From IMG/VR virus record IMGVR_UViG_3300043568_000922, positions 1-39,415 of that record: a DNA stretch of 39,415 nt. One strand, written 5' to 3'. This document shows, in pieces, positions 1 to 39,415 of the stretch. The notes under the pieces are model-generated. The model saw only the letters and a list, made by a program, of their open reading frames with translations, was not told the DNA's origin and searched no databases. Source of the DNA: a virus. Both the position numbers and the translations under genes were made by a program. Position 1 is the first letter of the stretch; each line of letters opens with the position of its first letter.

Positions 1-80
1 GTATGGTAGCCTTTTGACCACATTTTTCCAAGCTTCTTGTAAGGTGTTGTAACCTTACCTCCAACAATTGGTGAACCCAT
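1..80 (-). CDS. Endolysin, M23-type peptidase N-terminus (partial)
   Basis: This is a partial gene that runs off the left edge; only the first 26 codons are present. The start is ATG at 80, preceded by an AAAGGAAA ribosome binding site about nine bases upstream. The visible residues include ITS/VTTPY-like, KLGKMWSKGYH segments. These match the opening of M23 (lysostaphin-type) zinc endopeptidases, which typically read TSPYGKRGKMW...GYHTGVD. The last visible residue pair, YH, would lead into the first zinc-binding histidine of the family. It follows two holin-like membrane proteins and a terminator, so a peptidoglycan-cutting lysis enzyme fits the context. The catalytic residues lie outside the window, so this is a family resemblance only. 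Confidence 0.65.
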   Translation of the reverse strand, partial: MGSPIVGGKVTTPYKKLGKMWSKGYH

Positions 81-108
81 TTAAATCATTTCCTTTTTTA
101 TAAAATAA

Positions 109-130
109 GGGAGTCCTTTGGAGGACTCCC
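109..130 (-). terminator. Rho-independent-like terminator between holin and endolysin genes
   Basis: An 8-bp perfect inverted repeat, GGGAGTCC / GGACTCCC, has a 6-base loop. On the minus strand it is followed by TTATTTTATA, a broken T-run. It lies in the gap between the 104-aa holin-like gene and the endolysin start. It may cut back read-through into the endolysin or act as an mRNA-stabilising hairpin. Confidence 0.6.
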
Positions 131-152
131 CTACTATATTATATCCTACTTA

Positions 153-467
153 CTATTCTGCTTTTTTGTCTACTGAACTAAATGCTGAGTTAATTTCACT
201 AGCACTTAGCTTACCATCGTCTAGGAATGCTCTTGCAAGCTTTTCAACAACGGTAGCAACACCAAGCGTACCTGCCATAATAACAGCAGTAAGGGTGTCA
301 ATTCCTACTAGGGAACCTGCACCAATGATTGATAGACCAGATGCTGCAAATACTGCAACAATTCTGAAGAATATATTCCATACATTTGTTACTGCTTTGG
401 AACCAATCACTTCTTCTCCAGTCTCTTTATCAATTACTGTTATATCTACGTTACTTTTGTTTTCCAT
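153..467 (-). CDS. Holin-like small membrane protein
   Basis: The 104-aa protein has a charged N-terminus (about residues 1-27). Two hydrophobic stretches follow (about 28-53 and 57-75), separated by a short Gly/Asp turn, then a polar C-terminal tail. This is the size and layout of a two-segment phage holin, which forms membrane lesions that release the endolysin. It lies directly upstream of the M23-type lysin and overlaps the preceding membrane-protein gene by 17 bases, the normal arrangement of a lysis cassette. No enzymatic motif is visible. The holin call depends on topology and position, not on a signature sequence. Confidence 0.6.
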   Translation of the reverse strand: MENKSNVDITVIDKETGEEVIGSKAVTNVWNIFFRIVAVFAASGLSIIGAGSLVGIDTLTAVIMAGTLGVATVVEKLARAFLDDGKLSASEINSAFSSVDKKAE

Positions 468-651
468 CTTCTTCCTCCTTTTCTTCTCTGAATTTCATTG
501 AAAATAACCACACAATCAATGACCATAAAATTGCAAATCCAACTACTGTTTTTGCAGAACCTTCAAGAACTGCCCAAGCTATGAACATACCAAGAAGGGT
601 GAATGTCTGGTTTAACATTTCACGGATTTTATCTTTTATCCACTCTTTCAT
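451..651 (-). CDS. Second holin-like membrane protein
   Basis: The 66-aa protein has an amphipathic basic N-terminus (MKEWIKDKIREMLNQ). Two hydrophobic segments follow, at about residues 16-30 and 35-51, and then a strongly charged Glu/Lys tail. Similar tiny proteins are common beside the lysin in phages of actinobacteria and are usually annotated as membrane proteins or holins. The ATG at 651 directly follows the TAA of the preceding gene, with AGGGAGG about 10 bases upstream, so translation is likely coupled. With its neighbour it may form a holin/antiholin pair, but which is which cannot be read from sequence. Confidence 0.55.
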   Translation of the reverse strand: MKEWIKDKIREMLNQTFTLLGMFIAWAVLEGSAKTVVGFAILWSLIVWLFSMKFREEKEEEDGKQK

Positions 652-2193
652 TTATCTTATCCTCCCTGTTGCTAAATTAGTTGCTGCCACTACCTGTACG
701 GTAATAACTGATGCAACAACTACCTTTTGTGATTCCTCACGCTTTTCTGGTGTCATGTCTGCACCAATGTTAGCTACAGCAGTAAGAGCCTTTCCAGGAT
801 CTGTAAATACTGCACCTAAAATTTCTGATGGATTTTCAAATATCTCCAAAGCATCTGCTACTTCTGCAAAAAGGATAACTCCATTTTCCAAAGCCACTGG
901 TTGGTCATCTGGCAAGTCTTCATAGTCAAGACCAAGTTCATTAATTAAATCAGTAGAAATAGCATTACCATCTGCTTGTTCTAAAATAACATCTACAAGA
1001 AGTTCTTTCTCATCTTCCGTCAAAACTCCATCTTCAGTTAAAGAGTCTGAAAGTCCAGATACTTCATCTTCAGATATAAAACCATCTCCCAAGAAGGTAT
1101 TAATTAGTTGTTCTGTCTCAATGTCTGAGATAACACCACTTTCAGTAAAGGATTCAATAAATGTATCTATTTCAGTGTCAGTTATTTCTGTGATAGTATT
1201 ATCAGATGGAAGATCAATGGATGGAAGATCTAGATCAGGAAATGAACTCTCAATTGGATCTGGAATTAATGGTTCTGGATATGAAATCTCTGGCTCAGGA
1301 TCTAGGGATGGAACTGCAACAGGTCCTTCAGGCTGCCACGGATATTCTGAGGGACCTGAAAAGGAAGGGACTGGAATAGGTGAAGAAGTTTCTGAAGGCA
1401 GCACAACAGGTTCTGACGGTAGTGGGCTTGGCTCTATTGGCTGGGGTGACGGTTCTATTGTTGGCGTTGGTGATTCTGACGGCTGTGGCTCAGGGCTGGC
1501 AGTAGGTGTTGGCTCAGGTGTTGGCTCAGGTGTTGGCTCAGGTGTTGGCTCAGGTGTTGGGCTTGGAGTTTCACTAGGAACAACTGGAGGCTCTGTAAAG
1601 CTTGATGGTGTTGGTGATGGCTCAACCTCAATAGGAACCCCACCATTTACATCAAAGGCTGCTTCCATTGGGACAACAGCCTGACCTCTTTCAAATCTAA
1701 TCGCTCTTCTTGCATCTGCTGGAAGATCTGTCATTGTAATAATCTCACCATGCCATCCACCATTTGAAAACTTAGTAACAACAAGTCTCATTTGAGTAAG
1801 TGGTCCAGTTGATTGTGGGAATGGGCGAACAGACCACTCTATACAAAATGAATTTTCATTGTATCCGTATGAAGTATATGCACCTGGACCAAAAGAAACC
1901 CAGTCTTTTCCAGCTATAGATATAGATGGTGTTTGTGGGTAGTCCCAATATGTACCATCTGGATTTCCAAAAGTTACAGTTGCATTCGTGCTATAAAAAA
2001 TTTGAGTATAGTCTGTGCTACCTAGAGTCAGAGTAAACGGAAGAGTCATTGGAAAAGATCCATCATCATCTCCAGTAATTGTAGACATATTGCATACAAG
2101 CGGAGTGTTTGCCTGGGTTGCTGGCAGAATCAAAAACATCATTGTAGCAGATATTATTGGAAGTAATAGTAGGTAGGAAAAGATTTTTTTCAA
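652..2193 (-). CDS. Exported protein with Pro/Glu/Ser-rich linker and acidic repeats
   Basis: The 513-aa protein has a Sec signal peptide (MKKIFSYLLLLPIISATMMF; likely cleavage after ATQA, near residue 28). A beta-rich domain follows at about 35-185; its SFPMTLPFTLTLG and STNATVTFG elements recall the opening of nidogen-like or lectin-like sandwiches. A Pro-rich linker (about 193-330) is built on TPEP repeats. An acidic region (about 340-430) has three GVIS/GFIS/GVLT-plus-acidic repeats spaced 17-18 residues apart. A hydrophobic C-terminal segment (about 490-505) may anchor it. The linker resembles cell-wall-spanning stalks. The start is TTG at 2193, because the only nearby ATG (2203) is closed two codons later. 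The function is unknown; an envelope-displayed or virion-associated host-binding role is a guess from its position between glycan and lysis genes. Confidence 0.6.
   Translation of the reverse strand: MKKIFSYLLLLPIISATMMFLILPATQANTPLVCNMSTITGDDDGSFPMTLPFTLTLGSTDYTQIFYSTNATVTFGNPDGTYWDYPQTPSISIAGKDWVSFGPGAYTSYGYNENSFCIEWSVRPFPQSTGPLTQMRLVVTKFSNGGWHGEIITMTDLPADARRAIRFERGQAVVPMEAAFDVNGGVPIEVEPSPTPSSFTEPPVVPSETPSPTPEPTPEPTPEPTPEPTPTASPEPQPSESPTPTIEPSPQPIEPSPLPSEPVVLPSETSSPIPVPSFSGPSEYPWQPEGPVAVPSLDPEPEISYPEPLIPDPIESSFPDLDLPSIDLPSDNTITEITDTEIDTFIESFTESGVISDIETEQLINTFLGDGFISEDEVSGLSDSLTEDGVLTEDEKELLVDVILEQADGNAISTDLINELGLDYEDLPDDQPVALENGVILFAEVADALEIFENPSEILGAVFTDPGKALTAVANIGADMTPEKREESQKVVVASVITVQVVAATNLATGRIR
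1505..1560. repeat. 12-base tandem repeat encoding TPEP units
   Basis: Four head-to-tail copies of GGTGTTGGCTCA (plus strand), starting at 1505, 1517, 1529 and 1541, are followed by a partial copy. They encode the TPEP repeats of the Pro-rich linker on the minus strand. Copy number is likely to vary by slippage. Confidence 0.9.
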
Positions 2194-2210
2194 TTTATTG
2201 CATAGACTCC

Positions 2211-2240
2211 TTGTTAGACGTATCTAACAAATCTATTATA
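2211..2240 (-). promoter_or_regulatory. Extended -10 promoter with hairpin abutting the ribosome binding site
   Basis: On the minus strand, TGATATAAT (an extended -10; TATAAT at 2240-2235) lies just upstream of a perfect 8-bp inverted repeat, TTGTTAGA-TACG-TCTAACAA (2230-2211). The repeat runs directly into AAGGAG. A start about 7 bases after the -10 would place the hairpin at the very 5' end of the mRNA for the exported 513-aa protein. No good -35 is seen. The dyad could be a repressor operator or a 5' stabilising or translation-controlling hairpin. Confidence 0.45.
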
Positions 2241-2254
2241 TCATTGCTAATAAA

Positions 2255-2761
2255 CTAATTAATAGTTGTTTCAGGAATAAAATCAGAGAAATCTTGTGGA
2301 TAGTCTGCATTTGGAGTCCACATTTTAAATTGTCTTATATCAGAATTATATGTTTTACTTCCACCAGTAATTCTAATTTGAACTACTACTGGATGATTGG
2401 TAACAATATTCCAACAGTTAGAAGCTACAAATTTACTCCCTGGTTTTTCTGTAAAGAAGTATGTGTTAGTAGCACTTGGATCATTTGGACCTGGAACTAT
2501 TCTAGTTATTCTTAATTTAATATATGATGGACTTTTCTTTCCCTTTGTATCAATAACCGCTTGATAGCAAAATAAAGATCTTTTCCCATTGCCTTGAATT
2601 TCTGTTTTTCCACCATTAAATTTTAGGGTAGTCCACTTACCTCTTGGAATTTTTTGAATTTCTGTAGATTTATATCTTATAGAGTCTGAGGCACTTGCTG
2701 GTGTTGCTTGAGCAAAAACTAATAATACTGAAAATATTGAGGCTAAAAACTTTTTGTGCAT
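2255..2761 (-). CDS. Small exported protein, function unknown
   Basis: The 168-aa protein has a clear Sec signal peptide: basic MHKK, a hydrophobic core (about 5-17) and a likely cleavage after TPASA near residue 24. The mature part is rich in beta-forming residues and contains two cysteines, which could form a disulfide outside the cell. No family is recognised. No convincing Shine-Dalgarno site precedes the ATG. A TATGAT box ends 11 bases before it, so a very short leader is possible. Together with the downstream 513-aa exported protein it forms a pair of secreted products between the glycan cassette and the lysis genes. A role in changing the host surface or blocking superinfection is only inference. 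Confidence 0.55.
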   Translation of the reverse strand: MHKKFLASIFSVLLVFAQATPASASDSIRYKSTEIQKIPRGKWTTLKFNGGKTEIQGNGKRSLFCYQAVIDTKGKKSPSYIKLRITRIVPGPNDPSATNTYFFTEKPGSKFVASNCWNIVTNHPVVVQIRITGGSKTYNSDIRQFKMWTPNADYPQDFSDFIPETTIN

Positions 2762-2833
2762 CTATTTAGTTTATCATAAATAAAATCAGACAGTTTTACG
2801 ACTTGTCTAGGTCGTTTCCCATCCTAAGGAAAT

Positions 2834-3631
2834 TTATATATTTCTAGGAGGAATTTTTCTTTGTTCTACTGCTATAAGCGTACCTTTGTGATCTGCATGA
2901 ATGTCTTTTCTTACCCAAGTCATACCATAAGTTTCTTCTAAATTTTCTAGTCCAACCCTCTTTTTTAATCTTTCAGCCATAGACTGAAAAGTTGGATCGT
3001 CACTCAAGTTTAAATATGAGTTATGATACCATGGTAGGTCATAGAATGCAGGAGAATTTACTAAAAGCATTCCTGCTGTATTCCAATGCTCTTCAATTCT
3101 TGGATTTTCAGATACAACAGTTCCCCTTAGTCCATAAACTGGAACATCTGCACTAACAATTGGATGATCTATTTCAAATAATTTTTCAATAATTTCAGCA
3201 GTTAAAATTATATCTGAATCTACATACAAGATTGCATCATAATTTACAATACCAACATTTTCTTCTGTACAATCCTCTCCCCAATGATGTCCAGAAGTTT
3301 TTCTAAATCTTTGTGCAAACTCTCTAATTAAATTTCTACCAGTTTCAATTCTTATCCATCTGTTTCCTGAATTTACTTGAGCCTCCATATCATTAATTGT
3401 ATATGTCCAGAAATCTCCATTGACTTCTTTTAGTGCATTTAAAACTCTTTCGAAAGGCTCCAAACCTCTGGTATCAAGTTCTAATGCAGTGAAGAATTTT
3501 GCATTCGGGAATTTTTCAATTATTTGTTTTGAGTTTTCTAGCCAAGACATCTCTTCACCCATGTCTGCTTTCCATCCCACAAGCGGTGTACCAATAACAA
3601 AGTGTTTGTTATAATCTATCTCTTTAAACAT
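2834..3631 (-). CDS. GT-A-type glycosyltransferase
   Basis: This 265-aa protein is a probable glycosyltransferase that moves a sugar from a nucleotide donor. The segment YDAILYVDSDI (about 131-141) carries a DSD motif (138-140), the metal- and nucleotide-binding DxD of GT-A folds, after a typical hydrophobic strand. The upstream residues IGTPLVGW and KFFTALELD fit the first Rossmann strands. Its start overlaps the end of the GDPD-like gene by 8 bases, with AAGGAG upstream of the ATG. It is the last gene of the five-gene glycan cassette. The acceptor could be a phage structural protein, a host wall polymer or a secreted glycan. Donor and acceptor cannot be read from the sequence. Confidence 0.65.
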   Translation of the reverse strand: MFKEIDYNKHFVIGTPLVGWKADMGEEMSWLENSKQIIEKFPNAKFFTALELDTRGLEPFERVLNALKEVNGDFWTYTINDMEAQVNSGNRWIRIETGRNLIREFAQRFRKTSGHHWGEDCTEENVGIVNYDAILYVDSDIILTAEIIEKLFEIDHPIVSADVPVYGLRGTVVSENPRIEEHWNTAGMLLVNSPAFYDLPWYHNSYLNLSDDPTFQSMAERLKKRVGLENLEETYGMTWVRKDIHADHKGTLIAVEQRKIPPRNI

Positions 3632-4085
3632 TGTGACTACTCCTTATGTATTCAATTATATCTGAGCAATAGCCATAATAGTCTAAATCTTTCATTTCTT
3701 CTACAGTTCTAAATAGTTCTGGGAGAACTGCAATTGTTTGTGAGTTTGCCTTTGCAACTCCTGGGAATGCCCAAACATACCCCTTACTAGTTAAAGTATA
3801 ATCATCTGCCTTATGAAAAAAACAGTTTAAGTTTTCATCAAGAGCATATTTTAAAGACTCTTTATCTTTGCAATGAACCCACAAACTTTCTCTACATTCA
3901 TCAATAAAGTTATCGTCTATTAAATATTGAGGCTTTTCGTGACCTAAAAATATCTGTCCGTCTTTATGACGAAGATCAACCTCTACATCAAAACCTTTGT
4001 CTATAGCTTGATAAATATATACTGGACTGTTTTCAAGATCATGATGCTTTCCAGTTAAGTTACCACGATGGGATATATAAATCAT
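3624..4085 (-). CDS. Glycerophosphodiesterase-like (PI-PLC fold) protein
   Basis: The 153-aa protein has the start of a glycerophosphodiester phosphodiesterase barrel: SHRGN (H6, R7), the metal-ligand pair in DVEVDLR (E35, D37) and the histidine of FLGHE (H49). These match the catalytic HRG, ExD and H positions of the family. At 153 residues it is well short of a typical 240-300-residue GDPD. It resembles the small GDPD-like proteins found inside bacterial polysaccharide clusters, where the activity is often undefined. It sits between a methyltransferase gene (4-base overlap) and a glycosyltransferase gene (8-base overlap). A role in making or trimming a glycerol-phosphate-type decoration is plausible but inferred. 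Confidence 0.65.
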   Translation of the reverse strand: MIYISHRGNLTGKHHDLENSPVYIYQAIDKGFDVEVDLRHKDGQIFLGHEKPQYLIDDNFIDECRESLWVHCKDKESLKYALDENLNCFFHKADDYTLTSKGYVWAFPGVAKANSQTIAVLPELFRTVEEMKDLDYYGYCSDIIEYIRSSHNV

Positions 4086-4789
4086 TTTTCAACCTGAACC
4101 CAAATCCAATTTTTATGATTGTCTCCTGGACCAGTTGGTCTAATGTCAGACTTATAATTTTTAAATGCAATTTTGTTAACTAAATCATCAATTAACTCAT
4201 CTTCATTAGTAACGCTAACATCTGAATGACCATTTGTACTTGCAGCATCATAAAGATTATCATAATATCCAGCCGTTGGAATACCTTCTTTTCCACCAAA
4301 TCCCATCTGGAAGCAAAGCTTTCCACCATCTTTAAGAACACGGTAAGCTTCTTTAAGAATGTTAAATCTAACATCGTGAACACAAATATGCTGGAAACAA
4401 ATTACTGCAAACATTACATCATAAACATCATCTTCAATCATTGATAGATTATCTCCAGAAGTTACATACAGGTTTGGAATTTCTATATTATTATGCTGTA
4501 AATTAACTCTAGCCTTTTCTAGGTTAACATCTGAAATGTCTACTCCATCAATTCTTTCAAACTTGCTATTAAATTTTACAATGTTTCTTCCTGGACCACA
4601 TCCATAATCTAGTGCTACTAAGCCAGAGGTGTCAAAATCTTTAAAAAGAAACTCATCATAATCTTTCCAATTATTATGAGCATCATATGATCCAACTACT
4701 GGATCTCTAAAATCCAAAGACCACTTAGCAGCATATTCATCATAGTAATCGTTTTGCATTTTTAAATAGTCTTTCTTACCTTTTTCCAT
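4082..4789 (-). CDS. SAM-dependent class I methyltransferase
   Basis: The 235-aa protein has the class I methyltransferase fold. Motif I is DYGCGPG (61-67) after a hydrophobic strand. The acidic end of strand 2 is DGVDIS (81-86). A motif IV-like region, DVMFAVICFQHI, sits near 125-135, followed by LKEAYRVLKDGGKLCFQ, the usual post-motif strand of small-molecule methyltransferases. This family (Methyltransf_11-like) usually methylates small molecules or sugars rather than DNA. The surrounding glycan genes suggest a sugar or glycan substrate. The start ATG at 4789 has AAGGAG seven bases upstream and shares one base with the stop of the bifunctional HAD-nucleotidyltransferase gene. Confidence 0.75.
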   Translation of the reverse strand: MEKGKKDYLKMQNDYYDEYAAKWSLDFRDPVVGSYDAHNNWKDYDEFLFKDFDTSGLVALDYGCGPGRNIVKFNSKFERIDGVDISDVNLEKARVNLQHNNIEIPNLYVTSGDNLSMIEDDVYDVMFAVICFQHICVHDVRFNILKEAYRVLKDGGKLCFQMGFGGKEGIPTAGYYDNLYDAASTNGHSDVSVTNEDELIDDLVNKIAFKNYKSDIRPTGPGDNHKNWIWVQVEK

Positions 4790-6168
4790 TATATCTCCTT
4801 GTTATTTTCTAAAAAGTAATTTAAGTCTTCAGGGGTTCCAATTCCCCACATCTTATCAATAGTTTTCAATCTTACCTTTTTTCCATCTTCAATTGCTTCA
4901 TTAAAAACAGGGCAAACATAAAATTCATTATTAGTTCTAATGTTTTTATCAATCATTTGATTTGCATACTTAACGTAATCAGACCCGTGTTTCCAGTAGT
5001 ATATACCAACTGTTGCATTATCAGAAATTGGATTCTTTTCTGCTACCTCTGAAACAAAACCATCTTCCCCAACTTTTGCAAAAGACCACTTTGGATGAGT
5101 TGCTTTAAACGAAAGTATTCCACCGTCTATATTGCTAGCACCAAACTCATACAGTGCTTCGTTGGAGTCCCATTCCACATACTGATCAGAGTTAGCCATT
5201 AGAAGTGGCTTTTCGTTATTGATAAGCTCTTGAGCAAGTAAGGTTGTACAAGCAGCACCCTCAGTCATTCCATCAACAATAACTATGTCGCAGTCTGGAG
5301 CAATAAGGTTAAGAAGTTGCTTAAGATTATATTTTTCATAATGATCTTTTTGTACTAAGAAGATATAGTGTGCATCAATGTTAAGATTTTCAACAATTAC
5401 CTGGATCATTGGCTTACCATGAACTTCAATCAATGGCTTTGGAAATGTATAACCTGCTTGTGAAAATCTTGAACCTGCACCAGCCATAGGTATAAGGACA
5501 TTCATCTCTTTATTTTTCCAAGGCACTTGTCCAGTTCTCTCTTTCTTTTCAAATTTTTCTATAAACTCTATGAATATTGTATCATTAAGATCATAGGAAT
5601 CTTTAACTGGGTACAGGTTTGCTCCAGAATTCAAAGCTCCTTGCCTCCCAATGTGAGAGTCTTCTATAATTATTGTATCTTTTGGAAATGCATCTAATGC
5701 CACCATGCACTTCCAGTACATTTCTGGGTGTGGCTTTGGATGCCAAACATCCTCATTGCTAACAATGTAATCTACTAAATGAAGCACCTGGATTCCATGC
5801 AAAGACTTTATGATAGTCTCTCTAATACTATTAGATGCTATGGCAATTTTCCAACCTTCAGATTTTAGATACATCATAATATTTATAGCTTTAGTATTTA
5901 CTGGAAGATTTTCAAGCATTAAGAAAGTTTCTTCTTGCTTATCTTTCCATACTTTATTATGAGAGTCTTGTGGCAGCCCTTTTTCTTGAGTAAGCATAGA
6001 AAGTTTTTTCTTAGTATTTAAACCATCATATTTTGACAGATGCTCTTGATATGATATTTTATATTTAGGATCAACTTTTTCTAATGCATTGTTAAGAGCT
6101 TTGTAGTGTAAATCTTTTGAATCAATTAGCACACCATCTAAATCAAATATAACTAACTTATTACTCAT
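4789..6168 (-). CDS. Bifunctional HAD phosphatase / sugar-phosphate nucleotidyltransferase
   Basis: The 459-aa protein is a fusion. Residues 1-215 are a HAD phosphatase: motif I is FDLDGVLID (D9, D11), motif II is IASNS near 110, a KPHPEMY lysine follows near 144, and motif IV is IIIEDSHIG near 166-174. Residues 222-459 form a nucleotidyltransferase that opens with MNVLIPMAGAGSRF and then FPKPLIEVHGKPM, the G-x-G-[S/T]-R...PKP signature of sugar-1-phosphate NTP transferases. Such fusions occur in capsule and teichoic-acid-like clusters, where one half makes an activated NDP-sugar or NDP-polyol and the other removes a phosphate. The precise nucleotide and sugar are unknown. It overlaps both neighbours by 1-4 bases. 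Confidence 0.8.
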   Translation of the reverse strand: MSNKLVIFDLDGVLIDSKDLHYKALNNALEKVDPKYKISYQEHLSKYDGLNTKKKLSMLTQEKGLPQDSHNKVWKDKQEETFLMLENLPVNTKAINIMMYLKSEGWKIAIASNSIRETIIKSLHGIQVLHLVDYIVSNEDVWHPKPHPEMYWKCMVALDAFPKDTIIIEDSHIGRQGALNSGANLYPVKDSYDLNDTIFIEFIEKFEKKERTGQVPWKNKEMNVLIPMAGAGSRFSQAGYTFPKPLIEVHGKPMIQVIVENLNIDAHYIFLVQKDHYEKYNLKQLLNLIAPDCDIVIVDGMTEGAACTTLLAQELINNEKPLLMANSDQYVEWDSNEALYEFGASNIDGGILSFKATHPKWSFAKVGEDGFVSEVAEKNPISDNATVGIYYWKHGSDYVKYANQMIDKNIRTNNEFYVCPVFNEAIEDGKKVRLKTIDKMWGIGTPEDLNYFLENNKEI

Positions 6169-6812
6169 CTTTGTGGACCTGCATGTCTATGCCACTTGTT
6201 ATGTCTAACAATACTTTTACCATTGCACTTCATAACATACTTATCTCTTACCCTGTAAGACCATTCAACATCTTCTTCTTCATTCCATCCACGACTTTCA
6301 TCAAGTGGTTCTTCAATCATTACATGACGCTTGACCATAAAGAATCCACCAGAGATGTACATATACTGAGTTTGAGACCAATCGTTGTAGTCTAAAGACC
6401 AGGCTCTTCCGTGACCTGGCTTATCCCAAAGAGACCAGTCCATAGGATTTCTTGATCCAGTAATTAAATATTGTGGGCAAGAACAAATTTCCCAATCAGT
6501 TCCAAATTCAACAAAGTTTTTATACCAGTCTTTATCAAAGATATGATAGTCATGCATTAAAACTATATTGTCATACCTAGCTTCTTTTACAAGTATATTC
6601 TTTTTTCTTGTAATCCATCTTTCTTTAACTGATTCATCAAAGTCAATCTTTCTAACATCTTCTCCATCAATACCAGAGCTGTCTCCACCACCAACAAATA
6701 GTATTTCATATTCTGGGATATTAAGATTACGAATGCTCTCTATAATCTCTTGAAGCCTTTGCTTATCTTCATATACAGTTATGATTCCAAAGGTCCACTG
6801 AATGTCATTCAT
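6165..6812 (-). CDS. Family 2-like glycosyltransferase
   Basis: The 215-aa protein resembles GT2 glycosyltransferases. An N-terminal WTFGIITVYEDKQRLQEII strand-helix is followed by EYEILFVGGGDSSGID (35-50) and a DxD-like position in IVLMHDYHIFD (about 83-93). The acceptor-side segment GGFFMVKRHVM is followed by an acidic GWNEEEDVEWSYR motif (about 175-188), comparable to the ED motif that supplies the GT2 catalytic base. It starts inside the last codons of the FtsZ-like gene (8-base overlap) and overlaps the HAD-nucleotidyltransferase start by 4 bases, so the FtsZ and glycan genes are probably on one transcript. Confidence 0.7.
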   Translation of the reverse strand: MNDIQWTFGIITVYEDKQRLQEIIESIRNLNIPEYEILFVGGGDSSGIDGEDVRKIDFDESVKERWITRKKNILVKEARYDNIVLMHDYHIFDKDWYKNFVEFGTDWEICSCPQYLITGSRNPMDWSLWDKPGHGRAWSLDYNDWSQTQYMYISGGFFMVKRHVMIEEPLDESRGWNEEEDVEWSYRVRDKYVMKCNGKSIVRHNKWHRHAGPQR

Positions 6813-7740
6813 TTATAAAGCCTGTCGCTATAACAGTTACTAAAATACCATCCTCAAGATCTTCATCTAAGACTGTTCCAAATATAATGTCAGCGTCTTC
6901 ATGGGCTTTTTCAGAAACAAGTGATGCGATCTTATTAACTTCTTGCATTTTAATTTGTCCAGATGATGCAATTGAAATCAAAACTCCAGTTGCACCATTA
7001 AGATTTACGTCTAAAATTGGACTGGTTATTGCTTCATTACCTGCAATCTCTGCACGATCCTCGCCATCTGCATACCCAATCCCCATAAAGGCTGCTCCAG
7101 CATTTTTCATAACTCTTTTTATATCTGCAAAGTCAATGTTGATTTGACCAGGGGTTGTAATTAAATCTGACACTCCTGCTACAGCTTTTAATAAAACATT
7201 GTCAGCTTCTTTAAAGGCTTCTTCCATAGAAATATCTGGATCAAGCATAGAAATGAGATTTTCATTTGGAATAACAATTAGTGTGTCAACTTCCTTACTA
7301 AAATTATTAATTCCCTCTAAGGCATTATTCATACGCTTCTTGCCCTCAAACCCAAATGGGGTAGTTACAACGCCTACAGTAAGGGCTCCAGCCTTTTTAG
7401 CACAGTTGGCAACAATAGGTGCAGACCCAGTTCCAGTTCCGCCACCCATTCCAGCAGTAACAAAAACAACATCTGCTCCTGTAACAACTTCAGAAATTTC
7501 ATTTATGCTATCTTTTGCTGAAAGTCTTCCAATATTTGGATCTGCTCCAGCACCAAGACCACCAGTTCTATCTCTTCCAATATCAATTTTAACATCTGCC
7601 AAACTTGGCATTAATGCTTGAACGTCAGTATTGACTGCAATGAATTCAACTCCAGATAGTCCAGACAAGATCATGCTATCTACAGCGTTTATTCCACCGC
7701 CACCACAACCAACTACTTTTATATCTATTAAAGAACTCAC
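6805..7740 (-). CDS. ftsZ-like: FtsZ homologue, GTPase core only
   Basis: The 311-aa protein is a bona fide bacterial-type FtsZ, not a distant phage tubulin. It has the nucleotide loop GCGGGGINAV (11-20), FIAVNTD (33-39), the tubulin signature GGGTGTG (99-105), RMNNALEGI near the ribose/base pocket, and the T7 synergy loop NIDFADIK (201-208) with D203 and D206. GTP binding and polymerisation-coupled hydrolysis therefore look intact. It stops immediately after VTVIATGF, where the cellular core ends. The disordered linker and the conserved C-terminal peptide that binds FtsA, SepF, ZipA or FtsW are absent. The start is GTG at 7740, six bases after a TATAAT box. It may co-polymerise with host FtsZ and disturb division, or serve a phage-specific filament; both ideas are inference. 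Confidence 0.92.
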   Translation of the reverse strand: MSSLIDIKVVGCGGGGINAVDSMILSGLSGVEFIAVNTDVQALMPSLADVKIDIGRDRTGGLGAGADPNIGRLSAKDSINEISEVVTGADVVFVTAGMGGGTGTGSAPIVANCAKKAGALTVGVVTTPFGFEGKKRMNNALEGINNFSKEVDTLIVIPNENLISMLDPDISMEEAFKEADNVLLKAVAGVSDLITTPGQINIDFADIKRVMKNAGAAFMGIGYADGEDRAEIAGNEAITSPILDVNLNGATGVLISIASSGQIKMQEVNKIASLVSEKAHEDADIIFGTVLDEDLEDGILVTVIATGFINE

Positions 7741-7746
7741 TATTCA

Positions 7747-7752
7747 ATTATA
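7747..7752 (-). promoter_or_regulatory. -10 box for a leaderless ftsZ-like transcript
   Basis: On the minus strand, TATAAT is followed by six bases and then the GTG start of the FtsZ homologue. Initiation seven bases after the -10 would begin the mRNA on the start codon itself. An AAGG overlaps this region but sits about 12 bases from the start, too far for a good Shine-Dalgarno. No clear -35 is seen. Confidence 0.45.
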
Positions 7753-7761
7753 CCTTAAAGA

Positions 7762-7905
7762 CTATCCAATTTCTTTTCTTAAATCTGCCCACATGTCTCT
7801 AGTTTCTTCTATTTTCATGATCGCATCTAATACTGTCATTTCCATAAGTTCATCTACATCCATGCCAATTTTTTCTGCAAACCTAATCATCTTTGTTAAA
7901 AACAT
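7762..7905 (-). CDS. Small protein of unknown function (47 aa)
   Basis: This short gene was recovered from its TGATG junction: its ATG (7905-7903) shares one base with the stop of the preceding 73-aa gene, a strong sign of coupled translation. The protein is acidic and helical, beginning MFLTKMIRFAEKIGMDVDEL, with no cysteines and no recognisable domain. It ends ten bases before the -10 box of the FtsZ-like gene. It is the last member of a chain of tiny coupled genes. Confidence 0.6.
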   Translation of the reverse strand: MFLTKMIRFAEKIGMDVDELMEMTVLDAIMKIEETRDMWADLRKEIG

Positions 7906-8126
7906 CAACTAAAACTATCCATTCCAATATATAAAGATTCTGCAAAAGAAGCATTCTCTACTGCAAGATCAACTATGTGTGACTTTTTACTCTTGTCTCC
8001 AAGCTGCCTACTAAGCAAGTAAGAGGCTAGTGCGTGTGAATACTTAGAAACAAATTCATCCACAGTATACATTTTGCTTTCATAGACAATCGTTCTATCA
8101 TCTTTTTTTATTTCTTTATTTTTCAT
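7905..8126 (-). CDS. Hypothetical phage protein (73 aa)
   Basis: The product is a 73-aa soluble protein with a basic, charged N-terminus (MKNKEIKKDDR) and a central helical stretch rich in Ala, Leu and Ser (SHALASYLLSRQLG). There are no transmembrane segments, cysteines or known motifs. It overlaps the upstream 65-aa gene by 11 bases and the downstream 47-aa gene by one, so it belongs to a tight operon of small unknown genes. No function can be proposed from sequence. Confidence 0.55.
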   Translation of the reverse strand: MKNKEIKKDDRTIVYESKMYTVDEFVSKYSHALASYLLSRQLGDKSKKSHIVDLAVENASFAESLYIGMDSFS

Positions 8127-8313
8127 TTAACATTGTCCTAACTATTTCAAGAGCCATAGAAATTCCATGTACTGGAAGACCAGCATTAGCTCGTTCATCT
8201 CTAACATATTCTATTTTACTTTGCAAGGAAAGCAAAGTGTTACTTTTAATAAAACTATTGATTGACTCTAACTCTCTTACACGATCTTTATAATAATAAA
8301 CATCATCACACAT
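8116..8313 (-). CDS. Hypothetical phage protein (65 aa)
   Basis: The product is a 65-aa, mostly helical protein (YYYKDRVRELESINSFIKSN near the N-terminus) with alternating charges suggesting a short coiled coil. No domain is recognised. Its ATG at 8313 shares one base with the stop codon of the preceding gene, and its end overlaps the next gene by 11 bases. Confidence 0.55.
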   Translation of the reverse strand: MCDDVYYYKDRVRELESINSFIKSNTLLSLQSKIEYVRDERANAGLPVHGISMALEIVRTMLNEK

Positions 8314-8555
8314 TAAATTAAATCTTCTGTTAGTCGCTCAAACTGTGGCAAGGTTTCTAAGTTATCAAAAATACCCATTTGGTTGTGTGGCTCAGCAAGA
8401 TCACTTTCATCTTCATAGTCGTCCCATACTGCTGTATACATATCTGCATAGTCATATAAGGGCTTTTCAACCTTGTGTAATATACTTAACATTTTATTTG
8501 CAAACCATCGAACTATTGGTCCAGCATCTTTTTCATGATATAATTCAAATTCCAT
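8313..8555 (-). CDS. Hypothetical phage protein (80 aa)
   Basis: A longer reading from 8588 exists, but the start is better placed at ATG 8555. That codon begins right after the stop of the preceding gene (8557) and has AAGGGAG about ten bases upstream. The product begins MEFELYHEKDAGPIVRWFAN and ends with a very acidic stretch, WDDYEDESDLAE. Its high aromatic and acidic content is typical of small phage accessory proteins. No known family is recognised. Confidence 0.55.
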   Translation of the reverse strand: MEFELYHEKDAGPIVRWFANKMLSILHKVEKPLYDYADMYTAVWDDYEDESDLAEPHNQMGIFDNLETLPQFERLTEDLI

Positions 8556-8556
8556 T

Positions 8557-8838
8557 TTAAACTGCTCCCTTAATTTCTTTAACAACATCGTTTAAAGAAG
8601 TCTTTGTTAAAAACATCTTAAACTTATCAAAGATACTAGGACTAATAATATCATAGTGTAAAATTACTTTTGGACTAGCGTATCCCATAGGGCAGCCAGG
8701 ACTGACTTCAGCAACTGGCTCACCAACAACCATTGGATTTGACTTTATAACTTTAATAGCCATGTCTGCTGCAAGTGCAAGGTCTGTATCTTTTTCAATA
8801 TAGTTTGAATACTCTCTTTTGCTTATTCTAACTTTCAT
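8557..8838 (-). CDS. Hypothetical phage protein (93 aa)
   Basis: The product is a 93-aa protein with a basic start (MKVRISKREYSNYIEK), an Ala-rich helix (about 19-32) and a Pro/Gly-rich middle containing one cysteine (SPGCPMGYASP). No recognised fold is visible. Its ATG overlaps the stop of the preceding 59-aa gene by four bases (ATGA), indicating coupled translation within the small-gene operon. Confidence 0.55.
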   Translation of the reverse strand: MKVRISKREYSNYIEKDTDLALAADMAIKVIKSNPMVVGEPVAEVSPGCPMGYASPKVILHYDIISPSIFDKFKMFLTKTSLNDVVKEIKGAV

Positions 8839-9014
8839 CTATAATTCCTACTTTTTCCGTCTGATCTAATAGAACTAACTCTTTGTTTTAAATACTCATC
8901 TTCGTGCTGTAAGTATAGGTGTACAAATAGTTTTTCATATTCTTTATCATCAAGAGTTCCATTTTCTTCTTGATATTCTTTTAACATTTCTTTAATCTTT
9001 GCAACCAACGACAT
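8835..9014 (-). CDS. Small charged protein (59 aa), unknown
   Basis: This gene was found from overlaps at both ends. Its ATG (9014) shares a base with the TAA of the upstream gene (TAATG), and its TGA overlaps the ATG of the downstream gene. The product begins MSLVAKIKEMLKEYQEENG and is highly charged and probably all-helical, with EDEYLKQRVSSIRSDGK near the end. It shows no domain, cysteine pair or membrane segment. Conserved frame and junction spacing make it a likely real gene despite its size. Confidence 0.65.
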   Translation of the reverse strand: MSLVAKIKEMLKEYQEENGTLDDKEYEKLFVHLYLQHEDEYLKQRVSSIRSDGKSRNYR

Positions 9015-9280
9015 TAGAACTCCAGAGGTAATACTATGACTGGAGTAAGTTCACCCATCCAAGCACCAAGACAGTTATAAGAGATATATTCTACTGCCTC
9101 TTCATACTCCATACCATCTCTGTCCATCAAAACATCTACCATTTTTTGCCAAGAGTATGTTGCAAGAGTTGGCTGACCACATCTTAAGGACAGTCCTATA
9201 AATGCTTCTTCAAAACCATCCATTACCATAACTTCTTCATCTATATAGGAAAGTGCTTCTTCAAGTTCTTCTTTATTCAT
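9014..9280 (-). CDS. Conserved-type phage protein of unknown function (88 aa)
   Basis: The start is set at ATG 9280 because it forms a TAATG overlap with the newly found zinc-protein gene; a start six codons earlier would lie inside that gene. The product begins MNKEELEEALSYIDEEVMVM. It carries a DGFEEAFIG motif and a DRDGMEYEEAVEYISYN motif (about 54-70). Proteins with this arrangement are widespread in phages, but their function is not known to me. It is acidic and without membrane segments. Confidence 0.65.
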   Translation of the reverse strand: MNKEELEEALSYIDEEVMVMDGFEEAFIGLSLRCGQPTLATYSWQKMVDVLMDRDGMEYEEAVEYISYNCLGAWMGELTPVIVLPLEF

Positions 9281-9432
9281 TACCATCCACCAATGCATTC
9301 TTTGGAGTGAGTATGGATCCAGAAGTTTCCTTCCATGTGTTTCTTGGTAGGAGCATATAGCTCAGTGCCACATGCACCGCATTCAAAAGACCATTCTTCT
9401 GAAAATAAGTCATACTGAAATCCTTTAGTCAT
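9280..9432 (-). CDS. Small Cys/His zinc-finger-like protein (50 aa)
   Basis: This gene is recovered from the reading frame and a TAATG junction with the next gene. The product begins MTKGFQYDLFSEEWSFECG. It carries CGAC (C18, C21) and a distal HTHSKEC (H40, H42, C46), a plausible zinc-binding set of the type C-x2-C...H-x5-C or H-x3-C. Its start overlaps the end of the preceding 89-aa gene by 8 bases. Such tiny zinc proteins are frequent in phage early regions and may bind nucleic acid or host proteins; the target is unknown. Confidence 0.6.
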   Translation of the reverse strand: MTKGFQYDLFSEEWSFECGACGTELYAPTKKHMEGNFWIHTHSKECIGGW

Positions 9433-9694
9433 CGTAAATTACATATCGTATGCTAGACAAATCATTGTTATCAAGCATTTTTTGTTCTTGTATCTTAGTT
9501 CTTGCAGCATCTTCTGCATCTTCTCTTGAAGAAAACTTAACATTTTTTAATCCACAAACAACTTTTTCCCATTCATTAACAGAAATTCTTCTTTGCACAG
9601 AAGCTTTCCAGAATGTTCTATTCTTGTTTAAACTTATTACTGCACGATATTGATGTTCATTTACATTCATTAAATCTTTTTTAATTCCAAACAC
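9425..9694 (-). CDS. Hypothetical protein (89 aa), GTG start
   Basis: The reading frame is open further upstream, but that part overlaps the FmdB-like gene in another frame and is not credible. A GTG at 9694 lies two bases after the FmdB stop and five bases after a perfect AGGAGG, which decides the start. The product has a beta-rich front (HQYRAVISLNKNRTFWKAS) and a helical region with SREDAEDAARTKIQEQK. It ends SSIRYVIYDD. No recognised domain is visible. Confidence 0.6.
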   Translation of the reverse strand: MFGIKKDLMNVNEHQYRAVISLNKNRTFWKASVQRRISVNEWEKVVCGLKNVKFSSREDAEDAARTKIQEQKMLDNNDLSSIRYVIYDD

Positions 9695-9695
9695 T

Positions 9696-9869
9696 TTATC
9701 CTCCTGTACTATAAAAGCCTTTTCCTTTAAAGGCAATTCCTCCAACACTAAAAACTCTTTTAATGTTGCTACCACAATCTGGACAATTTTCTGGATCAGG
9801 ATCATTCATACCCTTGACCAACTCTTTATTGTCCTCGCACTTTTCACATGCATATAAATATACTGGCAT
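9696..9869 (-). CDS. FmdB-like putative regulatory zinc ribbon (57 aa)
   Basis: This gene is hidden in another frame of a longer open frame. The product begins MPVYLYACEKCEDNKELVKG. It has CxxC (C8, C11) and a second CPDC (C29, C32), and ends FKGKGFYSTGG. The pattern MPxYxYxCxxC...CPxCG...F-K-G-x-GFY-x-T is the FmdB/CxxC zinc-ribbon family, common in actinobacteria and their phages and thought to be regulatory. The ATG begins six bases after a -10 box of a strong promoter, so the mRNA should be leaderless. The AGGAGG in its last codons serves the next gene. Confidence 0.8.
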   Translation of the reverse strand: MPVYLYACEKCEDNKELVKGMNDPDPENCPDCGSNIKRVFSVGGIAFKGKGFYSTGG

Positions 9870-9875
9870 TAATAT

Positions 9876-9904
9876 ACTCTACCAAACTTTTTGTATTTTG
9901 TCAA
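9876..9904 (-). promoter_or_regulatory. Sigma-70-type promoter for the FmdB-like gene
   Basis: On the minus strand, TTGACA (9904-9899), a 17-base spacer and TAGAGT (9881-9876) are followed by six bases and the ATG at 9869. The predicted start of transcription coincides with the start codon, so translation is probably leaderless. It lies directly after the terminator of the SSB transcript, separating two transcription units. Confidence 0.75.
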
Positions 9905-9910
9905 GATGAA

Positions 9911-9933
9911 ATGCCCCCCTTTCGGGGGGACAT
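9911..9933 (-). terminator. Terminator after the SSB gene
   Basis: A 6-bp G:C stem (CCCCCC / GGGGGG) with loop TTTC is extended by ATG/CAT pairing across a single bulged A. On the minus strand it is followed by a weak T-run (CATTTCATCTT). It sits five bases past the SSB stop and immediately before the next promoter, the classic position of a terminator. Confidence 0.65.
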
Positions 9934-9937
9934 CCAA

Positions 9938-10348
9938 CTAAGCCCAGGGATCAGGCTCTTCTGCTCCAACTGAAACTGTTGAGTTTGAAACATTGCTAGT
10001 CTTATTAAATGTTCCAGACTTAATTGATAGTGATGGACCAACATCAGTTGCATCAATTTCAAAGGCATTGCCCTTAGTTCCATCTTTTCTATCAAACTCA
10101 CGATACTTTAATTTACCATGAACGATTACCTTATTTCCTTTTGAAAGATTTGATGAGACATTTTCTGCCAGAGTTCTCCAACATACAACATCATAAAATG
10201 CCGTGTCTCCATCTTTCCAAGTTCCATCAGAATCTTGGAATCTTTCTGTACTTGCAAGACGAAGCTTTGCAAGAACTTTACCTGAGCCAAGATCCTTCTT
10301 TTCTGGATCTTTAACCAGGTTTCCTATTACCGTAATTGTTGTAGCCAT
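9938..10348 (-). CDS. ssb: Single-stranded DNA-binding protein (SSB, OB fold)
   Basis: The 136-aa protein has the SSB N-terminus MATTITVIGNLVKDPEKK, then VLAKLRLASTERF, a DTAFYDVVCWRTLAENV segment and GNKVIVHGKLKYREFDRKDG, all hallmarks of bacterial-type SSB OB folds. The C-terminus, EEPDPWA, is a shortened, acidic variant of the DDDIPF tip that recruits partner proteins, so host protein contacts may be altered. It has its own promoter (TTGACC-17-TATAAT) and an AAGGAG site before the ATG. It is far from the main replication block, where a second, gp32-like ssDNA-binding protein is encoded. Confidence 0.92.
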   Translation of the reverse strand: MATTITVIGNLVKDPEKKDLGSGKVLAKLRLASTERFQDSDGTWKDGDTAFYDVVCWRTLAENVSSNLSKGNKVIVHGKLKYREFDRKDGTKGNAFEIDATDVGPSLSIKSGTFNKTSNVSNSTVSVGAEEPDPWA

Positions 10349-10357
10349 TTTTACTCC

Positions 10358-10612
10358 TTATAGCTGTCTTTCATCATTATACTTGATATCTAGAATTGGG
10401 TCAAGTGAGACATTCGCACCTAACGACTCTAAGATATTTTTTACTTTCGTCATATACTGTATACAACGAAGCCTTTCATTATCATTTAAATGCCTCCAAT
10501 GACTTTCATAAAATTGGATAGCAAGGAAATGATCATAGTCTGCAATAGTTATTTGAAAATCTTTTGGTGGCTTAACAGATCTAACAGCATGTCTCATCTT
10601 ATCTGTATACAT
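10358..10612 (-). CDS. Hypothetical phage protein (84 aa)
   Basis: The ATG overlaps the stop codon of the WhiB-like gene (TAATG), so translation is coupled. The 84-aa product is soluble and basic at the front (MYTDKMRHAVRSVKPPKDFQ). A helical middle (HLNDNERLRCIQYMTKVKNI) follows, and the C-terminal part reads SLDPILDIKYNDERQL. No catalytic motif is visible. Its last codons contain the promoter of the SSB gene. Co-expression with WhiB suggests an early or regulatory function, but nothing more can be said. Confidence 0.6.
   Translation of the reverse strand: MYTDKMRHAVRSVKPPKDFQITIADYDHFLAIQFYESHWRHLNDNERLRCIQYMTKVKNILESLGANVSLDPILDIKYNDERQL
10376..10404 (-). promoter_or_regulatory. Promoter for the SSB gene
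   Basis: On the minus strand, TTGACC (10404-10399) and TATAAT (10381-10376) are separated by exactly 17 bases. The expected start near 10369 leaves a leader of about 20 bases that contains AAGGAG before the SSB ATG at 10348. Confidence 0.7.
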
Positions 10613-10893
10613 TACTTAGCCTCCATTGTTATTCCAGACCAAATACTAAACCAGTCAGTCTTTTCTTTATGACTATTAAATTCTTTAGATATTTTTCCGC
10701 CCTCCAAATAAACGCCACCCCAAACACCCCACTCAGCATTGCTAACTCCGTATGCTAAGCACTGTCTTTGTGCTGGACACTTTATACACAAAAGATCTAC
10801 TTTTTTGGAAACTTCTGGATTTTCTTCATATTGATCAAAGAAAAGATTTGTATCCATATTAAGGCATAAAGCTTTTTCATCGAACTTGTACAT
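10612..10893 (-). CDS. whiB-like: WhiB-family Fe-S transcription regulator
   Basis: The 93-aa protein carries the four-cysteine iron-sulfur motif C10, C36, C39 and C45 (C-x25-C-x2-C-x5-C). Next comes the beta-turn signature WGVWGGVYL (55-63), which contacts the sigma factor in WhiB proteins. The basic C-terminal DNA-binding tail is modest (KISKEFNSHKEK). WhiB proteins occur only in Actinobacteria and their phages, so this is strong evidence for an actinobacterial host. In known phages such proteins interfere with host WhiB2 or block superinfection; whether that applies here is not known. AAGGAAGGGCG precedes the ATG, and the gene overlaps the upstream one by 17 bases. Confidence 0.93.
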   Translation of the reverse strand: MYKFDEKALCLNMDTNLFFDQYEENPEVSKKVDLLCIKCPAQRQCLAYGVSNAEWGVWGGVYLEGGKISKEFNSHKEKTDWFSIWSGITMEAK

Positions 10894-11107
10894 CGCCCTT
10901 CCTTAATATAGAGTCTGGGATGTCCCATACTCCACCAGTATTTTCAAACACAACTTTCTTGTGCCAAGTAGAATCAATAAAAGCTGCATTCTTTTTTAGA
11001 CTAGCTTGTTCATCTTTTTCAAGAAAGACAACGTTCCAGCCATCCCATGTTAAATATGGGTTACTACTTACAATTGATTCCATTTTATTTAAATCAGATA
11101 CTTTCAT
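10877..11107 (-). CDS. Hypothetical phage protein (76 aa)
   Basis: The product is a 76-aa soluble protein beginning MKVSDLNKMESIVSSNPYLT, with a Trp-rich middle (LTWDGWNVVFLEKDE). A beta-like C-terminal part reads KKVVFENTGGVWDIPDSIL. No cysteines and no known domain are seen. It overlaps the membrane-protein gene upstream by 14 bases and WhiB downstream by 17 bases, so it is cotranscribed with both. A role alongside WhiB is possible only by position. Confidence 0.55.
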   Translation of the reverse strand: MKVSDLNKMESIVSSNPYLTWDGWNVVFLEKDEQASLKKNAAFIDSTWHKKVVFENTGGVWDIPDSILRKGDVQVR

Positions 11108-11357
11108 TCATAGATCTTTCTGTACTAATAATTACTGTTAAAATTGTAACAATAAATTGGAATATAAACATTAAAATAAATCCTATTTGATCTGTAGCAA
11201 TACCATACCACAAAGTAACTACTTGATAAACTATCCAACATACAACCATAGCAGCTATCTTTGCTACACTTGTTTTTAGAGTTACTGCTAAAAGCATTGA
11301 CAGATAGAATAGACTATACGATGCAAAAATTATTAAAGACCATGCTGTTAAACTCAT
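11094..11357 (-). CDS. Three-segment small membrane protein (87 aa)
   Basis: The 87-aa protein is almost entirely hydrophobic, with three probable membrane helices (about residues 5-25, 31-52 and 57-77). A short polar C-terminal tail, STERSMNESI, follows. No charged or catalytic residues lie inside the helices apart from one Lys near 28. It sits between a SLOG-like gene and the WhiB operon, well away from the lysis cassette, so a holin role is less likely than membrane remodelling or exclusion. The function is unknown. Confidence 0.55.
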   Translation of the reverse strand: MSLTAWSLIIFASYSLFYLSMLLAVTLKTSVAKIAAMVVCWIVYQVVTLWYGIATDQIGFILMFIFQFIVTILTVIISTERSMNESI

Positions 11358-11708
11358 TTAATACCTAAATATTCCCATCTCAACATCTTCCTGATGTTCC
11401 ATGTATGTAGCAAACTTTGACAATGGCTCTTTTGGCAAACTAAAGTATGCATAGTATGTAACATGCTCTACATTTTGCTTTACCCATTGTTCATTTATTT
11501 TAGAAAAAGAAACCTTAAAACCTTTTTGCTTTAAATAGTTTTCTGCAGAGTTACAAAATGCTGCAGTAAAATTATTAATCTTATGTGGTCCAAGACTCCA
11601 CACTTGTATTTGATTATTTTCATTTGGAGTTGACAAAGCTACTGTCATTGCTCTCATAAATATTTCATAATCAGAGAACTCTTTTGTTCCCTCAACTACA
11701 ATAACCAT
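11358..11708 (-). CDS. SLOG/DUF2493-like nucleotide-binding protein
   Basis: The 116-aa protein starts MVIVVEGTKEFSDYEIFMRA, the same layout as DUF2493/YspA-like SLOG proteins: a first strand, a G-[ST]-[RK]-x-[FW]-x-D-[YW] loop and a helix. IQVWSLGPHKINNFTAAF then fits the second strand and loop. SLOG domains bind nucleotides or small-molecule ligands, and some take part in defence signalling. It is the first gene behind the best promoter of the window (TTGACA-17-TATAAT). An AAAAGGA site lies a few bases before the ATG. The family assignment is from motif resemblance only. Confidence 0.5.
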   Translation of the reverse strand: MVIVVEGTKEFSDYEIFMRAMTVALSTPNENNQIQVWSLGPHKINNFTAAFCNSAENYLKQKGFKVSFSKINEQWVKQNVEHVTYYAYFSLPKEPLSKFATYMEHQEDVEMGIFRY

Positions 11709-11733
11709 GGTAAATCCTTTTCTATTAAATACT

Positions 11734-11762
11734 ATTATACATTTTTATCTGACAAATGTCAA
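11734..11762 (-). promoter_or_regulatory. Perfect-consensus promoter with dyad over the -35
   Basis: On the minus strand, TTGACA (11762-11757) and TATAAT (11739-11734) have a 17-base spacer, a full sigma-70/SigA consensus. The -35 overlaps an inverted repeat, TGACA-TT-TGTCA (11761-11750), which could be a repressor operator. It should drive the SLOG-like, membrane, WhiB and following genes. The start of transcription is predicted near 11727. Confidence 0.85.
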
Positions 11763-11769
11763 CTTTAAA

Positions 11770-12132
11770 CTAGCTACTTATGGTATCAATTATTGAAAGA
11801 AGATTGTTTACTTCTTTTTCGGAAAGGTCAAAAACGTCTACTCTTTCAGCATTCTCATTAAGAATTCTTCCATCCTTGCCAATATTTGCTTTATATAGAA
11901 TATTGTCTATAACCCAGTATGCACTATTATCCTGAATGGCAACCCTTACAGTCCCCTCATCTAAAATTTTACATAGCTGACTTTTTCTAAAAAATCCTTT
12001 AAAAGAAATTAGTAGGTCGTCTTCTTTATTCTTTTGAATCAAAGAAAATATTGTAATAAATAGGTTTATTGCAAAAAAGTTTATACCAATCAAACATGCT
12101 GATATTCTTTGTAAGGGAGATAACTTTTGCAT
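11770..12132 (-). CDS. Membrane-anchored hypothetical protein (120 aa)
   Basis: The 120-aa protein has one hydrophobic segment near the N-terminus (about 10-32, CLIGINFFAINLFITIFSLI). A soluble, beta-rich domain follows: VRVAIQDNSAYWVIDNILYK, then a polar stretch and a C-terminal helix. It is probably a single-pass membrane protein facing the cytoplasm. AGGAGG sits four bases before the ATG, one of the strongest ribosome binding sites in the window. No known family is recognised. It ends just before the perfect-consensus promoter, so it closes the upstream transcription unit. Confidence 0.55.
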   Translation of the reverse strand: MQKLSPLQRISACLIGINFFAINLFITIFSLIQKNKEDDLLISFKGFFRKSQLCKILDEGTVRVAIQDNSAYWVIDNILYKANIGKDGRILNENAERVDVFDLSEKEVNNLLSIIDTISS

Positions 12133-12143
12133 ATAGCCTCCTA

Positions 12144-13463
12144 TTATTTATAAAAAGAAAATGGTGAATCTGTCCAAGTGTCATCTGATTTGGATGCTCT
12201 TGCATTTTGGATTGCTTTCCATTTTTGTGTTGACCAAGCAAACCCAGAGTCTCCACCCCAAAGTAGCCAGGCTATCTTTCCATTTGATGGACGTTCTGCA
12301 TTGTCCCAATCCTTACCCTGCTTGTCTACTTCGTGTCTTGAAAAAAATGAATACATTCTAGCAACTGTTTCAGGGCTAAGATCTCTGCCATTAACTAGAT
12401 CACGAGCACGAGCAACTCCTACTGCAGTTCCACCTCTACCAAACTTTGCTCTAAGTTCAAGACCTCTTCTAGCATTGTTAGCCATAGATTCAGTTGGTTT
12501 TAAATCAATGTCCGAAACATCTCTTTTTTCTACACTAAAATCTTTTCTTGCAGACTTTGGCTTCCATTCTTCTGGAAGTAAATCGGTTCTGTTAAGTGCT
12601 TCAGCTCTTCTTATGATGTGATTACGAGCCCTTGCGTAATTTGATGCACGACCAACTGCTTGGACTGCATTACTTAAATCTGCTGCAGTAACAATTGGAA
12701 AAGATCCGTCAGGCAAAGCCATATCTCTACGAGCTAACATCTGTCTTTCTTTGTCAGAGTAGTCTTTTTTACCCATTGAATGTTGTGGACAATTTTTATC
12801 ATCACAATCTTCTATTGAGTCAGCTCTTGTATTTGGAACATCATCATTTCCAATAACATCATCATGGTGTGATTTTGAAGTTGACACCCTTAGAGTTTCT
12901 ACCCTGTGACCAACCAAGGTTTCTGTTGGCTTTCCGTCTCTATAAATTCTAATAAGTGCTGCTGGATTATCTGGAGTTCCTGTAATTGTAAAATCAGAAT
13001 TAGGAACATTAATAGAACCATTTCTAACAACTCTTACAACTTTTCCTCTTGCAGTTCCACCGCTAGAATTCCAAGAAACCATTTGACCAACTCTAACTGA
13101 ATCTGCTTTTGACATTTCAGGAATCATTTCTTCAAACTCTTCTCCAGAATTTTTCATATCAGAATTTACATAGCCATCTGGTATTACTGCAAGTCTGCAA
13201 GCACCTTCTTCTTCAATTTGTTGTGAGATAATTGCACAAGCAACTGCAGATTTATGAAGTGCACAGTTTCCACACTTAACACCAATAGAAGCATTTTGAT
13301 TTGTAGAACCATCTTCATAACCAATCCAGATACCTTCTGACTGATCTAGTGGTCCAAGCTCTTCTGTTAATTTTAATAATGAATCTGCAAAGGCTTTTTC
13401 ATCTTCTGAAAGCATGTTGTAAAGGGGTTCGCCTTCCCATTCTGCTGATTTAATGACATCCAT
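12144..13463 (-). CDS. Multidomain phage protein: 4-Cys, Tudor-like and two small phage domains
   Basis: The 439-aa protein is a chain of small modules. At 64-89 is a four-cysteine cluster (C64, C67, C76, C89) reminiscent of high-potential iron-sulfur or zinc modules. At about 122-192, VGQMVSWNSSGGTARGKVVRV and the following strands match the DUF2945 Tudor-like fold. At about 225-290, MALPDGSFPIVTAADLSNAV and an Arg/Ala helix match DUF6582-like sequences. At about 360-415, FFSRHEVDK...GKIAWLLWGGDSGFAW is a motif that recurs in unrelated phage and plasmid proteins. No catalytic residues are evident. Phage proteins with these modules are sometimes near head genes, but the role is unknown. The ATG lies seven bases after a TATAAT box. 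Confidence 0.6.
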   Translation of the reverse strand: MDVIKSAEWEGEPLYNMLSEDEKAFADSLLKLTEELGPLDQSEGIWIGYEDGSTNQNASIGVKCGNCALHKSAVACAIISQQIEEEGACRLAVIPDGYVNSDMKNSGEEFEEMIPEMSKADSVRVGQMVSWNSSGGTARGKVVRVVRNGSINVPNSDFTITGTPDNPAALIRIYRDGKPTETLVGHRVETLRVSTSKSHHDDVIGNDDVPNTRADSIEDCDDKNCPQHSMGKKDYSDKERQMLARRDMALPDGSFPIVTAADLSNAVQAVGRASNYARARNHIIRRAEALNRTDLLPEEWKPKSARKDFSVEKRDVSDIDLKPTESMANNARRGLELRAKFGRGGTAVGVARARDLVNGRDLSPETVARMYSFFSRHEVDKQGKDWDNAERPSNGKIAWLLWGGDSGFAWSTQKWKAIQNARASKSDDTWTDSPFSFYK

Positions 13464-13470
13464 AACTACT

Positions 13471-13476
13471 ATTATA
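13471..13476 (-). promoter_or_regulatory. -10 box placed for a leaderless transcript
   Basis: On the minus strand, TATAAT ends seven bases before the ATG at 13463 of the multidomain protein, with no Shine-Dalgarno site between. A TTGCAC lies at a long 19-base spacing and is a poor -35. The geometry suggests transcription starting at or next to the start codon. Confidence 0.4.
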
Positions 13477-13478
13477 TC

Positions 13479-13838
13479 TTATCTTTGGTCATAATGTGCA
13501 AGAAGTGTTTCAAGAAAAAATCTTTCATCATCAGTAAAAGTGTTAATATTTTCTTTTATAGATTTTACCTGTTCTGGAGTAACTCCAACAATTGTTTGTC
13601 CTTCAGTAAATACTATGTCTATAACATCTTTCATCCACAACTGACTAGCCATTTCTCCAACGGCTTCATAATGTGCATAATAAAGTTCTGGATAAAGTTC
13701 TTTACATTTTGAAGTAACTTTATATGTAAACTGATCTGATATAGAATCATACCCCATAATTTCCATAGCACCTATTTCAATAAGATACTCAATCATTTCT
13801 GATAATTCTTCGCTACTCATTTCTTCATTATCTTCCAT
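13479..13838 (-). CDS. Hypothetical acidic protein (119 aa)
   Basis: The 119-aa protein is acidic and mostly helical. It begins [20 protein letters not shown], then has GYDSISDQFTYKVTSKCKEL, which resembles a small winged-helix wing region. It ends DDERFFLETLLAHYDQR. The arrangement of helices and a short beta hairpin could be a winged-helix fold, but no DNA-binding motif is certain. The gene overlaps the end of the IMPDH/GMPR gene by 11 bases and has AAAGGAG about ten bases before the ATG. Confidence 0.5.
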   Translation of the reverse strand: MEDNEEMSSEELSEMIEYLIEIGAMEIMGYDSISDQFTYKVTSKCKELYPELYYAHYEAVGEMASQLWMKDVIDIVFTEGQTIVGVTPEQVKSIKENINTFTDDERFFLETLLAHYDQR

Positions 13839-14892
13839 GAGGCAACGACTCCTTTACAGTTAATGGTGACACCCTTGTGTACATGGATTCTTGATATAAA
13901 TTACAAAGAAAGTCTACTCCAGTATAAGAGCATCCACTTCCAATACCACCTTTAATATCTTTAAAAATATCTTTCACAGATCCCTTGTATGGAATCATTG
14001 TAGAGACTCCTTCTGCAACTGCAATATCTTTATCTTTATTAGCTTCTTTACTAGCCATTCCTCTAAATGCTTTAAATTTTTTATCACCTTTAAAATGTAA
14101 AGACCCTGGAGATTCGTCAGTGCCAGCCAACATTGATCCAAGCATTACGGAATCTGCTCCTGCTGCGAATGCTTTAATTATGTCTCCAGTATTTCTAATT
14201 CCACCATCTGCAACAATTCCAGCCTTTAAGCCAAACTTATCTTTTGCTTCTCGAACGTTTATAATTGAAGATAGTGTTGGAATACCATGACCAGATACGA
14301 GTCTCGTGGTACACATGCTACCGCCACCAATACCAACTCTGATAGAATCAGCACCTGCAACATCTAAAGCAATATACCCCTCTATTGTTGCAACATTACC
14401 AGCCATAATATGAACACTATCTCCTACAATATTTTTTAATCTTACAACTGCATCAATTGCCATTTTACTATGACCATTAGCAGTATCAATTAAAAGCATT
14501 GATGCTCCTGATTTAATTAACTTATCAACATGCTCTTCAACAAAAGTAGTTGACAATGCTGCACCAACAGGAAGTCCAAGATAATTATGGCTATGAACTT
14601 CTTCAACCATTTTTATTTGCTTTTTTGCTGACATAAATCTATGAATAATTCCAATACCACCAGATTCAGCAATTGCAATTGCCATATCTTTTTCACAAAC
14701 AGTGTCCATAGGGGATGCAATTACTGGAAAGTCTAGACAAGAACTTCCACCAATATGCATTTTTAGATCTACAAGTGATCTGCTTACAACTTCTGAGTAT
14801 TGTGGAACCATAAGAATATCGTCAAAACAAATATAGTTATTTGCTAAATATTCTTTCACAAACTTAGCCATTCTGGATGGCTTAAAGTCCAT
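13828..14892 (-). CDS. IMP dehydrogenase / GMP reductase family enzyme without CBS domains
   Basis: The 354-aa protein is a TIM-barrel enzyme of guanine nucleotide metabolism. It has [13 protein letters not shown] at the front, [13 protein letters not shown], and then [11 protein letters not shown] running straight on, with no CBS pair where bacterial IMPDH has one. [20 protein letters not shown] and the catalytic-cysteine loop [11 protein letters not shown] (C184) follow, then [21 protein letters not shown], the phosphate-binding region. IMPDH oxidises IMP to XMP, whereas GMP reductase runs GMP to IMP. The ending LTVKESLPH looks more IMPDH-like, but the missing CBS pair and length also fit GMP reductase. 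It may start at 14892 or at the internal ATG 14871. Confidence 0.85.
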
Positions 14893-15869
14893 TCAACAGT
14901 TTTTCTAATTGACTCTTCTAGTGGCATTGGGGATACCCAGCCAGTGTCAGCAATCTTTTTTCCGTCTAAAGCATAACGTAAGTCATGCCCTGGGCGTGAT
15001 GAGTGGAAATCTTCTAACTCGTAACGCAATGGCTTTCCAACTGCTGAAGCAATCATTTGAGCCATTTCCAAGTTATCCACTTCTCTTTCGCCAACAATGT
15101 GAAACTTTGCTGGTACATCAGATTCTCCATAAGCTGGGAAATGTTGCTTAAGAACATGCAAAAGACCGTCTGCCTGATTTCTAGCATGTAAGTAAAAACG
15201 ACTTCCAATCTCACCTTCTGATGATGCATGGATCTTCATGGTTTCTCCATTAAGAACTTTTTTAATTACCATTGGCATAAACTTTTCAGTGTCCTGAGTC
15301 TCACCAATAATGTTCATAGTGTTTGTAATTGCAATTGGAACTCCATAGGTTCTCCAATATGAAAACGCAATGCTTTCTTGTGCTGCTTTAGAAGCAGAGT
15401 ATGGGTTGCTCGGAAAGTACTGGTCTACCCACTCTTTATGAGAATGTCCTTTTGGAGCTGGACCATAAACCTCATCAGTTGAAATATGCAAAAACTTTTC
15501 TGGCTTTGCAACTCTTGCCCAGTCAAGTATATTACAAATTAAAGAAACGTTATTTAGAATAAATGGAGTTGGCTCTTCAATACTTCTATCAACATGACTT
15601 TCACTTGCTACGTTAATCACATAATCAATTTGACCAAACGCATGGGATGTTACTGGAGAAATTGGAGCAGTAAGGTCTGTCTTAATTACTTTAATACGCT
15701 TGTAAGCATCGGGGAAGTCGTCACATGCAACATTAATTCTATCTGTTAAACCTTTGTGTGTAAATGTTGTTGGACAAACTATAAACCAATCTGTATTCAC
15801 CAGCAAGTGTCTAAGCACATGGCTTCCAACAAAACCACTTGCACCTGTTAAAAGAACTCTTTTACTCAT
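14856..15869 (-). CDS. RmlB-like NDP-sugar 4,6-dehydratase (extended SDR)
   Basis: The 337-aa protein is an extended short-chain dehydrogenase. It has the NAD-binding GASGFVG (9-15), NVASESHVDRS (87-96) as in dTDP-glucose 4,6-dehydratases, the catalytic STDEVYG (130-136, T131/D132/E133), and the YxxxK pair Y157/K161 in YSASK. The T-D-E triad is the mark of the 4,6-dehydratase subgroup that makes 4-keto-6-deoxy sugars. It lies away from the glycan cassette, between the terminase and the IMPDH/GMPR gene, yet could feed it with a deoxysugar precursor. It overlaps the following gene by 37 bases unless that gene starts later. Confidence 0.85.
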   Translation of the reverse strand: MSKRVLLTGASGFVGSHVLRHLLVNTDWFIVCPTTFTHKGLTDRINVACDDFPDAYKRIKVIKTDLTAPISPVTSHAFGQIDYVINVASESHVDRSIEEPTPFILNNVSLICNILDWARVAKPEKFLHISTDEVYGPAPKGHSHKEWVDQYFPSNPYSASKAAQESIAFSYWRTYGVPIAITNTMNIIGETQDTEKFMPMVIKKVLNGETMKIHASSEGEIGSRFYLHARNQADGLLHVLKQHFPAYGESDVPAKFHIVGEREVDNLEMAQMIASAVGKPLRYELEDFHSSRPGHDLRYALDGKKIADTGWVSPMPLEESIRKTVEWTLSHPEWLSL

Positions 15870-15885
15870 TATTTTTCCATTTCTA

Positions 15886-17670
15886 CTAAATTAAATTAAA
15901 ATTCATAAGATACTCTTTGATATCTTCTGTCATCTCAGGTTTAGATTTTACCATTTTACTATCATCCTTGTCAACTTTGGGACGAGATTGATAGGTATGA
16001 ATTTCTACTTCCTGAATTTTTTCTCTTCTTGTATGGCTGATTGCATTATATACAGATCCACACATAGCGTCTGCAAGGTCCTTAGACTTCTTTCTAGGGT
16101 GGTCTACCCTATTATTATTCATAATTCTAAGTTCCTGCATTTCCTCAAGTAATAAATCTATTTGAGGTAAAACTATTCTTTCTTCATAAACAAGCATAGA
16201 AAGATCTTCATAGTGTTTCTTAGCCACAGATAGTGTTTCTGTTTTTATGCCCACACTACTTAGGTCTCTTTGAATATCAAAAGAGTTCCATCGGTCAAAA
16301 GTTACTAAGCCAAGATTAAATCCAAGTCTTCTTAAATTAATAATCCAATTTTTCACTTCTGATAAATCTACTGGACCTTCTTTTTTAGGTTCCCAGTAAA
16401 CAATTGCATCAACCACAACAAAGGGAACAATTTGCTGGTAATCATTAAACGATTGTAGACTTACCCACTTATCAATGTGAGCAATAGACACGGCACACTT
16501 ATCGTGCTTTTGTGCCAGGTCAGCGTGGACATAGTATGTTACTTCAGGATCTGGTTGGAATGATTCTTCTATTCTTTTACCAACATCAATAGGGTTATGC
16601 TTTTTAAATGCCATTCCGAGCTTTTCTCTATTTTTAAAGAAAGCATCAGAGGATGTAGTTGGCATACAGGCAAAACGCATTAGTGCATCTGGCATATCTG
16701 TAAAGAAAGCTAATTTAAAATCTTCAATCTTTCTTGTAGGATTAATCTCCCAAGTTGGTCTTTTAAGTGCAAAGACTCCTGGAAGTTTATAGGAATTGAT
16801 ATGATCTTCGTCCCACTCCACAGTAAACTTATTTTGTGGATCATCTTCTGATAGTGCTGGGTTTAAAATAAACTCGTGCGATCTTACAATAGTTTCTTTT
16901 TCTGCAATAACATCTTCATACCTTGTTGAAATAAAGTCACCTTTAAAACGAGGGAATGAAAGAAGAACTACCTTGCCAAAGTCTGGAAAGCGAGAGTCAA
17001 CAGATCCACGGAATGCTTTATAAATATTGTCAGCAGTTTTGGCGTGATCATTTCCACTTGCAGACTCCATTGCAAATCCAGAAATCTCATCAAGAATTGC
17101 AAGCATTAAGTTTAGACCTTCAGCAGATTCTCTTTCTGAGTGACCAGAATATACGGTAATAGCTTTATCAAATTCAATGCTATCAATTTTTGGTGGAGAA
17201 AACTTTCCTGCAAACCAGGGAGACCCCTCTATCTTACTTCTAAATCCTTTAAAGAAAACATTCTTTGCTTGTTGAGCATTGATAGCAACATTCATAATAT
17301 CAATAGCATCATTAGATGGCTTACCAAAATATCTTGACGGGTCTTTTAAACACAATAGCTTGTAAACTAAATAAGAACAACCAACTGTAGATGTGTAATC
17401 TTTTCCGCTACCTTTTCCAAGTTGCATTATAATTTCACTCTTAGTATATTTTTTATAATGTTCTTTACCTGCAGATTCACCCATAAATCTAATCAAATCT
17501 TTTTCTTGATAAATTTGGCTCATGCACTCAACAAGAGTATACTGATACTCTGACAACTGTGGTTGATTTAAATATTTCTCACCTGTAACAAATGTTACAA
17601 CATCTACTGGGGTTTCTGAAAATGGGGACTCATCAAGAGCCTCCATAAAGTCACTAATATCAATTGTCAA
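15886..17670 (-). CDS. terL: Terminase large subunit
   Basis: The 594-aa protein is the DNA-packaging motor ATPase-nuclease. Walker A is GKGSGKD (85-91), with Lys as its key residue. Walker B is LMLAILDEIS (about 187-196). The C-terminal nuclease half shows acidic positions in YVHADLAQKHDKCAVSIA, LVTFDRWNSFD and SKDLADAMCG, as expected of the RNase H-like domain. The start is uncertain: TTG at 17670 is the first possible codon after an in-frame stop and overlaps the small subunit by 11 bases, while an ATG is available at 17646. It follows the small subunit, but the portal and head genes are not next to it. Confidence 0.9.
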   Translation of the reverse strand: MTIDISDFMEALDESPFSETPVDVVTFVTGEKYLNQPQLSEYQYTLVECMSQIYQEKDLIRFMGESAGKEHYKKYTKSEIIMQLGKGSGKDYTSTVGCSYLVYKLLCLKDPSRYFGKPSNDAIDIMNVAINAQQAKNVFFKGFRSKIEGSPWFAGKFSPPKIDSIEFDKAITVYSGHSERESAEGLNLMLAILDEISGFAMESASGNDHAKTADNIYKAFRGSVDSRFPDFGKVVLLSFPRFKGDFISTRYEDVIAEKETIVRSHEFILNPALSEDDPQNKFTVEWDEDHINSYKLPGVFALKRPTWEINPTRKIEDFKLAFFTDMPDALMRFACMPTTSSDAFFKNREKLGMAFKKHNPIDVGKRIEESFQPDPEVTYYVHADLAQKHDKCAVSIAHIDKWVSLQSFNDYQQIVPFVVVDAIVYWEPKKEGPVDLSEVKNWIINLRRLGFNLGLVTFDRWNSFDIQRDLSSVGIKTETLSVAKKHYEDLSMLVYEERIVLPQIDLLLEEMQELRIMNNNRVDHPRKKSKDLADAMCGSVYNAISHTRREKIQEVEIHTYQSRPKVDKDDSKMVKSKPEMTEDIKEYLMNFNLI

Positions 17671-18184
17671 TTACAACTACCCCACCCTCATTAACTTGAG
17701 AAAGTTTTGTTAAAACTTTTGGTCTACAAGAGTCGCAGGATGAAGTTACTTCTTTAAGAATATTTATAAGTATTTCTTGTTTTCTTTCTGTTTCTAAAAG
17801 TTCGTCTGCCAACTCTTGATTGTCTAAGAGTCCAGCCTTCTGTAACATCTCAAGTCTTTTGCTTTCAATATCAGCGATAAGTTTAATAGATGTTGTCTTA
17901 GCAGTTAGATTTGCAGTTTGATCTGCAGAGTCAATAACTTCATAAGCTTTTTTAATTAGCGAGGAGTAATGTTGGTCTGCACCAGCAAGAGCTTCTTTTG
18001 CACGAGCATGGATAGCCTGGTTGTTTGCAGCCATAACTCTCCAGTCAGTAAGTAGCTCTGTAACTTTTGCTCTTGGAAGGCTTAAAATTTTTGCAATCTC
18101 TGAGGCATCTGAACCTTTTAGGTACTCTGATGCAACCTTGTTAACAAGATCTAAATGATTAACTAACGCTGCTTCGCTTGACAC
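17660..18184 (-). CDS. terS: Terminase small subunit
   Basis: The 174-aa protein has an N-terminal helix-turn-helix (about 23-50: YLKGSDASEIAKILSLPRAK), which recognises the packaging site. A long helical oligomerisation region follows (about 55-140), and a C-terminal tail contains CDSC. It begins with GTG (18184) preceded by AGAGAGG six bases upstream, and overlaps the large subunit gene by 11 bases. Small subunits are poorly conserved, so this call rests on HTH layout, size and position directly before the large subunit. Confidence 0.75.
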   Translation of the reverse strand: MSSEAALVNHLDLVNKVASEYLKGSDASEIAKILSLPRAKVTELLTDWRVMAANNQAIHARAKEALAGADQHYSSLIKKAYEVIDSADQTANLTAKTTSIKLIADIESKRLEMLQKAGLLDNQELADELLETERKQEILINILKEVTSSCDSCRPKVLTKLSQVNEGGVVVIDN

Positions 18185-18446
18185 GCTTACCTCTCTTCTT
18201 TACTGCCTTAACCCTGTCAGGATAAAAAGACCTAGTTGGTCCAGACATATCCTTCAGCATTTGAAAGCAGTCTATCCATTCTACACCATTTTCGGGATTT
18301 TTGACTAGACATTGAAACTTAAAGATAGCCCCATACTCCCCAGTAATCTTAATTAAGTCACCCTTACTTACTTCATGACCACTCTCAGTAATCATTGAGA
18401 ACTTTCTTTCAAACCTATCTAAATAAGTTATTTTTCTTTTAGCCAC
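18159..18446 (-). CDS. Basic hypothetical phage protein (95 aa)
   Basis: The 95-aa protein starts with GTG (18446) and ends with a strongly basic KKRGKRVKRSS tail, likely to contact nucleic acid. The middle has beta-rich HEVSKGDLIKITGEYGAIFKF, similar in layout to small SH3-like folds, and two cysteines. It sits immediately before the terminase small subunit with a 26-base overlap, a position that in several phages holds packaging or DNA-binding helpers. No family can be named with confidence. Confidence 0.5.
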   Translation of the reverse strand: MAKRKITYLDRFERKFSMITESGHEVSKGDLIKITGEYGAIFKFQCLVKNPENGVEWIDCFQMLKDMSGPTRSFYPDRVKAVKKRGKRVKRSSVS

Positions 18447-18774
18447 GCTTTTTAGCCTTCTTTAGCAACAAGTATCCAATTAGATCGTCTTCGTCATTGT
18501 CTCCTGCATACAACTTTTTATTTTTAATTCTATTTAACTTATCATCAATGCGAACATTCAATTGTTCCATATCGTCTGCATTACTAAAGATACGAATAGG
18601 GTTTAGGGCAGAATTTCCATATGCCACATTTTTTTCTAGTAGCATCTCTGTAATTTCTAAACAGGCAGCAAGGATATTGTATCCAGCTGGTGCAGTTTTA
18701 GAAAGTTCAAGAATCTTTTTAATCTTATCTTCATTCTTGTTTGCAAAGAATGCTTCTGATGGATATTCAGCCAT
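18439..18774 (-). CDS. DUF1599/Nmad1-like MazG-superfamily protein
   Basis: The 111-aa protein contains LEKNVAYGNSALNPIRIFSN and RIDDKLNRIKN, followed by acidic NDEDDLIGYLLLKKA near the C-terminus. The order KN-x2-YGNSAL, RIDDKLxR, EDD-x-IGYL is that of the DUF1599 or nucleotide-modification-associated family, which is related to MazG-type nucleotide pyrophosphatases. It may bind or process a nucleotide. AAGGAAATA precedes the ATG at 18774, and its stop overlaps the next gene by 8 bases. Confidence 0.6.
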   Translation of the reverse strand: MAEYPSEAFFANKNEDKIKKILELSKTAPAGYNILAACLEITEMLLEKNVAYGNSALNPIRIFSNADDMEQLNVRIDDKLNRIKNKKLYAGDNDEDDLIGYLLLKKAKKRG

Positions 18775-18926
18775 TATTTCCTTCTACTCTTTCTCAGTCC
18801 AAACTTGCCAAGATAGACATAAACAGTTTCAACAGAAACTCCACACTCTTTTGCAATATCTTCTGGTGTTTTCTTGTCCATTAAAAATCTTTTTCTTAGC
18901 CAATTTTCATTAGTGTACATTTTCAT
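18774..18926 (-). CDS. Small helix-turn-helix protein (50 aa)
   Basis: The open frame extends further upstream into the resolvase gene, but the start is best placed at ATG 18926. That codon is six bases after a TATAAT box and has an AAAGGA about 12 bases upstream. The product contains a helix-turn-helix, TPEDIAKECGVSVETVYVYL (about 21-40), with basic flanks (NWLRKRF and GLRKSRRK). It is probably a DNA-binding regulator, recombination factor or terminase-region switch. Its target is unknown. Confidence 0.6.
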   Translation of the reverse strand: MKMYTNENWLRKRFLMDKKTPEDIAKECGVSVETVYVYLGKFGLRKSRRK

Positions 18927-18932
18927 AATATC

Positions 18933-18938
18933 ATTATA
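18933..18938 (-). promoter_or_regulatory. -10 box before the small HTH gene
   Basis: On the minus strand, TATAAT is followed by six bases and the ATG at 18926, again the leaderless geometry. A second reading in the same place, TTGACT (18953-18948) with a 17-base spacer to TATTAT (18930-18925), is also possible, so which hexamers are used is uncertain. Confidence 0.4.
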
Positions 18939-18942
18939 TCCT

Positions 18943-19530
18943 TTATAAGTCAAGTTTAGTAATCTTATTCCAGTTATTTGTTGCATACCATCCAATAGCT
19001 ATTGCATCTGCAACATCATTGTCATCTACATCAGTCATAAACTCTATATTGACAAGTCTGATAGTTCTATTTTTTCTAAACTCTCTTTCTTTCCCCTTGT
19101 ACCAAGAGTCTGACTTTCCAGGAGTTTCTTTTCTTAGTTCAAGCTTTTCATCTTTTGTTAAAACCTTGTTTCCAATCCAGTTTTGCCAGGCAACTGGTAC
19201 ACATGGGTATATATCTTTTACTCCATTAATGTAGGCTGCACTTACGATAGCCCCTTGTGCAAGAGCTAATTGCATTGATGTTTTTGGAGAGTTTGCAAAG
19301 ATAGTATTTTCAATTACAACTGCTTCAACATTAAACTCTTTGAACAGTGGAGTAAGTTTTTTACAAGCATCTCCAGCTTTTTTATAATGATCGTTTCCAG
19401 TAAAATTAACTTTACCAAATTTAACCAACTCATTATTTTCAAATATTGCAAATGCAGCAGATGTAGAAGAAGCATCTATTGACATAAACCTTTTTGGCTT
19501 ACCAATGTCTTTCCAACTAGGTTTGCTCAT
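18943..19530 (-). CDS. RuvC-like Holliday junction resolvase
   Basis: The 195-aa protein has an RNase H-like fold with the RuvC acidic set. D19 lies in MSIDASSTSAAFAIF, E74 in EAVVIENTIF, and a C-terminal DVDDNDVADAIAIGW holds the last two aspartates on one helix. RuvC-like proteins cut recombination and replication branch points, and many phages need one to clear DNA before packaging. ATG 19530 is chosen over a TTG two codons earlier. An AAAGGA lies about ten bases upstream. Confidence 0.85.
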   Translation of the reverse strand: MSKPSWKDIGKPKRFMSIDASSTSAAFAIFENNELVKFGKVNFTGNDHYKKAGDACKKLTPLFKEFNVEAVVIENTIFANSPKTSMQLALAQGAIVSAAYINGVKDIYPCVPVAWQNWIGNKVLTKDEKLELRKETPGKSDSWYKGKEREFRKNRTIRLVNIEFMTDVDDNDVADAIAIGWYATNNWNKITKLDL

Positions 19531-19810
19531 AATCAAAGTATCCTTTTATATCTTTCAATGTTTGATCAAGCTTTTTTTTGCTCATCATGCAGCTATTACA
19601 AAAACCAATATCATTATAAATACTAATTTCTATACCGCATCCACCAGCACATTTTCTTGACTTTGTAGCACGAGATTTAACTTTTGAAACCTTGTATCTT
19701 TGCATAATCTTTTCCTTTGTTGCAGTTGCCCTGCACTCAGGTGAGCAATATATTTGATTTTTATTATTGCTTTCAAAATGATTATCGCATAGTTTACAAA
19801 ATTTACTCAA
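19517..19810 (-). CDS. Double zinc-finger protein (97 aa)
   Basis: The 97-aa protein has two zinc-binding clusters. The first is CKLC (C5, C8) with YCSPEC (about C22, C26), a treble-clef-like set. The second is CAGGC with CNSC. The region between is strongly basic (RYKVSKVKSRATKSRK), suggesting nucleic-acid binding. The start is TTG at 19810, supported by AAGGAA five bases upstream. It is located between the Cas4-like nuclease and the RuvC-like resolvase, so a role in recombination or DNA repair is plausible. Confidence 0.6.
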   Translation of the reverse strand: MSKFCKLCDNHFESNNKNQIYCSPECRATATKEKIMQRYKVSKVKSRATKSRKCAGGCGIEISIYNDIGFCNSCMMSKKKLDQTLKDIKGYFDYEQT

Positions 19811-20582
19811 GATCTTTCCTTGGTGCTATTTTAATATCACCCTTTGGTTTTGTACGACATACTGTTTCGAAATCACAACCCTTGCAAACTTTGGAGTTTG
19901 AACGGTAAGGATTTTCAGGAAGAAGACCGTCATCGGATGCCTTCTTTACTTCTCTCATCCAATCAAAAAAGTAATTAATAAAATTCTTATAGTGATCAGT
20001 TAGTTTAACAGGGAACAAAGAAAGTTCATGACTATTCTTTGACTCATAAACAAGGAATGCAAAACTCTTTTTAAGAATCTTCATGTAAATTAAAAGCTGT
20101 TCAACATGATACTTTCTTGCTTCGCCCTTAACGTTTAGATAATGAAAAGAATCTTCATTAAGTGTCTTAATTTCAGTAAGAATATCCATATCGTTCCACT
20201 TAATAATTGCATCTGTTCTACCAGAAATAGGAGGGTCTACATAAGATAAACGCTCTTCATTGGTTACTAGAATACCAGCAGACTCCATAGCCTTTTCAAT
20301 ACGACCATGACGATCAGTACCACTATCCATGTTTGCAACTGAGTACCAGTCTGTCTTTACGTCTGAATCATTTCCTTCAAACCATAAGTACCAAAATCTA
20401 GGACACTTCCCTGCACCATAGGTTAGCGTTGATGGTGTAAAGCTGTCTCTTTTTTTAAAGGATGCTTTTCTTTGTAACGCATATCCCTCTTTAATCTTGT
20501 CAACAATTGCCTGACTATCAATTAAACTCTCTTCACTCTTTTTTGGTTTTTCAACCAACTTATTAATAAGGCTTTTAGCCAT
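19803..20582 (-). CDS. Cas4/RecB-like PD-(D/E)XK exonuclease with Fe-S cysteines
   Basis: The 259-aa protein contains the nuclease core: SGRTDAII (acidic residue in GRTD), then ILTEIKT (the E-x-K catalytic pair) and a conserved Gln in YHVEQLL. Four cysteines that could hold an iron-sulfur cluster are split across the protein: C60 in GAGKCPRFWY and three at the C-terminus in VCKGCDFETVC. This split arrangement is typical of Cas4/AddB-type nucleases, which resect DNA ends. No CRISPR genes are nearby, so it belongs to phage recombination with RecA. ATG 20582, with AGGA seven bases upstream, is preferred to an earlier ATG. Confidence 0.85.
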   Translation of the reverse strand: MAKSLINKLVEKPKKSEESLIDSQAIVDKIKEGYALQRKASFKKRDSFTPSTLTYGAGKCPRFWYLWFEGNDSDVKTDWYSVANMDSGTDRHGRIEKAMESAGILVTNEERLSYVDPPISGRTDAIIKWNDMDILTEIKTLNEDSFHYLNVKGEARKYHVEQLLIYMKILKKSFAFLVYESKNSHELSLFPVKLTDHYKNFINYFFDWMREVKKASDDGLLPENPYRSNSKVCKGCDFETVCRTKPKGDIKIAPRKDLE

Positions 20583-20892
20583 TGTTAATCCTAACTGCAT
20601 ATTTTAATGCATCTACTAGTCTATCCGTTGCTTCTTTAGCTGAATAGTATATATTCTTTTTTGCTCTTTCATCTTTCTTAACATTAGTATACCAGGAAGC
20701 AAGCATTGCAAATTTAGCAGAATATGCTTGTAGCTTTACAATTAGTTCAACCCCAACTGCTGCAGGAACATCTGGTTTAGAAATTAGCTTAGCAACTAGC
20801 ACTAAGGTCTGAGTCAGTTCATCATCCTGCATATGCTCAGATATTTCATTAAAGCCATTTACTTGATTTAGTAGTTCAATCGTTGTTTCCAT
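20575..20892 (-). CDS. Hypothetical helical phage protein (105 aa)
   Basis: The 105-aa protein is nearly all helical, beginning METTIELLNQVNGFNEISEH and ending SAKEATDRLVDALKYAVRIN. There are no cysteines. It is the gene directly before the Cas4-like nuclease, overlapping it by eight bases, and has GAGGAA five bases before its ATG. Similar small helical genes commonly accompany this nuclease in phages of actinobacteria, so it could be a partner. No biochemical role is known to me. Confidence 0.55.
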   Translation of the reverse strand: METTIELLNQVNGFNEISEHMQDDELTQTLVLVAKLISKPDVPAAVGVELIVKLQAYSAKFAMLASWYTNVKKDERAKKNIYYSAKEATDRLVDALKYAVRINNG

Positions 20893-21175
20893 TATTCCTC
20901 AATTCTTCAAAGACTTCCCATTCGATAACAGCAAGTCTGACTTTTCTATTTCCTTCACCAATAACAAGCATTAGTGCTGGGTTCTTAGATCTATCAACCT
21001 TTAAGGTATCTGTAACAATTTTTGCCCAGTTATCCTGGCTAATGGAAAATGATTTACTGTATTCTTTTACATCAACAACAAATTCATCATCACTACCATC
21101 AGCTTTTACCGCACCTCTGCCAGAATTTTTATGAGCCTTTAGACCTGCTCTTTTAAGTTCTGAACGTTCGCTCAC
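20876..21175 (-). CDS. Small PD-(D/E)XK nuclease-like protein (99 aa), GTG start
   Basis: The 99-aa protein has the size and order of small archaeal-type Holliday-junction endonucleases. It opens with a basic GLKAHKNSGRGAVKADGSDD segment. Then comes DEFVVDVKEYSKSFSIS, in which D-x-K is the catalytic pair of the PD-(D/E)XK fold. LMLVIGEGNRKVRLAVIEWE forms the following strands. It starts with GTG (21175), which overlaps the stop of the preceding gene (TAGTG), with an AAGGGGGG site upstream. A nuclease acting on recombination intermediates fits the neighbours, but this is motif-based. Confidence 0.6.
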   Translation of the reverse strand: MSERSELKRAGLKAHKNSGRGAVKADGSDDEFVVDVKEYSKSFSISQDNWAKIVTDTLKVDRSKNPALMLVIGEGNRKVRLAVIEWEVFEELRNNGNND

Positions 21176-21330
21176 TATGCCCCCCTTGTTAAAATAACTT
21201 CAGACATATGTCTATTTGAACAAAGCCAAGTTAGCTTCATATCTTCTCTATAAAATCTTGCAATTAACACTAATTGCTTGCATGAGTGACAAGAGAACTT
21301 TCCTCTGTACTCAGAAAAGTTTTTATACAT
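21175..21330 (-). CDS. Small zinc-ribbon-like protein (51 aa)
   Basis: This gene was recovered between RecA and the small nuclease. The ATG (21330) lies inside the last codons of recA (8-base overlap), and the TAG overlaps the GTG of the next gene. The product begins MYKNFSEYRGKFSCHSCKQL and carries CHSC (C14, C17) and a later C-S-N-R-H (C37, H41), a plausible zinc-binding set. It is small and basic. Its recombination-gene context suggests a nucleic-acid or protein adaptor; the role is unknown. Confidence 0.6.
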   Translation of the reverse strand: MYKNFSEYRGKFSCHSCKQLVLIARFYREDMKLTWLCSNRHMSEVILTRGA

Positions 21331-22336
21331 CTAGTTTTGCTTCTAAATCTAAAACTCTTTTAGGATCTTCTTTTAGCCACTCAATAACTTTTGCCCTACC
21401 CTGCAATCGCTCTTCTCCGATAGTGTACCAGGCTCCACCCTTTTGGATAGCACCAACAAGTTCTGCGGTATCAACTAGGTCTGCAATCTTATCTACACCC
21501 ATAGATCCTTCTCCATCAAAGTAAAAGTCATAAGAACCTGCAACAAATGCTGGACCAGTTTTGTTAAAGTCAACGTGCCAGTTAACTACACGACCAATCT
21601 TAGACTCAATAATCTTATCTCCTGAAACTATCTTACCCTTAATTGCCTGATTGTCAGATTCGCTTGACCATAACTTAACAATTGTGCTACTAAAGAATTT
21701 AACAGCGTGTCCACCAGTTGGTTGATGGGAGGCAAACATTGCACCAATATTATTTCTTTGTTGAGAAATTAAAACAAGCAAGGTTGGCTTGTCATTATTG
21801 TTTGCATAGTTAAGCATCTTTACTGCATTGGTCATATCTCTTGCCTCTGCACCAATCTGTTTAGTATTCTCTAGTTGCTTTAACTCTTCTGAATCTTTTT
21901 CAAAATAAATAGCAGGAAGAAGTGCAGAAATAGAGTCAACAATTAGAACGTCTACTCCAGCTTTCATAAGTTGGACTCCAACATCTACCATTTCATTCAT
22001 ACTTCTAGCATTTGAATAAATTAGTTGATCTACATCTACCCCAAGTTTTCTAGCCCACTCTGGGTCAAAAGATGCTTCTGCATCAATCCAAGCACAGACC
22101 TTTCCATCTTTTTGTGCATCTGCAATCATCTGCAAACAGAATGAAGACTTTCCTGCAGACTTGTTTCCCCAGATAAGAACTTGACGACCATATCCAAACC
22201 CACCTTTGAGAGCATTATTCAAACTAATACTTGGTGTCTTTTGTTTAGTTATCTCAATAGTATTCCCACTTGTAATCTTCTTACGCAACTTTGGATCTAA
22301 CTGAGATAAAAAATCATCTAAATCTATTTTACTCAT
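21323..22336 (-). CDS. recA: RecA-like recombinase
   Basis: The 337-aa protein keeps the RecA core. Walker A is GNKSAGKS (57-64), the catalytic region is AWIDAEASFDPEWARKLGVD (corresponding to E. coli E96), Walker B is VDVLIVDSIS, and the L2-like region is QQRNNIGAMFASHQPTGGHA. It ends soon after the core and lacks the usual acidic C-terminal tail of host RecA, which normally damps activity. Its job here is strand exchange in phage replication and repair. It overlaps the MazG-like gene by four bases and is followed by zinc and nuclease genes. Confidence 0.92.
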   Translation of the reverse strand: MSKIDLDDFLSQLDPKLRKKITSGNTIEITKQKTPSISLNNALKGGFGYGRQVLIWGNKSAGKSSFCLQMIADAQKDGKVCAWIDAEASFDPEWARKLGVDVDQLIYSNARSMNEMVDVGVQLMKAGVDVLIVDSISALLPAIYFEKDSEELKQLENTKQIGAEARDMTNAVKMLNYANNNDKPTLLVLISQQRNNIGAMFASHQPTGGHAVKFFSSTIVKLWSSESDNQAIKGKIVSGDKIIESKIGRVVNWHVDFNKTGPAFVAGSYDFYFDGEGSMGVDKIADLVDTAELVGAIQKGGAWYTIGEERLQGRAKVIEWLKEDPKRVLDLEAKLDV

Positions 22337-22659
22337 GCTAATACACCGTGCATCTTTGGACGTTCTGTATTTATCTTAGCCTTATTTTTTAAAGACTCTT
22401 CAAGAGACAATGATGTATATCCATCTCTAACTAAACCAGCATATAAATCTAAGACTCTAATAATAATGTCAGCTAGTTCTTCTACCACCTGATTATCGCC
22501 CTTCTCCTTGCGTATTGCTTCAAGCACCTCAGAGACCTCTGAGTGCACCATTGCAAGTTGCTTTAGATAAAAGATCGTTCCGTTATTGTCATCCCAGAAT
22601 CCCTTGTCTCTTGCATTTGCATGTAATACTGCTGCAAATTCATCAATAATAATAGCCAT
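22333..22659 (-). CDS. MazG-like nucleotide pyrophosphohydrolase
   Basis: The 108-aa protein has the metal-binding E-x2-E plus E-x2-D set of the all-alpha NTP pyrophosphatase family. E41 and E44 are in HSEVSEVLEA, and E61 and D64 are in EELADIIIRVLDL. Such enzymes cut a nucleoside triphosphate to the monophosphate and pyrophosphate, either to clean or to rebalance the nucleotide pool. It lies between the polymerase and RecA genes, overlapping RecA by 4 bases and starting one base after the polymerase stop. Which nucleotide it acts on cannot be told. Confidence 0.82.
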   Translation of the reverse strand: MAIIIDEFAAVLHANARDKGFWDDNNGTIFYLKQLAMVHSEVSEVLEAIRKEKGDNQVVEELADIIIRVLDLYAGLVRDGYTSLSLEESLKNKAKINTERPKMHGVLA

Positions 22660-25600
22660 TTATAATACTTCCTTCAATGTAATAGTTCCTTCTTTTGTTT
22701 CACCAAAATTAATCTTTGCTACTTTTCCAGGCTGGCACTTCATATATCCAGTAGAGAACATTGTTGGGAACACCATTGCAGCAGTCATTTCTCTTGAACT
22801 ATTGGCAACAATCATATTAGCCATTCTCTTTCCAGCTTTAGTAACTCTAGGAGTAAATGATAGCACAAAGTGTTCATCATTTGCAAATGGTATCTGCTTA
22901 TAATTTAAAAACTTTATAAGTGGATTTTCTTTATGCTCTTTTAGTTCATCAATTGGAATAGCCTCAGAAATTCTATTTGCACCTGCGAGAATTAAATAAG
23001 TTCTTCCTGGTTCAATCTTAGTTTCTTCATCATCAAAGATTCCAATAACGCCAGTTGAGTCCATAATTTCTACTCTTGACCAGCCCTTTCCACGCTTAAT
23101 ATTTTTTGCAATGCCAAGTAAGACAAATACTCCCTGTTCATCAAAGTCTTCTACAAGATCTATGTATGCATAGTAATGTTGAGGAACACTTGTATTTAAT
23201 TCTGGAAGATTTAGATATTCATAAAGATTTTCTCTAACCTTTACTTCATCTCTGGGATTATCTTCAAATGTTAAAGCACCAATAAGATCTAACGCTTCTA
23301 CTGCTCTTGAATTAATTCCACTGCCTTTTTTAATTGCAAAGTTTTTAAACTGCTCTTTAGAATCAAAAGGTCTGCCAGCAATAATCTTATTAGCAACTCC
23401 TTCTGATAGCCACTTAATTGCAGCAAGACCAAATCTAATCCCCTTACCCTCAATCTTAAAGTCTGCATCAGACTCATTGATGTGTGGAAGTTTTAAAGAC
23501 AGCCCCATACGTTTTGATTCAATTAAATACTCTGTACGAGTATCGCTATCTTTTTCACTCTTTAAAAGAGAAAACATAAACTCAATTGGATAATGATACT
23601 TTAACCAAGCAGTCCAATATGAGAGTGTTGAGTATGCAACAGCGTGAGACTTGTTAAACGAATAACCTGCGTGTGCTTCAAAGTCATGCCAAAGATCTTT
23701 TGCTCTAATACCAATATGCTTTTCTGCATTGTTAACAAACTTATCTTTAAAGATGTCAAATTCTTTAGCATCTTTTTTCTTACCAATAATCTTACGAACC
23801 TTATCAGCCTCAACCATGGTCATCCCACCAAGAACTACACAAGCTTGCATAACTTGCTCCTGATACAATACACAACCATAGGTATCTTTTAGATAGTCGT
23901 TCATAGACGGGTGAATATATTCAACCATTTCTCTACCGTGTTTACGAGCAATGTAAGACTTTCCAATCGTATTCATAGCACCTGGACGAACAAGGGCATT
24001 TGATGCAACAAGTTCATCGAAGTTACTAACTCTCATTTTAACCAAGAGGTTTGTATATGGAGTTGCTTCACACTGAAAAACACCCTTTGTACGCCCCTCA
24101 GAAAGCATCTCAAAGACTTTCTTGTCATTTAGAGGTATCTGCTTAAGGTTTATTTCTGTTCCGTGGCGTTCTTTAATTGTTTTAATAGTCTGGTCAATTA
24201 CAGTAAGAGTTTTTAGACCAAGTACGTCAAGTTTGATTAGACCAATCTCTGCAGCCTCTTCCATATCTACTGCAACTACTGGGATTCTTTCCTTGCTTCC
24301 TGGTGCAATTCGTGTTTCAAGTGGTGCATATTTAAAAATTGAATCTTTTGCAGTAACTACACCTGCAGCATGAATACCAGTTCCACGGATTCTTCCACGA
24401 AGTTGCTCTCCATATTTAACAATTTCAGGATACTTCATTCTAAACCATTGAGCATTAGTTGATCTTGTAAAATCATCCCAGCTATCCACTCCCTTAAGAA
24501 CTTTGTTAACATCATTAAGAGGAATGTTAAATGCTCTGGCAACATCTCTTACAACGCCCTTATCTTTAAATGCAAGGAATGTGGCAATAGATGCAACATT
24601 CTTGTACTCACGTTCAAGGTATGCCTTAACTTCATCTCTTCTATCATCTGCTATATCAGAATCAATGTCTGGGAAATCATCTCTATCTGGATTAATAAAA
24701 CGGAAAAACAAAAGACCATATTCAATTGGATCAATTTCTGTAATTCCCAATGCATAACAAACTAAAGAACCTGCTGCTGAACCACGACCTGGACCAACCA
24801 TGATGCCCTGATCTTTTGCCCAATTAAGCATATTATGAACAACCAAAAAATAGGGTGAGAAGTTTTTGCTTTTAATAACTTCAAGTTCTAGGTTTAATCT
24901 GTCTAGGTATTCTTTATTTTCAGAAAGACCTTTTAGAACTAGACCCCTGGAAGCAAGTGCAAGAAGTTCTTCATTAGGATTTTCTACCTTTATTGGAAGA
25001 AGGTCTAGATTACTCTTAATAGTATACTCTTCTACCTTGTTTGAAATCTCAACAGTATTTTCATAAATGTCTTCACGCTTAATACCTTGCTGTTGCATTG
25101 CTGATTTAATTTCTTCATAGGAAAGCAAGTGAATGTCAAAACTTCTAAAAGACATCATTCTATCTTCGCCATACAAATAATCAAGTCTTTTCATAGGGTC
25201 TTCAATCTTTGAAGCCTTGTCAAAAGTAGATTCCTTATTAAGCTTTGCATGAGTATTTAAAAGCAGCATCATTTCCTGAATTACCTTTTGACTCTTGTCA
25301 GAGTGGTGACAGTCAGGAGTTACTACTGGCTTAACATTATATGTATCTGCCATTTCCAAAAGTTCTTTATTTAATTCAGCAGGATTGTGTGGCATGACTT
25401 CTACATAAAAATCATCTCCAAAATTTTCTTTAAACCAAGTCATATGTTTTTTTGCAGCAGCATATTCTTTATGCTCAATTGCTTTTGCAAGAAGTCCACT
25501 CATACATGCTGATAAAACTATTACACCTTCTCTATACTTTGACAATATTTCAAAGTCAATTCTTGGCTTTCTGTAATATCCTTCAGTCCAAGCAAGTTCA

Positions 25601-25929
25601 TTAAGTTTATTTAAATTTTCTAAGCCCTTGTCATTTTTTGCAAGAAGAACAATATGATTATAAACCATATCAAGGGGTTCTGTTCTTTCAGACTTGTCTC
25701 TATTATCAAATCTATCTGCAGTTATATATCCTTCAATACCCAAAATTGGTTTAATGCCATTTGCTTTTGCAGCCCTGTACATAGGTCTGTGACCAGACAG
25801 AACGCCATGGTCAGTTATCGCAATTGCTAATAGCCCAATTTCAGAAGCACGTTTTGCATACTCTTCTGGAGTTGCAACCCCATCCATTAAGGAGTAGTGG
25901 GTATGAACGTGTAGTGGAACGTAAGTCAT
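22660..25929 (-). CDS. dnaE: DnaE-type DNA polymerase III alpha subunit with PHP domain
   Basis: The 1089-aa C-family polymerase begins with an intact PHP domain (about 1-210). Its metal ligands are all recognisable: HVH (near 8), D in SLMDG, H in TDHG, E in GIEGY, H in YNHIVLL, C in SACMSG, and the pair in TPDCHH. The palm has GPGRGSAAGSLVCYALG and the catalytic pair in FPDIDSD (about 416-423), with the third aspartate in IKLDVLGLK. Helix-hairpin-helix and an OB-like region follow (to about 1000). The complete PHP set suggests self-contained proofreading, as in mycobacterial DnaE1. It is preceded by a strong hairpin and an AAAGG ribosome site. Confidence 0.95.
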   Translation of the reverse strand: MTYVPLHVHTHYSLMDGVATPEEYAKRASEIGLLAIAITDHGVLSGHRPMYRAAKANGIKPILGIEGYITADRFDNRDKSERTEPLDMVYNHIVLLAKNDKGLENLNKLNELAWTEGYYRKPRIDFEILSKYREGVIVLSACMSGLLAKAIEHKEYAAAKKHMTWFKENFGDDFYVEVMPHNPAELNKELLEMADTYNVKPVVTPDCHHSDKSQKVIQEMMLLLNTHAKLNKESTFDKASKIEDPMKRLDYLYGEDRMMSFRSFDIHLLSYEEIKSAMQQQGIKREDIYENTVEISNKVEEYTIKSNLDLLPIKVENPNEELLALASRGLVLKGLSENKEYLDRLNLELEVIKSKNFSPYFLVVHNMLNWAKDQGIMVGPGRGSAAGSLVCYALGITEIDPIEYGLLFFRFINPDRDDFPDIDSDIADDRRDEVKAYLEREYKNVASIATFLAFKDKGVVRDVARAFNIPLNDVNKVLKGVDSWDDFTRSTNAQWFRMKYPEIVKYGEQLRGRIRGTGIHAAGVVTAKDSIFKYAPLETRIAPGSKERIPVVAVDMEEAAEIGLIKLDVLGLKTLTVIDQTIKTIKERHGTEINLKQIPLNDKKVFEMLSEGRTKGVFQCEATPYTNLLVKMRVSNFDELVASNALVRPGAMNTIGKSYIARKHGREMVEYIHPSMNDYLKDTYGCVLYQEQVMQACVVLGGMTMVEADKVRKIIGKKKDAKEFDIFKDKFVNNAEKHIGIRAKDLWHDFEAHAGYSFNKSHAVAYSTLSYWTAWLKYHYPIEFMFSLLKSEKDSDTRTEYLIESKRMGLSLKLPHINESDADFKIEGKGIRFGLAAIKWLSEGVANKIIAGRPFDSKEQFKNFAIKKGSGINSRAVEALDLIGALTFEDNPRDEVKVRENLYEYLNLPELNTSVPQHYYAYIDLVEDFDEQGVFVLLGIAKNIKRGKGWSRVEIMDSTGVIGIFDDEETKIEPGRTYLILAGANRISEAIPIDELKEHKENPLIKFLNYKQIPFANDEHFVLSFTPRVTKAGKRMANMIVANSSREMTAAMVFPTMFSTGYMKCQPGKVAKINFGETKEGTITLKEVL

Positions 25930-25950
25930 TTTAACCTTTCAGTTGTATAG

Positions 25951-25975
25951 GGTGGGGGAGTACTTCTCCCCCACC
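25951..25975 (-). terminator. Strong hairpin between gp32-like gene and dnaE
   Basis: A perfect 10-bp stem, GGTGGGGGAG / CTCCCCCACC, has a 5-base loop and lies in the short gap between the two genes. On the minus strand it is not followed by a T-run (it continues CCTATACAAC), so it may not terminate fully. Attenuation, partial termination that makes more gp32-like protein than polymerase, or mRNA stabilisation are all possible. Confidence 0.5.
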
Positions 25976-25979
25976 ACAA

Positions 25980-26630
25980 TTACCAATCTACAGAAGTAGA
26001 TACAGATGGATTGTCAAAGCCAAGATAGAAAGACTCTTGCTCAGCGTAAGGAACTTCCTTTACAACTACTTCAAGGTCTGGGATCTCGTACTTAGACCAA
26101 TCAAACTTTTCCTCATCCTGCTTAATTGGAATTAGAATATAGGTTGTCTCAGTTCCCTTACCATTTCGCTTTAGCTTCCATGTCATACTTGAAAGACTTT
26201 GCGAATCTTGAACATACTCACGAATTGTATCAAAGGTTGCAGACTTTGCAACACCCATGCTCCATACAGCAACATATGGATCATTTACACCATCATCAAC
26301 TAAAACATTGATGTAGAAACGTAGACGAGATCTCCAGCCAGCCTTCATATCTTTTCTGTGCATTTCACAACCAAAGCAACGACCTTCGCTTTCAGCAGAA
26401 CAAGCTGCCTTACGCTTATAATCTTTTGGATTTGTGTGCTCAGAAACGACAATGGCAAGACCATTCTTTTCGTCATAGCTTGGTGAATCTCCATCAAGTT
26501 CATTTACAAAACGAACGGATACACTCTGATTATCTTCTAGTTTAAGCCACGTTACTCGTGGACCATTATTTTCAAATTTTGGCTTATCTAGCATTGCTTC
26601 GATATTTTTTAGCCCTTTTACAATTGCCAT
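25980..26630 (-). CDS. gp32-like single-stranded DNA-binding protein
   Basis: The 216-aa protein resembles T4 gp32-type ssDNA-binding proteins in layout rather than bacterial SSB. The N-terminal part leads into VSVRFVNELD. A cysteine/histidine cluster, AACSAESEGRCFGCEMHRK (about 72-90), could hold a structural zinc. RSRLRFYINVLVDDG begins the OB core, and the protein ends in a polar tail. It lies between primase and polymerase, where a replication SSB is expected, and AGGAG is close to the ATG. It is the second ssDNA-binding protein of the window. Confidence 0.75.
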   Translation of the reverse strand: MAIVKGLKNIEAMLDKPKFENNGPRVTWLKLEDNQSVSVRFVNELDGDSPSYDEKNGLAIVVSEHTNPKDYKRKAACSAESEGRCFGCEMHRKDMKAGWRSRLRFYINVLVDDGVNDPYVAVWSMGVAKSATFDTIREYVQDSQSLSSMTWKLKRNGKGTETTYILIPIKQDEEKFDWSKYEIPDLEVVVKEVPYAEQESFYLGFDNPSVSTSVDW

Positions 26631-26670
26631 TTTTTCTCCTAATATTTTGTCCTATACATGGACAGTTGTT

Positions 26671-27624
26671 CTATTGTAACACATTAGCCACAAGATCGTC
26701 AAATTGTGACACAAACTTTTTTAATTCTTCATCTGATAATTCTGATACATCTTTTACTGATTCTGGCAGGATTGCATTTATTGCACTTGACCCAAGAATG
26801 TTTGATAGCTTTTTAGCCATCTCTCTTCCAGCATCATCGTTATCTCCTAAAATAATTACATTATTAAAATATTGTTTCAGTAGTTCTCTTTGTTTTCCTG
26901 AAACAGAAGCACCTAGAGTTGCTACAGCGTGTGCTCCCACTTGCTCTAAACGTATTGCATCAAATGATGACTCTACAACGAATACCTTATCAAATCTTTT
27001 TGCTCTAAACAAATTAAACATTGTCTTTGCTTTTGGAAGTCCTGGAGTATTCTTAAACTCTTTGCCCTCTACAGACCTGCCAACAAATCCTAAACACATT
27101 CCATCTGGCGAATGTACTGGTATTGTAACCATGTCTTGAGACTCAGAGTATCCAAGCAGATACCTTTCAACACTATCTTTTGTAATTCCTCTACCAAGGT
27201 AGTAGGATGCAGCTCTTTGTGAATTGAGTGCAGAAGTGTTTAATCTTTTAATTAATTCATTATCAAATTCAACAAAGTCTGGTTTCTTATTAAGCTTTGC
27301 CTCAATGCTTTCAACAAAATTAACATTCTCTGACTTAGAATCAATCATCCTTGCAGATTCAAAATATGATCTTTTAGTTACATGCATTATTACTTCAATA
27401 AGAGAATGAGATTCTTGACATCCAAAGCAATAGAATAATCCGCTTTCTTTTGAAATTTCTGCAGCAGGTGATCTATAATTATTATGATATGGACAAAAGA
27501 TTATAAAGTCAGATTCTACTTCATAGACTACATCAATACCTGCAGTTAGCAGACTTCTTCTGACTTGATCTTCTGAGTAGAAGTAGCCATTACTGGCTTG
27601 TTTTTGTCTATCCCTGATATACAC
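26671..27624 (-). CDS. dnaG-like: DnaG-like primase, short form
   Basis: The 317-aa primase lays down RNA primers. It has an N-terminal zinc finger, C44/H47 in CPYHN and C66/C69 in CFGC, as in DnaG. The TOPRIM domain has KVFVVESSFDAIRLEQVGAH and VIILGDNDDAGREMA, with the acidic residues that hold metals. At roughly half the length of DnaG it lacks the C-terminal helicase-interaction domain. The start is uncertain: a GTG at 27624 makes it overlap the upstream gene by 79 bases, and no good ribosome site or alternative ATG before the zinc finger is visible. Confidence 0.88.
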   Translation of the reverse strand: MYIRDRQKQASNGYFYSEDQVRRSLLTAGIDVVYEVESDFIIFCPYHNNYRSPAAEISKESGLFYCFGCQESHSLIEVIMHVTKRSYFESARMIDSKSENVNFVESIEAKLNKKPDFVEFDNELIKRLNTSALNSQRAASYYLGRGITKDSVERYLLGYSESQDMVTIPVHSPDGMCLGFVGRSVEGKEFKNTPGLPKAKTMFNLFRAKRFDKVFVVESSFDAIRLEQVGAHAVATLGASVSGKQRELLKQYFNNVIILGDNDDAGREMAKKLSNILGSSAINAILPESVKDVSELSDEELKKFVSQFDDLVANVLQ

Positions 27625-27857
27625 TCTGCTGTTCTCTTTCCTACATATACGCCGTATATTGATATTTCAAAATTAAATGTCTTACCATTATAACTAATTG
27701 TAAAGTCTGTGTCAATATCATATCTTGGAACATACCCATCAGATCTCATTCCAGCGACAATCATGCTGTAGTACTGTTCTTTAAGTCTTATGATGTGGGA
27801 ATCATCATAAATTTCACCATCTAGGCTAAATCTTTTTATTGACTTGTGAGCGTACAT
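27546..27857 (-). CDS. Hypothetical phage protein (103 aa)
   Basis: The 103-aa protein starts MYAHKSIKRFSLDGEIYDDS and has a beta-rich middle (DTDFTISYNGKTFNFEISIY). A Lys-rich C-terminal end follows, overlapping the primase gene. It has two cysteines but no known motif. The ATG sits seven bases after a TATAAT box with a TG in the extended -10 position and no Shine-Dalgarno, so it may be leaderless. The helicase gene ends 32 bases upstream, so this promoter could restart transcription for primase and polymerase. Confidence 0.55.
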   Translation of the reverse strand: MYAHKSIKRFSLDGEIYDDSHIIRLKEQYYSMIVAGMRSDGYVPRYDIDTDFTISYNGKTFNFEISIYGVYVGKRTAECISGIDKNKPVMATSTQKIKSEEVC

Positions 27858-27864
27858 ACCATCA

Positions 27865-27870
27865 ATTATA
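27865..27870 (-). promoter_or_regulatory. Extended -10 box before the primase operon
   Basis: On the minus strand, TGATATAAT (TATAAT at 27870-27865) is followed by seven bases and the ATG at 27857. No -35 at standard spacing is seen; a TTGAAT lies 21 bases away. The TGN extension can replace a -35. The geometry again implies a leaderless mRNA. Confidence 0.5.
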
Positions 27871-27889
27871 TCAATGGAATTAACCAGTT

Positions 27890-29104
27890 TTATTCAAAAT
27901 CCTTATAAATAAAGCGACCTGAGTCAAAGTCAATATCTACCATAAATTCTCCACAAAATCCGTGACGATTTTTTCTAAAGATACATTCAAGAATTGTACT
28001 TCCAGTCGCACGACCCAAAGCCAAAACCCAGTCAGCATCATATGCTAGCTGCTTTGACCAGGCTACTTGACCAAGTGAGGGGACACTATTCATGTCTGTA
28101 GCATCATCAGGGGTAGCGGAGGCAATTGCAACTATTGGAACTTGAGAAGAAATTGCAAGAACTTTTAATTCTCTAGAAATATTTTTAATTTTTACAACTT
28201 CGTTATCATTTCCTTGATTTGAATTCATCAACTGAATATAGTCAACAAATACAACATCTGGTGAGTACTGGTCTATCTTTCCTCTAATAACAGAAGGAGA
28301 TACATCTGCAAGACCATCATTAGAAATGATATAGAATGGTGGTCTATCTTTTAAATTTTGCTTAGCCCAATTTTCAAAGCCTTCAATATCAATCATACCT
28401 GCACTTAATTTTCTATGTGAGAAATATCCTTCAGCCATAATTGTGTAGACACGATTTCTAACTTCCTTCTCTGTCATTTCAAGAGAAACTATTAACGGTT
28501 TCTTGCCAGCTTTCCACGCTTGTACAGCCATAAAAATAGCGAGCCAAGACTTACCAATGGCAGGGTAAGCAAGAAGAATGCCAAATTGACCAGGAGCAAT
28601 GCCACCAGGTAGATAGTTATCAAAACCTGCCAAGTTCGTTCTAACGCCGTGTATACCTTTTTCACTTAACTCCTTAATGTTTATAAAGTGTGCAGAAGCA
28701 TCTTCTACATCTGTTGCATCAATATCTCTTACATCAGAACTAATTCTCTTAAGATCTGATGTTTTTGAAATTATCGAATTAAGAGCTTCAATTGGTTGAT
28801 GATCGTTTAATTGCTTTGCACTAGTCATCAATGCATTTCTTAAATGGTCTTCAAGAAATTGAGTTCTTAACTCTTCTAGATGATGCTTTGTTGTACCAAT
28901 TTCCCCTACTGGCTGAAAGTCTCTAAACTTTTCTACCAATAAAGACTGTGTTGGAACGGTAGAATTTTGCTCATAATAATTTTTTACAAAATCCCAAACA
29001 TCTTTATGTGTTCTAAATAGGGTATCTGGATTTGCTTGAAAAAGCACATGAATCTGTTTATCATTTAAAACTGCAGATAGTACTTTTGCTTCTAAATCAG
29101 ACAT
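27890..29104 (-). CDS. dnaB-like: DnaB-like replicative helicase
   Basis: The 404-aa protein is a RecA-fold hexameric helicase. The N-terminal helical region (1-110) corresponds to the DnaB N-domain. Walker A is PAIGKS (181-186), in the context LLAYPAIGKSWLAI, with Ala instead of the first Gly. Walker B is VVFVDYIQLMNS (about 272-283). Downstream AISSQVPIVAIAS and CIFRKNRHGFCG fit motifs H3 and H4, including the arginine finger region. It unwinds DNA at the fork and overlaps the small gene upstream by one base. Confidence 0.88.
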   Translation of the reverse strand: MSDLEAKVLSAVLNDKQIHVLFQANPDTLFRTHKDVWDFVKNYYEQNSTVPTQSLLVEKFRDFQPVGEIGTTKHHLEELRTQFLEDHLRNALMTSAKQLNDHQPIEALNSIISKTSDLKRISSDVRDIDATDVEDASAHFINIKELSEKGIHGVRTNLAGFDNYLPGGIAPGQFGILLAYPAIGKSWLAIFMAVQAWKAGKKPLIVSLEMTEKEVRNRVYTIMAEGYFSHRKLSAGMIDIEGFENWAKQNLKDRPPFYIISNDGLADVSPSVIRGKIDQYSPDVVFVDYIQLMNSNQGNDNEVVKIKNISRELKVLAISSQVPIVAIASATPDDATDMNSVPSLGQVAWSKQLAYDADWVLALGRATGSTILECIFRKNRHGFCGEFMVDIDFDSGRFIYKDFE

Positions 29105-29412
29105 TACCTATTTAGCCATTCCTTTGCTTGTTCTCTGAGTAACTTTCTAGCTACGTCATCTTCTTCTTTAATTCTTTTTGCATCGTATACTTTGTCAGCA
29201 TTATTAACCAACCACTTCCAAGTGGGTGATGCAGAAACGCCAACATAGTAATCAATTAGATCATAACTTTGCTCTATACCATATGATTCAATCAACGAGT
29301 CTGCAGCCCATTGCTGAATGTGGATATTTATATTTTCTTCTTTTAAGTTTTTTTCTTTTGTTAATTTCTTATATCTAGATATTAGTGCAAAGCGATCTTT
29401 CTTATCCGCCAC
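29104..29412 (-). CDS. Small helical protein, possible helicase partner (102 aa)
   Basis: The 102-aa protein begins with GTG (29412) and AGAGGA a few bases upstream. It is highly charged and helical: MADKKDRFALISRYKKLTKE at the start and VARKLLREQAKEWLNR at the end, with a Trp/Tyr-rich middle (LIDYYVGVSASPTWKWL). Its stop overlaps the ATG of the helicase gene. Phage helicase loaders are often small proteins encoded right next to the helicase, so that role is possible, but no motif supports it directly. Confidence 0.5.
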   Translation of the reverse strand: MADKKDRFALISRYKKLTKEKNLKEENINIHIQQWAADSLIESYGIEQSYDLIDYYVGVSASPTWKWLVNNADKVYDAKRIKEEDDVARKLLREQAKEWLNR

Positions 29413-29615
29413 TAGTCCTCTAGTTCTTTCTTAGCTTCTTCAACCTTTTGAATTACTTTATTTTCCACAAACTCATACACTCTATCAAGAGCCTGATCTG
29501 TATTTTCTCCACTACGAACAAAATCTGTAATTCCAATATCAATTCTTAGACTTTGAAAATTTCCAAGATTAAGTGTATATCCTAGTGTTACTGAAACATT
29601 TGTTGTTTCTGACAT
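29412..29615 (-). CDS. Hypothetical protein (67 aa)
   Basis: The 67-aa protein has a beta-hairpin-like front (NVSVTLGYTLNLGNFQSLRI) and a helical back half with KVIQKVEEAKKELED, giving an alpha/beta layout. No cysteines or known motif are seen. AGGAGA lies six bases before the ATG. It is the first of three overlapping genes ending with the DnaB-like helicase and is therefore part of the replication operon. Confidence 0.6.
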   Translation of the reverse strand: MSETTNVSVTLGYTLNLGNFQSLRIDIGITDFVRSGENTDQALDRVYEFVENKVIQKVEEAKKELED

Positions 29616-29624
29616 TTTGGTCTC

Positions 29625-30143
29625 CTACCATGTCTCTTCTTGCCAAGTCGGAATGAAACGCCCATCCGATGTCTTCGTATAAAGCATTATAGCATCTCCC
29701 ATTCTAGAACGCAAGTCTTGTTCAGTTGGAACGTTTGATGGCGTTATATTACCATCTTTTCTCGGTCTACCATGGTGTATGGTTGTCATAATCTCTCTTA
29801 TTTCAAAAAGAGTATCTTCTGAATAATATGACATAACTCTAAAATCTCTTTTTCCATTTAGTTTAGCACCAACTGGCTCAGGAATCAAACCGCTTAAATA
29901 ATATTTTTGCAATGCTATTCTTGACCTATTTAATATCTTTGCTGAACTTATTACTGAGTATGCTCTTTTTCTATGTTTTTTAAAATCAGAATACAACATA
30001 CTCTGATCTTTTCCTTTAGTAATGTTTAATAGTTTTACTATATTGCTAGCACGATTTATATGCAAAACTCTTATAAGATCACCGTTAATGAAAAATACTT
30101 TCTCTGAAGGCTTTACGACCCCAATGTCAATGTCTTTAGACAT
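29625..30143 (-). CDS. MerR/excisionase-like winged-helix regulator
   Basis: The 172-aa protein carries a DNA-binding region near 61-110. YSVISSAKILNRSRIALQKY is a helix-turn-helix, and LIPEPVGAKLNGKRDFRVMS with the following YYSEDTLFEIREIM provides the wing and next helix, much as in MerR or excisionase-type proteins. The C-terminal part (GRPRKDG) is basic. It stands where tail genes end and replication genes begin, so it may control that switch. No integrase is visible here, so an excisionase role is less likely than transcription or replication control. Confidence 0.65.
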   Translation of the reverse strand: MSKDIDIGVVKPSEKVFFINGDLIRVLHINRASNIVKLLNITKGKDQSMLYSDFKKHRKRAYSVISSAKILNRSRIALQKYYLSGLIPEPVGAKLNGKRDFRVMSYYSEDTLFEIREIMTTIHHGRPRKDGNITPSNVPTEQDLRSRMGDAIMLYTKTSDGRFIPTWQEETW

Positions 30144-30158
30144 CTCATTCCAATTCTT

Positions 30159-30578
30159 CTAAGCTCTTTCGCCAATTGCAATTATGGAAATATTTGCTGT
30201 AGTAGAAGATGTGGTTCCAGCTGGAAGAACTAGCTTAACTTCGCAAGACCTATCTGACACTGACTTAATTACACAATAAACATTGTCAGAACTTGATTGA
30301 GCAGATACAGTAACTATTGGAGCTCTTCTAAAACCTGAAGGAAAATCAAACCTTGTCGTCAATCCAGAATCAGTGGTGGAGTTTCCAGTTACAGGCTGGC
30401 TAGATGCATACATTACCAATTCAGATGTTGCAACTTCTGTTACCCCAGTTTCTCCAAAATACTTTATTGAAGATTGAGTCCTTCCTGAATTAATAGTTGA
30501 ATTCAAGTTGTTAATTTCGGTAGCCATTCTCAGTAGATAAGAAATATCTAGTGGTTGACCTCTATCTGGTAATTCCAT
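30159..30578 (-). CDS. Tail appendage / fibre-tip-like protein
   Basis: The 139-aa protein begins with a short helical region (MELPDRGQPLDISYLLRMAT). A beta-rich C-terminal module follows, with FPSGFRRAPIVTVSAQSSS and a final SIIAIGERA. The phrase F-x-x-x-F-x-x-x-P-V-V-x-V-x-x followed by a run of strands is typical of the small lectin-like sandwich found at the tips of phage tail fibres and in minor tail proteins. It is the last gene of the tail cluster, and AGGAG lies right before its ATG. Binding to a host glycan is plausible but unproven. Confidence 0.6.
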   Translation of the reverse strand: MELPDRGQPLDISYLLRMATEINNLNSTINSGRTQSSIKYFGETGVTEVATSELVMYASSQPVTGNSTTDSGLTTRFDFPSGFRRAPIVTVSAQSSSDNVYCVIKSVSDRSCEVKLVLPAGTTSSTTANISIIAIGERA

Positions 30579-30604
30579 TTTTTCTCCTAATACATTATAC
30601 CATT

Positions 30605-31120
30605 TTAGATTAATTGTGTTCCAGTGTCAAAAATTAAAAATAAGTTTGACAAATCTTCTACTATTTGATCAGAAATGGTGTCTCTATCAAATCCATGTGT
30701 TGCTACTGTTCCAATAACTCTAACAGAAGCAGATGCTGTTTCAGGAATGCTTATTGATATAGCGTCCTGATCAGTTCTTTCGTGGTATTCAAAATTTGAA
30801 GAATCCCATTTTACAAAAATATCAGTTGGATGTTTTTTAAATCTTATTGAATGATTGTGTCCAATAGAGGCTGAAGCAAGTGAGGGGTGGTAGTTATAGG
30901 TTGTTGGAGTTTCCCAAATTAAAGAGATATCTGAATCAGAAAGGATGAAGTCAACATCCGACTGCAAGGGTCTATACTGCCCAATACTTTTTATGGTATA
31001 CAATGTTGACCAAGCAGAAGCTTTATTTCTATCTTCAGATATTATTCTAAACTGGATATTATGATTTCCATTTTTATCTGGTTGTGGAAGCTGCTCAACA
31101 GGTATCGTAATTCTTGCCAC
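30605..31120 (-). CDS. Minor tail protein (171 aa)
   Basis: The 171-aa protein starts with GTG (31120), seven bases after AGGAG. It begins MARITIPVEQLPQPDKNGNH and continues IQFRIISEDRNKASAWSTLY. This opening is characteristic of small Ig/fibronectin-like proteins encoded after the large tail proteins of actinophages. The rest is beta-rich. It shares one base with the stop of the gene upstream. A place in the tail tip or a fibre is likely, with no clear catalytic residue. Confidence 0.65.
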   Translation of the reverse strand: MARITIPVEQLPQPDKNGNHNIQFRIISEDRNKASAWSTLYTIKSIGQYRPLQSDVDFILSDSDISLIWETPTTYNYHPSLASASIGHNHSIRFKKHPTDIFVKWDSSNFEYHERTDQDAISISIPETASASVRVIGTVATHGFDRDTISDQIVEDLSNLFLIFDTGTQLI

Positions 31121-32292
31121 TAGGAAACTCCTAAGCCAAATCTATACTCTATATAATTAGTTGAGTTTTCTTCTTTAAGAACTGGGTATCCGTTATCTGT
31201 TTTAATATACTCTGCACCTATTAAAGAATATAATGGATTTATTGTAGAAATATTTTCTAGTCTAATACCGTCTAAAATTATTCTATAAAGACTAGGATTT
31301 GCTACGTCTATAGATGCATAAATTCTAACCAAGTCAATTTCACTCCAAGAAAAGGATGGGCTTATTACAAAGTCTGAAATACTTCTAGTTATAACCTTAT
31401 ATCTAAACTGATCTCCACTTAAAGCATCATAGAAATAATTTACTGGAAGATCTATGTTTAAATAAGCTTTTGGACTATTAACAGTATTGTTAATGAATTC
31501 AAGGATTATTCTAACATTACCATTTGGAGCCACACTATCTGTAGATATTGTATTAACTATAGACATGGCTAATTTTATTTTATCTGTTGGAAGATTTCTT
31601 CCTAGATTTAATCTTGCAGAACTATTTTCAATATAATACCCTGCACTTGCAGAGTTTGCTAAAGGATTAAACGTTGAGTCAAGTTTTGAAAAATCTCCAG
31701 ATACCATCAAGCATTTGTCTAAGTACCTAGGCTCTTCTCTTCTATTTTTTCTATCAGTGTAGTCAAATATTGAAGAATTTGAATTAATAAACATAGCAAC
31801 TTCTGGTCTAATTATATCTCCTGGAGAAATTTCTCCGTCATAAGAGTCTAGTGCTTCATTAATGTATGGGACAACAGATCCAGATCCAAACCTTGAATAC
31901 GTCCACGGCTCAGAATTAGTAAAAGATGAAAGAGTTTTGCTTCCAAACCTTTCTGCTAGACTATTTGAGTCTGAGGGAAATAGTCCAATTTCTGTAATTT
32001 GCAATCTTTGATCAGTTGGAAGCTCTGCCTTAAAAACAATTTTTTCAACATACTCATCTGTTTCTTCATTTAATTCTTTAATAAGACCTTTAGATAAAAT
32101 TGGAACTCTAAGTGCTTCAAAGTCAAGAGATTTGGATGTGCTAGAAAATACTGGAGAAACAGATGCAGAATAACTTGCTGAGGCAACAGGTAAGGCATGT
32201 CCACCAACACCAATTGCAATATGGCTAGCAAACTCTGGGGCTTGGTTTAGCAAATATTTTGCAATAATGTTTTTTCCGTCATTAGTTATCAT
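31120..32292 (-). CDS. Minor tail protein (390 aa)
   Basis: The 390-aa, beta-rich, Ser/Asn-rich protein begins MITNDGKNIIAKYLLNQAPE and continues with HIAIGVGG, an opening typical of tail or baseplate proteins of phages that infect actinobacteria. Strand-rich segments continue to the end (YIEYRFGLGVS). No enzymatic motif is seen. It follows the Ala-rich coiled-coil gene, sharing one base with it, and lies in the cluster between the large tail protein and the fibre-tip-like protein, so it is probably part of the tail tip. Confidence 0.65.
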   Translation of the reverse strand: MITNDGKNIIAKYLLNQAPEFASHIAIGVGGHALPVASASYSASVSPVFSSTSKSLDFEALRVPILSKGLIKELNEETDEYVEKIVFKAELPTDQRLQITEIGLFPSDSNSLAERFGSKTLSSFTNSEPWTYSRFGSGSVVPYINEALDSYDGEISPGDIIRPEVAMFINSNSSIFDYTDRKNRREEPRYLDKCLMVSGDFSKLDSTFNPLANSASAGYYIENSSARLNLGRNLPTDKIKLAMSIVNTISTDSVAPNGNVRIILEFINNTVNSPKAYLNIDLPVNYFYDALSGDQFRYKVITRSISDFVISPSFSWSEIDLVRIYASIDVANPSLYRIILDGIRLENISTINPLYSLIGAEYIKTDNGYPVLKEENSTNYIEYRFGLGVS

Positions 32293-33206
32293 TAATTATT
32301 CACCTCATACATTGTACCATCAGAGTCTATTTGGACCTGGGCTATTTCTGATGATAATAAATTATTTAATTCTATAACAATGTCACCATTATTTGCAACG
32401 TAGATATATCCTTTTTCTACTTCAACAATCGATACCCCATCTGTATCAACATACTGATAAGTTGAATCTAACCCATTGTTAGAAATATATGCAGAATCTG
32501 GTATTTTTGAAGATAGGTCAATGGTAAATTCTGAATATGGTAAAGATGATTTATCTAATACGGAAAGTTCTTTTGTAGCATCATATCTTTTTCTTAATTC
32601 AGATAGGTTGCTAATTATTTCATACCTTTGTCTAATTCCATCTACCGTGTCATGTCTTAAAACAGCAGAAAGCTCAATTGCAGACATATTTTCCCAAAGA
32701 ATTGTTTGAAGTCTTGCTGCATTTGCAGATGGATTTAAAGAACCAATATTTAAAACATCTCTAGTTGGATTTTTAACAACGCCAAAATCTGAAGATCCTT
32801 TTAAAGATCTTGCTGCTGCTTCTGCAATTGCTGCAAGACGTGCTGCATTTGCAATTGCTTCAAGACGTGCTGCTTCTGCTCTTGCTGCTGCTTCAGCTGC
32901 AAGACGTGCTGCTTCCGCTACCTGTCTTTGTCTTTCTGCTTCTGCTGCAACCCTTGCTGCCTCTGCTGCTGCTGCATCTGCCAACCTCTGCCTTTCTGCT
33001 GCTGCTGCCGCATCTGCTAACCTCTGCCTTTCTGCTGCTGCTGCCGCATCTGCTAACCTCTGCCTTTCTGCTGCTGCATCTGCTGCTATCTTATCAGCCT
33101 TTGCTTTATCTGCTGCCGCTTTCTTAGCTCTTGCTACATCTGCTGCATCTGAAGTATCTACTTTTTTTGGAGAGCTTGAGCCACCACCTTCTTTTTTTAT
33201 AGCCAT
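32292..33206 (-). CDS. Ala-rich coiled-coil tail protein with tandem repeats
   Basis: The 304-aa protein has a basic, Gly/Ser start, then a long Ala/Arg/Glu region (about 20-140). Inside it, 12-residue units of the type ERQRLADAAAAA repeat, forming a TolA-like helical rod. A globular C-terminal part with strands follows (about 145-304). It sits between the large tail protein and the next minor tail protein and could be a rigid fibre shaft or a tail spacer. The C-terminal half has no known motif. GGAGGTG precedes the ATG. Confidence 0.65.
   Translation of the reverse strand: MAIKKEGGGSSSPKKVDTSDAADVARAKKAAADKAKADKIAADAAAERQRLADAAAAAERQRLADAAAAAERQRLADAAAAEAARVAAEAERQRQVAEAARLAAEAAARAEAARLEAIANAARLAAIAEAAARSLKGSSDFGVVKNPTRDVLNIGSLNPSANAARLQTILWENMSAIELSAVLRHDTVDGIRQRYEIISNLSELRKRYDATKELSVLDKSSLPYSEFTIDLSSKIPDSAYISNNGLDSTYQYVDTDGVSIVEVEKGYIYVANNGDIVIELNNLLSSEIAQVQIDSDGTMYEVNN
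32980..33081. repeat. 36-base tandem repeat in the Ala-rich tail gene
   Basis: Two full 36-base units (32980-33015 and 33016-33051, differing by one base) and one 30-base truncated unit (33052-33081) run head to tail. They encode ERQRLADAAAAA-type repeats. Loss of six bases in the last copy keeps the frame, so the rod length can change by slippage without breaking the gene. Confidence 0.85.
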
Positions 33207-33207
33207 T

Positions 33208-36200
33208 TTACACCTCCACCAAGTTTAATGAAGTTTTTATATCAGATGAGGATCTTGAATACTTCATAGAAGTAACAATAAATCTTTTATCTGTTTCTAC
33301 AAATTTTACACCCTCTGGCAAATCATAATCTATTTTAACAATATCTCCAAGCTGAATATGAGGAGTTCCAAATGTATTTACAGTAATTACTTTTCTACTT
33401 TTCATTGTTTTATCAATCATCCACCCCATTAAATCTTTTGCAGAATCTTCATTTTGAACATATAAAGAGTTTAAAGAAAATGATTTTTTGCCATAAACGG
33501 ATCTACTATTCTTAATAGTATCATAGAACTTTTGTGCTAACTGTGGAGACCTTATGACATTATCAATAATTATTGGGTCTGACAGATTTGATCTTTCCCC
33601 AAGATAGTCATCAACTGTAAGAACATTTGATATATTTTGTGTAAATGTAATTCCAGTTATAACTATTTTATTTGCAGAACTATCAGCAAGAGATATTATT
33701 CTATCAGAGCTATTAAACAATAAAAACTCTGCCCCATAGGATCCTGGCAAAAATCCTGAAACCGTATAAACTTTTTCATTATTAAGTGGTGGAAGCATTC
33801 TTGCAACTATTGCTGGATATGCTTGATCATACTTGATATTAAAGTATGCACACTCTCTCATGATAGTTCCAAACTCTTCAAAATAAATATCAAATCCTGG
33901 AGGTCTTTCTGTTCCAATTGAAGAAAGGTAAGTTGACTGAACAATTCCAGAAAGGGCGTACTTTCTTAATGATTCTGAAATTGATATGTTATCATCTCCA
34001 AAAGCTGCCAAGCTATTTCTTGAAGAGATTCCTAAATTATCTAAAGATATTGCCGTTACACTTTCTGATTGAATTGCTCTGTTTCTTAGGGCATATATAT
34101 TTTCAAACATGCACTTAGATCCACCTCTAACAAATAAACATGTGCTAAATACTGTATCGCTAGTTACTGATGGCAATGGATTATTGTCAATAACAGTAGC
34201 AATTAAAACATTGTTTAAATATAAATAAAATTTAACAGATGACCCACGTCTTTCAAACTCAATTCCAAGATCGTGTACTGTTGGATTATCTTGAGAAGCC
34301 ATTCTATCCATTCCAAAGAACATGCCTTCGTCAACTAGAACTTTTGCTAAAGTTCCCCACAATTTTATAGGCTGTGCAAAATTTTCTTTTCCATCTGCAT
34401 TTATAACAATAGACTCACTTTCATTTCCATTTGCATCAATTCCATTATGAGGATATCTTACATTTTGTGGAGGAATTTTGTAGAATATAATATTTTCCAA
34501 AACACTATTTTTATTTTTTTCTGTAGAAAAAGAAGAAAGAATGTCTTTAGACAATGACATAATTTCAAAATAGTATCCAGATTTTGTTACATTGTCAACC
34601 ATAAAACCAAGACCTCCAGATCCACCAGAGATTGAGGAGGCTTCTCCATTTATATCAGTTGTAAAATATGTTGTAGCGTTATCTGGTATTTGATTTTTTT
34701 CATCAACCTTTTTTCCAATTATTCTCATTCTAGTTCCAACATGCTTAAAGTCATTGCTTGAAAAATCTTTATAAACATATGTTATTAAGTCTCTTGGTAT
34801 AGATGCTTGAGAAGAAGTTTTTGAACCTGAAAGGATAAGTGCTGAAGATTGTACCGTTCCTGCCTCTAGCTGATCTACTGTAGAAGAGTTATTTTCTGCT
34901 CTAACAGTTCTTCTAAGTAGACTTGCAATTTTTCCAGAAACTACAGCGTTACCTTTTGCACTATCGTCACTCCTGGTTCCTGCAGTTGTTGTCAACAATG
35001 GGGGATACTTAATTGATTCTGTAGGGGTTGTACTAAATAATAAACTTGAATTCATTCTAAAAGCTTGCTTAGAACTTGCCCAATAAGGATTTAACTCATG
35101 GAAGTGGCTAGTTACAGAAGTTCCAAACTGCCCCCTACCGTGAGAGCTAACTGCTCCATTCTTGTAAACAACTCCAGCCTCTAATCCGTCTTGGCTGGCT
35201 CCTGGAGATTCTTGGTAAAATGGCTCAGTATAAATTCTTAATTTTCCAGTAACAATCATTTTTCCGTTAAAAGCAAGTTTTGAAAAATATTTTTGGTATT
35301 CATTATTATTTGTAATCCAAACAGTTCCAACACCAGTAACTTGATATTCTTGAGCATCATATCTTATAATTTCGCCGTTAGCATATAGATAACCTTGGAA
35401 TCTTGGAAGAAGGTATCCACTTTCTCCAACGTCAATTATGTTTTCCTGTATTTGATGATTTTCTACAAATGGAACTGTAGAAGAAAGTTCTGCATTTAAA
35501 GTTACAGCACCTAAACTATAACCATTTTTACCTATAGGCTGATTAATAGTTCTTGCCTCGTCTTGATCTCCCAGTTCCCAAAGCACTGCAGATTTATAGG
35601 AATAAGTTCTATCATTAGGATTTATTTGTGCCTGTTCTAAGTTTGGAACATCTCTTTGAATGTATCTTGTTGTATAGTTAATTTGACCATCATTAATAAT
35701 TTTTGAATCTACCCCTGCAATAAATTCAATATTTGGAACTGATCCAACTTCTTTTTGCCCATAAAGATTAACTAATCTTTCTGATATTGAGGTATTGCTA
35801 TCACTAATAGAATAATCAGGTATTAAATATTCTTTTGGCATCATACAAAAATTATTGTACTCATCAAAAAACATTGCTGTTTGTGTAGACTGGGCAAGTC
35901 TTTGCAAAACTTCTGCAACTGATATGTCTGGCTCTACAAAGAAGAATGGAATTACTGGATCGTTTGCAGTAGTTATATTTTTAAATATATAATTTCCAAA
36001 ACCAATGTTGTCTAGTAGTACTGCAACAGCCATTGTAAGTGTGCAGTTTTGTAAAAATATTGGTGTTGCCATTTCTGATTCAAATCTAAAAAAGGCATCT
36101 CTTAGTGTTAAGGATACGTCTGAAAAACCACCATAGCTTTCTGCAGAATTTTCTGAATAGAAAGTTTTTAAAGGAATAAACTTATCATACCCCTGTACAT

Positions 36201-37698
36201 TTAAAACTGTTTCATAAAAATCAAACTTTGTTTGTGGTCTTAAATTTCCAGAAATAATACTTCCAGTTTTTTCATCTTGGTTAAAAACATTTAATCTGGT
36301 AAAAGCACCGTCATGATTTGATAAGTTTATTTGACCAGTTGATGCTACCAATGCTCCTACTGGAAGTCCATAATCTGTTGCAGCAATGTCTTTGTTTATT
36401 TCAAAATCTATTACATATTTAGATACATCGGCTTTTAGTCTTGGTGACATTTCTATTAAATCAAATGTTCTATTTGGAGACACCATTGTTTCAACAACAA
36501 CTCTTAATCCCTTCAAAAATACAATATCTCTATAGGTTGGAATTTCATTTCTAAGAAAATATTTGGGATCAACTAGGCTTGTTATAATTCCAGTTCTTTT
36601 TGTATCATCATTTTCTAATAATGAAAAACCATATTCTACATTTGAAGTTTCCCAATCATTTAAGACTGTATTCCAAACCCATAAAACTCCAGGATCTAAA
36701 TCATTTTCTAATAAAATATACGCTTCTCCATTAATTGTGTTTGCTGGTAATTGCACAGAAGAGCTTATGTAGTCTATAAAATGAAAGTTTTCTCTATATT
36801 CTTGTGGTATTTTTACTCCATAAGATATTTCAACATAGCCATCCCAAGGAACAATATCAGAACCATCTGATCTAAGAGAGTTTTCATCAAAAGATATGGC
36901 ATTTAGCCAATTATTTTCCGAATCAAGATATTGAATTTTCCATTTTTTAGGAATGCTAGACTTAGATCTGTCAGAAAGTTCATCATTAGTTATAAGATTT
37001 TCTCTTCTTATTACTGAAGAAACAACTGGCTCTCCATCAACTCCAAGAACTAGATCATCTGCTAAGTTAGTTTGCATTTTTACAACAATTCTATTTGCAG
37101 CAACTTGCTCTTTGTAAACAACAAAGGGTGCTGAATCTGTTATTTCATATCCAAAACTTGAATTAAGACCTCTTGCAATTACAGAAGAAACTCCAACTTC
37201 TACGCCACTATCTTTTCTATAAGATGTCCAATACTTAAATTGATCATTTTTTGAACAAAAATAATACCTTGGTCTTCTTCCAGATCTGATACTGTCAACA
37301 TGTTTATTTTTTTCTTCATCTAGGTCTCCAAAAAATAACATTTTGTTAATTCCAGATCTTGGTCTAAATGGTTTAAAGCAATCTTTAAGAGAATAAAATA
37401 GCTGCATCTCTTCTTGATCTGTTAAAAAAGTTAGTGGACTTCCACTATCTACTCTATATTCAGAAATATACTTAGACTCCAAGGCTCCAGTATAAAAATT
37501 TCCATCATCATTTGGATCATACGATGGTGCTAAATTTCTAAAAACATCCACACTTGCACTTGATGGTCTCCATCTATAGTTTCCATAATTTTCAATATTT
37601 GATAAATCATTCTGATTCCATTCAGCAATAATCAAGGAATCAACTTGAAGAGAGTTGTTAGTCTTAAGATGAGTAATTAAATCATTATCAAAAAACAT
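33208..37698 (-). CDS. Large tail tip / baseplate protein (1496 aa)
   Basis: The 1496-aa protein is the biggest in the window and is beta-rich throughout, without a signal peptide or enzymatic motif. A region around 1040-1200 (GSGGLGFMVDNVTKSGYYFE, and further on VKFYLYLNNVLIATVIDNNP) resembles LamG/concanavalin-like sandwiches, which bind sugars. The C-terminal segment (GDIVKIDYDLPEG and KTSLNLVEV) resembles the end of hub or tip proteins that close a baseplate ring. It follows the distal-tail-like gene (one-base overlap) and precedes the other minor tail genes, as expected for a tail-tip or receptor-binding protein. AGGAAG precedes the ATG. Confidence 0.7.
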   Translation of the reverse strand: MFFDNDLITHLKTNNSLQVDSLIIAEWNQNDLSNIENYGNYRWRPSSASVDVFRNLAPSYDPNDDGNFYTGALESKYISEYRVDSGSPLTFLTDQEEMQLFYSLKDCFKPFRPRSGINKMLFFGDLDEEKNKHVDSIRSGRRPRYYFCSKNDQFKYWTSYRKDSGVEVGVSSVIARGLNSSFGYEITDSAPFVVYKEQVAANRIVVKMQTNLADDLVLGVDGEPVVSSVIRRENLITNDELSDRSKSSIPKKWKIQYLDSENNWLNAISFDENSLRSDGSDIVPWDGYVEISYGVKIPQEYRENFHFIDYISSSVQLPANTINGEAYILLENDLDPGVLWVWNTVLNDWETSNVEYGFSLLENDDTKRTGIITSLVDPKYFLRNEIPTYRDIVFLKGLRVVVETMVSPNRTFDLIEMSPRLKADVSKYVIDFEINKDIAATDYGLPVGALVASTGQINLSNHDGAFTRLNVFNQDEKTGSIISGNLRPQTKFDFYETVLNVQGYDKFIPLKTFYSENSAESYGGFSDVSLTLRDAFFRFESEMATPIFLQNCTLTMAVAVLLDNIGFGNYIFKNITTANDPVIPFFFVEPDISVAEVLQRLAQSTQTAMFFDEYNNFCMMPKEYLIPDYSISDSNTSISERLVNLYGQKEVGSVPNIEFIAGVDSKIINDGQINYTTRYIQRDVPNLEQAQINPNDRTYSYKSAVLWELGDQDEARTINQPIGKNGYSLGAVTLNAELSSTVPFVENHQIQENIIDVGESGYLLPRFQGYLYANGEIIRYDAQEYQVTGVGTVWITNNNEYQKYFSKLAFNGKMIVTGKLRIYTEPFYQESPGASQDGLEAGVVYKNGAVSSHGRGQFGTSVTSHFHELNPYWASSKQAFRMNSSLLFSTTPTESIKYPPLLTTTAGTRSDDSAKGNAVVSGKIASLLRRTVRAENNSSTVDQLEAGTVQSSALILSGSKTSSQASIPRDLITYVYKDFSSNDFKHVGTRMRIIGKKVDEKNQIPDNATTYFTTDINGEASSISGGSGGLGFMVDNVTKSGYYFEIMSLSKDILSSFSTEKNKNSVLENIIFYKIPPQNVRYPHNGIDANGNESESIVINADGKENFAQPIKLWGTLAKVLVDEGMFFGMDRMASQDNPTVHDLGIEFERRGSSVKFYLYLNNVLIATVIDNNPLPSVTSDTVFSTCLFVRGGSKCMFENIYALRNRAIQSESVTAISLDNLGISSRNSLAAFGDDNISISESLRKYALSGIVQSTYLSSIGTERPPGFDIYFEEFGTIMRECAYFNIKYDQAYPAIVARMLPPLNNEKVYTVSGFLPGSYGAEFLLFNSSDRIISLADSSANKIVITGITFTQNISNVLTVDDYLGERSNLSDPIIIDNVIRSPQLAQKFYDTIKNSRSVYGKKSFSLNSLYVQNEDSAKDLMGWMIDKTMKSRKVITVNTFGTPHIQLGDIVKIDYDLPEGVKFVETDKRFIVTSMKYSRSSSDIKTSLNLVEV

Positions 37699-38285
37699 TA
37701 TACTTCCTCAAGTGATATAGAAATATCCCAAAGGTCGTGATTAGTTGCGCCTCTTTTTACAACGTTGTAAGTAAATGATGAGAAATAAACTTCAAGAACT
37801 TCTGAATATGTTGCTAAATTTTGATAAGGTACATCATTTAATTTTGAATTTTTGTCATATGATATAAACATATAGAATGATCCAGGATTGCTGTTATACC
37901 AGTTTAACAAGTCTGATCCACCTGCACCACCATCAGCAGTATACTCAACCAGGGATGTAGCAACAGGATTTCCATTTACGGAAAAATCTGGGTCTTTATT
38001 AAATGCTCTAGATGGCAAAAGATTCCAGTTTGTTGACACTCTTAATTTATCTGCAATATGATAAGAACGCATATGACCATTTACCATTCTTTTTCTATTT
38101 TCAATTCTATCTATAGAAAAATCAACAGCAGATCTATTATGGTCAGAAAGGATTAAAAAGTCTTCTCCTTCAGAACCAGTAATTTGAGGAACTCCATTTA
38201 TAATTCCAGCTGAATTATTTGACCAAATTATTGCCTGTGGTCTATCCCATTTCTTTCTAGAATTTAAATATGCACTACTTACCAT
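37698..38285 (-). CDS. Distal-tail-like minor tail protein (195 aa)
   Basis: The 195-aa protein lies directly after the tape measure gene, where siphophages place the distal tail protein. It has a basic, polar start (MVSSAYLNSRKKWDRPQAII), several strand-rich segments (YMFISYDKNSKLNDVPYQN) and a last stretch, HDLWDISISLEEV. This ending is common in tail-tube-end proteins. It overlaps the stop of the tape measure gene and the start of the large tail protein by one base each. The assignment is from position and size; sequence-level support is weak. Confidence 0.55.
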   Translation of the reverse strand: MVSSAYLNSRKKWDRPQAIIWSNNSAGIINGVPQITGSEGEDFLILSDHNRSAVDFSIDRIENRKRMVNGHMRSYHIADKLRVSTNWNLLPSRAFNKDPDFSVNGNPVATSLVEYTADGGAGGSDLLNWYNSNPGSFYMFISYDKNSKLNDVPYQNLATYSEVLEVYFSSFTYNVVKRGATNHDLWDISISLEEV

Positions 38286-39415
38286 TAATATCTACTTCCT
38301 CTAATACTTCCTGAGTTAGATCTTGCAATCTTACCCATAACAACGTTTGCAATTTCATCTGCAGAAGAGCTACTTCCAGATACATTTACATTTATACTGT
38401 AACTATTATTATACATGGTAGAAGCATTTGATGAATTAGTAATTGACTGAGAAACTGGAACATTGGTAATATTGTTAGCAGGAACATCGTATCTTGGAGA
38501 TCCTAGATTCATTCCTCCAATTGATGGGAACACTCCAGAATTAATAGACTCTAGCATAGGCAAGAAAGTTTTTGCAGCATTCTTGTTAATAACAAATTCA
38601 CCAGGAGTGAGCATGGCTGGGACAGTATCTCTCATTCCAATTCCAGCAACCTGCCCACCAAGGTTTAACAACTGTACAGGGGTAGATGGATTCTGTTGGT
38701 TATAAATGGTTGCCATGGCATTGTATGATGTTTTATATTCATCAAGTGCTGCTTTTTCTGCTGCATTAAGCTTGGTTTTGTTCTTTTTCTTATTAAGTTC
38801 ATCATAAGCTTTCTTTTGTTCTAGAAGGTAGATTCTTGTTTCCACCTTTTCACGATCTTCAGCTACCTTTAATCTCTTCTTTTCATTTTCGTATAATGCG
38901 TCTTCTAATGTTTGCATTTCAAGATTCTTATTATAAATGCTAGTTTGAATTATTTCTATACTTTTTTGAATTGTTTCTATGCTTGCTTCAATACCTTTTC
39001 TTGTCATTAAAGTACCATTTACATCAACTGTTAAATTCTTTAATGCTTCTTGTCTTTGGAGTTCCAAAGCAGTCTTGGTATCTTCTATCTGACTTTCTGC
39101 AGATTGCTGAGTTATGTCAGACATGGCAGATGCAGCTCCAGCAATGTCACCAGAAGCTAGTGCGGATGCAAGAGTTATTCTAGATTGTTCTTGACCTGCC
39201 AATCTTGAATTTGATGCAGACACTCTATCTAGTGCAGATATTCTATTATCATATACAGTATTTACTTCATCTTCTTTTTTAGAAAGTTCTTCTAAAGCTT
39301 TTTGTCTTACTTCAATTTGCTTTTCTTCTAAAGCTATTTGTCTTTGTTGCAATTGAATTTCTCTAGAAATATCTTTAATTCTTTTGTTAAATCCTTCTGC
39401 TTCTTTATCAATAAG
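38285..39415 (-). CDS. Tape measure protein, C-terminal part (partial)
   Basis: The frame is open to the right edge, so the start is outside the window; 376 residues are seen. The front is a long charged coiled coil (LQQRQIALEEKQIEVRQKA and further Glu/Lys/Gln heptads), typical of tape measure proteins that set tail length. The C-terminal part contains GMRDTVPAMLTPGEFVINKN, a recurring motif of phage tape measure proteins, and a Ser/Asn-rich end. It is followed by the distal-tail-like gene. Full-length members usually exceed 1000 residues, so most of it lies beyond the edge. Confidence 0.85.
   Translation of the reverse strand, partial: LIDKEAEGFNKRIKDISREIQLQQRQIALEEKQIEVRQKALEELSKKEDEVNTVYDNRISALDRVSASNSRLAGQEQSRITLASALASGDIAGAASAMSDITQQSAESQIEDTKTALELQRQEALKNLTVDVNGTLMTRKGIEASIETIQKSIEIIQTSIYNKNLEMQTLEDALYENEKKRLKVAEDREKVETRIYLLEQKKAYDELNKKKNKTKLNAAEKAALDEYKTSYNAMATIYNQQNPSTPVQLLNLGGQVAGIGMRDTVPAMLTPGEFVINKNAAKTFLPMLESINSGVFPSIGGMNLGSPRYDVPANNITNVPVSQSITNSSNASTMYNNSYSINVNVSGSSSSADEIANVVMGKIARSNSGSIRGSRY

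Follow-up and report, generated by a model that had tools for sequence, protein, structure and literature searches.

A family of phage FtsZ proteins that end at the GTPase core and may stall the division of probable actinobacterial hosts

The phage tubulins known so far, PhuZ and TubZ, are remote from FtsZ. PhuZ (phrog_4733) is a tubulin-superfamily GTPase of jumbo phages, and TubZ, which occurs in plasmids and phages of Clostridium and Bacillus, has an FtsZ/tubulin fold that works outside the host divisome. In FtsZ itself, the T7 loop and helix H10 lie on the face that meets the GTP site of the next subunit. An FtsZ paralog without the C-terminal interaction peptide, FtsZm, is found in magnetosome-forming cells, and its interaction with full-length FtsZ is stated in the title of Muller 2014 (via PMC7676999). 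Chloroplast FtsZ1 is likewise an FtsZ core that lacks the anchor motif and acts beside full-length FtsZ (PMC5471200). Host division can also be blocked via FtsZ by T7 Gp0.4 and lambda Kil (PMC13423816), which is the action proposed below for a phage FtsZ; these are, however, small unrelated peptides, whereas the phage protein described here is FtsZ itself. Our literature search, with most subscription journals outside its coverage, found no description of a phage-borne bacterial-type FtsZ or of such a truncation, and the main freshwater actinophage papers that it listed contained zero mentions of FtsZ in their full text.

The gene under study lies in a window of 39,415 nucleotides (the whole stretch of DNA that was analysed, IMG/VR record IMGVR_UViG_3300043568_000922; Table 1). 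Its product is similar to PhuZ in being a phage-encoded GTPase of the tubulin superfamily and to TubZ in its fold, but unlike TubZ it has the core of a true FtsZ: in addition to an end-to-end match to Tubulin (PF00091, E 6e-46), the FtsZ_C domain (PF12327) was matched with E 9e-30 over profile positions 1-94 of 95. In the PDB search, residues 9-312 of M. tuberculosis FtsZ (6ym9 / 1rlu) aligned to the window protein without gaps, so that the two share a 304-residue core of about 60% identity with its GTP and T7 motifs. An earlier AlphaFold2 model based on few sequences was poorer (pLDDT 76) and was replaced by a model from a 49-sequence alignment (mean pLDDT 89.8), whose fold agreed with that of 6ym9 at a TM of 0.96. 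Residues N201, D203, F204 and D206 of the T7 loop were invariant in phage and cellular rows alike. The protein thus belongs to the FtsZ core family by its GTPase domain, FtsZ_C domain, T7 loop and predicted fold, and the sequence-only reading, which had described the tubulin signature, the GTP pocket and the T7 loop as intact, was confirmed by sequence, Pfam and the predicted fold. Tail features of divisome FtsZ are lacking: unlike the M. tuberculosis protein, the phage copy has no linker and no C-terminal peptide, it has phage-specific S7-8 and pre-H10 loops, and it is phage-borne.

Table 1. Positions of the features discussed, numbered along the window
Feature	Position	Strand	Basis or remark
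Tail-less FtsZ gene, 311 aa / 311 codons	6805..7740	minus	GTG start; ends ...VTVIATGF-INE-TGA
Tubulin signature GGGTGTG, residues 99-105	7426..7446	minus	The same in every aligned phage copy
T7 synergy loop (NIDFADIK, residues 201-208); both catalytic Asp present	7117..7140	minus	Alignment
TATAAT -10 box, 6 nt ahead of GTG	7747..7752	minus	Sequence; conserved in clade-A relatives
GT2-type glycosyltransferase, first cassette gene 3' of the FtsZ slot	6165..6812	minus	Pfam Glycos_transf_2; synteny
Overlap of FtsZ stop and next-gene start, 8 nt	6805..6812	minus	Sequence
Cassette remainder	2834..6168	minus	Pfam; siblings without FtsZ have the cassette too
HAD-nucleotidyltransferase fusion	4789-6168	minus	Pfam
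Methyltransferase	4082-4789	minus	Pfam
153-aa protein of the cassette	3624-4085	minus	
265-aa protein of the cassette	2834-3631	minus	
WhiB-like protein	10612..10893	minus	Pfam Whib; actinobacterial host marker
Large terminase subunit (TerL)	15886..17670	minus	54-57% identical to ~130-kb Streptomyces phages, e.g. Yaboi, StarPlatinum

The distance from PhuZ was as large as the sequence-only reading had claimed, since identity of the window protein reached up to 61% with cellular FtsZ versus 12-19% with viral tubulin-like proteins. In the BFVD search all viral matches were distant, the significant ones having 10-19% identity, PhuZ included, and the PHROG match to PhuZ was weak (E 2e-5). PhuZ also differs in fold (TM of about 0.6) and in its tubulin-like C-terminal tail, which the phage FtsZ does not have, and it belongs to jumbo phages; the FtsZ-bearing records collected here, which may be incomplete, are of about 100 kb or less.

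Relatives of the window FtsZ were gathered by three scans of IMG/VR and one scan using a neighbouring gene, and about 70 contigs were recovered, with 44 distinct complete phage proteins that were 64-100% identical to the window FtsZ. The window copy terminates three residues beyond the last core strand and all 44 distinct phage proteins stop 2-5 residues past the core, as expected from the earlier proposal that the stop falls exactly at the end of the GTPase core. The C-terminal linker is absent from every one of the 44, and the C-terminal peptide, which binds SepF, FtsA and FtsW, is absent from the phage FtsZ as well; cellular FtsZ tails spanned 36-173 residues in the 140 loci compared. FtsZ1 and FtsZm, by contrast, are cell- or organelle-encoded partners and do not share this ending just past the core. 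A frameshift or assembly error concealing a normal tail, which had been named as one point on which the proposal could fail, was ruled out because the 44 relatives end alike in front of different downstream genes (GT2, a methyltransferase-like gene or others), with the early stop kept where the downstream gene differs in contigs L019, L030, L033, L202 and L207. The truncation is therefore exact and evolutionarily fixed.

Some records with FtsZ do not belong to this family. L043/L319 was set aside as a member, its protein being a full-length bacterial-type FtsZ (52% identity, 373 aa, tail IPTFLRKK) beside a prophage-like stretch; in L043 (IMGVR_UViG_3300043544_000415) this gene adjoins tyrosine-recombinase-like and phage terminase/portal-like genes, and perhaps a prophage was inserted there next to the host ftsZ. 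In the annotated phage collection, 7 of the 25 FtsZ matches were examined and had tails of 70-131 residues, all in unverified records. The full-length bacterial-type ftsZ with a normal tail seen in MT835570, MT835756, OR849061 and other records of that collection is probably contamination.

In the phylogeny against cellular and phage FtsZ, a comparison suggested by the sequence-only reading, the phage proteins formed one clade (SH-aLRT 100, stem of 0.95 changes/site) that sits among Actinomycetota FtsZ, its sister group being unresolved in the tree. This shows a single actinobacterial-like origin. A recent acquisition from a present-day host was rejected, as neither the best 80 genome_contigs loci nor a set of 397 Actinomycetota genomes contained a cellular FtsZ above 61% identity. 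The median dN/dS across 78 pairs was 0.13 (Nei-Gojobori), which shows that the phage FtsZ is under purifying selection, and of the 99 positions with at least 98% invariance among actinobacterial FtsZ the phage proteins retain 90. Conservation was uneven along the core: the T4 and T7 loops had 80-84% identity between phage and host-type FtsZ, and identity to the core actinobacterial FtsZ, phage versus Bacillota, was 0.26 versus 0.74 in loop 242-249, 0.13 versus 0.52 in loop 260-264, and 0.35 versus 0.47 in helix H10 (265-278). In these three parts of the C-terminal subdomain the phage clade has thus drifted further from core Actinomycetota FtsZ than Bacillota FtsZ has.

The gene was also said to have its own start signal, and we found the TATAAT box 5-7 nt ahead of the start codon (ATG or GTG) in 30/30 distinct alleles of the window's clade (clade A), where it persists even if the upstream gene is another one. 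The window copy has no Shine-Dalgarno sequence. Because of the position of the box so close to the start (rule of PMC4633059), the FtsZ mRNA in this clade is predicted to be probably leaderless. In a second phage FtsZ clade, about 64% identical, the box is missing, and the start codon of several of the genes overlaps the stop of a small nuclease-like gene (TAATG). Two other gene starts in the window, at 13463 and 27857, have TATAAT 7 nt before ATG and are further candidates for leaderless mRNA.

Phage-type genes flank FtsZ in dozens of contigs, and a sibling record of 101.7 kb, about 96% identical to the window across 26 kb, is the largest FtsZ-bearing record, although it may not be a complete genome. 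Besides TerL, a tail protein matched the same group of Streptomyces phages, more weakly; the search of the annotated phage collection returned no matching FtsZ from any Streptomyces phage. WhiB was present in all nine FtsZ-bearing records tested, and among 14 control genomes it was found in Corynebacterium only. The WhiB protein, the TerL related to Streptomyces phages and the FtsZ tree together make actinobacterial hosts probable, as had been assumed before. Many of the source datasets of the relatives are presumably freshwater, judging from their IMG numbers. SepF was not found in the FtsZ-bearing records, and hence there is no phage anchor of the SepF kind in them.

The FtsZ locus was compared with that of sibling phages that have no FtsZ. 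In these, GT2 starts 5-7 nt after the nuclease-like gene, and in the FtsZ-bearing phages an insert of about 930 nt sits exactly between the two. In L257 and L262 the same slot is filled by an unrelated open gene resembling a glycosyltransferase; this 782-nt gap had been considered as a degenerate FtsZ, which was rejected. Since the site is empty in siblings and can hold another gene, FtsZ is accessory cargo in a hotspot upstream of GT2. The neighbours of FtsZ are small unknown genes, a nuclease-like gene or sugar enzymes. In many relatives the GT2 reading frame directly follows the TGA stop of FtsZ, and the 8-nt overlap in the window suggests a probable translational coupling of FtsZ and GT2. 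Several phage FtsZ genes, however, run into genes other than GT2, and the cassette occurs without FtsZ or with other cargo. Thus, of the earlier suggestion that FtsZ leads into a glycan cassette and is linked to it, the position just upstream of GT2 stands, whereas a functional link is not supported.

The cassette itself varies. The HAD phosphatase and nucleotidyltransferase form one protein in the window, and L033 has a separate nucleotidyltransferase-like gene at this place; in L007, L029, L225 and L252 the methyltransferase is replaced by an unrelated methyltransferase-like gene of about 200 aa. Near the cassette end, the proteins encoded at 652-2193 and 2255-2761 have signal-like N-termini and no Pfam match, and one of them bears a long P-E-P-T-P repeat stretch.

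The tail, which ties FtsZ to the membrane and to its partners, is always absent from the phage protein, and the protein therefore probably interferes with the host division ring. As for the way in which this could happen, we consider it most likely, though no better than an even chance, that an active, tail-less subunit enters the host Z-ring, dilutes its membrane and divisome tethers, and so stalls division. An assembly-competent core without linker or C-terminal peptide would be translated from a leaderless mRNA and would enter host FtsZ filaments via the conserved GTP/T7 interface. Because each phage subunit would bring no tail, the filaments would no longer be tethered to SepF or other membrane anchors, nor would they recruit septal wall synthesis; the weakened Z-ring would cause the infected cell to cease division, and cell volume and wall synthesis would be kept for phage production. 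This mechanism is supported by the predicted fold, the fixed truncation, the low dN/dS, the retained invariant sites, the conserved T4 and T7 loops, the single clade among Actinomycetota and the lack of SepF in the FtsZ-bearing records, and a poisoning of host filaments appears compatible with the anatomy of the protein, i.e. the intact GTP pocket and T7 loop and the missing tail, under purifying selection. Precedents are Gp0.4, as a phage protein targeting FtsZ (PMC13423816), and the tail-less FtsZ1, which co-assembles with chloroplast FtsZ2 and alters its filaments (PMC5471200). On the other hand, a simple poison needs no full GTPase chemistry, yet the GTPase residues are retained, and the divergence of loops 242-249 and 260-264 and of H10 means that co-assembly with host FtsZ could be reduced. 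A more specific version, in which host FtsZ was domesticated as a weapon, the anchor-stripped subunit being a natural dominant-negative division inhibitor and its altered H10 face perhaps making it an asymmetric filament cap that attaches to host filaments with one end only, we regard as possible but doubtful.

Slightly less probable still, and in our view unlikely, is that the phage FtsZ builds its own soluble filaments apart from the Z-ring, for example positioning phage DNA or capsids as PhuZ or TubZ would. The diverged loop before H10 keeps a separate filament compatible with the data: this loop and the H10 face are phage-specific and would favour self over host contacts, the GTP site and T7 loop are intact under purifying selection, and the purification and structure solution of tail-less FtsZ cores is routine, as for SaFtsZ 12-316. 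However, the genes noticed near FtsZ include no partner of the TubR or phage-nucleus type, the similarity to PhuZ is low, the records, although possibly incomplete, are of about 100 kb or less, and absence of the gene from close siblings would be odd for a needed spindle. Another reading is a decoy, in which the core would absorb FtsZ-binding factors of the host or of rival phages, such as division inhibitors or an FtsZ-sensing defence like CapRel-Gp0.4-FtsZ. The catalytic residues would be unneeded for this, yet they are invariant, and we know of no FtsZ-directed defence or inhibitor in these actinobacterial hosts; although the core is the surface bound by such factors and deletion of the FtsZ linker leaves CapRel activation unaffected (PMC13423816), and although the accessory, patchy distribution of FtsZ would suit a decoy, we find it improbable.

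Equally improbable, in our judgement, is a tuning of the host ring after the manner of chloroplast FtsZ1, with filament turnover changed and division or septal wall synthesis sustained. FtsZ1, without the C-terminal interaction sequence, shapes FtsZ2 filaments and promotes ring-like structures (PMC5471200), and the GTPase motifs are conserved in the phage protein, but FtsZ1 co-evolved with its partner inside one organelle, whereas here the gain would be the phage's, and why a lytic phage would need to promote division is not obvious. That the truncation is an artefact, or the gene a contaminating bacterial ftsZ, has a negligible chance: phage databases do contain apparent contaminants of this kind, but for this family the phage-type surroundings in dozens of contigs, including that of the 101.7-kb sibling, the 44 distinct truncated alleles and the empty-site comparison rule it out.

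A phage family of true FtsZ, cut nearly to the crystallographers' core, would be a natural experiment on the role of the FtsZ tail, and would give a testable case, in apparent actinobacterial phages, of a virus that turns a host cytoskeletal protein against the host's own ring. If the protein instead formed its own filaments, phages would have made a new cytoskeleton out of a cell-division protein. The WhiB-like protein of the window is a possible second regulator of septation, by analogy with phage TM4, whose WhiB lowers whiB2 expression and, when overexpressed, mimics whiB2 loss with filamentous growth and aberrant septation (PMC6282962); from this effect we infer that phages with both WhiB and FtsZ may hit division at two levels. 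The window also encodes, at 13828-14892, an enzyme of the IMPDH/GMP reductase family (354 aa; Pfam reports no CBS domain), which could change the GTP pool that FtsZ uses.
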